Positions 1 to 64,000 of a DNA stretch of 64,000 nt are shown one piece after another. Numbering within the stretch: the first letter of the stretch is position 1; every line of letters starts with the position of its first letter. This stretch comes from Pleurocapsa minor GSE-CHR-MK 17-07R (lineage in GTDB: Bacteria > Chloroflexota > Anaerolineae > Aggregatilineales > Phototrophicaceae): contig JAHHHY010000002.1 of NCBI GenBank assembly GCA_019359125.1, positions 310,001 to 374,000 on the forward strand. The letters run 5' to 3'. The translations under genes were made by a program, and so were the position numbers. Below the pieces are notes generated by a model, which was not told the origin of the DNA, did not search any database, and worked only from the letters and a program-made list of their open reading frames with translations.

Positions 1-45
1 ATCAGGCACGTACAGCTTGATTTCAGTCTCGATGAAGTTGGTCAC
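1..45 (-). CDS. Start of a CYTH-domain-like protein (truncated by window edge)
   Basis: Only the first 15 codons are present. A GTG start at 43-45 (minus strand) is preceded by TAAGGAG, whose TAA belongs to codons just past the upstream hydrolase stop, so the two genes are tightly coupled. The visible peptide reads MTNFIETEIKLYVPD. The E-T-E-I-K-L pattern near the N-terminus resembles the ExExK signature of CYTH (CyaB/thiamine triphosphatase) proteins, which act on triphosphate-bearing substrates. The family call rests on this short stretch only and is inference. A CHAD protein, the usual partner domain of CYTH, lies at 38500-39468 but is not adjacent. Confidence 0.5.
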   Translation of the reverse strand, partial: MTNFIETEIKLYVPD

Positions 46-57
46 AGGTGCTCCTTA

Positions 58-1959
58 CTATCCGGCGGGCTGGAAAGCCTCCAGCGCCGGAATGAACAGC
101 AGATCATAGTATGCCACGCTGTCGGCAGGCGGGGTGAAAATCCCCACGAAATTGGTGCCCGCGTCGCTTTCCTGCACACCCACCGTGACCGAAATCCCAA
201 CGGCCAGCTCGACGCTGTAGACCGTCCATGTCCCGGAGGCGGTTTCCACCGTGCCGGTCGGCTCGCCGGGCTCCGCGCCAAACTGGCTGAAGATGCCCGT
301 CAGCAGGGCTTCGGCAGGGGCGGGCGCGGCCAGCAGCACGAGTGAATTCTGGCTGGTGATCGCCTCGGCAAAGGTGCCCGGCGCGACTTCCGTCCAGCCT
401 TCCGGCGCGACCGACGAGACGCCGAACGTCTCGGACGACACCGGCACCAGCGTCAGCTCAGTGACAGGGACCGCGAAGGTGGCAGCGGCTTCGGCAAAGC
501 AGGCGTCATCCAGCGGCGCACCCGGGTTATCGAGGAACTGCGCGGTCAGGCTGAGCATGCAGGCATCGCCCAGCGTACCGACATGGCCCACACCAGGGAA
601 GGCATACAGCGTGCTGTTGCTCAGGCTGGCGGCGGCCAGTTCGGCGTAGAACGGCGGGGTGACAGGGTCGCTGATGCCGGTCAGCACCAGCGCGGGCACA
701 TCGCTCACCACGGGTTCAATTTCGATCGGGTCAAACGGTGCAGCACCCCATGCCGCGCAGATGCTGGTCAGATTCTCGACCGAGCCATACAGGCTGCCGA
801 GGGCAAACGTCTCGAAATTCGGCACGGCGGCGATGGCTGCACTGATGTCTTCAGCGGGCTGGGCGGCCACTTCTTCGGCGCAGATCAGCGAGATGAACAT
901 GCCCAGCGCGATGTCATCATAGGTCATACCGATGTTGTTCAGGTAGGGGCCCAGCACGGTGTAGTCACCGGCCGACGCACTGGCGATGATGCCAGGGATA
1001 TTGGGCAGGAACGCTGTGGTGTAGCTGGCGAAGAACAGCGCATTCTGGAAGTCAGTGCCGTCGATCACGGCTTCCATGGTTTCGGAGCCCAGTGCATTGG
1101 TCGGCATGGTGATGGTCGCTGGTTCCGCGTTCAGCCGCTCAATCACGGCGTAGTAGTCGGCTTCCAGCGTGGGATGGGTGGCGGCGCAGGACGCGTCATC
1201 GGCGCACGCGGCAAACAGCGTATCGACATTGTTCTGGGCCACATTGGCGATGCCAGACACCTGGTTGGATTCCGGCGCCAGCACCGAATCGAGCACGGCG
1301 GCATTCACCAGGCCGGGGAAGTCGCGTATGATCGTCAGCGCCAGGCGGGTGCCATAGCTGCCGCCGAACAGGTCGATCTGTTCCGCGCCCAGCGCGGCGG
1401 CCAGATCGGCAATGTCGGCCGCATTTTCACGACTGGTGTAGGCCGCCAGCGTGATGCCCTGGCTGGTCAGCGTATCGCGGCAGGCCAGCAGCAGCTCATT
1501 GGCGCGCGCCGCGTATTCATCCAGGCTGTAGTTGTTGGCCAGGTCTTCGTAGATGAAGTCTCTGTAGCCGGGGCAGGTCAGATTGGGCGTGCTGAGGCCG
1601 GTGCCGCGCTGGTCGATATAGACCACATCGCGGTTTTCGTTCAGCGCGCCGGTGAACAGGTCGTACACCAGCGCCGAGGTTTCGATGATGCCGCCGCCGG
1701 GGCCGCCCTGCAGGAAAATCAGCGGGGGCTGGGTGGCTTCGCCGGTGGCCGGGTAGGTGGCGACAGCCAGCGAAAGGGTGGCGTCGCTCAGGCCAGAGCG
1801 CGATTCAGGGACTTCGAGCGTGCTGCACTCGACGGTGACGCCTGCGGGCACGCTGATGGTGCAGTCGGCGGGGGTGAGGACCGGAGCGTCCTGGGCTGCC
1901 ACACCTGCGGCCAGCAGGCCGAATGCGGCGGTCACGAGAAGAAGGGTTCTGCGGATCAT
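58..1959 (-). CDS. Secreted alpha/beta hydrolase, TAP (tripeptidyl aminopeptidase) type
   Basis: Probable exported peptidase or esterase of the TAP-like alpha/beta-hydrolase group. The first ~22 residues (MIRRTLLLVTAAFGLLAAG...) form a signal peptide ending near AAAQ-like A-A-Q. An oxyanion-type QGGPGG lies near residues 84-89, the nucleophile elbow GGSYG has its Ser near 201, and the acid and base look like Asp ~431 (ISDPVTPP) and His ~459 (GVGHVG). This is the expected order, with the TAP-like C-terminal domain carrying Asp and His. About 130 further residues follow the His and have no domain I recognise. I chose ATG at 1959, which has AAAGGAAG upstream, over an in-frame TTG at 1977. Substrate is unknown. 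Confidence 0.85.
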   Translation of the reverse strand: MIRRTLLLVTAAFGLLAAGVAAQDAPVLTPADCTISVPAGVTVECSTLEVPESRSGLSDATLSLAVATYPATGEATQPPLIFLQGGPGGGIIETSALVYDLFTGALNENRDVVYIDQRGTGLSTPNLTCPGYRDFIYEDLANNYSLDEYAARANELLLACRDTLTSQGITLAAYTSRENAADIADLAAALGAEQIDLFGGSYGTRLALTIIRDFPGLVNAAVLDSVLAPESNQVSGIANVAQNNVDTLFAACADDASCAATHPTLEADYYAVIERLNAEPATITMPTNALGSETMEAVIDGTDFQNALFFASYTTAFLPNIPGIIASASAGDYTVLGPYLNNIGMTYDDIALGMFISLICAEEVAAQPAEDISAAIAAVPNFETFALGSLYGSVENLTSICAAWGAAPFDPIEIEPVVSDVPALVLTGISDPVTPPFYAELAAASLSNSTLYAFPGVGHVGTLGDACMLSLTAQFLDNPGAPLDDACFAEAAATFAVPVTELTLVPVSSETFGVSSVAPEGWTEVAPGTFAEAITSQNSLVLLAAPAPAEALLTGIFSQFGAEPGEPTGTVETASGTWTVYSVELAVGISVTVGVQESDAGTNFVGIFTPPADSVAYYDLLFIPALEAFQPAG

Positions 1960-2036
1960 GCAACTTCCTTTACTCAACAGTGGACAATCGATATACGATA
2001 TTCATGCGCCTTACGGTGCTAAATGTACCGGCTTTT

Positions 2037-2669
2037 TTATCCCCTGGCGTCACCCGAAGGGGGGATTCTGAGTCCCTCGATAACGCCATTAAAGGCTTCC
2101 AGACAGTCGTTCAGTGCTCTTTCAGGGTCATCGGTGGTCGCGATCCACACGCCGCTGGTGGCCAGTGCGCCGCCCACCACACACATCAGTCCATCGATCG
2201 GCAGCGGCCGGATCAGCCCAGCCTGCTGAAGCGCGACCAGGCTGTCGTATAACAGCTTTTCGCTGGGTTCCTTGTCCCAGCCTGCCCATGCGTCACCGCC
2301 CAGCACCGACTGCGCATCGATGTACACGATCTGGCGCACGCTGGGGTCCAGCGACGCCCGCAGCATGGTATGGCAGCCGACGACGAAGCTTTCCCACGGG
2401 TCATCCACTTTGCTGGAAACTTCCTCAATCTGGCGGGCGATGTCTTCCACCATCACGTACATCACCGCCTCGAACAGCTTTTCCTTGCTGCCAAAATGGT
2501 GATAGAGCGCGCCGCGCGTGACGGCGGCTTTGGCGACGATGTCTTCGGTGGCGGTGGATGCATAGCCGTGCTGCGTGAATAACTCGCGGGCGGCATCGAT
2601 CAGCAGGGCGCGGGTGTGTTCTGCCTGGGCGGCTTTGGTACGGGGTCTGGCCTGGGTATCTGCATTCAT
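2037..2669 (-). CDS. TetR/AcrR-family transcriptional repressor
   Basis: A 210-residue regulator with an N-terminal TetR helix-turn-helix: a helix beginning LLIDAARELFTQHGY, then ATEDIVAKAAVTRGALYHHF, which is the classic recognition-helix block, at roughly residues 20-65. The C-terminal ligand domain is diverged, so the inducer is unknown. Upstream ATGs exist, but the one at 2687 lies inside the operator palindrome and lacks an RBS. ATG at 2669 has AAGTGAG upstream and starts a conventional N-terminus. The gene is divergent from an MFS exporter and shares two palindromic sites with it, so it most likely represses the exporter and itself. Confidence 0.9.
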   Translation of the reverse strand: MNADTQARPRTKAAQAEHTRALLIDAARELFTQHGYASTATEDIVAKAAVTRGALYHHFGSKEKLFEAVMYVMVEDIARQIEEVSSKVDDPWESFVVGCHTMLRASLDPSVRQIVYIDAQSVLGGDAWAGWDKEPSEKLLYDSLVALQQAGLIRPLPIDGLMCVVGGALATSGVWIATTDDPERALNDCLEAFNGVIEGLRIPPSGDARG

Positions 2670-2680
2670 GATGGACTCAC

Positions 2681-2730
2681 TTGACATACATACAGTCTGT
2701 ATGCTAAATAACATACATACAGATTGTATC
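2681..2730 (+). promoter_or_regulatory. MFS promoter with tandem TetR operators
   Basis: A perfect -35 TTGACA is at 2681-2686 and a -10 TAAATA at 2705-2710 (18-bp spacer). Between them sits a perfect palindrome with 7-bp arms, CATACAG-T-CTGTATG (2689-2703). A second, imperfect copy (CATACAG-A-TTGTATC, 2716-2730) begins 27 bp later, and both share the preceding ACATA. This is a typical layout for TetR/AcrR repression: one dimer blocks the polymerase spacer and the other lies just downstream. That the adjacent TetR protein binds here is inference. Confidence 0.7.
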
Positions 2731-2800
2731 TGAAAACAGGCGGGTATGCCCGTCTTTGGGCAGCCTGTTAGTCAATTTCTCACATTTCGGAGTCGATTGC

Positions 2801-4102
2801 ATGTTTACGCGTATTGCTGCACCGCTGAGGTTTGCCGGCTTTCGCTGGCTCGCCCTCAGCAGTATTTTTTCGCTGGTTGGAGATATGGTGTATGCCATCG
2901 CGCTGCCGTGGCTGGCCTTGCAGGTCACCGGTTCTGCCGTGGCGGCAGGCGGCGTGCTGGCTGTCTGGGCGCTGCCACGCGCGCTGTTCATCCTGTTCGG
3001 CGGCGCGCTCAGCGACCGCTTCAGCCCAAAATCGGTGATGCTGTTTTCCAGCCTCATGAGCGCCGTGGTCAATGGGCTGATCGTGCTGCTGGTGGCTGGT
3101 GGCGCGATGCAGGCCTGGATGATTTATGTGGCCGCCGCCCTGCTGGGCACGGTGGATGCGCTGCATGTGCCCGCGGCCCGGTCGATCACGCCCCGCACCC
3201 TGCCAGCCGACCATCTGGCCAGCGCGAACGGTCTGCTCTTCCTGATTTTCAACAGCGCCATGTTTCTTGGGCCGATCCTCGGCGGCGTACTGTCGGCGTC
3301 ATCGCTGGCCCTGCCGTTTGGCCTGAGCGCCGCCTTATCCGCGCTGGCCGTGCTGGCGCTGATCCGACTGCGCGTGCTGCCGCCCGAACCAGCCGATGCC
3401 CTGCTCACCAGCGGACAGGAAGCGCATGCCATGCCGCGCAATATGCTGCGCGCCATCTGGGAGGGAATCGTCTATGCCTGGAAGACGCCAGCACTGCGCG
3501 GCATGATGATTCTGCTGGCGGGCTATAACCTGCTCATCAGCGGGCCGTATGCCGTCGGAGCGGGGCTGCTGGCGCAGGAGCGCTTTGGCGGGCCGGAATG
3601 GTTCGGCGCGATTTATGCCGCGTACGGCATCGGCGGGGTGAGTGGGGCGCTGCTCGCGTCTGCCCTGCCCGGCAGCTTGAATCTGCGCTGGATGATTATC
3701 GGCACGACTGTGCTCATCGGCGTCGGCACGGTCATCATTGGCATGCTCAGCCAGGTGTGGATTGTCTTGGCGCTGATCTTCGTCATGGGCGTGTCGGGTG
3801 GGCTGTACGAGCCACGCCTGACGACCTGGCTGCAGGAAGTCCCGCCGGAAGGCATGCGCGGCCGTGTGATGGGGACGGTCAGTTTTCTGGCGGTGGGTAT
3901 CGAGCCGCTGTCGCACACCCTGGCCGGCTGGCTGGGCGCGTGGAGCGTCACCGGCCTGTTTGTGCTTACGGGTGCGCTACTGACACTGCTGGCGGTGTGG
4001 TTCCTGTTCAGCCGATCGGCCCGTCAGGTTGGCCAGAAGGCTGCGCCACGGCTGACGGGTATGCCCCTGACGCGCGACCGGCTGCCCACTGACGCTGTAT
4101 AA
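2801..4102 (+). CDS. MFS exporter (enterobactin-exporter/MFS_3-like)
   Basis: A 433-residue integral membrane transporter with about 12 predicted hydrophobic segments. Between segments 2 and 3 it has GGALSDRFSPK, the MFS motif A (G-x-x-x-D-R). The overall pattern resembles the MFS_3 group, which includes EntS-like and macrolide efflux proteins. I start at ATG 2801, with CGGAG upstream, rather than the in-frame ATG at 2756, which would add a non-hydrophobic 15-residue leader. The divergent tetR and shared operators suggest drug- or metabolite-induced efflux; the substrate cannot be read from the sequence. Confidence 0.9.
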   Translation: MFTRIAAPLRFAGFRWLALSSIFSLVGDMVYAIALPWLALQVTGSAVAAGGVLAVWALPRALFILFGGALSDRFSPKSVMLFSSLMSAVVNGLIVLLVAGGAMQAWMIYVAAALLGTVDALHVPAARSITPRTLPADHLASANGLLFLIFNSAMFLGPILGGVLSASSLALPFGLSAALSALAVLALIRLRVLPPEPADALLTSGQEAHAMPRNMLRAIWEGIVYAWKTPALRGMMILLAGYNLLISGPYAVGAGLLAQERFGGPEWFGAIYAAYGIGGVSGALLASALPGSLNLRWMIIGTTVLIGVGTVIIGMLSQVWIVLALIFVMGVSGGLYEPRLTTWLQEVPPEGMRGRVMGTVSFLAVGIEPLSHTLAGWLGAWSVTGLFVLTGALLTLLAVWFLFSRSARQVGQKAAPRLTGMPLTRDRLPTDAV

Positions 4103-4105
4103 AAA

Positions 4106-4132
4106 CGGGGCATGGCCAGAAACCATGCCCCG
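4106..4132. terminator. Bidirectional terminator hairpin
   Basis: CGGGGCATGG (4106-4115) pairs perfectly with CCATGCCCCG (4123-4132) over a 7-nt loop. It is flanked by an A-run on the left and AATTT on the right, between the convergent MFS and dehydrogenase genes. Confidence 0.75.
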
Positions 4133-4153
4133 CCTGAATTTATCCGGGGGAAA

Positions 4154-5713
<1,560 letters not shown>

Positions 5714-5830
5714 CGGAGTGGCTCCTGACATGGAAAATAGTGGTCATCATTATGCCGAAAAATTTGTGAATTTTCGAGTCGAATGGTTGTAATAGAACAG
5801 GGTATTGTGTAACATATATTACAAAGGCAT

Positions 5831-5990
5831 CTTAACAATAGAACAAAGCAGATGACTGTATGCAGTGCGGTCAGGCAGCTCAGCAGCCCACATCGAACGA
5901 CCCGTCTTCATTGCCGCACGCCCACATCGCCGCCACAACGCACGCGATCCTGCCAGCCCGCGCGGTCATCTGCTTTGTTCTACGGTTAAG
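5831..5990. repeat. 26-bp inverted repeat enclosing a 108-bp spacer
   Basis: The left arm 5831-5856 and the right arm 5965-5990 are inverted copies matching at 24 of 26 positions, including an uninterrupted 18-bp stretch (TAGAACAAAGCAGATGAC at 5839-5856, complement at 5965-5982). The right arm runs over the stop codon of the methyltransferase gene. The spacer has no convincing ORF. The form is that of a small non-autonomous mobile element (MITE-like) or a long hairpin RNA; no target-site duplication is obvious. Confidence 0.85.
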
Positions 5991-7200
5991 CCTTTCCCGG
6001 CACCGGATCGTCGCACACCAGCGCGACCTGCCTGCCTTCACAGCGCGTCAGGATGACTGTCGCGCTTTTTGTTCCCTTTAGTTTGAGCTGTGGCAGCAGT
6101 ACATCCGGCGTGACCGCCGTCCCCCGTTTCTTGATCGTCACATGGCCGATTTCATGCTCGCGCAGCAGCGCACGCAGATGCTTGACGTTGAACGGAATCG
6201 TCTCGCGCACGCGGAAGCTGCGCGCCCACGGCGTGTCTGGAGGCGTGTCAGATGTGATATAGGCGATGCTTTCGTCCACCTGCACGCCGCCCCAGGCCAG
6301 CGCAGCATCGCTGACCAGCCCGGCACGAATAAGCGCGGCATCTGGCTCGCTCAGCCAGGCGCGCGGCTGGCCTGTGACCGGCGGGGGCGGGGCAGTCCCC
6401 GGTTCGCGCTCCCAGCGCAGGGCGTGCCCATTATGCAGCAGCACCGCGACCAGATGCGCCCCCGCGGGCGTGAGGGCGTCTCGCTCATGCATCAGCAGCG
6501 CCTCTTTCAGGTCGCCGTCGGCTGAGATGAATTCCACCCGTCCGCGATAACCCGACAGCGATTCGATGGCAACACCGGGCGCCAGCTTGACCAGCACGCG
6601 CGGCACGTCCCAGCCCAGGCACAGCGACAGCGGCGGCTCATAGCCCTCCACATCGAAGATGCGTTTGCCGTCCGCGCCGCGCCGCGCCGGGTCATAGAAC
6701 GCGCCATCCCAGCCGGTGAACGCAGCGGGAAGCTGGCGTGCATCGGCCTGAACGACCTGCATGCGCTCAGACAGCCCCAGCGCCGCCGCATTCAGCCGCG
6801 CACAGGCCGCCCGCACGGCATCCAGCTCGATGCCCAGCACATGCACGCCAGCCGCCGCCAGCGCCAGCCCGTCGCTGCCGATCGAGCAGCACACCTCCAG
6901 CACGCGTGACCCCGGTTGAAACAGGCTGGCGCGATAGCGGCGCACAGGCCCATCACTGGCCTGTTCCAGCGCCGACGTCGTCAGATACAGGCGCGCGGCG
7001 TCAGTACCAAATTTTCCGACGGCGCGCAGGCGCACCCGCCCCAGCGCGATGGCCGCGCCGGCAGATGATGGGTCGATTGTGCGCCGCAGACGCGTGATCA
7101 GCCGCAGCTCGTTGGCTGGCTCCAGGTCATCGGGGCTGAGCGAGGCCATCAGCGCCTGGCCTGCTGCCGAGTGCAGAAATGCGAGCGTTTCCGGGGTCAT
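5986..7200 (-). CDS. Class I SAM-dependent methyltransferase with THUMP-like C-terminal domain
   Basis: A 404-residue protein. The N-terminal helical part (MTPETLAFLHSAAGQALM) and a central Rossmann methyltransferase core are visible. The core has SAM motif I at VLEVCCSIGSDGLALAAAG, the acidic ribose-binding residue at GIELD, and a catalytic-type block AFYDPARR. The C-terminal ~90 residues (IKKRG, LRALLREHEIGHVTIKKRG) match the THUMP-like domain found on this family. Such proteins are predicted RNA methyltransferases, but I know of no confirmed substrate. The start at 7200 is chosen because upstream in-frame sequence is not conserved-looking. Its 3' end is overlapped by the long inverted repeat. 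Confidence 0.8.
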   Translation of the reverse strand: MTPETLAFLHSAAGQALMASLSPDDLEPANELRLITRLRRTIDPSSAGAAIALGRVRLRAVGKFGTDAARLYLTTSALEQASDGPVRRYRASLFQPGSRVLEVCCSIGSDGLALAAAGVHVLGIELDAVRAACARLNAAALGLSERMQVVQADARQLPAAFTGWDGAFYDPARRGADGKRIFDVEGYEPPLSLCLGWDVPRVLVKLAPGVAIESLSGYRGRVEFISADGDLKEALLMHERDALTPAGAHLVAVLLHNGHALRWEREPGTAPPPPVTGQPRAWLSEPDAALIRAGLVSDAALAWGGVQVDESIAYITSDTPPDTPWARSFRVRETIPFNVKHLRALLREHEIGHVTIKKRGTAVTPDVLLPQLKLKGTKSATVILTRCEGRQVALVCDDPVPGKA

Positions 7201-7233
7201 GGGTCCATTCTGCCTGCCGGGCGGAAAATAAAA

Positions 7234-7256
7234 ACGGGATGCACGCGGCATCCCGT
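7234..7256 (-). terminator. Rho-independent terminator of ftsZ
   Basis: On the minus strand ACGGGATGC / GCATCCCGT form a perfect 9-bp stem with a 5-nt loop, followed directly by TTTTTATTTT. It lies just past the ftsZ stop and ends the minus-strand dcw arm. Confidence 0.85.
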
Positions 7257-7281
7257 CTGAAACTCGCTGTGTGTGCGTCCG

Positions 7282-8487
7282 CTAGTTCTTCTTGTTGCGG
7301 CGCAGGAAGGTCGGAATTTCGATGTTCTCGTCTTCATACTCGCGCTGGGCGGGGCGCTGCTGGGGTGCAGGCGGTGCCGGGCGCTCCTGCGGCAGATCCA
7401 TCGGCGGCATCGGCCGTTCGCTGGGCTGCTGCATGACCGGGCGCTGCTGCTGAGCAGGCTGCTGCTGGGTCGGGCGCTGCTGCTGGGCGGGCTGCGGGCG
7501 GAAGCCAGCCTGCACGTCCGGGCGATTCTTGATGCGGCTGGTTTCAAAGCCGGTGGCGATGACCGTCACGCGCACTTCGTCGCCCATCGCTTCGTCAATC
7601 TGCGCGCCGAAGATCATGTTGACTTCGGGGTGCGCGCTTTCCTTGATGATGGCGGCGGCTTCATTGACCTCAAACAGGCTCAGGCTGGGGCCGCTGGTGA
7701 TGTTGAACAGGATGCCGCGCGCGCCGTCGATGGTGACATCGAGCAGGGCGCTGCTGATCGCGGCTTCGGCGGCCCTGCGGGCGCGGTCGTCGCCATCAGC
7801 GCGGCCAACCGCCATCAGCGCGGCGCCGCCTTCGCTCATAATGGTACGCACGTCGGCAAAATCCAGGTTGATGAGCGCGGGCACGGTGATCAGCTCGGAG
7901 ATGCCCTGGATGCCCTGGCGCAGCACGTCGTCGGCCAGCGAGAAAGATTGCTGAAGGGTGGCGCGCTTGTCTGCGATTTGCAGCAGGCGGTCATTGGGGA
8001 TCACGATCAGGGTATCGACGCTCGACTTCAGCGCCTCGATGCCGGAGTCTGCCGACTGCGAACGCTTGGCGCCTTCAAAGGTGAAGGGACGGGTGACCAC
8101 GCCGATGGTCAGCGCGCCCAGTTCTTTGGCGATGGCCGCGACTACAGGCGATGCGCCGGTGCCGGTGCCGCCGCCCATGCCGCTGGCGATGAACACCATG
8201 TCTGCGCCGCGCAGCACTTCGTACAGCTCATCCTGGCTTTCCTCGGCAGCCTTGCGGCCAATTTCGGGATTGCCACCTGCGCCCAGGCCGCGGGTCAGCT
8301 TTTCACCAATGCGCACACGGGTTTTGGCCTTCGAGAGCTGGAGTGCCTGATTGTCGGTGTTGACCGCGATGAACTCAACGCCCCCAAGACCTTCGCTGAT
8401 CATGCGGTTGACAGCATTGCTGCCGCCACCGCCCACGCCGATCACCTTGATTTGGGCGAAATTTTCGCCCGGTGTGAGCATATCCAT
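7282..8487 (-). CDS. ftsZ: Cell division protein FtsZ
   Basis: Tubulin-like GTPase that forms the cytokinetic ring. Visible are the N-terminal [13 protein letters not shown], the tubulin signature [10 protein letters not shown] and the T7-loop region NLDFADV. A Gln/Pro-rich linker (residues ~320-385) follows, then the conserved C-terminal peptide [12 protein letters not shown], which binds FtsA and membrane anchors. ATG at 8487 has AAGGGG in good position; an in-frame TTG at 8550 would add 21 residues and is less likely. It is the last gene of the minus-strand dcw arm, with its own promoter after ftsA and a strong terminator after it. Confidence 0.98.
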
Positions 8488-8575
8488 GAATCGTTTCCCC
8501 TTAAGACTGACTTCCCCGAAACTGGATGAGTTTGCGGTCTCTGATGTCAAAAAAGTGCATTAGGTATTTAACGCA

Positions 8576-8604
8576 ACTTTACCCAATTTTACCCACGTTG
8601 GCAA
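8576..8604 (-). promoter_or_regulatory. Putative ftsZ promoter
   Basis: On the minus strand TTGCCA (8599-8604) and TAAAGT (8576-8581) are separated by exactly 17 bp, immediately after the ftsA stop. Two direct repeats of TGGGTAAA lie across the spacer and -10 region and could be a regulator site. The leader to the ftsZ start is about 80 nt. Confidence 0.6.
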
Positions 8605-8610
8605 CACGGT

Positions 8611-9852
8611 TTAATTATCGTCCGGTAGCAAACGCTTGAAAAATCCCAGCAGTCCGCCGATGCTTTTGCCTGCGCCAGCCCCGTTTGACGCGGGACCCTG
8701 CGTGCTGGTGGACAATGTATCCATCAGCAGTCCCAGGCGCAGCAGGCCGACACTAGTACTAAAGGAGGGGTTCCGCAGGGCATCGGCCATGCCGGTCAGG
8801 CGCTCCGGTTTGGCGATGCGCACCGGGCAGCCCAGGATTTCAGCGGCGATATCGCGGATGCCGGGAAGCTGCGCGCACCCGCCCGTCAGCACCACGCCAG
8901 CGCGCAGCAGTTCATCAAAGCCGGAGCGTTTTATTTCCGCCTGCACCAGCTCGAAAATTTCGCTCACGCGCGCTTCGATGACCATTGCCAGGTCAATGCG
9001 CCTGATTTCTTCGGGCATGCCCTCGCCAAACGGCTGCACCACGAATGTCTCGGTTTCACTGACGCCTTTTTCGCGCGCGTAGCCGTGCTGCACCTTGACG
9101 GCCTCGGCCACCTCAAACGGGACATGCATCCAGTGGGTGATGTCGTTGGTGATCATATTGCCGCCCACGGGGATGACGGCGCTGTGCCAGATCGTGCCTT
9201 CGACGAAAATGCCGATGTCGGTGGTGCCGCCGCCAATGTCGATGACGGCCACGCCCATCTCGCGCTCGGTTTCCGTCAGCACGGCGTCACCTGAGGCCAG
9301 CGGATTGAGGATGAAGCGGTCGGGGAAGATGCCCGCGCCCTGCACGCTCTGCTCCAGATTGGCCACGCTGGAGGTCGCCACGGTGATGATGTGCACTTCG
9401 ACGTCCAGGCGAAACCCGTGCATCCCCAGCGGGCTGCGGATACTGGGCTGCCCGTCCACCGAGTACGAACGCGGAATCACGTGCAGCACCTCGCGGTTGT
9501 GCGGGATGGCGATGGCGCGCGCGCTCTCGATGGCTTTGTCCATGTCTTCCGGGCGCACGCCGCGGTTGCCGGTCAGGCCGACGGTGCCACGGCTGTTGAT
9601 CGAGGCCATGTAGCTGCCCGCCAGGCTGACAAATGCGCGTCCGATGTCATAGCCGCTGCTTTTTTCTGCTTTGTGCACACTGGCGCCGATGGCGGCGGTC
9701 AGCGCCGTGATATCGCTCACTGCGCCTTTTTTCAGGCCGCGTCCGGGCTCGATGCCCACGCCGACAATGGAGATATCGTCAGGCCGCACCTCACCCACGA
9801 GGGTGCAAACCTTCGTGGTGCCGATATCAATGCCAACGACCAGATCACCCAT
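8611..9852 (-). CDS. ftsA: Cell division protein FtsA
   Basis: Actin-like ATPase that anchors FtsZ to the membrane and recruits late divisome proteins. The N-terminal phosphate-1 loop VVGIDIGTTKVCTLVGE, the SHS2/1C region, phosphate-2 IDIGGGTTDIGIF and the adenosine motif VVLTGGCAQLPGI are all present in order over 413 residues. The C-terminus ends in an amphipathic helix (GGLLGFFKRLLPDDN), the usual membrane-targeting sequence. It lies 33 bp downstream of ftsQ and 123 bp upstream of ftsZ. Confidence 0.97.
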   Translation of the reverse strand: MGDLVVGIDIGTTKVCTLVGEVRPDDISIVGVGIEPGRGLKKGAVSDITALTAAIGASVHKAEKSSGYDIGRAFVSLAGSYMASINSRGTVGLTGNRGVRPEDMDKAIESARAIAIPHNREVLHVIPRSYSVDGQPSIRSPLGMHGFRLDVEVHIITVATSSVANLEQSVQGAGIFPDRFILNPLASGDAVLTETEREMGVAVIDIGGGTTDIGIFVEGTIWHSAVIPVGGNMITNDITHWMHVPFEVAEAVKVQHGYAREKGVSETETFVVQPFGEGMPEEIRRIDLAMVIEARVSEIFELVQAEIKRSGFDELLRAGVVLTGGCAQLPGIRDIAAEILGCPVRIAKPERLTGMADALRNPSFSTSVGLLRLGLLMDTLSTSTQGPASNGAGAGKSIGGLLGFFKRLLPDDN

Positions 9853-9885
9853 AATGCCTTGTTTCCGATCCTGCCCGAATTCAGA

Positions 9886-10719
9886 CTAAAACGTCGCTAC
9901 CCACGGCCGATCCGGATTGATCACATAGATGGCGCGGGGCGTGATATTGCGTCGCAGCAGGTCTGCCACGGTGCTGAGATAAATAGTGAGCTTCTCGCTC
10001 ATATCAGTGCCGGTGCCAAACCACACCTGCCAGCCGCGGCTGTCGTTGAAGCCCAGCCCATAATCGGGATGATAGCGCAGCGCCGAAAGTTCGGGCAGCA
10101 GCGCCTCCAGTTGCAGCGCGCCGGCCACCACATCGCGGTCGACGGTCGCGCCGGGCGGGCCATCGAGCAGCGTCTCGGCTGAAATCTGCAGCAGGTCGTC
10201 GCGTTCTTCGCGCTGGCGCATGATGCGCCCCTGCACATCTACCCACATGGCGATGCCGGCCTGCTGCCACACCAGCGCGGGCTGGCGCTCCTGCACGTCG
10301 ATATGCACCATCGGGCTGCCCCAGCCAACGGTCACCGCGGCATCCGCCACGGACGGCGAAGCCAGCAGATTCTGGCGCACTTCAGCGGCATCCACCTGAA
10401 ACACATGCTGTCCGGAAATGCCCGCCAGCGCAAACACCTCGCGGTCGTTCAGGTAGCTGATCCCGCTCACGCTGATGCCGCGCACGTAGAACACATCCAC
10501 GTTGAAAAACATGAGCAGCAGGGCGATCAGGCTGACAACGAGCAGGCCGCTGAAGACACGCCAGGGTATCGGACGTCCCGCATTGACCTGCTGTACCGAC
10601 GAACGGGTCGATTCAGGGCCACCAACCGGCCCGCGCAGGATGCCGGGCGCACGGTTCGGGCGGGATGTCTCGCGTGCTGAGCGAATCGTGCGGCGATTTT
10701 CGCGGATGCGGGATGCCAT
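9886..10719 (-). CDS. ftsQ: Cell division protein FtsQ/DivIB
   Basis: Single-pass divisome protein. There is an Arg-rich cytoplasmic tail of about 55 residues (MASRIRENRRTIRS...). One membrane helix follows (VFSGLLVVSLIALLLMFF, ~60-77), then a POTRA domain (VRGISVSGISYLNDREVF...) and the FtsQ/DivIB beta domain (VDVQERQPALVWQQ...). Position between murB and ftsA agrees. The reading frame is open far upstream into murB, but that extension is only a shadow. I place the start at ATG 10719 (GGTGA upstream); a GTG four codons upstream is an alternative. Confidence 0.92.
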   Translation of the reverse strand: MASRIRENRRTIRSARETSRPNRAPGILRGPVGGPESTRSSVQQVNAGRPIPWRVFSGLLVVSLIALLLMFFNVDVFYVRGISVSGISYLNDREVFALAGISGQHVFQVDAAEVRQNLLASPSVADAAVTVGWGSPMVHIDVQERQPALVWQQAGIAMWVDVQGRIMRQREERDDLLQISAETLLDGPPGATVDRDVVAGALQLEALLPELSALRYHPDYGLGFNDSRGWQVWFGTGTDMSEKLTIYLSTVADLLRRNITPRAIYVINPDRPWVATF

Positions 10720-10823
10720 CGCGTTCACCGACCAAACATACAGGCTTATAAAGGAATCATACACGAAAACCACCCTGCTCACCAGAAGCGGGATGTGAAA
10801 AATTTCGTTATATACATTGGAAT

Positions 10824-11735
10824 TCAGGGCTGCCAGTCTCCAAAAAATTCGACTTCGGGATGCAGCAGCACGCCAGTTTGCGCGTGCACGGCCGCCTGCA
10901 CATGCTGGATGAGTGCCCTGTAATCGGCGGCACTGGCGCGGGCGCTGTTGATGAAGAAGTTGGCATGCACGGGCGAGACCTGCGCCCCGCCGATGGTGAA
11001 GCCTTTCAGGCCGCACGACTCAATCAGGCGTCCGGCGTAATCACCGGGCGGATTTTTGAAGATGCTGCCCAGGCTGGCCCCCTGCGGCTGGGTGCGCTTG
11101 CGCTGGCTGACGAACGCCTCCATGCGTGCCTGAATCGTCGCCGGATCGTCCGGCGTCAGCGCCAGCCATGCGCGCAGCACCAGGAAGCGTTTGTCGGCGC
11201 GCGCCTTCAGCGAGGACAGGCGATAGTCATAAGCGAGGTCTTCCAGCGCCAGCAGGCGCAGGCCAGCGTCAGCAAACAGCACCTCGACCTGGCGCACGTT
11301 GCCCGCCATATCGCCGCCGTGCGCGCCGGCATTGTTCACGACTGCGCCGCCCAGCGTGCCGGGTACGCTGGCCGCCCATTCAAAACCGGCCAGCCCTTTG
11401 GTCGCAAATTTGCGCGCCAGCACGGTCAGCGCCGCGCCGGATGCTGCCATCGCGCCCTGTTCATCGTAAGCCAGCGCATTCATCCGGTTGACGACGACCA
11501 GCCCGCGGGCGCCCGTGTCGCTGATGAGCGTGTTCGAACCGCCGCCCAGCACGCGCACCGGCATGCCCGATGCCCAGGCCGCCTCCAGCAGCTCAGACAC
11601 GGTCTCTGGCGCGGTGTCAGCCTGCGCGACAAACAGCCAGTCGGCCGGGCCGCCCAGCCGCAGCGCGGAGTAGCGCGCCAGCGTTTCGTCGCGCAGCAGC
11701 ACATCGAGAAAGTCGTCCGGGAAGCGGCGCGTCAT
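10824..11735 (-). CDS. murB: UDP-N-acetylenolpyruvoylglucosamine reductase MurB
   Basis: FAD/NADPH enzyme that reduces UDP-GlcNAc-enolpyruvate to UDP-MurNAc. The FAD-binding landmarks VLGGGSNTLISD and SVPGTLGGAVVNNAGAHGGD are clear. The catalytic region GSIFKNPPGDYAGRLIE has the active-site Ser of type II MurB, followed by HANFFIN. The 303-residue length fits the short type II form. Its start overlaps the murC stop by 4 nt, so the two are translationally coupled. Confidence 0.97.
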   Translation of the reverse strand: MTRRFPDDFLDVLLRDETLARYSALRLGGPADWLFVAQADTAPETVSELLEAAWASGMPVRVLGGGSNTLISDTGARGLVVVNRMNALAYDEQGAMAASGAALTVLARKFATKGLAGFEWAASVPGTLGGAVVNNAGAHGGDMAGNVRQVEVLFADAGLRLLALEDLAYDYRLSSLKARADKRFLVLRAWLALTPDDPATIQARMEAFVSQRKRTQPQGASLGSIFKNPPGDYAGRLIESCGLKGFTIGGAQVSPVHANFFINSARASAADYRALIQHVQAAVHAQTGVLLHPEVEFFGDWQP

Positions 11736-13126
11736 GGCGCGGCTCCGGCTGCTGGCCTGCGCTTCAGGAATTCGTGGCCGATCCAGTTGGCATCGCCTGC
11801 GCTCATCACGATGATCGCGCCCGGCGCTCGTGCCTCGCGCAGCAGGATGCCCAGCGCGCCTTCAAAGTCCGGGGCGAAACGGGCATCGGGATGCTGGATG
11901 GCGGCCGCCGTGGTCGCGCCCGTCACGCCCGCCACAGGCTGCTCGCGCGAGGCATAGATTTCGGTGACCAGCACGTGATCCGCCGCGCTGAAGGCCGTCG
12001 CATATTTATCGAGGAAGGTTTGCGTGCGCGAGAAGGTGTGCGGCTGCCACACCGCCCAGATTTCGCGGTCGGGGTAGCGGCCGCGGGCGGCCTGCAACGC
12101 AGCGCGAATCTTGCTGGGGTTATGCGCGTAGTCGTCCACCACCGCGATGCCATTCACTTCGCCCAGCACATCGAAACGCCTGCCCACGCCGGTGAAGCTC
12201 TCCAGCGCGAACAGGATGTCGGTGGGCGAGACGCCGACACGCGTGCATACCGCGACGGCCGCCAGCGCATTGAGCACGTTCACGCGCCCCGGAATGGTCA
12301 GGCGGGCGCGGCCCTGACCCTGCCCATAATAGCGCACCTCGAAGGTGCTGCCGGCCTCGTCGATGACCAGGCCATCGGCGCTCCAGCTTGCTTCCTGCTG
12401 GCTGATGCCATAGGTCATCGTCTCGACCTGTTCGGCAAATGTCGCATTCAGCCTGCGCGCACCGGCATCATCGGCACAGGTGACCAGCAGGCCGTCCTCC
12501 GGCAGCAGCGCGGCAAAGCGGGCAAAGGCGTCATGAAAGTGCTCGGCGCTGGGGAAGAAATCCGGATGATCCCACTCAATGTTGGTCACCACAGCGATAT
12601 CCGGGCGCAGGCCCAGGAACATATAGTCATACTCGTCGGCCTCGATGACAAACCAGCCGCCCGTGCCCGCCGCCGCATTGGTGCCGCTCGATTTCAGGAT
12701 GCCGCCGACCAGGTAGCCGGGGTCGTGGCCAGACTCGCGCAGGACATGGGCGATCAGCGCGGTCGTGCTGGATTTGCCATGCGAACCGGCGACCGCGATC
12801 ACGCGCTGGCCTGCCATGATATCGGCGATCATATCCAGGCGCTTGACGACCGGAATGCCCAGCGCATGCGCCGCATCGACCTCCGGATTGCCCCGGATGG
12901 CCGACGAGATCACCACCATGTCAGGCTGTTTGTCACGAATGTGCGCACCATCATGGCCGATGAAGACGGTCGCGCCGTCCCGCGCCAGCGCGTCGGTATA
13001 GCTGCTGGCCGAGCGGTCGCTGCCGCTGATGGTATAGCCGCGTTCCAGCAGCACCCGTGCGATGCCGGAGAGTCCGACGCCGCCGATGCCGACGAAGTGA
13101 ATGTGCGCAGGTGGGGGAGGGAGCAT
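11732..13126 (-). CDS. murC: UDP-N-acetylmuramate--L-alanine ligase MurC
   Basis: ATP-dependent ligase adding L-Ala to UDP-MurNAc. The N-terminal Rossmann motif HFVGIGGVGLSGIARVL, P-loop AGSHGKSSTTAL, EADEYD, the NIEWDHPDF region and the C-terminal DDYAHNP block are all intact over 464 residues. The 5' flank carries a heptad hairpin repeat instead of an upstream coding gene, so the ribosome and promoter signals for murC may lie near or within that repeat. Confidence 0.97.
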   Translation of the reverse strand: MLPPPPAHIHFVGIGGVGLSGIARVLLERGYTISGSDRSASSYTDALARDGATVFIGHDGAHIRDKQPDMVVISSAIRGNPEVDAAHALGIPVVKRLDMIADIMAGQRVIAVAGSHGKSSTTALIAHVLRESGHDPGYLVGGILKSSGTNAAAGTGGWFVIEADEYDYMFLGLRPDIAVVTNIEWDHPDFFPSAEHFHDAFARFAALLPEDGLLVTCADDAGARRLNATFAEQVETMTYGISQQEASWSADGLVIDEAGSTFEVRYYGQGQGRARLTIPGRVNVLNALAAVAVCTRVGVSPTDILFALESFTGVGRRFDVLGEVNGIAVVDDYAHNPSKIRAALQAARGRYPDREIWAVWQPHTFSRTQTFLDKYATAFSAADHVLVTEIYASREQPVAGVTGATTAAAIQHPDARFAPDFEGALGILLREARAPGAIIVMSAGDANWIGHEFLKRRPAAGAAP

Positions 13127-13135
13127 CAGAAGGGC

Positions 13136-13278
13136 GAGTACTGAGTACTGAGTACTGAGTGCTGAGTGCTGAGCAATGAGAAATTAGCAATGTGGGTAAT
13201 TGGACAGATGCAAAAATTCATGACTGAGACATCTCTTATGTGTTTTACTCGGTACTCAGCACTCATCACTCAGTACTT
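13136..13278. repeat. Heptad palindromic repeat element, copy 1
   Basis: The left arm (13136-13180) is a tandem run of the heptad GAGTACT/GAGTGCT (three GAGTACT units, two GAGTGCT, then GAGCAAT). The right arm (about 13247-13278) is its inverted, slightly shorter counterpart (ACTCAGCACT, ACTCAGTACT). The element fills nearly all of the murC-cvpA intergenic space and reaches the stop codon of the CvpA-like gene. A second copy is at 38343-38498. Confidence 0.85.
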
Positions 13279-13817
13279 TAAATCAGCACCAGCACCACGA
13301 CAAACAGCCCGATGACGGCAATCGCCAGCAGGTCGCCATTGCCGCCGCCCAGCACCACCAGCGGCAGCAGATTGCGCATCTGGTCGCTGGGCGAGCCGGG
13401 CGATGGCGCGACGATGTAAGGTGCCAGCGGATACTCGTTGATATCCATGAAGTACCACAGCGTGCCCCAGATCAGGTAGCCGTTCAGCAGGCCCATCAGC
13501 GCGCCCAGCACGCTGTTCTGGTAATCGCCGCGATTTTCGGCGCGCGCGACCACCTTGAGTTCGTTGCCAAACACGCTGCGCTGCTGATAGGCGGCAAACA
13601 CCACCGCCAGGAAGATCAGCACCTGAATCAGGAATACCTGATCGCGGTTGACACTGGCCAGAATGGTGCCGCGCAGGATCGAGTCGAACTGAAACAGGGC
13701 AAACAGCGCCAGCACGATGCCGGCGGTGCCGATCATTTCGCGTTTCCAGCCGCGGTTCCAGCCGAGCACGGCGAAGAAGATCGCCATCACCCAGAGCAGC
13801 GCAGAAAGTTCAATCAT
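13278..13817 (-). CDS. CvpA-like membrane protein
   Basis: A 179-residue protein with four to five hydrophobic segments. The N-terminus (LSALLWVMAIFFAVLGWNRG, then WKREMIGTAGIVLALF) resembles CvpA-family proteins, in which the first two helices flank a G-x-x-RG turn. Family members are linked to colicin V production and envelope maintenance, with no settled biochemical role. It lies one base from murG inside the dcw arm, so a cell-wall connection is likely. The C-terminal Pro/Ser loop (IVAPSPGSPSDQ) is not typical. Family assignment is moderate. Confidence 0.6.
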   Translation of the reverse strand: MIELSALLWVMAIFFAVLGWNRGWKREMIGTAGIVLALFALFQFDSILRGTILASVNRDQVFLIQVLIFLAVVFAAYQQRSVFGNELKVVARAENRGDYQNSVLGALMGLLNGYLIWGTLWYFMDINEYPLAPYIVAPSPGSPSDQMRNLLPLVVLGGGNGDLLAIAVIGLFVVVLVLI

Positions 13818-13818
13818 A

Positions 13819-14943
13819 TCAGCGGCCAGCCTCCGCCAGGGTCAGAAGTTCGTGCGCCAGGTTCGCAGCGCCGTCAGAGGACCGTGCGCCGTCAGGCTGC
13901 GCCAGCGTAAGCGCCGCCTTGCGCATTGAGTTTAGCTGTGATGCATCATTTATCAAGCGCACGATTGTCTCGCTGAGCTGGGCGGCCATGTCTTCATCAC
14001 GCATCACGATGGCCGCGCCGCGTTCGGCCAGCCAGTCGGCATTGACTTTCTGGTAGCGCCACGCAAACGGGTAGGGCACCAGGATGCTGGGCAGGCCGAA
14101 ATAGGGCAGTTCACCCAGCGTGCTGGCCCCGGCCCGGCAGACCACCAGGTCGGCGGCGGCCATCGCCAGCCCCATGTCAGCATGCAGATAGGGGAACGCG
14201 TGATAGTCCCCCGAACCCAGCCCCTGAATCCGGGTTGAATTGTCGTCCCAGTCCAGCGTGCCGGTCACATGCAGAATTTGCAGGCCGGCGGCCAGCAGCG
14301 CATCGGCCGCCGCAATCACGGCAGTGTTGATGGTGCGGGCACCGCGGCTGCCGCCAAAGACCAGCAGCGTGCGTTTGTTCGGGTCGAGGCCAAAATGTTG
14401 TATTGCCTGTTCGCGGGTCGCGGCGCGCATACTCGCCCGGATGGGATAGCCGGTCACGCGGATTTTGTCTTTGCGCGGGAAGAACTGCGCGCTGTCTGCC
14501 ACCGTGACGGCGACAGCCCGTGCCAATGGCTCCAGCCGTTTGATGGCCAGCCCCGGCTCGATATCCGGCAGATAGATCAGTGCCGGGACCCCGCGCAGAC
14601 GGGCAGCCAGCGCCACCGGCAGGCCGACCCAGCCGCCGGTCAGCAGCAGGGCAGCAGGCCTATGCCGCCCAATCAGCCGAAAGGCCTGGATGGTGCCCAC
14701 GGCCATTGCCACGATGCTTTTCAGCATTTGCAGCGGGCTGACGCCATGCAGCGGGCCGGCGCGCACCGCATCTTGCGCAGCAAAATGCACGCCCGCCTCG
14801 TCAACAAGGGGGCGCGCAAAATCGCCTACGCTTTCGACAAAATAGAGTTCAGCCGCCGGAGCCTGTGCGAGTACGGCTTCTGCTGCCGCGAGGGCTGGAT
14901 AGACGTGTCCACCGGTTCCCCCAGCCGCGATCATCAGTCGCAC
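13819..14943 (-). CDS. murG: MurG, lipid II synthase glycosyltransferase
   Basis: Peripheral membrane GT28 enzyme transferring GlcNAc to lipid I. The N-terminal G-loop AAGGTGGHVYPALA, a second glycine loop LLVFGGSRGARTIN and the UDP-GlcNAc-binding block VCRAGASTLGELPYFGLPSI define the family. The start must lie upstream of the G-loop; GTG at 14943 follows GGGAGAG and gives 374 residues. This puts the first 95 nt inside the 3' end of ftsW in another frame. Its stop is one base from the CvpA-like start. Confidence 0.96.
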   Translation of the reverse strand: MRLMIAAGGTGGHVYPALAAAEAVLAQAPAAELYFVESVGDFARPLVDEAGVHFAAQDAVRAGPLHGVSPLQMLKSIVAMAVGTIQAFRLIGRHRPAALLLTGGWVGLPVALAARLRGVPALIYLPDIEPGLAIKRLEPLARAVAVTVADSAQFFPRKDKIRVTGYPIRASMRAATREQAIQHFGLDPNKRTLLVFGGSRGARTINTAVIAAADALLAAGLQILHVTGTLDWDDNSTRIQGLGSGDYHAFPYLHADMGLAMAAADLVVCRAGASTLGELPYFGLPSILVPYPFAWRYQKVNADWLAERGAAIVMRDEDMAAQLSETIVRLINDASQLNSMRKAALTLAQPDGARSSDGAANLAHELLTLAEAGR

Positions 14944-16186
14944 TATTCGCTCTCCCTTCGGGGCTATTCTGAATCGCTGTAAAGCGGGCCACACTGAGCA
15001 GCAGCCCCGCGCCAAACATCACGGTCGTCAGCGAGGAACCGCCGAAGCTGATGAACGGCAGGGCGACGCCCGTGGGCGGCACCAGGCTGAGCATCACGGC
15101 GATGTTCAGCAGCGCCTTGGTGATGATCCACAGCGTGATGCCGCCAGCCAGCAGCATGCCGAACGGGTCGTTGGCATTGCGGGCGATCTGCAGGCCGCGC
15201 ATGATGAGCACCACGAACAGCAGCACCACGAAGCCTGCGCCCACCACGCCCAGTTCTTCCCCGATGACGGCGAAAATACTGTCGGTGTGCGGGGCGGGCA
15301 GGAAGCCGAATTTCTGGCTGCCCTGGCCGAGGCCGACGCCGGTCCAGCCGCCGTTGATGAAGGCGATGATCGCCTGCTGCGCGTGATAGGCCGTCTGCGA
15401 CAGGTCACTCAGGCCGGCGGTGAAGCTTTCGATACGGTCCTGCGCGTAACCGAGCTGCGAGCTGACCAGATAGCTGACCAGGCCCATGCCGCCGATGATG
15501 GCGACCAGATAATACAGGTTGGCCCCGGCCAGAAAGTACATGATGCCGGTGACGAGGAAAATGGTGATGGCCGTGCTGATGTCTGGCTGCAGCGCGACCA
15601 GCCCGCCGACGATCGCCAGCAGGATGCCGAACGGCACCAGGCCATTCCAGAAGCTGTGCACTTTGCGGTTCTTCGAGCTCAGCCACGCGGCCATGTAAAT
15701 GACCATCACCAGCTCGGCAGCTTCACCGGGCTGGAATGAGCCGCCGAAGAATGCACGCCGCGCACCAAACACCTGGTCCGAGAACAGCAGCACGGCGATC
15801 AGCGCGCCCACCGTGACGAGCAAGAAGATCGTTGCCCAGGCGCGGACTTTGCGATAGTCGATGATGGCCGCGCCGAGCAGCACGACCAGGCCGATCGCCA
15901 TGTTGCGCATGTGCTGCATGACGATGACCGTCTCGCTGCCGAAGTCCGAATACGACCAGTCGAATGTGGTGCTGTAGACCATCAGCGCGCCGATGGCCAG
16001 CAGCAGCGCGAACACGATCACCAGCGGCGTATCCAGCGTGGACAGGAATCCCTTGCGCCGCGTGATGACGCGGGGCGCAGCCGGAATGTCGGCATTGGCC
16101 ATGCCCCGAACAGGCTCAACCACGCGCCCGTTCGTCAGTGGAACGGCATCGAGATCGGAATACTCCGGAATGGCTTGTTGTGCCAT
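14849..16186 (-). CDS. ftsW: FtsW/RodA/SpoVE-family glycosyltransferase, probably FtsW
   Basis: SEDS-family peptidoglycan polymerase with about ten transmembrane segments. Conserved features are the FLPAPHTDSIFAVIGEELG loop and the C-terminal PPTGVALPFISFGGSS motif. Location beside murG favours FtsW over RodA. ATG 16186 is preceded by CAGGGGT. The frame stays open 95 nt past the murG start, giving an Arg/Ser/Gly-rich C-terminal tail (about 28 residues) that looks like an out-of-frame by-product of the murG N-terminus. The N-terminal ~45 residues form a cytoplasmic extension. Confidence 0.93.
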   Translation of the reverse strand: MAQQAIPEYSDLDAVPLTNGRVVEPVRGMANADIPAAPRVITRRKGFLSTLDTPLVIVFALLLAIGALMVYSTTFDWSYSDFGSETVIVMQHMRNMAIGLVVLLGAAIIDYRKVRAWATIFLLVTVGALIAVLLFSDQVFGARRAFFGGSFQPGEAAELVMVIYMAAWLSSKNRKVHSFWNGLVPFGILLAIVGGLVALQPDISTAITIFLVTGIMYFLAGANLYYLVAIIGGMGLVSYLVSSQLGYAQDRIESFTAGLSDLSQTAYHAQQAIIAFINGGWTGVGLGQGSQKFGFLPAPHTDSIFAVIGEELGVVGAGFVVLLFVVLIMRGLQIARNANDPFGMLLAGGITLWIITKALLNIAVMLSLVPPTGVALPFISFGGSSLTTVMFGAGLLLSVARFTAIQNSPEGRANSATDDRGWGNRWTRLSSPRGSRSRTRTGSGG

Positions 16187-16232
16187 GCGACCCCTGCAAG
16201 CGCTAACTGTACAAAGTGGGAAAGACAGTTCC

Positions 16233-16327
16233 ATTGTAACGGTAATCGTGGGAAATCAAAAGTAAGCGAACGCCATGAAAGGTCGTCATGACGCTCTGAG
16301 CGAACGCGTGCCGGAAATAGTGTATAG
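16233..16327. promoter_or_regulatory. Divergent promoter region between ftsW and rsmH
   Basis: On the minus strand TTTTGA (16256-16261) and TACAAT (16233-16238) lie 17 bp apart, about 50 bp before ftsW. On the plus strand a good -10 TATAGT is at 16322-16327 with no convincing -35. That -10 ends only 8 bp before the rsmH ATG at 16336, so the rsmH transcript would be nearly leaderless from that ATG, or would start at the ATG at 16366. Confidence 0.5.
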
Positions 16328-16335
16328 TTGGGGCC

Positions 16336-17331
16336 ATGCATCCAAACCCTGAATCTGAACCCCATATGACGATGTCCACACCCTCCCCGCAGGCCGATGA
16401 AACGCCGCATGTTTCCGTCATGCTGGGGCCGGTACTGGCGGCGCTGCTGCCCGAAGGCCGCACAATTGAGCGCGTAATTGATGGCACCGCTGGCGCAGGC
16501 GGACACAGCGCCGCGCTGCTGGACCACGGCGCTCAGCAACTCATGGCCTTTGACCTGGACCCGACGGCGCTTGGGCTGGCGCGCGCGGGACTGGCGCGCT
16601 TTGGCGACCGGGCGCGCGTGATTCACGACAGCTATGCCAATATGCGCACCCATGCGCAGGCGGCAGGCTGGGGTGATGGCGTCGATGCGATCCTGCTCGA
16701 TCTGGGCGTCTCATCGATGCAGTTTGACCAGGCCGAGCGCGGCTTCGCGTTTCGCTATGACGCGCCGCTGGATATGCGTTTTGACCCGACCTCTGGCCGC
16801 GAGACGGCCGCTGACATCCTGAACACCTGGCCGGAGTCTGACCTGGCCGATATTTTTTATCGCTACGGCGAAGAGTATGAAAGCCGACGGGTGGCGCGGG
16901 CCGTCGTCAAGGCGCGGCCGCTGCACACGACGCGTGAATTGGCGGACGTGCTGGAGGCGGCACTGCCACGCCATCCACGCGACCACAAGCATATTCACCC
17001 GGCCACCAAGGTATTTCAGGCGCTGCGCATCGCCGTGAATGATGAGCTGGAGACGGTGGAAAGCGCGCTGCCGATCGCCATGTCGATGCTGCGCCAGGGG
17101 GGCAGGCTGGCGGTCATAAGCTTTCACAGCCTGGAAGACCGCCTGGCCAAAGACGCTTTCCGCCTGGCCGCGACCGACTGCATCTGCCCGCCGAAAGCGC
17201 CCGTCTGCGTGTGCGGGCATCGCGCCAGCGTCAAGCTGATCACGCGCAAGCCGCTGGTGGCCGATGATGAGGAAGTCGCGCGCAATCCACGCAGCCGCAG
17301 CGCCAAGCTGCGCGTGGTCGAGAAGCTCTAG
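16336..17331 (+). CDS. rsmH: 16S rRNA (cytosine-1402-N4)-methyltransferase RsmH (MraW)
   Basis: SAM-dependent methyltransferase of 16S rRNA C1402, commonly the first genes of dcw clusters. Landmarks are [13 protein letters not shown] motif [34 protein letters not shown] with the D-M-R-F block, [14 protein letters not shown], and [14 protein letters not shown] Cys-containing insert ([13 protein letters not shown]) near residue 280 is also family-typical. The first ATG gives 331 residues; ATG at 16366 would still keep every conserved block. The stop overlaps the convergent DUF1801 gene stop within CTAG. Confidence 0.96.
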
Positions 17332-17777
17332 CCCACGGCCCGCTTCACCATCTCGATGATCTTTGCCTCCTCGGCGGCGGTCAGCTCGACCAGCGCGAAC
17401 GAGACCGGCCACATATTGCCGTCATCCAGGCGCGCACTGTCGTTGAAGCCAATCGTCGCATAGCGCGACTCGAACTTGTGCGCGCTTTGAAAGAACACCA
17501 CAACCTTGCCATCTTTGGTATAAGCAGGCATGCCGTACCAGGTTTTTGGGGCAAGCTGCGGCGCGCTGGCCGTGATGATTTCGTGCAGTCGCGTCGCCAT
17601 GCTGCGCTCCGGCTCTGGCATCTCGGCGATTTTTTCCAGCAGCGCGCTTTCACCAGCCTCGCGGCTTTTGCCGGCCTTCAGCTCTTTGGCGCGTTCTTTC
17701 ATCGCCGCCTGTTCCGCCTCGGAAAACCCCGCTGCCTTTTTCCTGGTTTTCTTGGCGTTTTTGCTGTCCTCGCTCAT
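17328..17777 (-). CDS. DUF1801-domain protein (YdhG/iron-chaperone-like)
   Basis: A 149-residue protein with a Lys/Ala-rich, probably helical N-terminus ([17 protein letters not shown]). A DUF1801-type domain follows at residues ~55-149, including [24 protein letters not shown]1801 covers small YdhG-like proteins, some called iron chaperones, with no firm function. ATG 17777 has a strong AGGAGG RBS. It is the last of three minus-strand genes (AraC regulator, VOC protein, this) that interrupt the plus-strand dcw genes. Confidence 0.75.
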
Positions 17778-17831
17778 GGATATCCTCCTGATGTGCAAAT
17801 GTTTCTGGAAAGTGAATGTAACAGCCGTGTG

Positions 17832-18257
17832 CTAGGACTTTCTGCGCGGCTTGTCCTGTGCCAGCACCATGGTGTTGCCGCTGTTGTCTTTGAAAATGGC
17901 CTCGATGATGCCATAGGGGCGGTCTGTGGGTGGCTGCACAAATTCCACGCCGCGCGCCAACAGCGTCTCGTATGTTTGCTGGCAGTCGTCGGTTTTCCAC
18001 GGGCCGGCGCTGATCTTGCCCGCCTGCACCAGTCTGGTCAGCATGTCGGCTTCTTCTGCGCTGAACAGCACCCCCGGCTTGACTACTTCCAGATGATATT
18101 CCAGGTCCGGCTGGCTGCTGACGCCGACGGTGAGCCAGCGGTAATCGCCATTCTTCACATCGGCGCGGATCTCGAAGCCGAGCTTTTCGGTATAGAAGCG
18201 CAGTGCCTCGTTTTGATCGGTCACCCAGATGGTTGCGACTGAAAGCCTGTTGATCAT
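17832..18257 (-). CDS. VOC-family (glyoxalase/dioxygenase superfamily) protein
   Basis: A 141-residue protein with paired beta-alpha-beta-beta-beta modules: the first starts LSVATIWVTDQNEALRFYTEKLGFE, and the second ends with IIEAIFKDNSGNTMVLAQ. This is the vicinal oxygen chelate fold typical of SRPBCC-neighbour VOC proteins often paired with AraC regulators. Metal ligands cannot be assigned with certainty; a C-terminal Glu (VIEAIF region, E-A-I-F-K-D) fits one. GGGGGGAA precedes the ATG. It probably forms an operon with the AraC gene upstream. Confidence 0.85.
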   Translation of the reverse strand: MINRLSVATIWVTDQNEALRFYTEKLGFEIRADVKNGDYRWLTVGVSSQPDLEYHLEVVKPGVLFSAEEADMLTRLVQAGKISAGPWKTDDCQQTYETLLARGVEFVQPPTDRPYGIIEAIFKDNSGNTMVLAQDKPRRKS

Positions 18258-18337
18258 GTGTTATTCCCCCCTATGCGTCTGATGAGGGAATTTTAAAACA
18301 TTTGTGCTGTTCAGGCTTCTTGAAAATTGCCCTGTTT

Positions 18338-18760
18338 TCAGCTTTCCGATTCCTCGTCAATGCCATACAGGCGAAGCGCGCACAGGGGAATATACCCAGG
18401 CGTGGCAGTTGGCCGACTGCTGAGGCGATAGGCGCGGGGAGACAGCCCTGCATCCCTGCGAAACAGGCTGCTGAAAGAACCCAGGCTCTCAAAGCCGACG
18501 GCCGCGCAGATTTCCGTGATGCTCATGTCGCTGTCGCGCAACAGGTCTTTGGCCCGCGCGATGCGCCGCGCCACCAGATACTGATGTGGTGTCTGGCGGT
18601 AGACATGCCGGAAGGCACGAATCAGGTAAAACGGAGACAGCGCCACCTGGCGGCTGAGGTCGTCGATGCGGATGGGCGTGTCAAACTGTTCGTCCAGCAG
18701 CAGGCGGGCCATGCGCAGTTGTTTGTGGGGAGTCCCCTTCATCCAGGTATCTCGCAGCAT
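18338..18760 (-). CDS. Short AraC-family transcriptional regulator
   Basis: A 140-residue protein that is essentially just the DNA-binding domain. The first helix-turn-helix is IRIDDLSRQVALSPFYLIRAF; the second is MSITEICAAVGFESLGSFSS, followed by the AraC signature F-R-R-x-x-G-L-S-P-x-x-Y-R. No ligand domain is present, unlike full-length AraC. It heads the VOC/DUF1801 group and probably regulates it. About 160 bp separate it from the divergent ftsL-like gene. Confidence 0.9.
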   Translation of the reverse strand: MLRDTWMKGTPHKQLRMARLLLDEQFDTPIRIDDLSRQVALSPFYLIRAFRHVYRQTPHQYLVARRIARAKDLLRDSDMSITEICAAVGFESLGSFSSLFRRDAGLSPRAYRLSSRPTATPGYIPLCALRLYGIDEESES

Positions 18761-18922
18761 GCAATCGTATCCGAACTTATAGTACCCCAGAACGCATGGT
18801 GACCATGCGCTGGCGAGGTATTCTGCCGGCTTTCAGCCGACGCTGATGGAAAATGTCCGCTTTTCGATGTATGCTTTGCGCATGATGTCCGTCCTGAAAC
18901 ACGAGTTCACCGGAGTCCGCCT

Positions 18923-19417
18923 GTGACCAACAGCACGACGGAATGGGTCAATCACACCCTGCGCCACCGCGAATGGCGGCCCACGCGCACGGCGGTCGCA
19001 GTCGGCATCCTGGGCCTGTTTGTGGCCATCATCATCGGTGCGTTGTACCTGTCCCAGTCGGCCAATGCGTCGGCGATGGGCCGCCAGCTTGAAGTGCTGA
19101 TTGCCGAGCGCAACGACCTGGAACAAACCAACGAACGCCTGCGCGCTGAAATCGCCAGCCTGCGCGGGGTGGGCCGACTGCTCACGCGTGCCACCGAGCT
19201 GGGCTTCGTCAGCGCGACACAGGATCAGATCATGTACGTTGCGGTGAATGGCTACAACCCGGCCCGCGATGAAATGCCTGAACTGGCCGACGCAGCAATC
19301 CTGCAGGCGCAGGATATCATCGTGCCTGCCTACGACGAATCGTTCATTGGCTGGGCGCAGTCGCAGTTTGACGCGCTGCGCCAGCAGCTGGAAAGCTTCA
19401 CCCAGGAGGGTTCGTAA
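18923..19417 (+). CDS. FtsL/DivIC-like bitopic protein
   Basis: A 164-residue protein with a basic N-terminus, one hydrophobic helix at ~26-46 (VAVGILGLFVAIIIGALYLS), then a coiled coil at ~50-80 (LEVLIAERNDLEQTNERLRAE). This is the septum-formation-initiator/FtsL layout, in which the extracytoplasmic coil pairs with FtsB/DivIC. It directly precedes the PBP gene (6 nt apart), as ftsL precedes ftsI in dcw clusters. Sequence identity to named FtsL is not evident, so the name rests on topology and position. The GTG start follows CCGGAG. Confidence 0.7.
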   Translation: MTNSTTEWVNHTLRHREWRPTRTAVAVGILGLFVAIIIGALYLSQSANASAMGRQLEVLIAERNDLEQTNERLRAEIASLRGVGRLLTRATELGFVSATQDQIMYVAVNGYNPARDEMPELADAAILQAQDIIVPAYDESFIGWAQSQFDALRQQLESFTQEGS

Positions 19418-19423
19418 AGCCTG

Positions 19424-21190
19424 ATGGCCACACAGACCAGCGTTTATTTCCCGCAGCAGCAGTCTTTCCGCAAACGCCTGCCGTTTGTCGTGGTGGCGCT
19501 GATTGCGGCCAGCCTGCTCATGCTGGGCCGCCTGGCATCGTTCCAGTTCCAGATTGGCCTCAGCCCTGAGGCCATCACCTATCTGGAAGGCCTGCGCGAT
19601 GCCGGCTACAACCGTGAGCTGAGGATTGCCGCCAACCGGGGCAATATCTATGACCGCAACGGCGAAGTGCTGGCCGTGAATTCGCTCGAATATCAGGTTG
19701 GCCTCAGCCCCAATCTGCTGGAAGACCCGCGTGAGGCAGCCACGCAGCTGGCGGCTGTGCTGGGCCGCCCGGAGCTGGAAATGTTTGAAGCAGCGACGGC
19801 CAATGTGCCGTGGGTGCTGCTGGCGTCTCGCGTGAGCGCCGAAGTGGGCCAGCGCCTGACCGCGCTTGATCTCGGCTCTGGCCTGCAAATGTCGCCGCTG
19901 CCCCGGCGCAGCTATCCACAGGGCACGCTGGCCGCGCAGGTGATCGGCTTTGTCGGCGGCGACCTGACCGGTTATTACGGCGTGGAGGGCTATTACCAGG
20001 ACACGCTGGAAGGCCAGGCGCGTGACCGCACGGTGAGCAACATCCCGTTTGAGGCCGAGCAGGCCGACTGGCAGGGCGATCAGGGCGCCGATATCGTGCT
20101 GACGATCGACCGTGACGTGCAGTATCTGGTGGAGACGCAGCTGCTCAATGCCCTCAGCCAGTCCGGCGCGGAAAGCGGCAGCATCCTGGTCATGAATCCG
20201 CGCAATGGCGATATCCTGGGCATGGCCAATTTCCCGTCGTTTGACCCGAATGCGTATTTTAACGTCGAGGATCCGGCGCAGCTGGTGAACCTCGCCATCT
20301 CTGGCAATTATGAACCTGGCTCGGTCATGAAGATCATCACGGTGGCTGCCGCGCTGGACCGGGGCGTGATTACGCCGGATTTCACCTATTTCGACAATGG
20401 TTCGCTGGAAGTGGGCGGCATCACGGTGCGCAACTGGGACCGTGTGGCCCACGGCACGGTGGATGCGACGCAGATCCTGGTGCAATCGCTGAACATTGGC
20501 GCGGCCACGCTGGCGATGATGATGGGGCCGGACCAGTTTTATCCGGAGCTGAATGAGTTTGGCTTCGGACGGCGCACGGGTGTCGACTTGCAGGGCGAGG
20601 AAAGCGGCATTTTCTATGCGCCGGGTGACCCGGACTGGGCGGAAGCCAACATCGCCACCAACAGCTTCGGCCAGGGCATTTCGGTCACGCCGCTGCAAAT
20701 GCTGACGGCGGTCAATGCGATTGCCAACGGCGGCCTGATGATGCAGCCGCGCGTGGTGCACCAAATCAATGACAATGGGGAGATTTTTACCTCGCAGCCA
20801 TCCGCTCTGGGGCGCCCCATTTCCGCCGAAACGGCGTCGATTGTGACGCGCATGATGGTGAGCGTGGTCGATGACGGCCTGGATGAATCGGCCAGCCTGC
20901 CCGGCTATACCATCGCAGGCAAGACCGGTACCGCCGAGATTCCCACGCCGTTTGGCTATGAATCGGGCACATCGATTGTCACGTTTGTCGGCTTCCTGCC
21001 CGCGGATGATCCGCAGATCAGCATCCTGATTCGGCTGGATCGCCCGCGTGAATACTGGGCGAGTGTCGTGGCTGCGCCGGTTTTCCGCGACCTGGCCGAG
21101 CGCCTGGTGGTGCAGCTGGCCATCCCGCCGGATGCCACGCGCCGCGAGCTGGCCGTGCAGGGTGGGTCGATCAGCGGCATCTCGCGCTAA
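19424..21190 (+). CDS. ftsI: Class B penicillin-binding protein (FtsI/PBP3-like transpeptidase)
   Basis: Septal transpeptidase. A short cytoplasmic tail and one membrane helix (residues ~20-36) precede the dimerisation domain, with RGNIYDRNGEVLA near 72-84. The transpeptidase domain has all three motifs: S-V-M-K with nucleophile Ser ~300, S-L-N ~355-357 and K-T-G ~500-502. No PASTA repeats are present. Its place between the ftsL-like gene and mraY makes FtsI the natural role. GGAGGG overlapping the previous stop is the RBS. Confidence 0.93.
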   Translation: MATQTSVYFPQQQSFRKRLPFVVVALIAASLLMLGRLASFQFQIGLSPEAITYLEGLRDAGYNRELRIAANRGNIYDRNGEVLAVNSLEYQVGLSPNLLEDPREAATQLAAVLGRPELEMFEAATANVPWVLLASRVSAEVGQRLTALDLGSGLQMSPLPRRSYPQGTLAAQVIGFVGGDLTGYYGVEGYYQDTLEGQARDRTVSNIPFEAEQADWQGDQGADIVLTIDRDVQYLVETQLLNALSQSGAESGSILVMNPRNGDILGMANFPSFDPNAYFNVEDPAQLVNLAISGNYEPGSVMKIITVAAALDRGVITPDFTYFDNGSLEVGGITVRNWDRVAHGTVDATQILVQSLNIGAATLAMMMGPDQFYPELNEFGFGRRTGVDLQGEESGIFYAPGDPDWAEANIATNSFGQGISVTPLQMLTAVNAIANGGLMMQPRVVHQINDNGEIFTSQPSALGRPISAETASIVTRMMVSVVDDGLDESASLPGYTIAGKTGTAEIPTPFGYESGTSIVTFVGFLPADDPQISILIRLDRPREYWASVVAAPVFRDLAERLVVQLAIPPDATRRELAVQGGSISGISR

Positions 21191-21223
21191 TTTACCGCTT
21201 GTCCGGGGGGACACAAATCGCTT

Positions 21224-22252
21224 ATGCCTGCATCGCTGCCATTCGCGCTCACTATGGGTGCGGTCACCTTCCTGCTGTGCGTCATCTGGGGCGGCCCGTT
21301 TGTCGAGGTGCTGCGCCGTCTGCGCATCGGCAAACAGATTCGCGAACAGCTCAGCGAGGGCCATCAGCTCAAGGCGGGCACGCCCACCATGGGCGGCCTG
21401 ATGATCGTGTTTCCGGTGGTGGCGCTGGTGCTGGGCCTGAACCTGGTCAGCGTGGTGCGCGGCTCATCGATCTCCGGGGCCAGCATCCTGCTGCCGTTGC
21501 TGGTGATGGTCAGCTTCGCGCTGCTGGGCGCGTATGACGATTGGGAAGGCATTCGCCGGTCACGCAATCCGCTGCGTCCGCGCGGCGAGGGCATCAGCGG
21601 CCGGGTGAAGTTTGCCCTGCAAGTGCTGCTGGCTGGCGTGGTTTCGTGCGTTATCTCGCTTTATGACGGCGGCTTCCAGTTTGCCAACCAGATCAATATC
21701 CCCCTGCTGGGCTTCGCGATTCCGCTGCACCCGATCCTGTTCATCCCCATCAGCACGATCATCATCGTAGGCTTTTCGAATGCCACCAACCTGACCGATG
21801 GCATGGATGGGCTGGCGGGCATCATCACCGCCAGCGCATTTGCCGCCTACGGGATCATCGCGTTTTTGCAGGGGCAGATTTTTCTGGTGCAGTTGTGCTT
21901 CATCCTGGTGGGCGCGTGCTTCGCCTTCCTGTGGTACAACGCGCATCCGGCGCAGATGTTCATGGGCGATACCGGCTCGCTGGCGCTGGGGGCCACGCTG
22001 GGCACTATCGCCATCATGACCGGCCAGTGGCTGCTGCTGCCCGTGATCGCCATCGTGCCGGTGGCCGAGGCGGTGTCGGTGATTTTGCAGGTGACGTATT
22101 ACAAGCGCACCAAAGGCAAACGCCTGTTCCGTATGTCGCCGCTGCATCACCATTTTGAGCTGGGCGGATGGAGCGAGACGCAGGTGGTGCAGCGCTTCTG
22201 GTTGGTGGGTCTGCTGGCGTCGATCCTCGGCGTCGCACTCGCGCTGCTGTAG
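21224..22252 (+). CDS. mraY: Phospho-N-acetylmuramoyl-pentapeptide transferase MraY
   Basis: Integral membrane enzyme making lipid I from UDP-MurNAc-pentapeptide and undecaprenyl phosphate. Ten hydrophobic segments are predictable. Family signatures are AGTPTMGGLM, the catalytic DDW, NATNLTDGMDGLA, MGDTGSLALG and the C-terminal PLHHHFE. Length is 342. It is the last gene of the plus dcw arm and is followed by a strong hairpin terminator. murD, murE and murF, which commonly flank it, are absent here. Confidence 0.97.
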   Translation: MPASLPFALTMGAVTFLLCVIWGGPFVEVLRRLRIGKQIREQLSEGHQLKAGTPTMGGLMIVFPVVALVLGLNLVSVVRGSSISGASILLPLLVMVSFALLGAYDDWEGIRRSRNPLRPRGEGISGRVKFALQVLLAGVVSCVISLYDGGFQFANQINIPLLGFAIPLHPILFIPISTIIIVGFSNATNLTDGMDGLAGIITASAFAAYGIIAFLQGQIFLVQLCFILVGACFAFLWYNAHPAQMFMGDTGSLALGATLGTIAIMTGQWLLLPVIAIVPVAEAVSVILQVTYYKRTKGKRLFRMSPLHHHFELGGWSETQVVQRFWLVGLLASILGVALALL

Positions 22253-22302
22253 GTCGTCGTTTACACACCGGATTCCGGAATAGTCCCGATAGCGGGAAAT
22301 CA

Positions 22303-22330
22303 AAACGCCCCCGAAGCTTCGAGGGCGTTT
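22303..22330. terminator. Bidirectional terminator between mraY and rpsA
   Basis: AAACGCCC (22303-22310) pairs with GGGCGTTT (22323-22330). The loop contains a small GAAGCTTC palindrome, and a T-rich tail follows on both strands. It separates convergent mraY and rpsA. Confidence 0.85.
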
Positions 22331-22352
22331 CTGTTTGCGTATTGGCCGCAGA

Positions 22353-23639
22353 CTAGACGGCGTTGTCGCTGCTGCCAGCTTCCACTTCGACCGGCGTGTC
22401 ATTCACGGGGGCTTCAGGGGCGGCATCGACCGGCGTGACTTCAGGTGCAGCTTCAGCGGCGGGCGGCGCATCAGCAGCCGTGGCTTCGCCTGCTTCGGTC
22501 GCTTCTGCGGCGTCAGCCTTGGGCGCTTCTGCCGAGGCATCGGTGCCCCAGCGCTGGGTGAAACCAACGCGGCGCTTTTCCGGCTCGAGGTGGCTGATGC
22601 GCAGGCTGAGGCGGTCGCTCTTCTTCACGTACGAATACGGTTCCTTCAGCGAGCCGTTGCCCATTTCGCTGAGGTGCAGCAGGCCTTCCAGGCCGTCATC
22701 CAGCGCGACGAACGCGCCGAAGTCGACGACATTGGTGACCGTGCCTTCCACCAGCTGGCCTTCGTGATACTTCTGGCCCGCGCTCTCCCACGGGTCCTGA
22801 AGCAGGCGCTTGCGGCTGAGCGCGATGCGGTTGGTTTCGCGGTCCAGGCTAAGCACGTACACTTCGATTTCTTCGCCGACGCGCAGCACATCACGCGGGT
22901 GATCGACGCGGTGCCAGGCCAGCTCGCTGACGTGGATGAGGCCATCCGCGCCGCCCAGGTTCACGAACGCGCCGAAGTCGCGCAGGCCGGTGACCTTGCC
23001 GGTCACGCGGTCGCCTTCTTTCAGCTCGCTCAGCAGGCGCGCCTTGTTGGCCGCACGCTGTTCCTTCTGTGCCTCACGCTCGCTGAAAATCAGGCGGCGG
23101 CGGCTCTGATCGACTTCGATCACCTTCACGTTCAGCTTGTGCGAGAGCAGGTCGTCCCACGTGTCGCGGCTGCCGCTGCTGGTGGTCGAGATCAGATGTG
23201 AGCTGGGAATGAAGCCTTCCAGACGGTTCCACTGTACGAGGATACCGCCGCGGTTGTGGCCCTTGACCTCAACTTCGACAGGTTCTTCTGTCTTGATGAG
23301 TTCTTTGGCTTTCTCCCAGTCGTACTGCTGCATGCCCTGATTGATCGACACGAGCAGGTTGTCGTTCGGGTCACGGTGCATCACATACACGGGGACCATC
23401 TGGCCCACGCGCAGCGCCGCACGCGCCGCCGGTTCCAGACGCTCAAGGTCACCAGAAGGGACAATGCCGTCAAATTTGGAACCAAGATCCACGATGACTT
23501 CGCGGTTGGTGATTTCCAGGATGGTGGCGTTGATGATCTGGCCCTTGGCGGGCTGGATGAGGCTTAGGGATTGATCCAGCAGCGCGAGAAAATCGTTGTC
23601 TGAATCCTGAAACTGCTGATCTGACTGTGTCGCTGCCAT
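22353..23639 (-). CDS. rpsA: Ribosomal protein S1-like protein with four S1 domains
   Basis: RNA-binding protein with four tandem S1/OB folds: first near residues 30-100 (ATILEITNREVIVDLG), second ~110-185, third ~205-275 (TGKVTGLRDFGAFVNLGG), fourth ~290-365 (GTVTNVVDFGAFVALDDG). An Ala/Glu/Pro-rich acidic tail follows. Four-domain S1 proteins are usual outside Proteobacteria and help mRNA loading on the 30S subunit. I start at ATG 23639; the frame extends upstream, but those residues look like leader sequence. A structured leader and a TATAAT box precede it. Confidence 0.9.
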   Translation of the reverse strand: MAATQSDQQFQDSDNDFLALLDQSLSLIQPAKGQIINATILEITNREVIVDLGSKFDGIVPSGDLERLEPAARAALRVGQMVPVYVMHRDPNDNLLVSINQGMQQYDWEKAKELIKTEEPVEVEVKGHNRGGILVQWNRLEGFIPSSHLISTTSSGSRDTWDDLLSHKLNVKVIEVDQSRRRLIFSEREAQKEQRAANKARLLSELKEGDRVTGKVTGLRDFGAFVNLGGADGLIHVSELAWHRVDHPRDVLRVGEEIEVYVLSLDRETNRIALSRKRLLQDPWESAGQKYHEGQLVEGTVTNVVDFGAFVALDDGLEGLLHLSEMGNGSLKEPYSYVKKSDRLSLRISHLEPEKRRVGFTQRWGTDASAEAPKADAAEATEAGEATAADAPPAAEAAPEVTPVDAAPEAPVNDTPVEVEAGSSDNAV

Positions 23640-23706
23640 CGGTGCTAACTCGCCTTCGAGATTCGTGCCGTGCCACCTGTGTTTATTCCGATAAAACGTC
23701 CACTTT

Positions 23707-23776
23707 GCGACGTTTGACCGTCGCATTCGCCAATGCGCGCAGGATAACGGCTATCCAGTAACATGACTTCATTATA
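23707..23776 (-). promoter_or_regulatory. rpsA promoter box and structured leader
   Basis: On the minus strand a consensus -10 TATAAT lies at 23771-23776, with a weak GTTCAC-like -35 about 16 bp upstream. The transcript leader is ~130 nt and holds two adjacent stem-loops that share a strand: GCGACG/CGTCGC (23707-23712 with 23719-23724) and CGCATT/AATGCG (23722-23727 with 23732-23737). Because they are mutually exclusive, they could act as a switch for autogenous S1 control; that is inference. Confidence 0.5.
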
Positions 23777-23827
23777 TCGGTGAGTATTTCGCGTGAACGA
23801 AACACTCTTAGTTTTCTAATTCGGTGA

Positions 23828-24356
23828 CTAGTTCACTTCGGGGTCCGGAGTCAGCATGCCCATGTTGCGCAGGCCACGGTCAATCTCCCACGGATACACG
23901 ATGTAGGCATCGGTCACGCCGCCGTAGAAATCGGGCTTGGCCTTCTTGAACATCGAGCGGTAGGGATTGAAGTGCAGCACGCAGGTGTAGGGGGTGGCGC
24001 CGGCACTTAGCACGCGCTCACGAACGGCCGTGCTGGTGCGTCCGCTGCCCCACACATCGTCGACGATCAGCGTGGTGCGGCCGCGCAGCAGGTCGTCGTC
24101 CGGGAACTGCAAAAACGACGGCCAGGCCATCAGTCCGGCGCTGCCGGTCGTGCTGGGGAAATCGACTGCCGCGGTGAGCAGGTGGGTGATCTTGAGCGCC
24201 TCGGCCAGCATGCCGCCGGGGATCACACCGCCGCGTGTGATCAAGACCATAGCGCCGAAACTGCCGACGCTGCGGAGCTGTGGCAGCAGCACGTCGATCA
24301 GCTTGTCGACGTCTGGCCATGTGATGAGTTCATGGCGCAGTGGATTATCTGTCATG
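23828..24356 (-). CDS. Phosphoribosyltransferase-family protein
   Basis: A 175-residue type I PRTase. The PRPP-binding loop is clear at residues ~94-109 (TTLIVDDVWGSGRTST), preceded by a GAMVLITRGGVIPGG block that forms the pyrophosphate loop. Nearest in style to xanthine/hypoxanthine-type (Gpt/Hpt-like) phosphoribosyltransferases of purine salvage; the base specificity hood is not diagnostic. ATG 24356 follows AGAGGAA. No purine genes are adjacent. Confidence 0.8.
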
Positions 24357-24448
24357 CCTGATTCCTCTTGGGATGCGTGCAGGTGGGCACGCGCACGCCT
24401 GTGCAAATGCCAACGAGTATAACAGGTTTTCGCCTGCACAGGAAAATA

Positions 24449-25774
24449 TTATGCCCTGATAACGCCCTGTATGGACGTGCCCGCCAGCGCAAAACATACC
24501 CACCACGCGGTTTGGGTTTGCAGCAGCGAGTACGGATAGTGATCAAGCAGCCCGACTGCTGACAGCGCCAGGCCGCCTGCCAGCAGGGCGATGCGCCACG
24601 CTGTGCGCTCTTGTCGGATGGCGCGGACAGCGGCGATGGTCATGCAGGCAAGCGCGGCCAGCAGCAGCGCCAGCCCCGGCGTGCCCAGTTCTGCCCATGC
24701 CAGCAGATACACGTTATGCACATTGTCGCCGCGCAGGTCATAGAACGTGTCGCGCAGATAACGCGAGGCCCGCCACGGGAAGTTGCCCGCGCCGATGCCG
24801 GTCAGCGGTTCTTCACGAATCGCGCGGAAGGCAAAGTCAGTGAACACCAGCCGGTCAGACACCGACCTCAGCTCGGTCGATTCCTGTCCGTCCCCGGCGC
24901 GTGCGGCGATAAACGGGCCGTACTCCGTGACGAACAGGCCGCCCGCCATCAGGCACAGGGCGGCACACAGCGCGACGGCCTGCAGGGCAGCCCGGCGCAG
25001 CACCAGCCGCGCAAACAGCAGCAGCGCCAGCCCGCCCACGAAGAATCCGCCCCACGCGGCACGCGAAAAGGTGACCAGCAGCCCATACAGGATGAACGCG
25101 ACGGCACATGCGCCCATGATGCCCTGCCAGCGGCGCGCACTCACCAGCCAGGCCGATGCGGCCAGCCCGCCGATCATCAGCACCCCGGCGAAGATATTCG
25201 GGTGTGGATGCAGCCCGTAGGGCCGCGCCAGCACCAGGTCACCAGCGCGCACGATGCTGGTGCCGTAGCCCGCCGATGTATACGGAAATTCGCCCAGCAT
25301 CGTTAGTCCGATGGCGCCGTTGGCATTCACCTGCGCGATGCCCAGCGCGGCGTTCCAGATGCCGCTGATGGCCAATGCCGCCGCAGCCGCCCGCGGCGTG
25401 ATGCCGCTGCATGCCGCCGTCAGCGTGAACAGCGCCACGATCATGAACCTGAGCGCGGCGTTTTCGGCGATGTCTGGCTGCGTGCGCTCCATGAACGCCC
25501 AGTGCTGCGACAGACTGGCCCAGCCGGCCAGCAGCAGCACGGCTATCGCCCAGCCTGCGCGCCAGCGGTCTGCGGCAAAAACCCGCAGTCCGGGGCAGCC
25601 GCCCGCCAGCCAGAAGAGGACTGCCGCCAGCATCGGCAGGAACATGACGAAGCGCACCACATAGTACGAGGTAAGGACGGGCGGATACGCGGGCAGGCGC
25701 AGCCACAACGGGATGCACAGCAGCGACAGCAGCACGCTGATGCGGGTGAGGGTGAGCAAAAGGGGACGCAGCAT
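24449..25774 (-). CDS. O-antigen ligase/polymerase-like (Wzy_C) membrane protein
   Basis: A 441-residue protein with about eleven hydrophobic helices and one large periplasmic loop. Its second half has the Wzy_C block, including PHPNIFAGVLMIGG and a loop with TGIGAGNFPW followed by HNVYLLAWAELG. The conserved His and Arg of this superfamily (WaaL, Wzy, PglL) are plausible there. It may ligate or polymerise surface glycans, which fits the GT-C transferases at 36-44 kb, but no linked sugar-nucleotide genes are present. It lies 8 nt from queG and may be cotranscribed. Confidence 0.75.
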   Translation of the reverse strand: MLRPLLLTLTRISVLLSLLCIPLWLRLPAYPPVLTSYYVVRFVMFLPMLAAVLFWLAGGCPGLRVFAADRWRAGWAIAVLLLAGWASLSQHWAFMERTQPDIAENAALRFMIVALFTLTAACSGITPRAAAAALAISGIWNAALGIAQVNANGAIGLTMLGEFPYTSAGYGTSIVRAGDLVLARPYGLHPHPNIFAGVLMIGGLAASAWLVSARRWQGIMGACAVAFILYGLLVTFSRAAWGGFFVGGLALLLFARLVLRRAALQAVALCAALCLMAGGLFVTEYGPFIAARAGDGQESTELRSVSDRLVFTDFAFRAIREEPLTGIGAGNFPWRASRYLRDTFYDLRGDNVHNVYLLAWAELGTPGLALLLAALACMTIAAVRAIRQERTAWRIALLAGGLALSAVGLLDHYPYSLLQTQTAWWVCFALAGTSIQGVIRA

Positions 25775-25782
25775 GAGCCCGA

Positions 25783-26835
25783 CTATAGCGCAGAAATCCG
25801 GTCGAGCGCCCAGCGGGCGTGGCGCTGCACGCTGGCGCTGGCGTCACCGAGCAAGTGCGTCAGTGCCGGAATAGCTTCCGGTGACGCCCAGTTCCCGGCC
25901 GCGACGCACGCATTGCGCACCAGCCGGTCGCGGCCGGTGCGAAACAACGGCGTCCCGCGAAAGCGCGCCGCAAACGCTTCATGCGTCAGCCCGAGCAGGT
26001 CGGTCAGGCGGGGGGCGGCACGGCTGACATCCGTGAGCTGAAAGGCTTCAGTGCGCGTCTCGCCGGCGAAGCGCTGGAACGGGCACACGTCATTGCAGAT
26101 ATCGCAGCCGAACACCCAGTTGCCCATCATTGGGCGCATGTCTTCGGCGATGTCGTCTTTGTGTTCGATCGTCCAGTAGCTGATGCAGCGGCGCGCATCC
26201 AGTACATACGGCTGAGGAAACGCGTCAGTCGGGCAGGCGGACAGGCAGCGCGTGCACGAACCGCACATGCTGGCGCGCGCCAGCGGAACATCATAGTCGT
26301 CGCATGCGCTGGTGAGCAGGATTTCGCCCAGGAAGAACAGGCTGCCAGCACGCGGATGGATGAGCATGGTGTTTTTGCCGATGAAGCCCAGCCCGGCGCG
26401 CTGCCCATGCGAACGCTCCAGGAGCGGCCCGGTGTCGACATAAGCACGCTGCGACAGGCCGAATTGTTCGGTCAGTGCCGCCGCGACGCGCTCCAAACGC
26501 GCCATCATCACGTCATGATAATCGCTGCCCCACGCGTAACAGGTGATGCGTCCGCGAGACGGATCCGCCAGCACGTCCGCGGGAAAGAGCTGGCGGTAAT
26601 CCAGCGCGACGACGACGAGTGTTTGTACGCCGGGCAAAATGACCGATAAATCCTGCCGACGGGCGACGCGATCCGGTCGCGCCAGATAATTCATGCCGCC
26701 GTGCATCCCATTGCCGATCCAGCGCAGGTACGCATCCAGCATCGGCGAGGGCTCGGCCGGAATAATTCCGGTCCGGTCAAAACCGTGGGCAGCGCACAGG
26801 GCGCGGATGTCCGCGCCGTTCAGGCGGTCAGGCAT
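25783..26835 (-). CDS. queG: Epoxyqueuosine reductase QueG
   Basis: Cobalamin- and Fe-S-dependent enzyme for the last step of queuosine tRNA modification. Two 4Fe-4S motifs are visible: CGSCTRCLSACPTDAF and CDICNDVCPFQRF. The N-terminal DUF1730 part and a C-terminal HEAT-like segment (LVRNACVAAGNWASPEAIP) complete the family's layout over 350 residues. Its start overlaps the ybaK stop by 8 nt. Other queuosine genes are not in the window. Confidence 0.95.
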   Translation of the reverse strand: MPDRLNGADIRALCAAHGFDRTGIIPAEPSPMLDAYLRWIGNGMHGGMNYLARPDRVARRQDLSVILPGVQTLVVVALDYRQLFPADVLADPSRGRITCYAWGSDYHDVMMARLERVAAALTEQFGLSQRAYVDTGPLLERSHGQRAGLGFIGKNTMLIHPRAGSLFFLGEILLTSACDDYDVPLARASMCGSCTRCLSACPTDAFPQPYVLDARRCISYWTIEHKDDIAEDMRPMMGNWVFGCDICNDVCPFQRFAGETRTEAFQLTDVSRAAPRLTDLLGLTHEAFAARFRGTPLFRTGRDRLVRNACVAAGNWASPEAIPALTHLLGDASASVQRHARWALDRISAL

Positions 26836-27331
26836 CCTGATCGGGCGTATCCCCGGCCGGACGGCTGACCTCGGCCAGGCGGGCGCGCACCACCACCATC
26901 AGCATGTTCACCGGCACGCGCAGGTCGACGCCGCGCTGGCCGCCGCTGACAAGGATATGCTGATGGCTCATGGCGGGCTGGTCGAGGATGGTCATCCAGT
27001 TTTTGTGCGTCAGGGCCAGCGCGCCAATGCCGCCGACTTTGAGTCCGGTCATCTCCTCGGCATCTTTGTGGGCGGCCATGCGCACTTTCTTGACGCCCGC
27101 CGCCACGGCCACCTTCTTCAGGTCGAGCTGGCGGTCGCTGGCGATCATGACGAGGATGGGCTTGTCACCCGACTCCGGCTCCACCACCAGCGTCTTGTAG
27201 ACGGTGTCGGGCGGTTCGCCCAGCACCTCGGCGATTTCTTCGGCATCGCGCAGGCTGTCGGGGAACTCCACCACCTCATACGGCACTTTGTGCTGTTCCA
27301 GCAGGCGCATTGAGTTGAGTTTATTTTTCAT
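26828..27331 (-). CDS. ybaK: YbaK/EbsC-family Cys-tRNA deacylase
   Basis: Trans-editing hydrolase that clears misacylated Cys-tRNA(Pro). The domain runs from ~20 to the C-terminus and contains VYKTLVVEPES, AAGVKKVRMA with the conserved Lys, and VGGIGAL, which is close to the family GGISPLG block. There is no ProRS context. ATG 27331 lacks a strong RBS; a GTG at 27349 would add six residues. It is translationally overlapped with queG. Confidence 0.9.
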   Translation of the reverse strand: MKNKLNSMRLLEQHKVPYEVVEFPDSLRDAEEIAEVLGEPPDTVYKTLVVEPESGDKPILVMIASDRQLDLKKVAVAAGVKKVRMAAHKDAEEMTGLKVGGIGALALTHKNWMTILDQPAMSHQHILVSGGQRGVDLRVPVNMLMVVVRARLAEVSRPAGDTPDQDA

Positions 27332-27397
27332 GGGTTTTTCGCAAACCACGCACTTTGAAGGCTGTCAGATGTGCCATACTAAAGACAGTCAATAAGA

Positions 27398-28996
27398 GTG
27401 TCTTCAACAGGCGCACAGTTAATCCGCATGATTCTACCTGTCCTCATCGCAATTGCTATCCCGCTGGGCTTCCTGTACATCGTGTGGGTGCTGGAGGTGT
27501 TTTCCGTCAGCCGCTTCCGCGTGATGATCAGCGCGATTGGCTGGGGTGTGGCCGCGTTTATCATCGCACTGGTCATTCAGTCTGCGCTGGCGCGCTTCGG
27601 CGTGATTTCGGCATCGATGGTGCCGATTACCACCGCGCCCTTTCTTGAGGAGCTGCTCAAAGGTATCGGCATCGTCGTGCTGGCCCAGCGCATGATTGTG
27701 CGTTATGCCGTGGACGGGGCCAGCTATGGCTTTGCCATTGGCACGGGCTTTGCGGTGGCCGAAAACCTGCTGTATCTGTTTGCAAATCCCTCCCTTCAGC
27801 TGGAAGTGTCGCTGGCGCGCGTGCTTTCCGTCAGCCTGATGCACGCTTTCAACACGGGTTTCGTGGGCGCGGTCATCGGCAGCAACTTTTTTCGCCGGTC
27901 AACCACGCTGTCTGCCAAGCTGCTGGGCGCGTTTGCCCTGGCTGCCGCGGCGCACCTGCTGTTCAATCTGGTGGTGCGCAATGTGTCGGGCCTGCCGCTG
28001 ATTCTGATTGCCATCCTGATCGGAATGACCGGCTTGACAGCGATCGTCACCGTCATCATTTATGCGGTGCGCGCCGAACGCAAGTGGATCAACGAGATGC
28101 TGGAGAATGACCAGGTGTCGGCGGGCGAGCGGGCCGCTGTCATCAATCCAGACCAGATGATCCAGATTGTGGCCAAGCACCGCGACCAGCTCGGCCACGA
28201 ACGCGCTGATTTACTGCTGCGCTATACGCAGCTGCTGGCCCAGCGTTCGATTTTGCAGAAGACGCTGACGATGAATCAGCGGCGCAACTATGAGGATACC
28301 CTGCGCAAGCAGCTCATGGTGGTCGATCGCCAGCTTGAACAGCTGCGCCGCGAGATGGGCATGTATATGCGCATCTGGCTGCGCTCGCTGCTGCCTTCCG
28401 AGGAAAGCGAAGTCTGGCAGGGCCTGACGAATGAGCTGGGCGATGATTCACCGCTGCTTCGCCTGGTCTCCACGCTGAACGCCAGGCAGGTCGCGCTGTC
28501 GCCTGAATCTGCGGTCAGTCGCCGCGCTGCACTGAAGGCGACGCAGTTGTTCAGCGATCTGGATGATGAAGAAATCACCGATCTGGTGGCCTTGCTGGAG
28601 GAAGTACCCGTCCGGCTGATGCAGGATGTGATGGAGCAGGGCAAAGTGGATGACCATCTGTACATCGTGGCCTCGGGCAGCCTGTCGGCCAGCGCCATTG
28701 ATGAAGGGGGCAATGAGACCATCATCACCGGCTATACGGCAGGTGGCACCTTTGGCGAGCTGAGCATGATCGATCTGGAGCCGCCGCCCGCGACAATCAC
28801 CGCGCTGTCTGACAGCCTGCTTTACCGGCTTTCGCGTGAGGACCTGATCACCCTGATTTATGCCAAGCCGCAGATCAGCCTGCGCATGATGAAGCAGCTG
28901 GTGGGCCAGGTGCGCCAGGGCACAGAACTGCTGATCTGGCTGCAAAAGACCAGCACAGCGGGCACAATGCCGCATACCGCGCCGTTTATTTTGTAG
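27398..28996 (+). CDS. PrsW-family membrane protease fused to a cyclic-nucleotide-binding-like domain
   Basis: The N-terminal ~225 residues hold seven to eight membrane helices and the PrsW/CAAX-type protease signatures: E-E-x-x-K at 84-88, E122 in AVAENLLY, H149-x-x-N152 and H186-x-x-x-N190. A predicted helical/coiled linker spans ~235-345. The C-terminal domain (~380-505) is cNMP-binding-like, with IVASGSLS, GGTFGELSMIDLEPP and SREDL. The Arg that binds cyclic phosphate in the PBC (FGEx...RxA) is replaced by Pro/Ala, so it may bind another ligand or none. PrsW proteases cleave anti-sigma factors; this fusion suggests a regulated version. GTG start is uncertain. Confidence 0.8.
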   Translation: MSSTGAQLIRMILPVLIAIAIPLGFLYIVWVLEVFSVSRFRVMISAIGWGVAAFIIALVIQSALARFGVISASMVPITTAPFLEELLKGIGIVVLAQRMIVRYAVDGASYGFAIGTGFAVAENLLYLFANPSLQLEVSLARVLSVSLMHAFNTGFVGAVIGSNFFRRSTTLSAKLLGAFALAAAAHLLFNLVVRNVSGLPLILIAILIGMTGLTAIVTVIIYAVRAERKWINEMLENDQVSAGERAAVINPDQMIQIVAKHRDQLGHERADLLLRYTQLLAQRSILQKTLTMNQRRNYEDTLRKQLMVVDRQLEQLRREMGMYMRIWLRSLLPSEESEVWQGLTNELGDDSPLLRLVSTLNARQVALSPESAVSRRAALKATQLFSDLDDEEITDLVALLEEVPVRLMQDVMEQGKVDDHLYIVASGSLSASAIDEGGNETIITGYTAGGTFGELSMIDLEPPPATITALSDSLLYRLSREDLITLIYAKPQISLRMMKQLVGQVRQGTELLIWLQKTSTAGTMPHTAPFIL

Positions 28997-30083
28997 GGTC
29001 TTCCGGGTCTTCAGGCGCATCTTCCGGGTCGCTGGCTTCCAGCGCGCTGCTCAGCATGTCGGTCATCACACCGGAGACATGCTTCACCGCGCCTATCGCC
29101 CGCCCGTAGTTAATATTTGTCGGCCCAATCACGCCGACTGCCCCGCTGGCTTCGCCTGGCACGCCGTAGCGCGACAGGATCATCGTCAGGTGGCTGAGGT
29201 CTTCCCAGCGCCCGTTGCCCGCGATCACGACCTGCACGTCACGATGGGCGGGTGTCAGCACTTCGTTCAGGATGCCGGTCAGGAATTCGCGTTCTTCGAT
29301 CACGCGGACGGCCTGCTGGGCGCCGCGCGGCTGGCTGATGCTGGCCACCAGGTCGCTCAGGCCATCCCGGTATACCAGGCGCGCCGGCTCGGATGACGAA
29401 CGGTCCATGATTTCAGCCACCAGCTCAGCCAGTTCGCGCTCCAGCGCGGTGAACTGGCCCAGGCGGGCGCGCACATCATCGGCGCTGGCATCCATGCAGG
29501 CGGCATTCAGCCGGTTAGCGACTTCACTCAGGCGCGCCTGCGCGACGGTCTCGCTCAGCGTCAGCATATGCTGATGTACGGCGCCCTGGTTCAGCACCAG
29601 CACCATCAGCACCAGGCGCTGCTGGATGGCGATCAGTTCGCAGTGTTTGAAGCGGCTGGTATCGGCCTTGGGCGGGGTGACGAGCGCGGCGGCCTGTGTC
29701 GTCCGCGAGAGCGCGCTGGCCACCGCGTTCAGCCATTGTTCAGTGGCCAGCGGGGCTGTCTCCAGATGTGTCTGAATGGCGGAGGCATCGTCGGCAGACA
29801 GGCTGTTGGCCTGAATCAGGAAGCGCACGAAGTAGCGATAGCCGTTTTCGGTGGGCACGCGCCCGGCCGAGGTATGCGGCGCGTAAATCAATCCCAGGTC
29901 TTCCAGCACGGCCATTTCGTTGCGCACGGTGGCGCTGCTGACATGGGACGACAGTTTTTCGCTCAGGAATTTGCTGCTGACCGGCTCAGGGGATTGCGAA
30001 TAAACGCGGATGATGAGCGCCAGAATTTCTTCCTGGCGGGTTGTAAGACTTGGAAATACAGATGCGTCAGAGTCCATATACAT
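28986..30083 (-). CDS. hrcA: Heat-inducible transcriptional repressor HrcA
   Basis: Repressor of groE/dnaK operons through CIRCE operators. The N-terminal winged helix (TTRQEEILALIIRVYSQS... VSSATVRNEMAVLEDLGLIY) is followed by the DUF293-like HrcA domain with SAGRVPTENGYRYFV and a C-terminal IGPTNINYGRAIGAVKHVS block. I use ATG 30083; ATG 30077 is two codons away. No CIRCE (TTAGCACTC-N9-GAGTGCTAA) is visible upstream of grpE or elsewhere, and groE is not in the window. Its stop overlaps the convergent PrsW-fusion stop by 11 bp. Confidence 0.95.
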   Translation of the reverse strand: MYMDSDASVFPSLTTRQEEILALIIRVYSQSPEPVSSKFLSEKLSSHVSSATVRNEMAVLEDLGLIYAPHTSAGRVPTENGYRYFVRFLIQANSLSADDASAIQTHLETAPLATEQWLNAVASALSRTTQAAALVTPPKADTSRFKHCELIAIQQRLVLMVLVLNQGAVHQHMLTLSETVAQARLSEVANRLNAACMDASADDVRARLGQFTALERELAELVAEIMDRSSSEPARLVYRDGLSDLVASISQPRGAQQAVRVIEEREFLTGILNEVLTPAHRDVQVVIAGNGRWEDLSHLTMILSRYGVPGEASGAVGVIGPTNINYGRAIGAVKHVSGVMTDMLSSALEASDPEDAPEDPEDPTK

Positions 30084-30084
30084 G

Positions 30085-30135
30085 TCACTCAACGGCCATT
30101 GGTCGTGCGAAACTTGCGGGTCAGGTCTTGAGTGA
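30085..30135. promoter_or_regulatory. Inverted CACTC/GAGTG half-sites between hrcA and trxA
   Basis: TCACTCAA (30085-30092) and TTGAGTGA (30128-30135) are perfect inverted 8-mers 35 bp apart. CIRCE has the same CACTC...GAGTG core in this orientation but with a 9-bp spacer. This might be a pair of HrcA half-sites or coincidence. A TATGAT box for trxA is nearby. Confidence 0.35.
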
Positions 30136-30206
30136 TATTCTGCCGATATGATACCATCAAGGGCATACACGCGTCAAAGAACGCTGAGAAGGATAGGGGC
30201 AACAAC

Positions 30207-30536
30207 ATGGGCAGCCATACGTTTGAAGTAACGACGCAGAATTTCGACAGCGATGTCCTGAAGTCAGACAAGCCGGTGCTGGTCGATTTCTGGGCGGAAT
30301 GGTGCGGCCCGTGCAAGATGCTGGGACCGATCGTGGAACAGCTTGCTGCTGAGCAGGGTGGCGCCATGAAGGTGGGCAAGCTGGATACCGACGAGAATGG
30401 CGATGTGGCCATGCAGTACGGCATCATGAGCATCCCCACGCTGATCCTGTTTAAGGGCGGCGAACCGGTCGCGCGCATCACCGGCTTCCAGCCGAAGGAA
30501 CGCATCCTGTCGCAGCTTCAGGCGCACCTTCAGTAA
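30207..30536 (+). CDS. trxA: Thioredoxin
   Basis: A standard 109-residue thioredoxin with the WCGPCK active site (residues ~32-37), cis-Pro in SIPTL, and the [17 protein letters not shown] ending. It reduces protein disulfides in the cytoplasm. ATG 30207 follows AGGATAGGGG; an upstream in-frame start would add unrelated residues. A good terminator follows directly. Confidence 0.95.
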
Positions 30537-30562
30537 CTGAAACACGCCGCATCGATACTGAA

Positions 30563-30600
30563 AAGAGGCAGTCCACACGATGGGCTGCCTCTTTGTTTTT
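30563..30600 (+). terminator. trxA terminator
   Basis: AAAGAGGCAG (30563-30572) pairs with CTGCCTCTTT (30586-30595) and is followed by GTTTTT. It separates trxA from the next gene. Confidence 0.85.
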
Positions 30601-30637
30601 CGGTGTATCATAAAGTTCTGAGTGAAGGGGCAGGCGG

Positions 30638-31189
30638 ATGGTTACAGGCGTAAACCTGGTCACGGTGGAGCAATTCGAGCAGTTTCTGGCGCGGCCGGAG
30701 AACCGTGAGCGCGTGTTTGAGCTGATCGATGGGGAGATCGTGGAAAAAGTGCCAACACGTGAACATGCGGCAATCGCGTTCAATTTCGCCTATGAATTTG
30801 GACGTTTTCTCGATGAGCACGATATTGGCCAGGGTGCTGTGGAGGCGCGTCACCGCCCCACCGATGATCCGCACAATGACCGTCTTCCCGATGTGTCGAT
30901 CGTGCTGGGGAATCGGCCGGTTGAACGCACCGGCGCGGCCAATTACATGCCCGATGTGTGCGTCGAGATCCAGTCGCCGGCTGATAGCCTGATCGCTATG
31001 CGCGACAAGGCGCAGTTCTATCTCCGGCATGGCACGAAACTGGTCATTCTGGTGTACACGCAGCAGCGCATTCTTGAAGTGGTTACGCCAGGCAACGCAT
31101 ATCTGCTCACCGAAGCCGATACGCTGGAAGGCGGCGAGATACTGCCCGGCTTTAGCGTGCCCGTGAGCCGTCTGTTCCGCCGCCTGTAA
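30638..31189 (+). CDS. Uma2-family (DUF820) PD-(D/E)XK protein, copy 1
   Basis: A 183-residue member of the Uma2/DUF820 group, which has a restriction-endonuclease-like fold and no established biological role. The core is visible as MPDVCVEIQSPAD (the D and E-x-Q/K positions), then R-D-K-A-Q-F-Y-L-R-H-G-T-K-L-V-I-L and LEGGEILPGFSVPVSRLF, the family's C-terminal ending. ATG 30638 follows GGGGCAGG. A second Uma2 gene is at 43869-44423. Confidence 0.9.
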   Translation: MVTGVNLVTVEQFEQFLARPENRERVFELIDGEIVEKVPTREHAAIAFNFAYEFGRFLDEHDIGQGAVEARHRPTDDPHNDRLPDVSIVLGNRPVERTGAANYMPDVCVEIQSPADSLIAMRDKAQFYLRHGTKLVILVYTQQRILEVVTPGNAYLLTEADTLEGGEILPGFSVPVSRLFRRL

Positions 31190-31201
31190 CGGCCTGGCTG
31201 G

Positions 31202-31960
31202 CTATCCCCGCGTTTCGCGTACAGCCTCTTCGGCTTTCGCCTTCAAGAATGAAATATCCGTCAGCGGCGTCACCAGCGTGAAGCCCATCTCGGCCATGCG
31301 CCTGGCATTGGCCGCCGACTGCGCCTGCACGCCCGGAATCAGGTTGTGCTTGCGGCAGGCAGCCAGGATTTTCCCCACAGCATCCACCATGACCGGATCG
31401 CTGAAGTCGGCGCGTTTCTTCACGCCCAGGTTGATGCTCAGGTCGCTCGGCCCAATGTATAGTCCGCTCATGCCGGGCGTGCTGGCGATGTCGTCCAGGT
31501 TGGCCATCGCCTCAGCCGTCTCGATCAGCGCGAAGGCCAGCAGCGTCTCATTGGCTTTCTCCACATAATCCGGCCCGCCGTACATAAAACCGCGCGTGGG
31601 GCCGTAGCTGCGCGTGCCCTGCGGCGGAAAACGGCAGGCGCTGACGAACGCCTCGGCCTGTGCGCGGGTGCTGATCATCGGGCAGATCACGCCATACGCG
31701 CCCGCGTCCAGCACCTGCATGATGGCTGCCGGGTCATTCCAGGCCACGCGCACCAGCGGGGTCACGTCGGTGGTCGAGATGGCCTGCAGCATGGTCACGG
31801 CTGTCTCGAAGCCGATCAGCCCGTGCTGCATGTCGACGGTCAGGGCGTCGAACCCGGCGTGCGCCATCTGCTCGGCCACCCACGGGCTGGGAATCGTGAG
31901 CCAGGCATTGACGCTTGTGCGTCCCTGCTGCCAGGCCGTCATCAGTTTGTTTTCGCGCAT
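31202..31960 (-). CDS. HpcH/HpaI-family aldolase/citrate-lyase-like
   Basis: A class II pyruvate-type aldolase of 252 residues. Landmarks are AGFDALTVDMQHGLIG (with the catalytic His), PLVRVAWNDPAAIMQVLDAGAYGVICPMIS, the GTRSYGPTRG loop and the ALIETAEAMANLDDI metal-binding Glu block. Proteins of this family cleave 2-keto-3-deoxy or 2,4-dihydroxyhept-2-ene-dioate substrates; which one here is unknown, and no aromatic degradation cluster is present. GAGAGGAGC precedes the ATG. Confidence 0.9.
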   Translation of the reverse strand: MRENKLMTAWQQGRTSVNAWLTIPSPWVAEQMAHAGFDALTVDMQHGLIGFETAVTMLQAISTTDVTPLVRVAWNDPAAIMQVLDAGAYGVICPMISTRAQAEAFVSACRFPPQGTRSYGPTRGFMYGGPDYVEKANETLLAFALIETAEAMANLDDIASTPGMSGLYIGPSDLSINLGVKKRADFSDPVMVDAVGKILAACRKHNLIPGVQAQSAANARRMAEMGFTLVTPLTDISFLKAKAEEAVRETRG

Positions 31961-32127
31961 ATCATGCTCCTCTCGCTGGTTGCGCTGAAGTATGCCGCAC
32001 TCGGGATAAATCTGCCGCAGCCACGTCCCATCATGCAGACCAGCATAAGTCCAATTGTTTCACAGGTGTAACCTTTGGGCGACGAAGCTGTTCTTATTCT
32101 TTAGTGCCGAAGTCGCAATACGCTTGG

Positions 32128-32133
32128 TATACT
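32128..32133 (+). promoter_or_regulatory. Putative -10 of the carboxylase operon
   Basis: A TATACT box at 32128-32133 lies about 50 bp before the carboxyltransferase ATG. No convincing -35 is at the expected distance, so support is moderate. Confidence 0.4.
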
Positions 32134-32183
32134 TGCGCAACAACGCACCACCGATGCGCGAATGCCCTCTAAGGAATCTACGT

Positions 32184-33734
32184 ATGAGTGTAAATCCGAA
32201 GATCGAACACCTGCGCGCCCGCCGCGCTTTGAGCCAGCAGGGCGGCGGACCTGAGCGCGTCAAGCGCCAGCACGATGCAGGCCGCAATACCGCGCGCGAA
32301 CGCCTGGATATCCTGCTGGACCCGGGCAGCTTCCGCGAGCTGGATGCGTTCGTCAAGCATCGCTCCACCGACTTTGGCCTGGGCGAGCAGGAATTTGTGG
32401 GCGACAGCGTGGTCACCGGCTGGGGTACCATCAGCGGGCGACTGGTGTATGTGTTCTCGCAGGATTTCACCGTGTTGGGCGGCAGCCTGAGCGAAGTCCA
32501 TGCCGAGAAAATCCTTAAGGTGATGGATATGGCGATGCGCACCGGGTCGCCGATTATCGGCCTGATGGACAGCGGCGGGGCACGTATTCAGGAAGGCGTC
32601 ATCAGCCTGGGCGGATACGCCAGCATCTTCCTCAAGAATACGCTGGCCAGCGGCGTGATTCCGCAGATCAGCGTGATTATGGGCCCGTGCGCGGGCGGCG
32701 CCGTCTACAGCCCTGCGCTGACCGATTTTATTTTCATGGTCAAAGACACCAGCTACATGTTCATCACCGGCCCGGACGTGGTCAAGCAGGTGACGCACGA
32801 AGATGTGACCGCCGAAGAACTGGGCGGCGCCAGCGTGCACGCGGCCAAAAGCGGCGTGGCCCATATCGTGGGCGAGAACGAGACGCAGACGCTGCTGCTG
32901 GTGCGTGAGATGTTCAGCTACCTGCCGCAGAACAATATGGAAGATCCGCCGCTGGTGCCCACCAGCGACGACCCGCTGCGTTCGGATGCAGACCTGGACA
33001 CGATTGTGCCAGACAGCCCGAACAAGCCGTATGACATGAAGGAAGTCGTCAAACGCGTGGTGGATGACGGCGTGTTTTACGAGGTGCAGCCGGATTACGC
33101 GGCCAATATCGTGGTCGGCTTTGCGCGCCTGGGCGGGCACAGCGTCGGCGTCGTGGCCAACCAGCCGATGGTGCTGGCGGGCGTGCTGGACATCAAGGCC
33201 AGCGAGAAAGCTGCGCGCTTCATCCGCTTCTGCGACTGCTTCAACCTGCCGATCATCACCTTTGTCGATGTGCCCGGCTACCTGCCCGGCACGGCCCAGG
33301 AACACAACGGCATTATCATGAGCGGGGCCAAGCTGCTGTATGCCTACTGCGAGGCGACCGTGCCGAAGCTGACCGTGACGACGCGCAAGAGCTATGGCGG
33401 CGCGTACTGCGTGATGAGCAGCAAGCATATTCGCGGCGACCTCAACCTGGCGTGGCCAACGGCCGAAATCGCCGTGATGGGGCCGGAAGGCGCGGTCGAG
33501 ATCATCTATCGCCGCGACCTGAAAGATGCGCATGACCCGGCCCAGCTCAAAGCGGAGATGGCGGCCCAGTATCGCGAGAAGCTGGCCAATCCGTATATCG
33601 CTGCCGAGCGCGGCTTTGTGGATGATGTGATCGAGCCGCGTGAGACCCGCGCCCGCCTGATCAATGGCCTGGAAGTGTTCCAGAACAAGCGCGACAGCAA
33701 CCCGCCGAAGAAACATGGGAATATCCCCCTGTAG
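32184..33734 (+). CDS. pccB: Acyl-CoA carboxylase, carboxyltransferase (beta) subunit
   Basis: A 516-residue carboxyltransferase of the PccB/AccD5-like family with both crotonase-like halves. Typical blocks are [49 protein letters not shown] (oxyanion glycines), [16 protein letters not shown] and the second-half [16 protein letters not shown] with [16 protein letters not shown]. The PccB-type length and layout favour propionyl- or methylmalonyl-CoA as product over malonyl-CoA, but specificity cannot be proved from sequence. ATG 32184 follows AAGGAA. The first gene of a three-gene operon. Confidence 0.92.
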
Positions 33735-33756
33735 GGCGGGAGGAAGGCGCATCCAG

Positions 33757-35286
33757 ATGATGTATGAACCGCAGCAGACGAAAATAACCAAGGTTCTGAT
33801 CGCCAATCGCGGCGAAATTGCCGTGCGCGTGATTCGCGCATGCCGCGACCTGGGCATCAAGACCGTGGCCGTTTACAGCGACGCCGACCGCGCCAGCCTG
33901 CATGTGCGCTATGCCGATGAAGCCATTTATATCGGCCCGCCCGCCCCGCGCGAAAGCTATCTGGTGGGCGAGAAGATCATCGAGGCGGCCCGGCGCACCG
34001 GCGCCGATGCCATTCACCCGGGCTATGGCTTCCTCAGCGAGCGCGAATGGTTCGCGCAGGCTGTGTCCGACGAAGGCATCATCTTCATCGGCCCGCCCGC
34101 CAAGGCCATCGCCACGATGGGCGACAAACAAAGCGCCCGCGAGGCCGTGAAAAAGAATGGCGTCCCCGTGGTGCCCGGCACTGAGCCCGGCATGCGTGAC
34201 GACGAAATTCTGGCGGCAGCCGCGCAGATTGGCGCGCCCGTCATGGTCAAGGCGGCGGCTGGCGGTGGCGGCAAGGGCATGCGTGCCGTGCATGCGCTGG
34301 AAGATCTGCCGGAGGCGCTGGCGGCGGCCCGGCGCGAGGCCGAGAGCGCGTTTGGCGACGGCGAAGTCTATCTGGAAAAGCTGATCGTCGGCGCACGCCA
34401 TATCGAGTTCCAGATTCTGGCCGATATGCACGGCAACACGATTCACCTGGGCGAGCGCGAGTGCTCGATTCAGCGCCGCCATCAGAAGCTGGTGGAAGAA
34501 GCGCCCAGCCCATTCCTTGATGCAGACCTGCGCCAGCGCATGGGCGATATGGCGATTCGGGCGGCCCAGAGCGTGGGCTATGTCAATGCCGGCACGATCG
34601 AGTGCCTGGTGGATAAAGACAAGAATTTCTACTTCATGGAGATGAATACCCGCTTGCAGGTGGAGCATCCCGTGACCGAGTTGGTCACTGGGCTGGACCT
34701 GGTGAAAGAGCAGATTCGTATCGCGCGCGGGCGCCGTATGGGCCCGACGGAAAGCGTGCTTCAGCCGAAAGGCTGGGCGATGGAATGTCGCATCAATGCC
34801 GAGGACCCGTATAACAACTTCATGCCCAGCGTGGGCACGATCAGCACACTGCTGCTGCCCACCGGGCCGGGCGTGCGCGTGGACAGCGGGGTGTATGCTG
34901 GCTACAGCATCACGCCATACTACGACAGCATGATCGCCAAGCTGATTACGTGGGGCGATGATCGTCCGGAGGCGATGCTGCGCATGCGCCGCGCCCTGGA
35001 AGAATTCACCATCATGGGCGTCAAGCACAATATCCCCTTCCACCAGAACCTGATGCGCAGCTTCAGCTTCATCGCGGGCAAGATTGACACCAAGTTCGTG
35101 GAAGAACGCTTCAGCATGCACACGTACGAGACCGATCCTGATGATGGCGAGCTGGAGACGGCCGCGATTGCCGCCACGCTGTATGCGCATCGCCAGCGCC
35201 AGCTGCGCAGCCAGGTGGTCGGGCGCAATGAGCGCGATACCAGCAACTGGAAATGGCTGTCTCGCTGGGAACGGATCCACCGATGA
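33757..35286 (+). CDS. accC: Biotin carboxylase subunit of acyl-CoA carboxylase
   Basis: A 509-residue ATP-grasp enzyme that carboxylates biotin on the partner carrier protein. The N-terminal LIANRGEIAVRVIRACRD, the P-loop-like AAAGGGGKGMRAV, ERECSIQRRHQKLVEEAP, the catalytic block EMNTRLQVEHPVTEL and the C-terminal LHPDN-type region (FHQNLMR) are present. ATG 33757 (with a second ATG directly after) follows GGGAGGAAGG. Its stop overlaps the next start within ATGA, which couples translation. Confidence 0.96.
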   Translation: MMYEPQQTKITKVLIANRGEIAVRVIRACRDLGIKTVAVYSDADRASLHVRYADEAIYIGPPAPRESYLVGEKIIEAARRTGADAIHPGYGFLSEREWFAQAVSDEGIIFIGPPAKAIATMGDKQSAREAVKKNGVPVVPGTEPGMRDDEILAAAAQIGAPVMVKAAAGGGGKGMRAVHALEDLPEALAAARREAESAFGDGEVYLEKLIVGARHIEFQILADMHGNTIHLGERECSIQRRHQKLVEEAPSPFLDADLRQRMGDMAIRAAQSVGYVNAGTIECLVDKDKNFYFMEMNTRLQVEHPVTELVTGLDLVKEQIRIARGRRMGPTESVLQPKGWAMECRINAEDPYNNFMPSVGTISTLLLPTGPGVRVDSGVYAGYSITPYYDSMIAKLITWGDDRPEAMLRMRRALEEFTIMGVKHNIPFHQNLMRSFSFIAGKIDTKFVEERFSMHTYETDPDDGELETAAIAATLYAHRQRQLRSQVVGRNERDTSNWKWLSRWERIHR

Positions 35287-35777
35287 AATATGTGACGACA
35301 CTCAACGGCAAGACGTTTGAAATCGAGATCAACAAGGACGGTACGCTGCTGGTCAATGGCCATCCGCGCACGGTCGATTTTCTGGCGCTGGGGCCGGAGC
35401 TGTATTCAATCATCCGCGAAAACGAGAGCTATGAAGTCGTGATCGAGGAAGATGCTGACGGCGTGCAGGTGCAGCTGCGCGGCCAGCTTTTCAGCGGCAC
35501 GGTGCTGGACGAGCGCGCCCAGCTGATGGCTTCGCTGCGCGGCGGCCCCGCTTCCGAGACGGGCGAGGTGTCGATCAAGGCGCCGATGCCCGGCCTGATT
35601 GTCGTGCTGCCTGTCAGCGAAGGCCAGGAAGTCGTGCAGGGCCAGACGGTGGTCATCCTCGAAAGCATGAAGATGCAGAACGAGCTGAAAGCGCCGCGCG
35701 CGGGCACGGTTCAGCGCATCAGCGTGAACGAAGGCCAGAGCGTGGAGCAGGGCAAGCTGCTGGTCACGATTGTCTAG
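35283..35777 (+). CDS. accB: Biotin carboxyl carrier protein
   Basis: A 164-residue carrier. The last ~75 residues are a biotinyl domain (IKAPMPGLIVVLPVSEGQEV... ) with the modification motif ESMKMQNE, Lys ~130, the biotin attachment site. The first ~90 residues form a beta-rich subdomain (YVTTLNGKTFEIEIN) that probably docks to the carboxylase. Completes a three-subunit enzyme with the two upstream genes, unlike the fused alpha subunits of many propionyl-CoA carboxylases. Confidence 0.95.
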   Translation: MKYVTTLNGKTFEIEINKDGTLLVNGHPRTVDFLALGPELYSIIRENESYEVVIEEDADGVQVQLRGQLFSGTVLDERAQLMASLRGGPASETGEVSIKAPMPGLIVVLPVSEGQEVVQGQTVVILESMKMQNELKAPRAGTVQRISVNEGQSVEQGKLLVTIV

Positions 35778-35890
35778 GCCGCATGTTCCTGCGTGCGTCT
35801 TTCGAAGCCATTTATGTTGACCAGCGCTGTTCACCGCAGATGTGCTTTTCGGAGCTTGCTGGTGGTCAAATTCTTTTGCGGTTTTTCGTA

Positions 35891-35948
35891 GGGGCCTGGC
35901 ATGCTGTAGGGGCTTGGCATGCCAGGCCCCTACAGCATGCCAGGCCCC
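35891..35948. repeat. 58-bp near-perfect palindrome (GGCATGCTGTAGGGGC family)
   Basis: The 58 bp read almost identically on both strands; only one base pair (35913 against its partner) is mismatched, as G-T. It consists of GGGGCCTGGCATGCTGTAGG and its inverted repeat around a TTGGCATGCCA-like centre. Part of the 409-bp gap at 35778-36186, which otherwise holds smaller palindromes and no believable gene. Confidence 0.9.
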
Positions 35949-36003
35949 GTAGGTACCAGGTTAAGGAACTCTCGCCGAGGATTCAGCCTGATTTTGCTCC
36001 TCC

Positions 36004-36156
36004 GGGGCGGACACATAGGTCCGCCCCTACTCAAATTCGCACGGATTTGAAGGAAAAATCTCACGGTTGCACATGCTTGTCCGCGAGGAATGTAGGGGCG
36101 GACCTGCGGGTCCGCCCGCTAACCAGAAGAAAAACAGAGGCTTGGCATGCCAAGCC
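36004..36156. repeat. Cluster of three smaller GC-rich palindromes
   Basis: Within the same intergenic gap are: GGGGCGGAC/GTCCGCCCC (36004-36012 with 36019-36027), GGGCGGACC/GGTCCGCCC (36096-36104 with 36109-36117), and a perfect 18-bp palindrome GGCTTGGCATGCCAAGCC (36139-36156) followed by CCTACAGCATG, which repeats part of the 58-bp element. Such GTAGGGGCGGAC-type repeats are dispersed in many environmental bacterial genomes and are often mistranslated as short proteins. Confidence 0.85.
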
Positions 36157-36186
36157 CCTACAGCATGATATCGCCTCTGATGTTTC

Positions 36187-37524
36187 ATGCTCACCTGGGC
36201 TGTCATGATCCCGATCAGACGCCTACTTCCCCATTTTGACATCATCGCTCTGCTGGCGGCCTGCCTGTACATCATGGCAGGCGTCCCAACGGTGCCGTTT
36301 CATGGCGACGAGGCCACCCAGGTCTACATGAGCCGCGATTACGCCTATCAGTTCATGCAGCGCGATCTGTCGCTGGTGCGCTACAGTGACCCGCCGGTCA
36401 GCCCGCAGGAGCAGGAACTGCGCCTGCTGAATGGCACAGTGAATAAATACAGCATCGGCCTGGCCTGGCATCTGGCCGGATTCAGCCTCGCGGACATCAA
36501 CGAACAGTGGGACTGGGGCGCCGATTATGCCTATAACGTCTCGACAAATCATGCGCCAGCGGCCGATCTGCTAAACGTCGCTCGACTCCCGTCAGCGTTG
36601 TTTCTATGCCTGGGCGCGGTGGCGATCTATGGCATCGGCCTGAGGCTGGGTGGTCGTGGCGCGGCCCTGCTGGCCCTGCTGTTTTACGCGCTCAATCCGA
36701 CGCTGCTCATCAACGGCCGCCGCGCCATGATGGAAGGGAGCTTCATCGCCTTCACGCTGCTCGCGGTGCTGGCCGCGCTGGCGTGGGCAGGGGCGAAAAG
36801 TGCTCGCGGACGGCTGATATTCGCGCTGCTGCTGGGGGTGTCGTGCGGCATGGCGCTGGCCAGCAAACATACCGCCGTGTTTGTGCTGGTCCCGCTGGCG
36901 CTGACCTGCGGCGTGGTTGCGCTGGTCAGCCTGATTCGGGGGCGGGATGTTTCAGGCCTGCTGACGCTGCTGGCAGGTGGTTTGCTGGCTGGGTTGGTCT
37001 TTTATGCGCTCAATCCCGCGTGGTGGGGCGACCCGCTGGGTCGGGCTGGTTATGTGCTGGACATGCGCCAGCGGCTGTTAACCGGGCAGACGGCTGCGTT
37101 TGGCGGCTATGCGGATGTGTCGCAGGCGCTGGGCGGGTTCTTCCGGCAGGCGTTCGTCGGCCTGCCGCAGTACTTTGAGGTGGGCGGCTGGGAGAATTAT
37201 ATCGCTGACCAGATCGCGGCCTACGAATCCGGCCCGTGGCGCGGCATCAGCCTGGGCGGTTCTGCGTTTGGGGGGGTGATTTTGCTGCTGCTGACCATCG
37301 CCGGGCTGGCTGTGCTGGCCGTGCGCCGCAGTCTGCCGATGGGTGTGCGTGCGATTGCGCTGGCTTGGTCTGCGTCTGCGCTGCTGAGCGTGCTGCTGCT
37401 GACCCCGCTGGAATGGGCGCGCTATTGCCTGCCGGCGCTGCCGGTCGTCGGGCTACTGGCGTCGCTGGCCGTGTGGGCCATTGGCATGAATCTGTGGAGG
37501 CGTGTGCGTGGACATTCTGGCTGA
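36187..37524 (+). CDS. GT-C-type membrane glycosyltransferase (PMT/ArnT-like)
   Basis: A 445-residue protein with about ten membrane helices. The FHGDE motif at residues 38-42 in the first extracytoplasmic loop is the Asp-Glu catalytic signature of the GT-C family that uses polyprenyl-phosphate sugars. An R-x-M-M-E-G-S motif (RRAMMEGS) typical of the PMT_2 group follows near 180. Donor and acceptor are unknown. The first ATG lacks a clear RBS; ATG 36205 is an alternative. The stop region overlaps the next gene by 17 bp. Confidence 0.8.
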   Translation: MLTWAVMIPIRRLLPHFDIIALLAACLYIMAGVPTVPFHGDEATQVYMSRDYAYQFMQRDLSLVRYSDPPVSPQEQELRLLNGTVNKYSIGLAWHLAGFSLADINEQWDWGADYAYNVSTNHAPAADLLNVARLPSALFLCLGAVAIYGIGLRLGGRGAALLALLFYALNPTLLINGRRAMMEGSFIAFTLLAVLAALAWAGAKSARGRLIFALLLGVSCGMALASKHTAVFVLVPLALTCGVVALVSLIRGRDVSGLLTLLAGGLLAGLVFYALNPAWWGDPLGRAGYVLDMRQRLLTGQTAAFGGYADVSQALGGFFRQAFVGLPQYFEVGGWENYIADQIAAYESGPWRGISLGGSAFGGVILLLLTIAGLAVLAVRRSLPMGVRAIALAWSASALLSVLLLTPLEWARYCLPALPVVGLLASLAVWAIGMNLWRRVRGHSG

Positions 37525-37957
37525 AATCGGCAAACTGTTCAGCGTGGGCGGGGTGGCGTTTCTCAGCCTGTGGGGCAGCGTTCCTGTCGGGCTGGCGCTG
37601 TCCCTGTCTCCCGTGCTGATCGCGCTGGCCGCCGCGGCAGGCTATGCGGTTGGCGCGGGCATCATTCTGTTTCTGGGCGAGCCGGTGCGTAAATGGTTTT
37701 ATGCCCGCATGGGCCATCGCCTGCCCACCGACCCCGACAGCCGCACGCGCCGCCTGCTGGATAAATACGGCGTGGTTGGGCTGGGGCTGCTGGCCCCGGT
37801 CACGCTGGGCGCGCAGATCGGCGCCCTGCTGGGCCTGACGCTCAACATGCCGCGCCTGAAGCTGTTTGCGGCGCTGGCGCTGGGCGGCCTGCTGTGGGCG
37901 GGCTTATTCACGGCATTGTTTTCTCTGGGCGTGGTGGCTGTGACGGGTGCAACCTGA
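37508..37957 (+). CDS. Small multidrug export protein-like membrane protein
   Basis: A 149-residue protein with four hydrophobic segments. The block LDKYGVVGLGLLAPVTLGAQIGALLGL fits the small multi-drug export family (Sm_multidrug_ex), whose true substrate is not known. The GTG at 37508 is seven bases after GGAGG and is preferred to the GTG at 37502. It overlaps the glycosyltransferase by 17 bp, so they are likely cotranscribed. Confidence 0.7.
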   Translation: MDILAEIGKLFSVGGVAFLSLWGSVPVGLALSLSPVLIALAAAAGYAVGAGIILFLGEPVRKWFYARMGHRLPTDPDSRTRRLLDKYGVVGLGLLAPVTLGAQIGALLGLTLNMPRLKLFAALALGGLLWAGLFTALFSLGVVAVTGAT

Positions 37958-38038
37958 TTTATTATTCGCGCGTACATATACCTTGTGCTATATTGTCGAT
38001 GGAAGCACGATTTGTTCGCTCACGCACGGGGGAAATTT

Positions 38039-38344
38039 ATGAATCGCAAGCTCATCTCAATTATTGTGGCAATGCTGATGCTGGTGCTGCCGATGACAGC
38101 CTTTGCGCAGGATGCCAGCGCAGCGGAAATCGGCGCGGCAATTGGCTTCAGCGCGATCTGGCTGGTGTGCTGCGCTGCGGTGTTCATCCTGAATATCGTG
38201 CTGCTGGTGTGGGTCTACCGTGACGCGCAGGCGCGCGGCGAAAATGGTGCCCTGTGGGCGCTGATCGTGCTGGTCGCCGGCATCATCGGCCTGATCCTGT
38301 ACTTCCTCACCGCCCGCCAGAATCCGAAGCGGCCGACGATGTAA
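38039..38344 (+). CDS. Small membrane protein, PLDc_N-like
   Basis: A 101-residue protein with a signal-like N-terminal helix (IIVAMLMLVLPMTAFAQ) and two more hydrophobic segments. Between them is WVYRDAQARGENGALWALIV, a pattern close to the phospholipase D N-terminal (PLDc_N) small-membrane domain, in which Y-R-D/W-A-x-x-R recurs. No enzymatic residues are present. ATG 38039 follows GGGGGAAA. Function unknown. Its stop abuts the second heptad repeat element. Confidence 0.65.
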   Translation: MNRKLISIIVAMLMLVLPMTAFAQDASAAEIGAAIGFSAIWLVCCAAVFILNIVLLVWVYRDAQARGENGALWALIVLVAGIIGLILYFLTARQNPKRPTM

Positions 38345-38498
38345 GGGAAAGTGCTGAGTGCTGAGCAATGAGTGCTGAGTAACGGAATGTGACCTGCGCT
38401 CATTACTCAGCACCTGGCATCGCTGCCAAAGATCACTCCGGTATAATTTTACCTGCTCTTGCTCATTCCTCAGCACTCAGTACTCAGTACTTTCCCTT
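38343..38498. repeat. Heptad palindromic repeat element, copy 2
   Basis: The outer arms AAGGGAAAGT (38343-38352) and ACTTTCCCTT (38489-38498) are perfect inverses. Inside are heptads of the type GTGCTGA-GTGCTGA-GCAATGA-GTGCTGA on the left and their inverted series (CTCAGCACTCAGTACTCAGT) on the right. A middle part holds ACTCAGCACC again and a TATAAT (38442-38447). It exactly fills the space between two convergent stop codons and is clearly related to 13136-13278. Confidence 0.85.
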
Positions 38499-38499
38499 C

Positions 38500-39468
38500 C
38501 TACATTCCCGCCACGGCGGACCCCAGCTTGCCCATGACCGACTTTGAATTGAATTTCTTCCAGGCGGCGCCCAATGATTCGCGCAGGGCGATGTGCTGGG
38601 CTGCCTGCGCATCGGCATAGGCGCGCAGGGCCTCTGCCTGTTCGGCGGGCAGCACGGCGGCGAACGCTTTTAGCTTGTCCTGCGCCGTGACGATATCCTG
38701 CATCGTGCCCAGGTGGTCCTGCATCGCCGACAGCTCTTTATTAAAGTCTTTGATCTGCGAACCGAGCGCGGCGTCAAACAGCGTGGTGGCATAGCGCAGG
38801 CGCTTGAACTCGATGCGCAGCTGGTGCAGCGCCTCGTCTTCGGCGTCGGCCAGCACGGCATCATAGGCGCGCACTGTCGCCAGATGCTGATAAATCAGCG
38901 GGGGCAGGGCATGGCGCACCTGCACCGGCGACACATCGCTGGCGGCCGCCTTGCCCGCATTCTCGTTAGTCACAAACTCGGTGAAGTCTTTGTAGAAGCG
39001 CAGATGTGCCCCTTTGCCCAGCAGGCGCAGCAGATGATAGCGGGCGACGGCCCGTTCCTGTGCTAGCATTTCCAGCACAGACGTGAGCGCCTGTCCCTGC
39101 ACATCGGTCGATTCCAGGCCTGCCAGCGCGCTTTCGATATTGGCCATCATCACTTCGCGGTCGCGCACTTCGCCCAGCGCGCGGGCCAGCTTGCGCAGCG
39201 ACGCCTCCAGCGGGCGCACAATCTTCGGCTTGTACTGATCGTTCAGCAGGCGCAGCAGGCTGCGGATGCGCCGCGAGGCCACGCGCATATCGTGCACTTC
39301 TTCGATGTCTTCACCTTCCACGACGCCGGGCTCGTGCTTCAGCAGCAGCAGAAGCTGGTCCAGCATCACCTTGCGGCCGGCGTCGGCCATCGTGTCATCG
39401 GCGGTCAGCGGCTGGCGCGCCGCTTTCAGGGTGTCAATCAGGGTATCGTAGGGGGTCGTCTCGGACAT
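38500..39468 (-). CDS. CHAD-domain protein
   Basis: A 322-residue all-helical protein with the CHAD (conserved histidine alpha-helical) domain. The signature EEVHDMRVASRRIRSLLRL sits near residues 60-78, and a second block EALHQLRIEFKRLRYATTLF near 208-227 supplies the symmetric His/Arg/Lys set that binds polyphosphate or phosphate. There is no fused CYTH domain. CHAD proteins associate with polyphosphate granules. It has one of the best promoters in the window just upstream. Confidence 0.93.
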   Translation of the reverse strand: MSETTPYDTLIDTLKAARQPLTADDTMADAGRKVMLDQLLLLLKHEPGVVEGEDIEEVHDMRVASRRIRSLLRLLNDQYKPKIVRPLEASLRKLARALGEVRDREVMMANIESALAGLESTDVQGQALTSVLEMLAQERAVARYHLLRLLGKGAHLRFYKDFTEFVTNENAGKAAASDVSPVQVRHALPPLIYQHLATVRAYDAVLADAEDEALHQLRIEFKRLRYATTLFDAALGSQIKDFNKELSAMQDHLGTMQDIVTAQDKLKAFAAVLPAEQAEALRAYADAQAAQHIALRESLGAAWKKFNSKSVMGKLGSAVAGM

Positions 39469-39503
39469 ATGGGCATCTCATCTGAGGAAAGGATTCGTGC
39501 CCA

Positions 39504-39532
39504 ATTATAAACGAAATTAAACGGGGTGTTAA
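39504..39532 (-). promoter_or_regulatory. CHAD gene promoter
   Basis: On the minus strand TTAACA (39527-39532) and TATAAT (39504-39509) are separated by 17 bp, with five of six and six of six consensus bases. The -35 lies inside a GTTAAA/TTTAAC palindrome (about 39528-39543) that may bind a regulator. Confidence 0.75.
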
Positions 39533-39567
39533 AAATATTTAACATAATAAATCAGTACGCAAATAGT

Positions 39568-41469
39568 TTAGAAGTTGAACTGGCTCAGGATCTCGCGGAA
39601 GAACTGAATGACCGTCAGATTGGGATTATTGATGATCTCGCTCAGCTCGTTATTGATGACTGCCCACTGATATACCTGTATGATGATCAGCAGGGGGATG
39701 CCAATGCTGACCACGCGGACGGGCAGGCGCGCCACGGCCAGCGAGATGGGCGCGTCAGACAGTTCGGTGAGCTGCTGGCGTTCCTGCACCACCTGCAACC
39801 GCTGCATATTCAGGTCGTCGCGCATGCCGTTGAGCTGCACATAGCGATAGAGCGTGTCCACCTTGCTGATGCCGGTTTCTGTCTCGCGGCGGCTGTCATG
39901 CCACACGCGGTCGATGCGCTCGATCTCCTGATTGAGGGTATTGATGCGGCGCTCGATGCTCTCCAGCGTGCGCGACAGCGTGCTGTTTTGCGTGCTGCGC
40001 CAGCGGCCCTGTCCCCGGCTGTAGGGCAGGCGCACCAGCAGGAAATAATGCCCGTACAGCAGCGCCACGGGAATCAGGATGCTGTACAGCAGGATGCGCC
40101 CGGTGTCCTGGGGCAGGCGCGGCAGCCGGCCTTCAATCAGTGCCTGGCTGAAGGGCACGGCAAACAGGTAAAGCGAGATGATCATGATGATGAGGAAGCC
40201 GACTGGCAGGCGCGTCATCAGCTCCTCGCGGTCACGCGCCGACAGCGAGCTGCGCGCGATCACGAAGGCGTAAAGCAGCAGCAGCCCGACCATCAGCAGG
40301 TAAAACGGGAACGCCACCAGCAGCGACAGCACCTGTTCCTGCGTCTCGATGAGCACGCCGCCCTGCTGCAGAATCTGCGCCCCCAGCGAGGCAACCAGCG
40401 ACGTGCCCCCAAACAGCAGAAAGGCCGGAATGGCGAGCGCCAGAATGCCGATGATGAGCACCAGGTCCATGTCTGAAATCGTGCGCAGGGTTTTCGCCAT
40501 GCGCTCTGGCAGACGTTCCAGCAGCATGTCGGGCAGGAAACGCTGGCGCAGCCCCTTGCGGCTGGTGAAGACGATGAAGGTAGTGATGACGAGCAGCTGC
40601 AGGATGACCGGCGTGATGGCCAGCACCGCCAGGTTGGTGGCCCCGCTGGTGACCAGTGTGGCCGAGCGCAGGTCTGCGCGCTCTGCCAGTCGGCGCGCGA
40701 TGATGAGCAGCGTGAACAGGGTGAGCAGGGGCGTCACGAAGCGTGCATAGCGCAGCCACACGGGCGTTTTGCTGATGGCATCGTTCCAGCGCTGCACCCA
40801 CATGCCCTGCATGGCGGCGTAGTAGATGATGACCGCCGCCAGCAGCGTGACTGTATACACGGGTTCGTGCGCCAGCGTGAACACGTCCGGCTGCACGACA
40901 TGCGTCACCATCGTGCCCAGCACGATCATGTTGACGAGGATGGCGATGGTTTCGTTGGCGGCCAGCAGCACCTGTTCCCAGATCGGGATGTCGGTGGCGA
41001 ACAAGCGGTACATGCGCGGGACGGTGAAGACGAGCAGGCTGCGCGCGGCCATGATGCTCAGGCCGATGATGCCGATCAGCGTCTGGTAGAACTGCGCGCT
41101 GAATTTGCCGCTGACCGGCTGGTCCAGCAGGATGCGCGCCAGGGTGATGGCCAGCGCTCCGGATATCCACAGCAGCAGCACGTGAAAGGCATGACGCCGG
41201 TTCAGCGGCTGGCCCAGCAGACGCGCCTGCGCTGCGGGTGAGGCGGCCGCGACGAGCATCAGGATGGCGCTGGCCAGCACAAAAATAGCCTGCGGCCAGG
41301 AAGCGCGCAGGGCGAAAAATCCAGCCAGGGCGATGCCGATGCCCAGCAGCAGCGGGATCGTCAGCCGGTCCCCCAGCGACCGATGCCCGCCGAGCGCGTT
41401 CTTGTTCAGCGAGAGTGCCGCCATGAATTCGCGTGTCACGCGTTTTGGATCGCGTTTGGAATTGCCCAT
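39568..41469 (-). CDS. Large polytopic membrane protein with C-terminal coiled coil, family unknown
   Basis: A 633-residue protein I do not recognise. The first ~300 residues hold about eight hydrophobic helices, and several more lie at ~300-455 (TLVASLG, LLVAFPFYLLMVGLL). A charged, probable coiled coil follows at ~490-575 (LESIERRINTLNQEIERIDRVW), and one last helix near the C-terminus precedes a short tail. The frame is open upstream to 42081, but that is antisense to the neighbouring gene; ATG 41469 with GCAGGTG upstream is the likely start. A TATACT box (41507-41512 on the minus strand) supports that. No catalytic motif is visible. Confidence 0.75.
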   Translation of the reverse strand: MGNSKRDPKRVTREFMAALSLNKNALGGHRSLGDRLTIPLLLGIGIALAGFFALRASWPQAIFVLASAILMLVAAASPAAQARLLGQPLNRRHAFHVLLLWISGALAITLARILLDQPVSGKFSAQFYQTLIGIIGLSIMAARSLLVFTVPRMYRLFATDIPIWEQVLLAANETIAILVNMIVLGTMVTHVVQPDVFTLAHEPVYTVTLLAAVIIYYAAMQGMWVQRWNDAISKTPVWLRYARFVTPLLTLFTLLIIARRLAERADLRSATLVTSGATNLAVLAITPVILQLLVITTFIVFTSRKGLRQRFLPDMLLERLPERMAKTLRTISDMDLVLIIGILALAIPAFLLFGGTSLVASLGAQILQQGGVLIETQEQVLSLLVAFPFYLLMVGLLLLYAFVIARSSLSARDREELMTRLPVGFLIIMIISLYLFAVPFSQALIEGRLPRLPQDTGRILLYSILIPVALLYGHYFLLVRLPYSRGQGRWRSTQNSTLSRTLESIERRINTLNQEIERIDRVWHDSRRETETGISKVDTLYRYVQLNGMRDDLNMQRLQVVQERQQLTELSDAPISLAVARLPVRVVSIGIPLLIIIQVYQWAVINNELSEIINNPNLTVIQFFREILSQFNF

Positions 41470-41604
41470 CACCTGCTGCCTGAGACTTTTCGTGTGTGCT
41501 GCTGTCAGTATAGCGCGATTGCGCCCCATGCGTGGGGATATCGTGTGTCTTTTTGCAGGAGGAATGTGATGCGTAATACGCGCATTTTGTGCTAGCATTC
41601 CCGT

Positions 41605-43824
41605 ATGACTATTACAGAAACTATTCACCAAACCCCCAAACGACCGCTTTGGCTGGCGCTTTTCTGCCTGACGCTGGCTGTGTGCCTGTTTGTGTACACC
41701 GGCGAGCCAAACTCGGCAGACGGGGATGCCATGCTGGCGGCCGCTGCGTCGCTGCTGCGCACGGGCGACCCCACCATCGGACAGGTGCTGTATGCCGACA
41801 TGCTGTTTCCGATCGATCAGGCGCGCATGGGCACCTTTGACCCGGAGGGCGCGCTGTACAGCAAGAAAGGCATCACGCCCACGCTGTTCCTGCTGCCGCT
41901 GACGGCACTGGCAGAGCTCATCCCCCCGCTGGGCACGACGACCGCCGCCATGCTGCTGAACGCGCTGATTACCGCGGCGACGTCCGTGATGCTGTTTGTG
42001 CTGTGCCGCGAACTGGGTTTCAGCGCGCGCGTGAGCTTCGTCACCGGCCTGCTGTATGTCTGCACCACTATTGCGCTGCATTATTCGCGCACGCTGTTTG
42101 GCGAGCCATCCGCGGCGCTGCTGATGGTGACCAGCGTGTGGGGCGTCATCACTTACAGCCGTTCGGGCCGCTGGCCACTGCTCCTCATCACGGGCGCGGC
42201 GCTGGGCGCGCTGGTGGGCGTCAACTCCGTGTATGCTGTCACCACCGGGCTGTTAACGCTGCTTGGGCTGACGCTGTGCTGGCGCAAACGCAGCCTGCGT
42301 GATGCAGTCGCCCTGCTGCTGCCTCTGGGCGTCTGGGCGATCGGCCTGCTGCTGTATAACGCGGTGCGCTTTGGCGATCCCCTCACCACGGGCTATCGCT
42401 TTACCGATGGTGAAGGCTTCACCGAGCCATTTTTTACCGGGCTGGCGGGCCTGCTCATCAGCCCGTATCGCGGCCTGCTGTGGTACAGCCCGATCGTGCT
42501 GCTGGCGCTGCCCGGCGGAATCATGCTGTGGCGCGGCACCCGCTGGACTGGTTTATTCATCTTTCTGATTGCCTTGCAGGCTGTGCTGTTTGCGTCATGG
42601 TGGAGCTGGAGCGGCGGCGTGGTGTGGGGCACGCGCTTCATGCTGCCCGCGCTGCCGCTGGCCATGCTGCTGGTCGCCCCGGTGATTGCGTGGGCGGGGC
42701 GCAGCCGGGCCGTGCTGGCCGCCGTGATATTCTTCGCGCTGGTCTCCGGCGTGATTTCCGTGGCTGGCGCGCTGGCCGATGAATACAGCTTTATCGCCTA
42801 CGAGACGCGCTTTGCCTACGGTGGCGATATCCTGAACAGCACCCGCTACGGCATCGACACCATCCTGTTTGACGCGAATTTCAGCGCGGCGGGCGGGGCG
42901 CTGGCGCAGCTGCTGGCGGGCGAGATGCCGGTCAGCGCGTGGGCGCAGGTCTCTCCCGTCCTGATCGTGCCGCCGCTGCTGCTGGCCGCGCTGGCGATCG
43001 CGCTGCTGCGCTTGTCGGACCGGCGTATGGTGGCCGCAGTGGGCATCGCGCTGGTGCTGGTCACGGCGGGACAGGCCGCGCTGGCGCGCCAGTCGCCGGA
43101 AGCGCAGGCTGTCGCGCAGGTGGAGACGCTGCTTGATCCGCCGGGGACAGTCGCGGCTGCGACCGATCAGTTTGGCAGCCGACTGCTGGATGTGCGGATG
43201 CGCGCGCCGGTCGTGGTGGTTAATGCGCCGACCGAGCCCGACGACCGCGACGCGCGCCCGGCCTGGGAGTGGGCGTCGCGCCAGCGCGACCGGCTGTGGC
43301 TGCTGACCTGGTTCGGCCCGGCGGATCCGCTGAACTGGCAGGAACGCGATGCCTTCGAACGGTTTGCCTATGTGCGCGAGACAACAGCTGCCAATCATCG
43401 GGCGGTGTTGTTTGACACCCGGCCGATTGATGGGCCATCTCTCAGCGGCGGCTATCGCTTCGGTAGCATCACGCTGGAGGCACTGCGCGTATCATCGCAT
43501 GGGGATGGGCTGGGTGTCGCGCTGGGCTGGCGGGCGCTGGAGCTGACCACGAGCCCAGCGAACTGGTTCGTGCATGTGCTCGACGCGTCCGGGCAGATTA
43601 TCGCCCAGCAGGACCGGCAGCCGCTGGGCGGCTACTCCCCGGCCGAAAGCTGGGACCTCGATGCACGCGTCACCGACCGCGCTTTCTTCCCTGTTGATCC
43701 GGCGCTGGCAGACAGCCTGCGCATCGGCTGGGTGTTCAGCGCGACAGGCGAGCGACTGCCCGTGCGTGATCCCCAGGACACGCCTGTGACCGATGGGTTC
43801 ATCGTGGTGCCGCTGAGGGGCTGA
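41605..43824 (+). CDS. Large GT-C-like membrane protein, probable glycosyltransferase
   Basis: A 739-residue protein with about twelve membrane helices in its first ~500 residues and a soluble C-terminal domain of ~230. The first extracytoplasmic loop contains SADGDAM (residues ~37-43), a D-x-D-like acidic pair that fits the GT-C catalytic position, and EPSAALLMV follows at a later helix. The C-terminal part has beta-rich segments of no known family. Divergent from the unknown 633-residue membrane protein. Likely a polyprenyl-phosphate-sugar-dependent transferase; the substrate is unknown. Confidence 0.7.
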   Translation: MTITETIHQTPKRPLWLALFCLTLAVCLFVYTGEPNSADGDAMLAAAASLLRTGDPTIGQVLYADMLFPIDQARMGTFDPEGALYSKKGITPTLFLLPLTALAELIPPLGTTTAAMLLNALITAATSVMLFVLCRELGFSARVSFVTGLLYVCTTIALHYSRTLFGEPSAALLMVTSVWGVITYSRSGRWPLLLITGAALGALVGVNSVYAVTTGLLTLLGLTLCWRKRSLRDAVALLLPLGVWAIGLLLYNAVRFGDPLTTGYRFTDGEGFTEPFFTGLAGLLISPYRGLLWYSPIVLLALPGGIMLWRGTRWTGLFIFLIALQAVLFASWWSWSGGVVWGTRFMLPALPLAMLLVAPVIAWAGRSRAVLAAVIFFALVSGVISVAGALADEYSFIAYETRFAYGGDILNSTRYGIDTILFDANFSAAGGALAQLLAGEMPVSAWAQVSPVLIVPPLLLAALAIALLRLSDRRMVAAVGIALVLVTAGQAALARQSPEAQAVAQVETLLDPPGTVAAATDQFGSRLLDVRMRAPVVVVNAPTEPDDRDARPAWEWASRQRDRLWLLTWFGPADPLNWQERDAFERFAYVRETTAANHRAVLFDTRPIDGPSLSGGYRFGSITLEALRVSSHGDGLGVALGWRALELTTSPANWFVHVLDASGQIIAQQDRQPLGGYSPAESWDLDARVTDRAFFPVDPALADSLRIGWVFSATGERLPVRDPQDTPVTDGFIVVPLRG

Positions 43825-43833
43825 AAAGCGCGC

Positions 43834-43839
43834 TATAAT
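43834..43839 (+). promoter_or_regulatory. Consensus -10 before the second Uma2 gene
   Basis: TATAAT at 43834-43839 lies 29 bp before the GTG start. No good -35 is at 17 bp, so it may be an extended or activator-dependent promoter. The Uma2/SDR pair could be its operon. Confidence 0.5.
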
Positions 43840-43868
43840 TCTGGTGACATAGAGCAAGGAAGGTTGCT

Positions 43869-44423
43869 GTGGTGCTGGCAGAACAGAAGCGCATCAGTTA
43901 CGACGAGTATGTGGCCTTCGTCAACAGGCCTGAAAATGCCGACCGCCTGTTTGAACTCATCGAAGGGAAATTTGTCGAGAAAATGGCCAGTTTTTCATCG
44001 TCCAAAGTGGCACTCAGGATCGGACAGAAGCTGCTGAATTATCTTGATCAGAATGAGATTGGATTTGCGACTGCGGCGGATGGTGGCTACATCATGCCTG
44101 ACGGGAATATCCTGATGCCCGATGTGGGTTACATCAGCCGCGAACGTATGCCAGAGCCGCCCGTACGCGAAGTGCCGATGCCGCCCGATCTGGCGGTTGA
44201 GGTGAAATCGCCCACCGACTCGACGTGGAAGCTGCGCGCCAAAGTGGACAAATATCTGGCGCATGGCACCCGGCTGGTGTGGATCATTTTCCCGGATGAG
44301 CAGCGCGCGGAAGTGTATGCCGCCGACGCCGAGGATCTGGTCGCCGTCGGGGCAGAAGGCGTGCTGGACGGCGGCGTGGTGCTGCCGGGCTTTTCGCTGC
44401 CCATGAAGGACATCTTCAGGTGA
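43869..44423 (+). CDS. Uma2-family (DUF820) PD-(D/E)XK protein, copy 2
   Basis: A 184-residue paralogue of the protein at 30638. The core has PPDLAVEVKSPTDS with the catalytic D, E-x-K arrangement intact (this copy has the Lys that copy 1 lacks). It is followed by K-V-D-K-Y-L-A-H-G-T-R-L-V-W-I-I and the LDGGVVLPGFSLPMKDIF ending. GTG start after AAGGAAGG. Its TGA overlaps the SDR start as GTGA. Confidence 0.9.
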   Translation: MVLAEQKRISYDEYVAFVNRPENADRLFELIEGKFVEKMASFSSSKVALRIGQKLLNYLDQNEIGFATAADGGYIMPDGNILMPDVGYISRERMPEPPVREVPMPPDLAVEVKSPTDSTWKLRAKVDKYLAHGTRLVWIIFPDEQRAEVYAADAEDLVAVGAEGVLDGGVVLPGFSLPMKDIFR

Positions 44424-45211
44424 GTTCAAACCAGGTGGTATTCATCACAGGCGCGTCTTCTGGCATCGGCTATGAGACGGCACTGGCGTTTGCCCGCGAG
44501 GGCTATAACGTGATCGCGACGGCGCGGCGCGTGGACCGGCTGGCCGCGCTGGAGACTGCGGTGCAGCAGCTGCCCACGGCCCACGGGGCGATTTTCTCCG
44601 TGGCTTGCGACGTGCGCGATCGGGCCGACATGGAGCGGGCTGTTGCACGCGGGCTGGAGCGCTTTGGCCGCATCGACGTGCTGGTGGCCAATGCCGGTGT
44701 GGGGCAGCGCGGCGCGCTGGTTGATTCCCCGTGGGACGATCTGGAGACGCTGCTGCGCACGAATATCGATGGCGTGCTGCACAGCATTCGCGCTGTCGTG
44801 CCGGTGATGCGGCGCGGCGGCGGCGGGCATATCGTGACGGTGTCGTCGGTCATCTATAACATGACCGCGCCGTATGCGGTCAGCTACAGCGCCAGCAAGT
44901 CATTTGTGAGCAGCCTGGCCAAATCGCTGCGTTATGAGCTGGAGCCGGACCACATCACGGTGAGCGACATGGTGATTGGCCGCACCGCGACTGAATTTGC
45001 CGAGAAGCGGCTGGGCGCGGCGGGCTACAGCGGCAAAGCGCCGCGCCTGCCGGTGATGTCTTCTGCCCAGGTGGCTGCGGGCATCGTGCGGGCGACGCAG
45101 CGCAAACAGAAGACGGTCATCCTGCGCTGGTTCGACCGGCTGATCCTGTGGGCCAACGCACTCATCCCTGGCGTCATCGCCCGCAACGCGATGAAAAGCT
45201 ACCGGGTGTGA
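44420..45211 (+). CDS. Short-chain dehydrogenase/reductase
   Basis: A 263-residue classical SDR. The cofactor loop is TGASSGIG at residues 10-17, NAG in VANAGVG, active-site Ser in VSSV (~142-143), and Y156-x-x-x-K160 in YSASK. The A-R-R-V-D-R after strand 2 indicates NADP preference. The C-terminal part (ILRWFDRLILWANALIPG) contains a hydrophobic helix seen in DltE/YqjQ-like SDRs. Substrate unknown. It starts with GTG inside the Uma2 stop, so the two are coupled. Confidence 0.9.
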   Translation: MSSNQVVFITGASSGIGYETALAFAREGYNVIATARRVDRLAALETAVQQLPTAHGAIFSVACDVRDRADMERAVARGLERFGRIDVLVANAGVGQRGALVDSPWDDLETLLRTNIDGVLHSIRAVVPVMRRGGGGHIVTVSSVIYNMTAPYAVSYSASKSFVSSLAKSLRYELEPDHITVSDMVIGRTATEFAEKRLGAAGYSGKAPRLPVMSSAQVAAGIVRATQRKQKTVILRWFDRLILWANALIPGVIARNAMKSYRV

Positions 45212-45240
45212 GGGGTTTTGTTGTCAGCCTAGATATTTGT

Positions 45241-45333
45241 GCTCAGCAGAATTCGAAGCTGAGCAGGAGTCAAGCAAGTTTTGAATTGGCATATCGTATC
45301 CCCCTTCAAATATTCTTCGAGGGGATACGATAT
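45241..45333. repeat. Two adjacent hairpins at the 3' edge of the A+T-rich gene
   Basis: GCTCAGC/GCTGAGC (45241-45247 with 45258-45264, 10-nt loop), and 27 bp later ATATCGTATCCCC/GGGGATACGATAT (45291-45303 with 45321-45333, 17-nt loop), the second a perfect 13-bp inverted repeat. Neither has a T-run on the minus strand. They may be terminators for the converging genes, or the boundary of an inserted segment. Confidence 0.7.
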
Positions 45334-45345
45334 TTACTGAAAAGG

Positions 45346-47058
45346 TTAAAGAAGTTGATTAGTTGCTTCTATTTCCGCCACTGCGTTTTGAATCGTCAGA
45401 AGTAAGTTTGCTTTAAAGGGCATGAATCGATTTGCAGCCCATTCTATGAGGCCAGAAAGCTGGCTGTCTGAATCCTCTATACTACCTGGCGCATAGATTG
45501 CTATTCTACAAGCCCGTTTATTCTCCATACTTTCCCAACTCAAGGCTTCTCGTAAAGTATTTTCGAGATTTTGCCTATTTTCGATAATTCGATTAAATAT
45601 TGCTTTATTCTTGTTTTTCTCACCGCTATCTATGTATAGTTCTATCCTAAAGCGTCTGTCACTGGTGAAGGAAAGGCTAAAGACTCCAATTTGACTTTTG
45701 CCCGCGAATCTCACAGGCTCAACATTTATCCAGCTCTCCCCCGTAACTCTAATGGACTTGTTCAGACTTTGGTCGACTTCTAGAAATTTAGCCCGAATCT
45801 TTCGAAAGAACGTTTTGTACTTACGAGCACGTTCAGAAATTCGAGAAAACTCAACTTTTTGTAAATTGAAGTCGACGTGGCTTACTTTCCAATCAGCATT
45901 TAGCCATTGTTGGGACTGCACATGGCTCGTGTAGTCGTTGGCCCACCAGCTTCTATGTTCAAGAGCAGACTTTGGTAACGAGAATCCAAGTATTGCGTCG
46001 ATCTGCTCAAAAGTCACTGAAATACTTGCTGTGTCTTGGGTAATGGAACTAAGGAACTGGCCGAGAGGAAAATAGCGGCTTTGAGTCTCAGTTAAATCAT
46101 TTTGGATATTTGATTCGTTTAGCTTAATTGACTGCAATAGGTTTTCTCGTAGAATTTCAACAGCATTGCCACTATTTGGAACTGTATGATTAGTGAATAT
46201 TCTGGATGCGTATTGCAAGATTTGACGTTGTTCAGTCGTGACAGTACCTCTAAAGTGAGCCAACTGATTCCGAATTTCTCTAACTGAATCTAGAAGTCTA
46301 CGCAAATAATTCGCTTCGATTTTCAGGTTTTCACTGGCAATTGCCCAAATATCTTTAGATAGAAGCATATCTATATAGTTCGACATATTGAGTCTAGAAA
46401 AATTTGCACTATTTTTGTCACTTGGTGTAACTTTTTCCAATGCAGCCTCAATTTCTTCGTCGCTTAACTTTTTGACTGATTCTACGGCGGTCGTTTGGGC
46501 CAACATCCCAATTAGCCGACGCGTGTATTTTATCGACTCTGCTTTTCGGCTCTTGATACGTTCAGATAGTTCGTTCAGGAAAGTTTCCCATGAGCCAGGT
46601 CTGATTTGTTGTGCTGACCATGTAATATGATCTTTTAAAGCCTGCTCGATATCCTCTATCATGATTAAATCTATCGTCCGTTGCTTCAAAAAAGATGCCG
46701 CATCCCAAGAGGTTATTATTCCCAAGAGTTTGTTACTTGTATCTACAACCAATACTGCTGGAGACTCATGAAGATAGTCAAAAACTTCCAGAATGTTGTC
46801 ATCTGATGAGATTAGTCGAGCTTTATCAGTTACATGACTCACATGAAGATTATTCAAGCTTGCACCCATGTATACTTGTGCTCTCAGGATGCCTTCGGCT
46901 GTGACGATTCCATATTGTCTCCTGAAATGATCAACAATCGGCAACTGACTGTAATCATTCTCTAACATTATTTTTAAGGCCGTAAATGCGTCCATATCTT
47001 GACGACATGTGACAGGATCTTTGCGACCTGCAATTAGGTCAGATGCGGTAATTGCCAT
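45346..47058 (-). CDS. CBS / HEPN-like / DUF7662-like / DUF4268-like multidomain protein
   Basis: A 570-residue protein in A+T-rich DNA (one 60-base line, 45361-45420, has 25 G+C; a neighbour line, 44941-45000, has 37). Residues ~8-125 form a CBS pair (CRQDMDAFTALKIMLEN... and VLVVDTSNKLLGIITSWD), a nucleotide-sensing module. A helical region ~135-290 has E-I-R-N-Q-L-A-H-F-R-G, an Rx4H motif (R263, H268) as in HEPN RNase domains. Residues ~350-408 (LPKSALEHRSWWAND, then HVQSQQW, AGW-like NADWKV) resemble DUF7662. Residues ~425-560 (RIELYIDSGEKNKNKAIF) resemble DUF4268. Domain names other than CBS are from memory. AAAGGAA precedes the ATG; a weak -10 (TACAAT at 47090-47095) exists. Confidence 0.65.
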   Translation of the reverse strand: MAITASDLIAGRKDPVTCRQDMDAFTALKIMLENDYSQLPIVDHFRRQYGIVTAEGILRAQVYMGASLNNLHVSHVTDKARLISSDDNILEVFDYLHESPAVLVVDTSNKLLGIITSWDAASFLKQRTIDLIMIEDIEQALKDHITWSAQQIRPGSWETFLNELSERIKSRKAESIKYTRRLIGMLAQTTAVESVKKLSDEEIEAALEKVTPSDKNSANFSRLNMSNYIDMLLSKDIWAIASENLKIEANYLRRLLDSVREIRNQLAHFRGTVTTEQRQILQYASRIFTNHTVPNSGNAVEILRENLLQSIKLNESNIQNDLTETQSRYFPLGQFLSSITQDTASISVTFEQIDAILGFSLPKSALEHRSWWANDYTSHVQSQQWLNADWKVSHVDFNLQKVEFSRISERARKYKTFFRKIRAKFLEVDQSLNKSIRVTGESWINVEPVRFAGKSQIGVFSLSFTSDRRFRIELYIDSGEKNKNKAIFNRIIENRQNLENTLREALSWESMENKRACRIAIYAPGSIEDSDSQLSGLIEWAANRFMPFKANLLLTIQNAVAEIEATNQLL

Positions 47059-47098
47059 AATTTATTCCTTTCTGATTCCAGATGATATTATTGTAACA

Positions 47099-48808
47099 TT
47101 AGCTTGTTGCCAGCGGCAGCCGCACCGTAAACGTCGTCCCTACGCCCATCGTGCTGACAAACGAGATCGTGCCGCCGTGCAGCTCCACATTTTCGCGCAC
47201 GATGGCCAGCCCCAGGCCAGTGCCCTCAATCTGGCTGGCATTCGCCGCCCGGTGGAATGGCTCAAACAGGCGTGCCTGGTCTTCCGGGGGGATGCCCATG
47301 CCGTGATCTTCCACGTCGATGACCAGCTCGGCGGCGACTGAGCGCACGCGCAGCGTCACCACTGAGTCGTCCGGCGAATATTTCAGCGCATTCGTCAGCA
47401 GGTTCAGCAGGATGTGCTGCAACAGGCGGTCGTCCACCGGCACCAGCCCGATGTCATCATGAACAAACGCAATCGTGCGCGCAGTGCCTCGTCCCACCCT
47501 GGCCTGTTCGACCAGGTTGTGGCACAGCCGGACGACATCCTGCGGGCTGGGCGAAAAGCGGTCACGCGCATGCTGAAGCCGGTTCAGCGTCAGCACCTGG
47601 TCCATCAGCGTCTTCATGCCCAGCGCGCTGTTCAGAATCTGGCTGACGCGCTCCTGCCGTTTCGTCTCGTCGATGCGGTCGCCATACAGGCGCAGAATTT
47701 CACCAGACGAGGTGATGACCGCCAGCGGTGTGCGAAACTCGTGCGAGACCGTCGAGATAAAACGCTCTTTCAGGGCCACCAGCTCCTGTTCCTTGCGTAT
47801 TTCTGCCTGCATGACTTCGTATTTCAGTCGGCTGGCTTCCAGCTCCACCCGCTCGGTTGCATCACGCAGATTGACGACGACCGCGCTGATGCCGGGGTCG
47901 TCCATCATGTTGGTCGCCAGCACGTCCACCCAGCGCCACGACCCATCCTTGTGCAACGCTCTGAAGCTTGCCTTGACCGTCTCTGCGGGATGCTTGCTGA
48001 TTTCCATGAACACTTCGGTCACGTACGCCACATCATCCGGGTAGACCAGCTTCAGGTCGCGCACGCCGATCAGGTCCTTTTCGGTATAGCCGAGGATGCG
48101 CTGCACCGACGGGGTCATATAGCTCACGACCAGTTCATAGTCGATCAGCAGGATGCCGTCGTGCGAGTGCTCCACCATCGAGCGAAAGCGGCGCTCTGCC
48201 TGTGCCAGTCGCTGCTCGTTGGTATGGATTTCGCTGAGCGAGAGATCAAATGTGCGTGACGTGACGAAAACAATGAAGAAGATAAGCACAAACTGGCCTA
48301 ACAGCACCGAGAATGAATCGATGCGTGTGAACGCAGGTTCCTGAAGCGCACCGGAGATATCGAGTGCAAATACGCCGATCGCGGTCAGCAGGATCAGCCC
48401 GCTGACGATGATCGCTGATTTGCGCTGCAAGACCAGCATCGCCACCAGAATGGCCAGGCCAAAGTAGGTGTAACCTGCCGTGGTCACCCCGCCAAACAAG
48501 ACAGACATCCCGGCTACCGTAAACCAGATCAGGCAGGTCACGATCCATGCAGCAGCGCGCACCTGGCCGCGTTTCAGCAGCAGGATACCGGTGATGCCAA
48601 TCAGCAGCCCCAGGCTGATCAGCGCGTAAGTGGCCATCTGCCCGCTCTGCTGAAGCAGCAGCGTCACCAGCAGCTGAAAGACGCTGATGAGCAGGATGGC
48701 ATACAGGATGCCAGCCGTCAGGGCGAGCGTCTGTCGCTCACGCGGGGAAGTTACAGGCGGCAGTGCCAGTATCTGGCGCAGGGTGGTGCGGTAGGACATC
48801 GGGTTCAT
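47099..48808 (-). CDS. Membrane PAS sensor histidine kinase
   Basis: A 569-residue kinase: about six N-terminal membrane helices (~30-185), a PAS domain (~205-320, with DGILLIDYELVVSYMTPSVQ), a coiled linker, HisKA with the phosphoacceptor His ~356 (STVSHEFRTPL), and a HATPase_c domain with N-box LLNLLTNALKYS and G-boxes DHGMGIP and GTGLGLAI. No response regulator is adjacent, so its partner lies elsewhere. A TATACT box (48844-48849, minus strand) lies about 35 bp before the start. The A+T-rich CBS/HEPN gene is 40 bp downstream on the same strand. Confidence 0.95.
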   Translation of the reverse strand: MNPMSYRTTLRQILALPPVTSPRERQTLALTAGILYAILLISVFQLLVTLLLQQSGQMATYALISLGLLIGITGILLLKRGQVRAAAWIVTCLIWFTVAGMSVLFGGVTTAGYTYFGLAILVAMLVLQRKSAIIVSGLILLTAIGVFALDISGALQEPAFTRIDSFSVLLGQFVLIFFIVFVTSRTFDLSLSEIHTNEQRLAQAERRFRSMVEHSHDGILLIDYELVVSYMTPSVQRILGYTEKDLIGVRDLKLVYPDDVAYVTEVFMEISKHPAETVKASFRALHKDGSWRWVDVLATNMMDDPGISAVVVNLRDATERVELEASRLKYEVMQAEIRKEQELVALKERFISTVSHEFRTPLAVITSSGEILRLYGDRIDETKRQERVSQILNSALGMKTLMDQVLTLNRLQHARDRFSPSPQDVVRLCHNLVEQARVGRGTARTIAFVHDDIGLVPVDDRLLQHILLNLLTNALKYSPDDSVVTLRVRSVAAELVIDVEDHGMGIPPEDQARLFEPFHRAANASQIEGTGLGLAIVRENVELHGGTISFVSTMGVGTTFTVRLPLATS

Positions 48809-48880
48809 CCGCCTGTGGGGTGGGACGTTTTACGGGTTATTAAAGTATACATTAATTTATAAGGCGTGGACTTAAGATAT

Positions 48881-48917
48881 CGTGCGGGATGCCCAGAGAA
48901 AGAGGACATCCTGCACG
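48881..48917 (-). terminator. Hairpin after the beta-propeller gene
   Basis: CGTGCGGGATG (48881-48891) pairs with CATCCTGCACG (48907-48917) with one G-T pair. On the minus strand it lies 30 bp after the stop of the secreted protein gene and before the kinase. It has no clear T-tail, so termination is a tentative role. Confidence 0.4.
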
Positions 48918-48946
48918 AATAAGGGATGGATTTATGATGACCGAAT

Positions 48947-50122
48947 CTACTCCACTGCCGACCATTGAATCAGATGATCGGTCTCGAAGCGCAGGATTTG
49001 CATCTCGTTGGTCTCAACCGTTAGCAGCACGGGATATCCGTCATACAGAAACGCAAACCGTTCAGAATCGGGTGACCACACAATGCGTCTGGCAAACGGG
49101 CCTCTGTCAAATCCAGACCCGCTGGCGTGCACCATCTCAAAGCACAGGTCGTTAATCGTACGATTTGCAACATCAGCCAGAAACAGGAAGTTATCCACCA
49201 CAAACGTGAAGTAGTTTCCGTCTGGTGAAATCGCTATGGACTCCATACGGCCGCTGAAAGGAGTGATCAGTTCCAATTGCTGTCCATCACGATCATACAG
49301 TGCGAGCTGCGAGCGCAGATCATCATTCGGCACCTGTATCGCGCTGAGAAACTGCGAGGAGTCTGGCATCCAGTACAGTGCTGCGCGTGCTTCAGGAAGT
49401 TCGGCAATGATCTGGTCGTTTTCAATATCGTAAAGTCTGGGAGGATAATTCTCACGGAAATTGTACTCAAGCGCGCGTGTAAAATCGGGCGAAAAACTCC
49501 TGAGATAGACTAGTGGTGTGTTTTTCTCCCAGCTTTCAAGGCTTTCTGTGAATGCATTGACAATACCAATAGAACTGGGCGGTATGAAACGTTCGTTATC
49601 CACCCAGTAGATTTGTCCAAGTGCTGATGACTGGGCACCTCCACCTGCGCTACTGAAAGCGAACGCATTACCAATGGTTTCAATGTCTGCCAGCCTGATT
49701 GTCGTCGGATTGGGTCCGGTGGTCGCTACTTCGATGGCATCAACACCGTAAGTGTTGTCACCAAAGGAATTTACCGAAAAGTTCATACTCCCAATTGGGT
49801 ATGCAAAGTACCGGCCGTCTGGTGAGAATCCGCCGGCTTCGGCAAAGACATTGCTGCCTTCCAACGCCAGAAAATAGGATGTGCTCACATCAGCGCGAAT
49901 CGCTCGGACGCCCTCTGAATTGGCATTGAAGATGGCCCCTTCAAAGTCCCATTGGGTTTGCGGGATGGTTGGATAGGGGAGGGGGCCCAGGCACGATTCA
50001 GAGACAGGCCAGCCTGCCGCTGGATTTGTATTCTGTGCCCATGCAGACATCGAACCGGGAATGAGCGCGCACAGCCCGGCGGCCAGTGTCAAGCGACGCA
50101 GATTCACAGACCACTTTGTCAT
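48947..50122 (-). CDS. Secreted TolB/WD40-like beta-propeller protein
   Basis: A 391-residue exported protein. A signal peptide (RRLTLAAGLCALIPGSMSAWAQ) is followed by ~360 residues rich in propeller-like repeats, each a S-P-D-G/S-x-R-F-A-F-type blade: AGGFSPDGRYFAYP, AISPDGNYFTFVVD, VWSPDSERFAFLYD and PDSSQFLSAIQ. These resemble TolB/PD40 repeats. Cys 38-like and a later Cys could pair. No catalytic residues are seen. ATG 50122 follows CGGAGAAC; the upstream ATG at 50152 would place charged residues before the signal. Function unknown. Confidence 0.7.
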   Translation of the reverse strand: MTKWSVNLRRLTLAAGLCALIPGSMSAWAQNTNPAAGWPVSESCLGPLPYPTIPQTQWDFEGAIFNANSEGVRAIRADVSTSYFLALEGSNVFAEAGGFSPDGRYFAYPIGSMNFSVNSFGDNTYGVDAIEVATTGPNPTTIRLADIETIGNAFAFSSAGGGAQSSALGQIYWVDNERFIPPSSIGIVNAFTESLESWEKNTPLVYLRSFSPDFTRALEYNFRENYPPRLYDIENDQIIAELPEARAALYWMPDSSQFLSAIQVPNDDLRSQLALYDRDGQQLELITPFSGRMESIAISPDGNYFTFVVDNFLFLADVANRTINDLCFEMVHASGSGFDRGPFARRIVWSPDSERFAFLYDGYPVLLTVETNEMQILRFETDHLIQWSAVE

Positions 50123-50152
50123 CAATGTTCTCCGGATATTTTCTCGAAGCAC

Positions 50153-50516
50153 GTCATTGCAAAATCAGCATAACAAAAAGTAATTAATTGTGTCATTAAG
50201 AATTCAACCGCGTGATGTGATTGGTTATGGCGCTATCCCGTTACGGGTTCATCTGACTGCTGAGCACAGTTCGTCATGACGCATGCCATGCCCGCCCTTC
50301 GTCGTTAGAAGCCTATAAGATTCTCATCAAAAATTAGCTAAAGTGGCCCCACGTTAACGAAATTCTTGTATTCAGCATGTACACTTCCCTCAGTTAAGTG
50401 TTGCGGGCGAAAGGTCGATTCAACCCGTCAGGTGTCCCGTGTGGGCAGCCCTGTCGCCTGTTACCTTTCGTCTTTTAACCTTCAACTTCTTTTCACCCAG
50501 GGGAGGGTCACACACG
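50153..50516. other. Intergenic region upstream of grpE, no gene seen
   Basis: About 364 bp with lower G+C than its surroundings. No CIRCE, no convincing -35/-10 pair and no ORF of note. A GGGGAGGG RBS lies at the end, before the grpE GTG. The region probably holds the heat-shock promoter of the chaperone operon, but I could not define it. Confidence 0.5.
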
Positions 50517-51044
50517 GTGAGCAGTGAAAACGAGCAGCCAGTAAATGATGCTGCAGCAGAAGCGACCGCATACAACGGGACGGCCGATGGGTCGTCGCCG
50601 GATTTTGAGGCGCTGAAGGTGGCCGCACAGCAGTATATGGAAGGCTGGCAGCGCGAACGCGCCGAATTTGCCAATTACAAGCGGCGCACCGAGCAGGAAC
50701 GCCTGACGATTTTCCAGGATGCCCGCGCAGACGTGCTCAAGAAGATCATCCCGATCGTGGACGATTTTGACCGCGCCGTGGCCAATATCCCCGAGCCTAT
50801 CGCCAAAGACCCGTGGGTGACCGGCACCGCCATGATTCAGCGCAAGCTGTACAAGCTGCTGGAGGATTTTGGCGTCACCCCGGTAGACCCCACCGGCGAG
50901 CCGTTTGACCCGAACTTTCACGAGGCTGTGATGAGCGAGGATCACGACACGATCGAAAGTGGCCACGTGATCGAGGTGATGCAGCGCGGTTTCAAGGCGG
51001 GCGACAAGATGATTCGCGCCGCGCTGGTGAAGGTTGCGCGCTGA
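50517..51044 (+). CDS. grpE: GrpE nucleotide-exchange factor
   Basis: A 175-residue GrpE. A charged, disordered N-terminus precedes the long helix (LKVAAQQYMEGWQRERAEFANYKRRTEQER) that forms the dimer, and the beta-domain ends FDPNFHEAVM. It exchanges ADP on DnaK. GTG at 50517 after GGGGAGGG gives the right length; the frame is open earlier but the sequence is not GrpE-like. First gene of the grpE-dnaK-dnaJ-prmA operon. Confidence 0.96.
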   Translation: MSSENEQPVNDAAAEATAYNGTADGSSPDFEALKVAAQQYMEGWQRERAEFANYKRRTEQERLTIFQDARADVLKKIIPIVDDFDRAVANIPEPIAKDPWVTGTAMIQRKLYKLLEDFGVTPVDPTGEPFDPNFHEAVMSEDHDTIESGHVIEVMQRGFKAGDKMIRAALVKVAR

Positions 51045-51133
51045 GGGCAGGCCCGCACAGCAGTAAACGACACGGCACGCCGCACTGGCGGCCGGTATTG
51101 ACAAGCACACGCAGTATGGGAGCGAAGTGAACT

Positions 51134-53041
51134 ATGGGACGTATTATCGGGATCGACCTCGGCACGACCAACTCGGTCGTCGCGGTCATGGAAGGCGGCG
51201 AGCCTGTCGTCATTCCTTCGGCGGAAGGTGGAAACCTGATTCCATCGGTCGTGGCGATGAACACGAAGAATAACGAACGCCTAGTGGGCAAGATCGCCCG
51301 CAATCAGGCGGTGATTAATCCGGAGAACACGATTTTCTCCGTGAAGCGCTTCATGGGCCGCAAGTTCGACGACCCCGAAGTGCAGCACGCGCTGAAGCTG
51401 GTGCCCTACAAGGTGACCGCTGCCTCGAATGGCGACGTGCGCGTGCACATGGGTGGCAAGGAATACTCGCCGCCGGAAATCAGCGCGATGATCCTGGCCA
51501 AAATCAAGGCCGACGCCGAGGCATACCTGGGCGAGAAGGTCGATCAGGCCGTCATCACCGTGCCCGCGTATTTCAATGACGCCCAGCGTAATGCCACCAA
51601 GGACGCCGGTCGCATCGCTGGCCTGGAAGTGCTGCGTATCATCAACGAGCCGACGGCCAGCAGCCTGGCCTATGGCATGGGCGAGAAGAAGAACGAAGTC
51701 ATCGCCGTGTATGACCTCGGCGGCGGCACGTTCGACATCTCCATCCTCGATGTGAGCGACGGCGTGTTTGAAGTGCGCAGCACCAACGGCGACACCTACC
51801 TCGGTGGCGACAACTTCGACGAAGTGATCATCAATCACCTCGCTGACGAGTTCAAGAAGGAAAACGGCATCGATCTGCGCCAGGACCGTCAGGCCCTGCA
51901 GCGCCTGAAGGAAGCCGCCGAACGCGCCAAGATTGAGCTGTCGAGCGTGCTGAATGCCGATATCAACCTGCCGTTCATCACAGCGGATGCCAGCGGCCCG
52001 AAGCACCTGCACACCACGCTCAGCCGCGCCAAGCTGGAAAGCATGGTCGCCGGCCTGGTCCAGAAGTCGATCGAGCCGTGCAAGGCAGCGCTGCGTGATG
52101 CCGGCCTGGAGACGAAAGATATCGCCAACGTCGTGCTGGTGGGCGGTATGACCCGCATGCCCGCCGTTGTCGAAGCTGTGAAGGCGTTCTTCGGCAAGGA
52201 ACCCAGCAAGGGCGTGAATCCTGACGAAGTGGTGGCGCTGGGCGCGGCCATTCAGGGCGGCGTGCTGCGCGGCGATGTCAAGGACATCCTGCTGCTGGAC
52301 GTGACCCCGCTGAGCCTCGGCGTCGAGACGCTGGGCGGCGTGGCCACCCCGATGATCGAACGCAATACGACTATCCCGACGCGCAAGTCGCAGGTGTACT
52401 CGACCGCCGCCGACAGCCAGACGCAGGTGGAAATCCACGTCGTGCAGGGCGAGCGCCCGATGGCCAGCGACAACAAGAGCCTGGGCAAGTTCATCCTCGA
52501 CGGCATCCCGCCCGCACCGCGCGGCGTGCCGCAGGTGGAAGTGACGTTCGATATTGACGCGAACGGCATCCTGAACGTGAGCGCACGCGACAAGGCGACT
52601 GGCCGCGAACAGAAGATCACCATCACGGCCAGCAGCGGCCTGAGCGAGACCGAAATCCAGCGCATGGTCAAGGAGGCCGAGCAGCATCGCGCCGACGACG
52701 CCAAGCGCCGTGAAGAAGTCGAAGCCATGAACCAGGCGGATGCCGCCGTGTTCAGCGCCGAGAAGTTCCTGCGCGACTTCACCGACAAGCTGCCGGAAGA
52801 TGCCAAGCAGGACATCCAGAGCAAGGTCGATGCCGTGAATACGGCCAAGGGCAAGAATGACATCGAAAGCGTGCGCAATGCCGTGCGCGCCCTGAACGAC
52901 GCCATGCAGGCCGTCGGCGGCAAGATGTACGAGACCGCCGCAGCGGAAGAACCCGCAGCAGCAGGCCCGACGGGCAGCCCTGAGGGTGCCACCGGCGCCG
53001 GACGCGGCGAAGATGTGGTTGAAGGCGAAGTGGTGCAATAA
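51134..53041 (+). CDS. dnaK: Chaperone DnaK (Hsp70)
   Basis: A 635-residue Hsp70. The ATPase domain has [30 protein letters not shown] and [10 protein letters not shown]. The linker region and substrate domain follow ([40 protein letters not shown]), with a helical lid and a Gly/Ala-rich tail. The last residues are acidic ([11 protein letters not shown]) rather than the EEVD of eukaryotic Hsp70. GGAGCGAAG-type RBS precedes the ATG. A terminator hairpin follows. Confidence 0.98.
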
Positions 53042-53074
53042 GCCCCGCGCTCGTCTGCAGGAAAAGACAATCGT

Positions 53075-53106
53075 GGGGGCATGTTCAGCTGCATGCCCCC
53101 CTTTTG
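53075..53106 (+). terminator. Hairpin after dnaK
   Basis: GGGGGCATG (53075-53083) pairs with CATGCCCCC (53092-53100), followed by CTTTTGG. It may attenuate transcription into dnaJ and so raise DnaK over DnaJ. Confidence 0.75.
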
Positions 53107-53173
53107 GTTGATTGGCCGCAACGGCCCTCGCACTGACTTACCGTGAGCCGATGAGTGAGAATGGCATTCCCTG

Positions 53174-54328
53174 ATGGCGCGTGATTACTACGAAGTACTG
53201 GGCGTGGCGCGTGGTGCAAACAAAGATGAGATCAAGCGGGCGTTCCGTACTCTGGCGCGTCAGTATCATCCCGACATCAACAAAGCCGCCGATGCCGAGA
53301 GCAAGTTCAAAGAGATCAATGAAGCCTACGAAGTCCTGAACGACGACGAAAAACGCGCGCGCTATGACCGTTTTGGCGCGGCCGGGGTCAATGGCCCGGC
53401 GGGTGCTGGCGGCTATTCGGGTGGCGCAGGCTTCGGCGGTTTTGAGGAAATTTTCGAGGAAATCTTCAATAATTTTGGAGGCGCACGCACGACCAGCCAG
53501 CGTCGGCCACGCGGGCCGCGTCCCGGCGCAGATCGTCAGGCAGAGGTGACGATCACATTCGAGGAGAGCATCTTCGGCACCACCGAGATGATCGACTTCG
53601 AGCGCCTGCAAACCTGCGAGACGTGCAGCGGCAGCGGCGGCGCACCGGGCAGCCAGCCCACGCGCTGCGTGCAGTGCGCCGGCAAGGGTGAGATTCGCCA
53701 GGTGCAGCAGACGTTCCTGGGGCCGATGGTGCAGGTGACGACGTGCCCGCGCTGCAACGGCAAGGGCGAAGTCGTCAGCACGCCCTGCCAGACGTGCAGT
53801 GGGGCAGGCCGCACCCGCGTGAAGACCTCGCTGGAAGTGCAGATTCCTGCCGGTGTGCGCGAAGGCCTGCAAATTCAACTGCGCGGGCAGGGCGACGCGG
53901 GCGAGATCAATGCCCCGGCTGGCAACCTGTACGTGATCGTGCATGTGGCCGAGCACGAATATTTCAAGCGCAAAGACAATGACATCCTGCTGAACATCAG
54001 CATCAACGTGGCACAGGCCGCGCTGGGCGACAAGATTTTGATCCCCACCGTCGAGGGCGATGTCGAGATGGTGGTGCCCCCGGGCACGGCGACTGGCAAG
54101 ACCTTCCGCCTGCGTGGCAAGGGCATTCCGCGCCTGCGCACCGATGGCAGCAACAGCGGCCGTGGCGACCAGCTCATCACCGTCAGCGTGGAGATTCCCG
54201 CGAAGCTGACCGATGAACAGCGCCAGTTGTTCGAGAAGCTGGCCTCGACAATGGGCACCACGGTGACGCCGCAGAAGCAAAACAAGGGCTTATTCGACAA
54301 GGTCGTTGATTTCTTCAGCGGCGAGTAA
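53174..54328 (+). CDS. dnaJ: Chaperone DnaJ (Hsp40)
   Basis: A 384-residue type I J-protein. The J domain has H32-P-D34; a Gly/Phe-rich linker (~70-105) follows; then four CxxCxGxG zinc repeats ([32 protein letters not shown]). C-terminal client domains contain [17 protein letters not shown]. It delivers clients to DnaK and stimulates its ATPase. About 130 bp separate it from dnaK, with the hairpin between. Confidence 0.98.
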
Positions 54329-54345
54329 CGGAAGCAGGACTGTGC

Positions 54346-55260
54346 ATGTCGCGTTGGATTGAAGTCTCGATCAGCGTGGATGGCGAGGCGGCCGAAGCAG
54401 CCGCGGAGCTGTTCAACCGCTATGGCTATCAGGGTGTGGCGATCGAGCATGAAGGCATTGAACCCGAAAAGATTGACGATGGAGACCTGCCGCCGCCCAC
54501 GCGGCTGACGGTGCGCGCCTATCTGCCGGAAGACGACCGGGCCGATGAATCGAAGCGCCAGCTGGAAGCCGGGCTGGGTTACCTGAACATGATGTATCCG
54601 ATGCCGCAGCCCACGTATGCCATCGTCGATGAGCAGGACTGGGCCGAGGCGTGGAAGGCGCATTACCATCCGGTGCGCATCGGCCGCCATGTGCTGATTC
54701 GCCCGCTGTGGATCGATGTGCCGCTGGACGAAAGCGACATCGAGATTGCGCTCGACCCCGGCATGGCTTTTGGCACAGGCACGCACCCGACGACGCAGCT
54801 TTGCCTGGAAGCACTGGAAGACGTGACGCCGCGCGGGGGCACAGTGCTTGACCTGGGCACGGGCTCCGGCATTCTGGCGATTGCGGCGGCCAAGCTGGGC
54901 GCCGGGCCGATTCTGGCGGTGGACAACGACCCGATTGCGGTCAAGGTGACGCTGGAGAATCTGGAGCAGAACGGCGTCGCTGATAAAGTCGTCGCCGCGG
55001 AGGGCAGCCTGGAAAGCGTGCTGGCGTCGCATCCGCCGTTTGACCTGATCGTCGTCAATATCCTGGCGCGGGTGATCATCGCCATGTGCGCGCAGGGGCT
55101 GGGCGATACCGTGAAGCCGGGCGGCTATGCCGTCTTCAGCGGCATCATCCTCGAGCAGGCCGACGATGTGGAAGCCGCGCTGCGCCAGACCGGCCTGACG
55201 CCGACGAAGCGCCGCCAGCAGTCCGACTGGGTCGTTATCGAGGCCAGCAAGCCGGTCTGA
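54346..55260 (+). CDS. prmA: Ribosomal protein L11 methyltransferase PrmA
   Basis: A 304-residue SAM-dependent enzyme that trimethylates L11. The N-terminal substrate-recognition domain is followed by the methyltransferase core. Landmarks are PGMAFGTGTHPTT, motif I VLDLGTGSGILAIAAAKLGA, VDNDPIAV, LIVVNILARVI and SGIILEQADDV. It often follows dnaJ in operons. Seventeen bp separate it from the dnaJ stop. A strong bidirectional terminator follows. Confidence 0.95.
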   Translation: MSRWIEVSISVDGEAAEAAAELFNRYGYQGVAIEHEGIEPEKIDDGDLPPPTRLTVRAYLPEDDRADESKRQLEAGLGYLNMMYPMPQPTYAIVDEQDWAEAWKAHYHPVRIGRHVLIRPLWIDVPLDESDIEIALDPGMAFGTGTHPTTQLCLEALEDVTPRGGTVLDLGTGSGILAIAAAKLGAGPILAVDNDPIAVKVTLENLEQNGVADKVVAAEGSLESVLASHPPFDLIVVNILARVIIAMCAQGLGDTVKPGGYAVFSGIILEQADDVEAALRQTGLTPTKRRQQSDWVVIEASKPV

Positions 55261-55286
55261 AGTCAATACAGGCAAAACAGAGATAT

Positions 55287-55330
55287 AAAAAGAGGCGTCC
55301 CCTGAATCCAGGCGACGCCTCTTTTGTTTT
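55287..55330. terminator. Bidirectional terminator between prmA and ftsH
   Basis: AAAAGAGGCGTC (55288-55299) pairs with GACGCCTCTTTT (55314-55325), followed by GTTTT on the plus strand and preceded by A-runs for the minus strand. It serves the convergent prmA and ftsH genes. Confidence 0.9.
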
Positions 55331-55345
55331 ACAGATGTGCCGCGA

Positions 55346-57403
55346 TTACTGCGAGGACGCGGACTCGTCTTTGTTGACTTCGCCAGCGGTGACGACATCG
55401 CCGTTGACGCTGAATTCGCGTTCGAACAGGTCGGCGGGCGAGTCGGTGCTCGGTTCCAGGCCCATCAGCTCCAGCACGCGGGAACGATTGACGATCTCGG
55501 TCTTGAGCAGTTCCTGTGTCAGGGCTTCCAGCTTGTCGCGGTTTTCGCTCACGACGACGCGTGTGCGGCTGTACATATCATCCACGATGCGGCGCACCTC
55601 GGTGTCGATGGCGGCGGCCGTCTGCTCGCTGTAGTTGCGCCCCTGCGAGAGCGAGTAGCCGAGGAACGGCTGGCGCTCGTCTTCGCCAAAGTTCAGCGGG
55701 CCGATGGCTTCGCTCATGCCGAACTGCGACACCATCCGGCGGGCCATGCTGGTCACGCGACGCAGGTCGTCCGACGCGCCCGTGGTGATCTCGCCGATCA
55801 TGACATCTTCGGCAGCGCGACCGCCCAGCAGCACCATCATCTGGCTCATCAGATAGCCACGCGGATAGTTGCGGCGTTCGTCATCGGGCAGCATGGCGGT
55901 GACGCCCAGCGCCTGGCCACGCGGCACAATCGACACCTTCAGCACGGGGTCTGCGCCCGGCGTCAGGGCTGCCATCAGCGCGTGTCCTGCCTCATGATAG
56001 GCCACCACCGTGCGCTCCTGCAGGTTCGACAGCGGCGGGCTCTGGTTGCCCAGCACGATGCGGTCGAAAGCATCCAGGAAGTCCTTCATGGTGATCTTCT
56101 TGCGGTTGTTGCGCGCAGCGGTGAGCGCAGCCTCGTTGGCCAGGTTGGCCAGGTCGGCACCGCTGAAGCCAATCGTCGCCTTGCTCAGGTCCTTCAGGTT
56201 GATATCCGGGGCCAGCGGCTTGCCACGCGTGTGCACCTTCAGCGTCGCCTCACGGCCAGACCGGTCGGGTAGGGCGACGGTCACCTGGCGGTCGAAACGG
56301 CCAGGGCGCAGAAGCGCCGGGTCCAGCACGTCCGGACGGTTGGTGGCCGCCATCACGATCACGCTTTCGGTCTGGTCGAAGCCGTCCATTTCAGACAGCA
56401 TCTGGTTCAGCGTCTGTTCGCGTTCGTCATTGCCACCGCCCAGGCCTGCGCCACGCTGGCGGCCCACGGCGTCAATTTCGTCGATGAAGACGATGCTGGG
56501 CGCGGCGGCTTTCGCCTTCGAGAACAGGTCGCGCACGCGGCTGGCGCCGACACCAACGAACATCTCGACAAATTCAGACGCCGAAATGCTGAAGAACGCC
56601 ACATTCGCTTCGCCGGCCACAGCGCGGGCCAGCAGCGTCTTGCCAGTGCCCGGAGGGCCAACCAGCAGCACACCGCGCGGGATACGTGCACCCAGCGCAA
56701 TATACTTTTCAGGCTCCTTCAGGAAATCGACGATTTCGGTCAGTTCGCTCTTGGCGGTGTCCTGGCCAGCCACATCGACAAACTTGATCTGCGGGCGCTC
56801 TTTGGTGTACTCACGGGCATTGGTGCGGCCGAAGCCGAACACGTTGCCCGCCTGGCGCTGCGCGCGCCGCGTCTGCCAGATAATCAGGCCGAACAGCAGC
56901 ACCAGCGGTCCCCAGTTCAGCAGGAACAGCAGAATCTGGTTCGGCTGCACCATTTGCGCGATGACGGTCACGCCATTTTCACGCAGGATCGGCGCCAGTT
57001 CCGGATCTGAAATCGGCAGCAGCGTCGTCGTGAAACTGGCGCTGGTGCGCTGGGTAACGCCCTGTGCCAGCAGCGGCGAGCCTTCCGGCGGGAAGGTCGT
57101 CGGGGTGACGAAGCGCCCCTGCGCCGACTGGTCCTGCAGCACCACCTGGCTCACATTACCGGCCAGTACCTGCTCGTAGAAGAACGAGTAGGGTACGGCG
57201 ACCGGATCGGTGCCAGACAACGTGCCCACCATGTCTGGCAGGCGGGAGAGGCTCCACAACAGCAGCAGCCCGATCAGCACCAGCCACGTCCAGCGCGGCA
57301 GGTTGAACGGGAAACGAGGCGGCTCTGGAGGGCCACCCTGCGGCTTGTTGTGATCATTCGGGTCGCCCGGTTTTTTGGGCGGCGGGTTATTTGGGGGGAA
57401 CAT
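55346..57403 (-). CDS. ftsH: ATP-dependent zinc metalloprotease FtsH
   Basis: A 685-residue membrane AAA+ protease for quality control of membrane and short-lived proteins. A Pro/Asn-rich N-terminus precedes TM1 (~38-55), the periplasmic domain, and TM2 (~157-176). AAA+ motifs follow: Walker A GPPGTGKT near 249-256, Walker [16 protein letters not shown], and the SRH. The zinc site H470-E-x-x-H474 completes the set. The Pro-rich leader is longer than in E. coli FtsH. It lies upstream of xylB's stop on the same strand and has no linked substrates. Confidence 0.98.
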
Positions 57404-57452
57404 GCATGTCCCTTCAACTATACGAGAATAGATGCATGTTACCCCAGCCGTA

Positions 57453-58934
57453 TTAGATTCGCGTAAATGTTTCCTTCAATACGGGATAGAGTGAGCGATA
57501 CAGTGCATAAGGACGCTCATACTCGCCGGCCTGGGCCGATGGCCCCGTCTCGTCGGTGACCTGCACCATCGCTGCACAGGCGCTTTCTGCATCCGCATAC
57601 ACACCCGCGCCCACAGCCGCCAGAATCGCCGCGCCGAATGCGCCGCCTTCGGTGGTGCTGGTGCGGGCCAGCGGCGCATTCAGCACGTCAGCCAGAATCT
57701 GCCGCCACAGCGGGCTTTTTGCACCGCCGCCGCTGACGCGCACCTGGCGCACGTCCATGTGGGCGGCTTTCATCAGCTCGAAGCTGTCGCGCAGGCCAAA
57801 GCTGACGCCTTCCAGCACAGCGCGCGTCATGTGGGCCTTGCTGTGGCGCGTCGTCAGGCCGATGAATGCGCCGCGCGCCAGCGGGTCGGGATGCGGGGTG
57901 CGTTCGCCGGTCAGATAGGGCAGGAAATATAGTCCCTCGCTGCCCGCGGGAATCTCCGCCGCCTGCGCCACGAGCGCATCGAACGACTCTCCCGGTGCCA
58001 GCGTGTCGCGATACCATTGCAGGCTGCCTGCCGCGCTCAGCATCACGCCCATGAAATGCCATGCGCCGGGCGCGGCATGGCAGAACGCATGCAGCAGGCC
58101 GTCCGGCTCAAAGGCGTAGCGCGAGAGCGGCGCAAACACGACGCCGCTCGTGCCCACCGACAGCCCGATAATCCCCTCGCTGACTGCGCCTACACCGACG
58201 GCACCCGCGGCCTGGTCGCCACCGCCGCCCACTACAGGTGTGCCCGCGCGCAGTCCGGTCAGCAGTGCGGCCTCCTCACTTACAACGCCCGCGATTTCCG
58301 TGCCTTCCACCAGCCGGGGCAGCCAGTCGTGCGGGATATTCAGCGCGTCGACCACCTCCATCGACCAGCGCCGGTTCGCCACGTCCAGCAGCAGCGTGCC
58401 GGATGCGTCGCTCATATCCATCGCGTAATCGCCCGTGAGCTGGTAGCGTAGATAATCTTTGGGCAGCAGGAAATGGGCGGCACGGGCGTAGACTTCCGGC
58501 TCGTGCTGCTGCACCCACAGCAGCTTCGGCGCGGTGAAGCCGGTCAGCGCACGGTTCCCCGTCAGCGCGATCAATCGGCTAAGTCCCAGTCGGGCGGTAA
58601 TCTCGTCGCACTGGGCCTGGGTGCGCTGGTCATTCCACAGGATGGCTGGGCGCAGCACCGCGCCGGACGCGTCCTGAAGCACCAGCCCGTGCATCTGTCC
58701 GGTCAGGCCGACGGCAGCGATATCCGCGCCTGTCAGCCCGCTGGCGGCCAGTGCGCTGCGGATGCTGGCGACGATGCCGTCCCACCAGTCGGCCGGGTTT
58801 TGCTCGCTCCACAGCGGCTTCGGCTGGCTGATCGGCTGCGCGGTGGTATGCGATGCGACCACGCGGCCCGTGTGCTCGACAATCAGGGCTTTGGCACCGG
58901 TGGTGCTGATATCCAGTCCCAGAAGAAAGGTCAT
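57453..58934 (-). CDS. xylB: Xylulokinase
   Basis: A 493-residue FGGY-family carbohydrate kinase. FLLGLDISTTGAKALIV is the phosphate-1 loop, GLTGQMHGLVLQ and PAILWNDQRT form the xylulose site, GGGGDQAAGAVGVG is phosphate 2, and VSGGGAKSPLWRQILADV is the adenosine block. GQMHG and the LWNDQRT pattern are those of XylB. It phosphorylates D-xylulose for the pentose phosphate pathway. No xylA or transporter is present here. GGGAGG precedes the ATG. Confidence 0.93.
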   Translation of the reverse strand: MTFLLGLDISTTGAKALIVEHTGRVVASHTTAQPISQPKPLWSEQNPADWWDGIVASIRSALAASGLTGADIAAVGLTGQMHGLVLQDASGAVLRPAILWNDQRTQAQCDEITARLGLSRLIALTGNRALTGFTAPKLLWVQQHEPEVYARAAHFLLPKDYLRYQLTGDYAMDMSDASGTLLLDVANRRWSMEVVDALNIPHDWLPRLVEGTEIAGVVSEEAALLTGLRAGTPVVGGGGDQAAGAVGVGAVSEGIIGLSVGTSGVVFAPLSRYAFEPDGLLHAFCHAAPGAWHFMGVMLSAAGSLQWYRDTLAPGESFDALVAQAAEIPAGSEGLYFLPYLTGERTPHPDPLARGAFIGLTTRHSKAHMTRAVLEGVSFGLRDSFELMKAAHMDVRQVRVSGGGAKSPLWRQILADVLNAPLARTSTTEGGAFGAAILAAVGAGVYADAESACAAMVQVTDETGPSAQAGEYERPYALYRSLYPVLKETFTRI

Positions 58935-58999
58935 TGTTTTAGCCTCCCGAAAGGAGAATCTCTCAGAAATCCATTAAGGGGTATTGTACCCGTTCGGCG

Positions 59000-59005
59000 T
59001 ATAAT
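59000..59005 (+). promoter_or_regulatory. -10 box before the unknown 182-residue gene
   Basis: TATAAT at 59000-59005 lies 45 bp before the ATG at 59051. No convincing -35 is at 17 bp; TTAAGG at 58974-58979 is too far. Confidence 0.5.
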
Positions 59006-59050
59006 GAGGGAAATATAACAGTAATTTAACCCCTCAACAGGCGTACGCAG

Positions 59051-59599
59051 ATGACCGATGATCGCACCATTCCATCACGACCGACGACAACCCGCGGCGA
59101 CGGCCTCGTCAAAGATCCGCCTGCGATTCTGGGGCAGTATTTCGCCAAGGAAATCGACCTCGACCGCGAGCTGACGGCGCGCTTTGGCAGTGTGCCGCTG
59201 TTGTCACAGTTTCACGCCCGCGTCAGCGGCACCCGCGTGAAGCGCGCCACCGCCATGCTGACCGCGCAGGATGGGTCTGTCTCCATGCGCGTGGAGATGG
59301 ATGCCACTCGCAGTGCCATGTTTGTCTTCACGACAGGCGGGATGCTGAGCCTGGGGTTCACGCCCACGCGCCTGAGCGATATGGACCGCGCCGCCTGGCT
59401 CAAGGCCATGCGCGGTGATGACCCGCTGGTGTTTTTGTGGGGGGCGCTGCGCTGGGAACAGGACTATCTGCTGTTTTCCAGGCAGAAGCATTTCACCACG
59501 CTGTTCGCGTTTTCTGCGCGCCAGACCGAAGCGGCGGCCCGTCTGACCGGTGACGTGACGGAAAAGCTGGTGTCGTGGCTGGAAAAAATGTGGGGGTAG
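59051..59599 (+). CDS. Conserved-looking protein of unknown function
   Basis: A 182-residue soluble protein that I do not recognise. The first ~20 residues are disordered and basic. The rest is mixed alpha/beta with an LLSQFHARVSGTRVKRATAM strand-rich block, an amphipathic stretch GLTPTRLSDMDRAAWLKAM-like, and WGALRWEQDYLLFSRQKHF near residues 118-140. Codon use matches the neighbours, a -10 box precedes it and a terminator follows, so it is probably a real gene. It is divergent from xylB, and nothing links them functionally. Confidence 0.65.
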   Translation: MTDDRTIPSRPTTTRGDGLVKDPPAILGQYFAKEIDLDRELTARFGSVPLLSQFHARVSGTRVKRATAMLTAQDGSVSMRVEMDATRSAMFVFTTGGMLSLGFTPTRLSDMDRAAWLKAMRGDDPLVFLWGALRWEQDYLLFSRQKHFTTLFAFSARQTEAAARLTGDVTEKLVSWLEKMWG

Positions 59600-59630
59600 G
59601 GCGGTTTATAGCGGCGTATCAGTAAATGAT

Positions 59631-59658
59631 GCGGGCGAGGTCTGTTGGCCTCGCCCGC
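59631..59658. terminator. Terminator between the unknown gene and der
   Basis: GCGGGCGAGG (59631-59640) pairs perfectly with CCTCGCCCGC (59649-59658), with an 8-nt loop and a T-rich region to the right. Convergent genes. Confidence 0.8.
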
Positions 59659-59665
59659 GCTGTGT

Positions 59666-61045
59666 TTATTTGTCTTTGATGCCTTCACGGGCGCGGAAGC
59701 TCATGCGGATGGGCGTGCCGTGGAAGGGGAATTCGCGGCGAATCTGGTTTTCCAGATAGCGCCGATACGTGAAATGCACCAGCTTGGGGTCATTCACGTG
59801 GAACAGCATCAGCGGCGGCGCAGTCGATACCTGCGACGCATACAGGATCTTCAGGCGGCGCGAGCCACGAATCGGCGGCGTGTGGTTGTGCATGGCATCG
59901 CGCAGAATCTTGTTCAGCGCGCTGGTGGGCACGCGCAGATAGCGGCCTTCATACACTTCCTTGGCTGTTTCCAGCACTTCATGAATACGCTGGCCGGTGA
60001 GCACGCTGATGAACAGGATCGGCGGGTCGGGCAGGAAGTTGAAGCGGTCTTTCATCTGCTGCTGGAATTCGTGCAGCGTGTGGCTGTCTTTTTCCAGCGC
60101 GTCCCACTTGTTCACGATCAGCACGATGCTCTTGCCCGCGTCCAGGATGTAGCCCGCGATATGCGCGTCCTGGTCGGTGATGCCTTCGACGGCGTCGATC
60201 ATCAGCAGGGCGACGTCGCAGCGTTCCACCGCGTCCATCGAGCGAATCACGCTGAATTTTTCCACGCCAGGCGTGATCTTCCCGCGGCGGCGGATGCCTG
60301 CGGTGTCGATCAGCGTGACTTTTTCGCCGTGAAACATCAGCTCACTGTCGATGGCGTCACGGGTGGTGCCGGCATGATGGCTGACGATCACGCGTTCTTC
60401 GCCGAGCAGCTTGTTCACCAGGCTGCTCTTGCCCACATTTGGCCGGCCGACGATGGCGATGCGCATGTGCTGGTCTTCTTCAGGCTCGGCAGGCATCTCG
60501 ACGATTTCCTGCACCGAGTTATAGACGGCATCCAGCAGGTCGCCCACGCCAGCGCCATGAATCGCGCTGATGGCAAAGACTTCGCCCACGCCCAGCGTGT
60601 AAAACTCGACCACGTCGTCGGTCTTCTTGAAATGGTCAATCTTGTTGGCCGCGACGATGACCGGCTTCTCGCTGCGGCGCAGAATCTCGGCAATTTCCTC
60701 GTCGGCGGCGGTGATGCCCGTCAGGCCGTCGGTGACCATGACGATGACATCGGCGTCTTCAACCGCCAGCAGGGCCTGCGCCTTGATCTGCGGCACGAAC
60801 TCGATACTGCCCTCACTGAGGGGATTTTCATCGCGCGTACCCTTCGGCTGATACACTTCGATACCACCGGTATCGACTACCCGAAAGAGCGCCCCGCGCC
60901 ACTCAAACTCGGCCGCCAACCTGTCACGGGTGGTGCCGGGAATCTCATCAGTGACGGCCATGCGTTCGCCCACCAGACGATTGAACAGCGAACTTTTTCC
61001 TACATTTGGTCGGCCCACCAATGCCACAAGCGGTTTCCGAGACAT
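59666..61045 (-). CDS. der: Ribosome biogenesis GTPase Der (EngA)
   Basis: A 459-residue protein with two tandem GTPase domains and a KH-like C-terminal domain. Each G domain has a G1 GRPNVGKSSL; others are DTGG or DTAG (G3), and NKID and NKWD (G4). It acts in 50S subunit assembly. ATG 61045 follows GGAGCAAGG; an earlier in-frame ATG would add 27 residues. It is about 150 bp from the cdaR stop, with the same orientation. Confidence 0.97.
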   Translation of the reverse strand: MSRKPLVALVGRPNVGKSSLFNRLVGERMAVTDEIPGTTRDRLAAEFEWRGALFRVVDTGGIEVYQPKGTRDENPLSEGSIEFVPQIKAQALLAVEDADVIVMVTDGLTGITAADEEIAEILRRSEKPVIVAANKIDHFKKTDDVVEFYTLGVGEVFAISAIHGAGVGDLLDAVYNSVQEIVEMPAEPEEDQHMRIAIVGRPNVGKSSLVNKLLGEERVIVSHHAGTTRDAIDSELMFHGEKVTLIDTAGIRRRGKITPGVEKFSVIRSMDAVERCDVALLMIDAVEGITDQDAHIAGYILDAGKSIVLIVNKWDALEKDSHTLHEFQQQMKDRFNFLPDPPILFISVLTGQRIHEVLETAKEVYEGRYLRVPTSALNKILRDAMHNHTPPIRGSRRLKILYASQVSTAPPLMLFHVNDPKLVHFTYRRYLENQIRREFPFHGTPIRMSFRAREGIKDK

Positions 61046-61197
61046 ACGACCTTGCTCCACAACTTCCCTGACGCGTATTTCAACCTGCATAAGCAAAAGC
61101 GCACCGGAGCGCGCTTTTGGCCACACATCATGAGCATTGTATCAGACGGACTGGCTTTCGTTTAGACACAGCCTGGCGACTGCCAGAGCACGGGTGC

Positions 61198-62478
61198 TTA
61201 CGGGTTACTGGTCGCCTCGATGGTCGCTTCCGGCGTGGGCGCGCTGACCTGAACCAGCACTTCCGGCGGCAGGATGCTGGCCGTGATGCCATCGTCAATT
61301 TCGGCAATCAGCGCCTGCAAACTAACCCGGTACGAGCCGACCGCCTGGAACGCGATGACATCGGCCGTGATGCGCAGCGAGGCCACATCGAGCGTATTCA
61401 GCACCGGCTGCGGGCCAGTGATAATGACCGACACCGTGGCCGAGTCTGGTGTGTAGGTCAGCCCCTGGCGGCGGCCGATCAGCTCGATGGGCACATTGTC
61501 AAACTGGCGTGTGGCCATCTGCGCCGAGATGCCAATAGTGACGCTGATTTCCGGATTGCTGATCGGCACGGCGCCTTCCAGCAGCAGCTCGATGGGCAGA
61601 TCAATCGTGAAGTCGGAGGTGCGGTTGCTCAGGTCGATCGGCTCGGTGAATACCGTGGACGACATCTCGTCTGTGGCCGGGCTGGGCAGGCTGACGTAGA
61701 CCGTCTGCGGCGAAAACTCGATCGCGCTCAGGAAATAGCCTTCCGGCAGCTCGCCCACCAGCTGCGGACGCACGTCCAGCTCCATCACGCTTTCGCTCTG
61801 TTGCAGCGCGACGGTGGCGCGCACGGTCTGCGGCACAATCTCGATGCCGGTCACGATTTCGCCGTCCACGTCCACGGGTTGCAGGCGCACATCCGTTTCA
61901 AACGTCGCCCGTTCGCGTGACAAATCCAGCGGTACCTGGGCGGCGACGACCTGCTGCACCTGGCCCTGCGGCCCGCGAATCTCGGCCTGCAAGACATCAA
62001 AGGTGACATCGACCAGCTCGACATCGGGCGGCGGTGCGGCATTGATCTGCTCGCGCACAGGCACGAACAGCGCAGCTTCCTGTTCCAGCGTGATGGTGAG
62101 CTGGCTGGGCGAGACATTGGCCACGCGCACGCCGCCCACCACGGTCGATGTCAGCGGCACGACGTGGGTGCCCGCGCCCAGGCCTTCCAGATTGGCGCGC
62201 ACCACCACATCATCGGCGGTAATCAGCGGGCGTTCGCTGGTGGGCCCGCGCAGATAGACGGTCGACAGGCTGGTCAGCGATTCCTGATTGACCACCAGCA
62301 GGCCGGTATCTGGCTGCACGCGAATCGGCACGCGTTCGGTCAGCCGCCATTCCGAAATGGGGTCATTCTGCAAAATGGCGACCATCCACAACAGGAACGC
62401 CAGGGCGATACATCCCAGAAACCAGAAGATGTTATCGACGACCAGTTTGCGCCAGTGACGGGGTGGTTGCAGCATCAC
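61198..62478 (-). CDS. cdaR: YbbR-domain protein CdaR, regulator of CdaA
   Basis: A 426-residue protein with one N-terminal membrane helix (WFLGCIALAFLLWMVAIL, ~14-31) and four or more extracytoplasmic YbbR repeats, each a beta-rich ~80-residue unit with a V-x-G-P/x-x-V element. It modulates diadenylate cyclase in other bacteria. Its start overlaps the cdaA stop by 4 nt, which supports the pairing. The Pro/Glu/Thr end (VSAPTPEATIEATSNP) is disordered. Confidence 0.88.
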   Translation of the reverse strand: MMLQPPRHWRKLVVDNIFWFLGCIALAFLLWMVAILQNDPISEWRLTERVPIRVQPDTGLLVVNQESLTSLSTVYLRGPTSERPLITADDVVVRANLEGLGAGTHVVPLTSTVVGGVRVANVSPSQLTITLEQEAALFVPVREQINAAPPPDVELVDVTFDVLQAEIRGPQGQVQQVVAAQVPLDLSRERATFETDVRLQPVDVDGEIVTGIEIVPQTVRATVALQQSESVMELDVRPQLVGELPEGYFLSAIEFSPQTVYVSLPSPATDEMSSTVFTEPIDLSNRTSDFTIDLPIELLLEGAVPISNPEISVTIGISAQMATRQFDNVPIELIGRRQGLTYTPDSATVSVIITGPQPVLNTLDVASLRITADVIAFQAVGSYRVSLQALIAEIDDGITASILPPEVLVQVSAPTPEATIEATSNP

Positions 62479-63347
62479 AGATTCTTCTGCGTTTCCTGAG
62501 TGCGGTTATTGCGGCCAGTTGCCGCCTGAATGGCCTCGCGCAGGCGGGCGACAAAGCCCAGATTGACCGGGCGTTCGCCATAATACAGGGCCGTCAGGAT
62601 GGTGCGCAGGCGGGCGCCATCCAGCTTGGTAATCAGCCGCCCGGCATTGGCGATCGAGATGCGGCCGGTTTCCTCGCTCACGACCACCACGATCACATCG
62701 CTGACTTCGCTGATGCCGATAGCCGCGCGGTGGCGCGTGCCCAGTTTCGGGCCGGTCATGTTGCGCACGCTGGATAGCGGCAGTACACAGCCCGCCGCGG
62801 CGATCAGGCCATCGCGGTTGACGATCACGGCGCCGTCATGCAGCTCGGTTTTGGGCCAGAAAATCGTGAGTAAAAGCTGGGGCGATACCTGGGCGTTCAG
62901 GCTGACGCCGGTACGCATCAGGTCCTGCAGGCCGGTGTTGCGTTCCAGCACAATCAGCGCGCCGTGGCGGCGTTCGCTCAGGCGCTCAGCAGCGGCGCTG
63001 ATGCTTTCGATCAGCACCTGGCGCTCGGCCTCTGCCGGGGTGCGGTTGAACCACAGGCCGGTGCGCCCCAGACGATCCAGCACGCGGCGCAACTCTGGCT
63101 GGAAGATGACCGGGATAGCGATCGCCAGCACTGTCAGCAGGTTGGTGAGCAGATATTGCAGCGCGGTGAAATTAAACAGCGCAGACACCAGCGCCAGCCC
63201 GCCCAGCAGCACCACCATGCCGCGGATGAGCGTCATGGCCTGGGTGCCGCGCAGCACCAGCGACACGATGAAGAACAGGATGGCGACGATCAGCACATCT
63301 GCGAGAGCGTTGAGCGAAAAGTTTTGCAGCGCGTACTGAAAATCCAA
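62475..63347 (-). CDS. cdaA: Diadenylate cyclase CdaA (DisA_N family)
   Basis: A 290-residue membrane enzyme that makes c-di-AMP from two ATP. Three N-terminal helices (~15-80) are followed by the DAC domain. The conserved D-G-A motif is at 171-173 (ELHDGAVIV) and R-H-R at 205-207 (GTRHRAAIG). Both are catalytic in the family. The layout matches CdaA rather than DisA or CdaS. It overlaps cdaR by 4 nt. No glmM, which often follows, is seen on this edge. Confidence 0.95.
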   Translation of the reverse strand: MDFQYALQNFSLNALADVLIVAILFFIVSLVLRGTQAMTLIRGMVVLLGGLALVSALFNFTALQYLLTNLLTVLAIAIPVIFQPELRRVLDRLGRTGLWFNRTPAEAERQVLIESISAAAERLSERRHGALIVLERNTGLQDLMRTGVSLNAQVSPQLLLTIFWPKTELHDGAVIVNRDGLIAAAGCVLPLSSVRNMTGPKLGTRHRAAIGISEVSDVIVVVVSEETGRISIANAGRLITKLDGARLRTILTALYYGERPVNLGFVARLREAIQAATGRNNRTQETQKNL

Positions 63348-63362
63348 GCGTCGTCCTGTGTG

Positions 63363-64000
63363 CTAGCCGCCCAGCTGGGCAAGCAGTTTACGATAGTCGT
63401 CCATGCGGTCCGGGTTGAGCGCGATGATCTGGCGGATGGTGCCGGCTGCCTCGCGGTGATTGCCCGCCTGAAGCTGAAGCTCGCCCAGCGCGTCCAGCTG
63501 CTTGATGGCATCCACGCGGCGCTGAAGCTGTTTGTAAATCGAGGCCAGGCGCGAGCGCAGTCCGGTATCCTGCGGATACACGGTCACCAGCTCCTCCAGC
63601 AGTTGCACGATGCGGTTGACCTGCTTCAGGCGCGCATAGATGCCCAGCAGCTTGTCCAGGCGGCGAATCGCCTCGATGGCGTTGCCCTGGCGATAATTCA
63701 GGTCCACCAGCATACGGTGCGCGCGCTCGTCTTCGGGCGCCAGCGCGATGATTTCCTCGTATGTCTTCTGCACGCGGCGCAGATCCAGGCGCGTCAGGTC
63801 GATATCGGCCAGGCGGTGCTTGATGCGCACGATCTTCTCGCTGGAGGCATTCACCTTGGTGGCGATACGCTCGGCCAGCGCGTAGGTATCGCGTGACTGC
63901 TCGAAATTGCCCAGCTGATGATGCGCGTCGGCCAGGTCGATGTACTGGTCCAGCACCTCGTCCCAGCGTTCCTCGCTCTCCAGCAGCTCGATCAGGCTTT
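63363..64000 (-). CDS. TPR-repeat protein, N-terminus cut by window edge
   Basis: The visible 212 residues (the frame continues unbroken from 64000) end at the stop at 63363. They consist almost wholly of about five ~34-residue TPR-like units, such as DLADAHHQLGNFEQSRDTYA, TYEEIIALAPEDERAHRML and GELQLQAGNHREAAGTIRQI. The missing start lies further right. It lies 15 bp upstream of cdaA on the same strand, so it is likely cotranscribed, though its role with c-di-AMP is unknown. Confidence 0.8.
   Translation of the reverse strand, partial: SLIELLESEERWDEVLDQYIDLADAHHQLGNFEQSRDTYALAERIATKVNASSEKIVRIKHRLADIDLTRLDLRRVQKTYEEIIALAPEDERAHRMLVDLNYRQGNAIEAIRRLDKLLGIYARLKQVNRIVQLLEELVTVYPQDTGLRSRLASIYKQLQRRVDAIKQLDALGELQLQAGNHREAAGTIRQIIALNPDRMDDYRKLLAQLGG

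Follow-up and report, generated by a model that had tools for sequence, protein, structure and literature searches.

What kind of element is the 58-bp near-perfect palindrome at positions 35891-35948 of the window (that is, of the whole 64,000-nucleotide stretch analysed here), and how could such a structure have arisen? The initial annotation had placed it between the accB stop and a glycosyltransferase gene, in a gap with three further palindromes of the same style. The sequence is indeed present there, with 28 of its 29 pairs matched and T35914 opposite G35925 as the sole unmatched pair, and the flanking genes are as described, with an accB-like ORF ending at 35777 and a PMT-type ORF starting at 36187. 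While geometry, position and resemblance to the other palindromes all stand, the annotation could not see three things, namely the REP-in-REP arrangement, a dispersed element of about 0.2 kb and a partner transposase. Taking these into account, we consider it highly probable that the 58 bp are a nested pair of double-foot GTAG REPs, one full 28-bp REP forming the centre of another, adjoining the left end of a MITE-like repeat of about 0.2 kb, and that their putative mobility is linked to a RAYT, a tyrosine transposase of the HUH type.

A nested pair of dispersed hairpins

Read from the left, the palindrome runs GTA + GGGGCCTGGCATGC + T + [GTAGGGGCTTGGCATGCCAGGCCCCTAC] + A + GCATGCCAGGCCCC, with the inner REP in brackets. 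In other words, the 58 bp consist of two nested copies of a 28-bp hairpin, GTAGGGGC-NN-GGCATGCC-NN-GCCCCTAC, referred to as family A in the following. Its parts are:

35891-35948, no strand: 58-bp near-perfect palindrome, 29 pairs with 1 mismatch, DNA fold of -36.5 kcal/mol
35888-35904, plus strand: left half of the outer REP (GTAGGGGCCTGGCATGC), then an extra T; 35888-35905 and 35906-35923 are identical at 16 of 18 positions, head to tail
35906-35933, no strand: inner 28-bp double-foot REP (GTAGGGGCTTGGCATGCCAGGCCCCTAC), one of 25 genome copies with at most 2 mismatches, both feet present
35935-35948, plus strand: right half of the outer REP (GCATGCCAGGCCCC), with an extra A before it, at the same place as the left-flank hairpin in other copies of the 0.2-kb element

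As single-stranded DNA, the palindrome is predicted to fold into one hairpin of 27 pairs with a 4-base loop (z of -8.75), and it may also form a cruciform.

Symmetry of this degree is far beyond chance. Namely, in 1,243,525 of the 4,854,942 bases of the genome, the 64-kb window included, we found 45 perfect loopless palindromes with arms of at least 10, as compared with 1, 1 and 1 in three block-shuffles, and the focal palindrome is the longest near-perfect loopless one within this survey. The survey replaced a first, looser scan for GTAG hairpins, in which 21 were found against 10-21 in five shuffles. By our own count, 16 of the 45 belong to family A and 23 to a family B (GTAG followed by GGGCGSSTCGCGASSCGCCC); five pairs of the latter are inverted at a distance of 109-112 bp, their tags pointing at each other and one tag being degenerate. 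The window also contains near-perfect inverted repeats that are unrelated to the GTAGGGGC family, having 14-17 pairs and one mismatch (55288-55325, 22303-22330 and 30562-30594).

The genome-wide search which the annotation had proposed shows that the nested form occurs once in the genome, while its building block is dispersed. In particular, GGCATGCTGTAGGGGC with at most one mismatch matches just the two arms of the palindrome itself. The family A core GCNNGGCATGCCNNGC, on the other hand, has 46 exact occurrences, and a search for full 28-bp copies with at most 2 mismatches gives 25, the reversed control giving 0; the flanks of the dispersed copies are unrelated to one another. For the core with 1 mismatch, the reversed-pattern control (17 against 154) is skewed by composition, and we draw no inference from it. 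The looser pattern GTAGGGGC-N8-16-GCCC gives 69 matches on one strand of this genome and 75 on the other, versus 11 and 6 for its reversed control, and it has at least one match in 28 of the 31 genomes searched, several of which, including G003, G005, G009, G014 and G027, fall below their own control.

A few of these copies deserve separate mention. At two places in the genome (G000 C5:269668-269705 and C13:138966-139003), family A palindromes are lengthened to 38 bp by symmetric flanks, and the extension at the second place mirrors the first 8 bases of the 0.2-kb element. Genome G029, of the same order, has 45 copies of the 28-bp palindrome with at most 2 mismatches, mostly of the AA/TT variant, and a RAYT gene lies between two of them (C1:12700 and 13313). 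Finally, the exact TT/AA 28-mer occurs at three places (L102-L104) in a distant Candidatus Peribacteria MAG, on contigs MFXS01000005.1 and MFXS01000032.1, a match that would suggest either horizontal spread or convergence.

The gap and the repeat of about 0.2 kb

The gap around the palindrome and its two borders comprise the following further features:

35253-35777, plus strand: accB-like biotin carboxyl carrier ORF, the upstream neighbour (PF00364, E 8.5e-20)
35949-36134, plus strand: copy of the MITE-like repeat of about 0.2 kb, with its left terminal inverted repeat at 35949-35965 and the right one missing
36005-36030, minus strand: inner GTAG hairpin of the repeat (GTAGGGGCGGACCTATGTGTCCGCCC on the minus strand)
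36092-36117, plus strand: second inner GTAG hairpin, in opposite orientation, GTAG tags inward
36134-36161, no strand: right-flank REP with an eroded left arm, then AGCATG, as after the inner focal REP; 36136-36167 is a direct repeat of 35908-35939 at 94%
36187-37524, plus strand: PMT-type glycosyltransferase ORF, the downstream neighbour (PF02366, E 2.5e-11)

The three additional palindromes of the annotation are thus found as GTAGGGGC-type sequences at 36005-36030, 36092-36117 and 36136-36161, and they are the two inner hairpins and one eroded flanking hairpin of the MITE-like repeat.

Could the palindrome simply serve the upstream gene, as an intrinsic terminator or an mRNA-stabilising hairpin kept for gene expression? 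It does lie 113 bp past the accB-like stop, its predicted hairpin is very stable, and REPs are thought to be often transcribed (PMC3733652). However, no T-run follows it on either strand, and the same hairpin is dispersed at unrelated sites. What is more, a scan of 35700-36300 gives just one terminator-like site, on the minus strand at the eroded right hairpin, with 0.5 expected from shuffles, and neither the terminator nor the promoter scan has anything at 35891-35948. We therefore regard a conserved role of this kind as very improbable. An Rfam search of 34000-38000 returned nothing at the gathering score. Here, the element is treated as a selfish or neutral repeat, and no role is claimed for it with respect to the neighbouring genes.

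The sequence at 35949-36134 matches 20 other places in the genome, with 78-91% identity over 82-213 bp. Together with a longer one on contig C1, this makes 22 copies, the focal one included. As seen in their alignment, the element has inverted ends (ATTGGCACCAAGTTAAG and its complement) and two oppositely oriented inner GTAG hairpins. It often adjoins hairpins of the type studied here: by our reading, a family A hairpin borders it on at least one side in 13 of the 22 copies, and one of the family B type in 3 more, the typical arrangement being GTA-[22-bp core]-element-[22-bp core]-TAC.

Are these flanking hairpins duplicated targets? Both ends were located by the end finder in 15 of the 22 copies, the other 7, including the focal one, being left out of the flank test, and in 12 of these 15 a direct repeat scoring at least 12 is common to both flanks. 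Flanks of different copies have a mean score of 3.5, with two pairs lacking family A flanks reaching 14 and 17. Direct repeats are not confined to family A flanks either, as L054 (18 of 18 bases) and L062 (20 of 21) show. That said, the palindromes to the left and right of the element differ in L046, which is among the 12, and in L051, with a score of 8, and no flanking repeat is seen in L048 and L055, all of which argues against simple target duplication.

A search for a transposase-bearing relative of the repeat found none in this genome. An 845-bp relative on C1 (L068:1331-2175, corresponding to G000 C1, 23830-24674) has an ORF for a YCII-domain protein inside and 21-bp direct repeats (GGGGACAGCCCTGCCGTCYCC) on either side, an arrangement that would suit an element with a cargo gene. 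As an autonomous version of the element it was rejected, since the inner ORF does not encode a transposase.

RAYT-like genes in this and related genomes

A candidate partner for family A is encoded in the same genome, which has two RAYT-like genes, both on contig C16 (1115-1579 and 239331-238774). The former is followed by three hairpins of family B, and not of family A. In the latter, an ORF of 186 amino acids, a perfect family A hairpin, GTAGGGGCAAGGCATGCCTTGCCCCTAC, lies in frame and is read as VGARHALPLR (residues 96-105), and a second family A copy with one foot only (C16:238774-238750) stands at the 3' end, where its GTAG supplies the TAG stop. These in-frame and stop-codon copies can be read directly from the sequence, just as the anatomy of the palindrome and the dispersal of its copies can.

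The predicted structure of this protein has a mean pLDDT of 81.3, and its REP-encoded residues fall within a segment with pLDDT below 50 (93-109). In a fold search the top match is PDB 4er8, a RAYT bound to its REP hairpin (E 3.6e-7), yet the fold alone does not separate RAYT from IS200/IS605 transposases, as these follow closely (rank 2, 4.7e-7). In a sequence profile search, 4er8 is the only chain found. The motifs of the protein are NHVH, WQ and YIITNP, as compared with the printed NH[IFV]H, WQ and YIxNNP, the last one differing by one residue. Both proteins of this genome score below the 80-bit cut-off of the NCBIfam RAYT model NF047646, with 67.7 bits for the L018 protein, and with 49.3 and 24.3 bits for two separate pieces of the RAYT that contains the internal REP; the same cut-off is reached in one of the six control genomes in which the model gives a match. 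Two other genes were considered and set aside. Namely, the 3.3-kb locus of an IS200-type gene on C4 has no GTAGGGGC hairpin, and a third Y1 match (C5 535798-536112, 24.5 bits) lies in the end of a 609-aa ORF and is not a small transposase gene.

Do such hairpins accompany RAYT genes elsewhere? A RAYT match at E 1e-20 or better is present in 73 of the 151 genomes of the order. From these, the 30 best-scoring loci, one per genome, were fetched, 6 were dropped because the motif pattern found no clean ORF in them, and 24 were parsed. A GTAG hairpin of at least 9 pairs lies between the HUH and WQ motifs in 15 of these 24 loci, our own included, a frequency that is not free of bias, since the query alignment A1 was partly built from proteins already known to carry such hairpins; in L218 (G024), which counts among the 15, the match is interrupted by a stop codon. 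None of the 24 has a GTAG hairpin between YFVT and HUH or after WQ, and codon-shuffled RAYT middles gave 0 in 480. Outside the ORF, but within 250 bp of it, a GTAG hairpin is likewise found in 15 of the 24. Ten loci have hairpins in both places, and in 9 of these the two have a stem family in common, as we read them. Double-foot REPs, and in-frame REPs inside tnpA-REP genes of subclass 2.4, are already in print (PMC6006769, 2018), and the in-gene REPs of the relatives, as identified from their sequences, repeat what is printed there.

REP abundance and RAYT presence are not strictly parallel. Genome G018 has 18 and 23 GTAGGGGC-N8-16-GCCC sites, against 9 and 6 for the control, and despite this excess shows no match to NF047646. 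As a separate observation, a RAYT-like ORF in G004 (L205, C10:185591-186355) has a long run of NTMAPD/NTMSSD-like tandem peptides in its linker, at the place where other RAYTs carry REPs.

Mirrored base changes

Out of the 25 near-consensus 28-bp copies of family A, 24 are perfectly symmetric, each base change in one arm being mirrored in the other. Namely, 13 copies have 0 mismatches, 0 have one, and 12 have two, and in 12 of these 12 the two changes are mutually complementary. Ten of the paired changes fall on position 5, where all four bases are thus represented, and positions 4 and 2 account for one each. The single asymmetric pair belongs to the inner focal REP, where the mismatch falls on an N position. 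Regularity is lower among the family A hairpins next to the MITE-like repeat, several of which have unmatched pairs. In G029, which belongs to a different family of the same order, 18 of the 45 copies are asymmetric by hand count, a difference from the present genome with a Fisher p of 0.0015, which should be taken as a guide only, given that copies are not independent.

Perfect dyad symmetry in 24 of 25 copies is also what one would expect of a binding site for a dimeric protein, kept by selection and not mobile. It should be noted, however, that position 5 accepts all four bases and always finds the complement in the other arm, while a dimer that tolerates any base there would presumably not need the pairing. 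In addition, copies adjoin the MITE-like repeat and sit inside a RAYT gene. For these reasons, we find a dimer site exceedingly unlikely and retain the reading as REPs. Complementary stem changes among REP subfamilies have been described before (PMC3733652), and the symmetry seen here fits two causes: either a small number of symmetric masters have spread recently, or each arm was synthesised with the other as template.

Origin of the nested form

Is the nested form real? Palindromes are a known source of snap-back errors, and an artefact of assembly or amplification, with a REP snapping back on itself, could account for a form that is unique in the genome, in an assembly of 23 contigs. As against this, the palindrome combines two variants, CT/AG in its outer halves and TT in the inner left arm, it lies inside a contig of 769,663 bp, and related half-plus-full tandems are found in four other genomes. 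An artefact thus seems to us highly improbable.

The pattern of a half REP followed by a full REP occurs at 9 places in 8 of the 151 genomes. Judged by eye, units of the same family are joined at five of the nine, i.e. the focal one and those in G004, G090, G056 and G024, the units at the other four (G006, G146 and two in G117) not being of one family; in G056, two halves precede the full unit. A mirrored outer right half is found in none of the tandems of G004, G090, G056 and G024. A search for an empty site of a solo REP found none, the flanking genes of relatives aligning mostly at 65-75% DNA identity and the intergenic gap not aligning. An exact insertion boundary cannot be drawn, because the junction GCATGC is itself palindromic.

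How, then, might a REP have come to lie within a REP? As single-stranded DNA, such as occurs on the lagging-strand template, a REP would form a hairpin, and a RAYT would recognise its GTAG foot together with the hairpin and move or copy it. The symmetric 58-bp form could have come about if a REP entered the tip of one already in place, or was re-copied there by template switching, with the arms subsequently matched through hairpin-templated synthesis. The order of events would then be tip growth or REP-into-REP insertion, followed by arm matching and, finally, by duplication upon entry of the 0.2-kb element. The mirrored changes and the half-plus-full tandems fit such copying through a folded hairpin, without proving it.

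Within the REP reading, one may ask whether the nested form arose by template switching with the right-flank copy about 230 bp away, and not by insertion of a REP into a REP. Positions 35900-35923 are identical to the reverse complement of 36144-36167 at 24 of 24 bases, and the AGCATG flank is common to these two alone, both inside the focal gap, among the 43 cores examined of the 46. Template switching is, moreover, published as a process that can create and mend hairpins (PMC8794818). Yet the shared AGCATG could equally remain from a duplication of the whole nested structure at the insertion of the 0.2-kb element, and GCATG is also REP core sequence. Template switching with the right-flank copy is, in our opinion, a possible route, though somewhat less probable than not.

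A more general picture can be proposed, although as a conjecture that is rather unlikely to hold in full. Namely, double-foot REPs would multiply via the folded hairpin, with one arm templating the other, so that copies would be perfectly symmetric, mutations would be written into both arms, and growth at the tip would lead from half-plus-full to nested forms. The same hairpins would be insertion sites for the 0.2-kb element, whose entry would duplicate a hairpin in its entirety (about 18-22 bp). The way in which REPs spread is described in PMC8266576 as a still open question. A small family with a partner transposase, always-mirrored variation over four bases, and half, full and nested forms would make a model of hairpin copying directly testable; were the 58-bp palindrome a mere chance nesting of two REPs, it would be ordinary.

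Comparison with known repeat classes

REPINs and BIMEs are inverted pairs of REPs, and the 0.2-kb repeat likewise holds two inverted GTAG hairpins, about 60 bp apart. Unlike them, it adds terminal inverted repeats, as well as flanking hairpins that resemble duplicated target sequence. With bacterial MITEs and REP-targeting IS elements, the repeat has in common terminal inverted repeats, a number of about 20 copies and a position at palindromes, but its flanking direct repeats, at up to 22 bp, are unusually long. REPs as targets of IS elements are cited in PMC3733652.

The same paper (PMC3733652, 2013) describes GTAG-tagged REP families with which the hairpins studied here have much in common: the GTAG tag, the short hairpin, complementary stem changes between subfamilies, dimers with the GTAG tags inward, REPs inside genes, and TAG stops supplied by REPs. 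Its families are, as far as that text defines them, recognised by a tag at one end, unlike the double-foot focal REP, and an identical family may be among its 24.

A published class that the hairpins match is that of the double-foot REPs of TnpA-REP (RAYT) subclass 2.4, as the main text of PMC6006769 presents them. Neither 'nested' nor 'tandem' nor 'template switch' appears in that main text, which is no claim that nesting is new to print. The 58-bp palindrome can be placed among REP-type elements of an established class, its nested arrangement being unusual; it is sequence, gene neighbourhood and fold that link it to this class. As in subclass 2.4, GTAG opens the hairpin at its 5' end and the complementary CTAC closes it at the 3' end, G-C pairs stand at the base of the stem, and REPs both flank the transposase gene and lie in frame within it, between the HUH and Tyr motifs (PMC6006769). 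The double-foot features found here are, accordingly, GTAG at one end, CTAC at the other, a hairpin between them, dispersed copies, and a copy, with one foot only, beside a RAYT gene.

Follow-up and report, generated by a model that had tools for sequence, protein, structure and literature searches.

A CBS–HEPN protein with a DUF7662–DUF4268 tail, distantly related to the anti-phage protein DS-11, is a candidate defence RNase in a Chloroflexota genome

CBS–HEPN fusions were predicted in 2013 to be nucleotide-regulated RNases (PMC3710099), and in 2026 one such protein, DS-11, was described as a one-protein anti-phage system that is protective in E. coli, that loses defence upon the Y157A substitution in its CBS part or upon mutation of the HEPN catalytic residues, and that was proposed to bind an adenine derivative (PMC13092281). 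A precedent for HEPN inside restriction operons is PrrC (PMC3710099), and DUF4268 is found in many GmrSD proteins (PMC4619093). Here, we compare with these systems a gene from a 64,000-nucleotide stretch of contig JAHHHY010000002.1 of Pleurocapsa minor GSE-CHR-MK 17-07R (the window). The original prediction, made from the sequence, had placed a 570-residue protein at 45346-47058; open reading frame listing and translation recovered exactly this frame, uninterrupted by internal stops, and added that it lies on the minus strand. The features of the locus are as follows.

45346..47058, minus strand: whole gene, CBS pair, HEPN, DUF7662 and DUF4268, 570 aa
46675..47058, minus strand: CBS pair (Bateman module), residues 1-128; Pfam PF00571 (1.8e-17) and fold match
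46951..46953, minus strand: codon of Y36 (NDYSQLP), counterpart of DS-11 Y157 (HDYSQLP) in the alignment with E. coli DS-11
46174..46674, minus strand: HEPN domain, residues 129-295; sub-cut-off profile matches, AF2 model and AbiF fold match
46255..46272, minus strand: predicted catalytic motif R263-N264-Q-L-A-H268; R, N and H invariant
45841..46080, minus strand: DUF7662, residues 327-406; Pfam PF24698 (9.7e-13)
45379..45840, minus strand: DUF4268, residues 407-560; Pfam PF14088 (5.7e-14) and PADLOC PDC-S11 (9e-19)
45291..45333, no strand assigned: perfect 13-bp inverted repeat (loop of 17 nt) where the two genes converge

The CBS, DUF7662-like and DUF4268-like parts that had been recognized from the sequence were all recovered by Pfam above the curated cut-offs, with E-values of 1.8e-17 for the CBS pair, 9.7e-13 for DUF7662 (residues 332-400) and 5.7e-14 for DUF4268 (residues 415-550); Pfam returned no match to an ABC ATPase, DUF262 or DUF1524 in the protein. 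By fold, too, the CBS pair resembles CBS pairs that bind ligands (VIA Z up to 16.7). Among 19 aligned tail-bearing homologues, the second CBS repeat always has T116 and D119 in its GIITxxD motif, Y or F occupies position 36 in 18, the WWxND block as well as W385 and W390 of DUF7662 are invariant, and DUF4268 retains R471, W508 and R518 in all 19 and E473 in 18. The best PDB sequence match is MJ0100, a CBS pair whose structure contains methylthioadenosine and SAM, and we therefore considered SAM or its breakdown product as the ligand; at 24% identity, however, the match is too distant to support such an assignment.

The protein matches the NCBIfam model DS11_antiphage (NF053863) with an E-value of 2.1e-28 at 99.3 bits, which misses the curated cut-off of 260. 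We located E. coli DS-11 itself (locus L152, 365 aa), which scores 404.9 bits on the same model and in which, counted from the ATG, the tyrosine of HDYSQLP is residue 157 exactly. Aligned to residues 16-293 of the window protein, the two sequences are 23.6% identical over 280 columns, and because Y157, R330 and H335 of DS-11 fall on Y36, R263 and H268, residues critical to the function of a tested defence protein are retained. We conclude from the score that the window protein is a distant relative of DS-11 and not a DS-11 member.

The helical region had originally been assigned to HEPN by an Rx4H motif, and R263 and H268 are indeed at the positions given. The motif alone is no evidence, because shuffled versions of the protein contain 0.68 such motifs on average (at least one in 52% of shuffles), and a second Rx4H lies at 286. 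By motif, the assignment rests instead on conservation: neither the 19 tail-bearing homologues in our alignment nor the 38 aligned CBS–HEPN cores show any change at R, N or H, full-length homologues from Chloroflexota, Cyanobacteriota and Myxococcota retain RNxxxH, and RNQLAH has the form typical of the HEPN superfamily (a conserved Rx4-6H with a polar residue after R). In profile searches, the region stays under every curated Pfam cut-off (best Abi_2, 20.2 against 25.6 bits); the best Pfam matches of the cut-out core are all HEPN families (Abi_2, 0.0008; RiboL-PSP-HEPN, 0.0013; Csm6-HEPN, 0.005; Swt1-HEPN, 0.015), Swt1-HEPN is matched by 25 of 38 homologous cores, and the good weak matches of residues 129-295 are mostly HEPN (Abi_2, Csm6-HEPN and DRT-associated HEPN). 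The AF2 model of the domain is all helical and aligns with AbiF (8vz6_A) at VIA Z 7.4 and an rmsd of 5.9 over 122 residues, a weak score for a helical bundle. When the HEPN alignment was searched as a profile against the PDB, only CBS and chance matches came up, and fold searches with the whole model were filled by CBS structures and uninformative on the other parts.

Foldseek with the model of residues 130-570 (pLDDT 84.8), a check proposed for residues 130-290 and 345-570, returned nothing at E <0.001; a second look yielded a series of matches for DUF4268. Along its whole length, the DUF4268 model resembles type III secretion chaperones and YbjN proteins (Spa15, 1ry9, Z 9.1 and rmsd 3.7 over 128 residues; DR_1245, Z 8.9; YbjN, Z 8.1; many others between 6 and 8). 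These scores are moderate, one superfamily fills most of the match list, and no nuclease is among the matches listed. We thus predict for DUF4268 the fold of secretion chaperones and YbjN and not that of a nuclease. Secretion chaperones and YbjN proteins bind other proteins or dimerise. For DUF7662, the best conserved domain (median pair identity 48%) and one that frequently stands in small open frames, neither fold search gave a structural match, from which it does not follow that the fold is new.

The C-terminal domains had been described as known mostly from hypothetical and nuclease-associated proteins; the tail parts do occur with nucleases, and the predicted fold of DUF4268 is that of a chaperone/YbjN protein. 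We considered that the tail might be the weapon, with DUF4268, possibly together with DUF7662, being a nuclease that attacks phage DNA and HEPN an accessory. Such a role would agree with DUF4268 being part of the PADLOC candidate PDC-S11 and of the GmrSD proteins mentioned above and with a 279-aa frame (L009) in which, as judged by eye only, DUF7662 is followed by a GIY-YIG-like stretch. However, the DUF4268 model resembles Spa15 and DR_1245, the D..ExQ-like motif in the PDC-S11 relatives L006 and L019 is in the N-terminal half ahead of DUF4268, and CBS–HEPN proteins exist that have no tail (DS-11 and the haloarchaeal L032-L034), so that we regard a nuclease tail as very improbable. Assignment of DUF4268 to the PD-(D/E)XK nucleases was likewise dropped, given the chaperone/YbjN matches and the position of the PDC-S11 nuclease-like motif outside DUF4268. 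Tail parts that travel among nucleases are what one would expect if the tail serves in recognition or docking. Our literature search found no paper on DUF7662 and none joining CBS–HEPN with DUF4268. In two Ktedonobacter loci (L080:9236-10738 and L081:9224-10723), DUF7662–DUF4268 stands behind an unrelated N-terminal part of 270 aa without a library match.

By tblastn and profile searches, homologues with all four parts were found in Chloroflexota, Cyanobacteriota, a Myxococcales MAG and on an Anabaena plasmid. Other forms comprise CBS–HEPN with DUF7662 only (L004, L050/L078), tandem (CBS–HEPN)x2 (L041, L043-L047), HARE-HTH fused ahead of CBS–HEPN (L039:1216-2748), CBS–HEPN with other C-terminal parts (L037, L038), and stand-alone CBS–HEPN on haloarchaeal plasmids (L032-L034; L032 scores 121 bits on the DS-11 model), which are possibly the smallest form of the family. 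In a tree of the cores, the window protein groups with L074 (100/98), DS-11 and the haloarchaeal and HARE forms are in a different group (97/92), and the tail-bearing cores fall into two groups, one of which also contains tandem forms. Two copies appear to be broken: in L031:5343-7329 on the Anabaena sp. 90 plasmid pANA01, the first CBS part is in a different frame, and in L082:9977-11742 of Ktedonobacter SOSP1-85, a frame change splits the HEPN part. As a separate observation, the tandem genes L108:7567-11574, L109:4240-8198, L110:480-4474 and L115:7832-11916 adjoin a gene for a protein of 748-766 aa, with an overlap of 4-60 bp or a gap of 21 bp, a pairing repeated in several Anaerolineae genomes; the two partners scanned (L110, L115) appear secreted and match the putative HExxH metalloprotease family MXAN_6640 at 39-43 bits, below the cut-off.

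To describe the genomic context, we used ~20 loci in which a CBS–HEPN–DUF7662(–DUF4268) gene has readable surroundings. Type I restriction-modification (RM) genes lie within 10 kb in six of them, and in four the gene is inside the operon: in the order HsdM1-[gene]-HsdM2-HsdS-HsdR in L069 and L074, as HsdM1-[gene]-HsdM2 near a contig end in L102, and as HsdR..HsdS-171 aa-[gene]-HsdM in L079, with reading frames that overlap or sit a few bases apart in all four. In L078, the gene follows HsdS/HsdR genes, in L070 it faces Hsd genes, and in L071 its immediate predecessors are a GmrSD-type gene and a DNA methylase. Because HsdM_N occurs only about once per 4 Mb in the class (~90 matches in 100 class genomes), an association in 5 of 18 is far above chance, with binomial probabilities of 2.5e-8 at p=0.005 and 2e-5 at p=0.02 when related operons are treated as independent. 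The two HsdM genes that enclose the CBS–HEPN gene in L069:1714-10651, L074:1900-11460 and L102:5450-10069 are ~50% identical to each other. Looking for defence genes beside homologues had been proposed as a check; the RM-associated loci have them, most homologue loci are without Hsd genes, some are beside ordinary genes, and two cyanobacterial homologues adjoin aconitase.

Comparison of two of these operons pointed to an exchange within the gene. Between L069 and L102, HsdM1 and HsdM2 are 87% and 86% identical, and within the gene identity is 28% for CBS, 32% for HEPN, 60% for DUF7662 and 81% for DUF4268. At the DNA level, identity is ~0.8 in HsdM1, ~0.5 from the gene start (L069 3180-4400) and back to ~0.7-0.8 inside DUF7662 and beyond. 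Two Herpetosiphon copies display a milder version of this pattern (66/46/69/88%). The simplest reading, which rests on these two pairs, is that the sensor–nuclease half has been replaced, with breakpoints at the gene start and the conserved WWxND block, and that the tail stays with the operon. We speculate that DUF7662–DUF4268 might be a portable chaperone-fold tail that reads a particular signal of infection or attaches to a restriction complex, with exchangeable effectors (CBS–HEPN, PDC-S11, GmrSD and others), and that in type I operons CBS–HEPN is a swappable cassette; we hold this only tentatively. If true, a swappable CBS–HEPN before a constant tail would allow the trigger ligand to be changed while the restriction system is left unchanged.

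Both the position within (L069, L074, L102, L079) or near (L078, L070) Hsd operons and the conservation of the tail together with HsdM while the core is swapped would also be expected of a PrrC-like guard, i.e. a type I restriction companion that the Hsd complex keeps inactive and sets free upon inhibition of restriction by a phage; the window copy would then be a stray. However, Hsd genes are missing at most homologue loci, DS-11 is active in E. coli as a single gene, and the genome from which the window derives has no match to N6_Mtase/HsdM in a search whose control was positive in 13 of 14 genomes. We consider a guard of this kind rather unlikely, and in the absence of HsdM the window protein must act alone or with another partner.

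In the window, the gene has no defence neighbour and no type I RM operon. A gene for a PAS histidine kinase (47099-48808, same strand) lies upstream at a 40-bp gap and a convergent SDR gene (44420-45211) downstream at a 134-bp gap, so that, as originally noted, no antitoxin is adjacent; a search of the locus for an RNA antitoxin gave no RNA family and no tandem repeat array. The absence of an antitoxin fits DS-11, which needs none. The ribosome site of the gene is plausible, and promoter-like sites around it do not exceed chance level. The inverted repeat at 45291..45333 is probably a terminator common to both convergent genes; the terminator scan did not return it. Beyond the SDR gene and overlapping it lies what we take to be a Uma2-like gene (43869-44423), a pair that is kept in the same-genus relative G679.

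The A+T-richness of the gene is evident: its GC is 0.403 and its GC3 0.368 compared to a GC3 of 0.54-0.83 in six neighbours, and the two 1-kb bins with the gene have 39-47% GC against ~62% for the window. It had been called unlike every neighbour, which is almost correct; the gene at 48947-50152 is also somewhat low in GC (0.516). In two same-genus genomes, G343 and G679, the order dnaK-grpE ... SDR ... glycosyltransferase is kept and both the CBS–HEPN–tail gene and the adjacent kinase gene are absent from the same place. Composition and this absence support the original suggestion that the gene was acquired and fit the gain of a single gene, although both relatives might instead have lost it. 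We found no convincing flanking direct repeats of an insertion at the locus. In 12 of 13 other homologue loci, GC of the gene is likewise below that of the flanks. Searches of viral and phage collections gave no full-length homologue and one archaeal provirus with DUF4268 only, so that the case for mobility comes from composition and synteny only.

CBS pairs often sense AMP/ATP, and the protein might serve not in defence but as a stress regulator, trimming RNA in response to shifts in the adenylate energy state. The orphan position in the window and the cyanobacterial homologues beside aconitase would suit this role, as would the general nucleotide-regulated RNA decay proposed for CBS–HEPN proteins (PMC3710099). 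Against it argue the patchy spread, the GC below flanks in nearly all homologues, the restriction-operon placement, the rapid swapping of cores and the DS-11 precedent, and we give a stress regulator only a slim chance.

We propose instead, as the probable function, that the window protein is a one-protein ligand-gated HEPN RNase that protects against phages, most likely via shutdown of the infected cell, with a tail that docks or recognises. At rest, HEPN would be kept inactive by the tail together with the CBS pair, which is probably a dimer. Infection would alter a small adenine-containing ligand that the CBS pair reads around Y36 and T116/D119, and/or the DUF7662–DUF4268 tail would read a cue; two HEPN domains would then pair, and R263, N264 and H268 would cut RNA. 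The tail would be a docking or recognition module, which in relatives would link the RNase with type I restriction operons, where it would, like PrrC, serve as a backup once restriction fails. The initial idea of a sensor-plus-toxin defence effector with a nucleotide trigger is supported by homology to DS-11 and by the RM contexts of relatives, although no defence gene adjoins the gene in the window. More generally, these data extend one tested CBS–HEPN protein to a wide modular family with tail-less, DUF7662-only, DUF7662–DUF4268 and tandem forms in Chloroflexota, Cyanobacteriota, Myxococcota and haloarchaea, and suggest a predicted fold for DUF4268, an unknown-function domain of several restriction and defence proteins. 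The natural chimaeras, in which one operon carries different CBS–HEPN halves, make the CBS ligand and the tail partner directly testable.

Compared to known systems, the window protein shares with DS-11 the CBS pair followed by HEPN, the DYSQLP tyrosine, RNxxxH and the single gene; DS-11 differs in an N-terminal region of its own (~115 aa) and in ending after HEPN, whereas the window protein starts at the CBS pair and continues with the DUF7662–DUF4268 tail. The CBS–HEPN proteins of the 2013 census (Swt1/Abi2 class, e.g. alr3009 with HD) rest on the same concept, a CBS sensor joined to a predicted RxxxxH HEPN RNase, but no DUF7662–DUF4268 tail is mentioned for them. PrrC, an anticodon nuclease in a type I RM operon, is likewise a HEPN protein, and relatives of the window protein are also RM-encoded; in PrrC, an ABC ATPase does the gating and the gene keeps its Hsd partners, whereas the window protein has CBS domains and no Hsd in its genome. 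The PADLOC defence candidate PDC-S11 shares the C-terminal DUF4268 (9e-19) but has a D..ExQ nuclease-like N-terminal half in place of CBS–HEPN–DUF7662, and only residues 405-561 match its models. GmrSD proteins similarly carry DUF4268 on a restriction effector (PMC4619093), whose DUF262/DUF1524 is absent here. AbiF/Abi_2 provides the closest solved HEPN by fold (8vz6) and the best Pfam HEPN match; AbiF is bound by a non-coding RNA, and none was found at the window gene. The locus had been put forward as the best candidate for an undescribed system. This does not hold for the core, which is known from the CBS–HEPN fusions of 2013 (PMC3710099) and from DS-11 (PMC13092281), and we conclude that the core mechanism is already known while the architecture with its tail and the placement in restriction operons are new.
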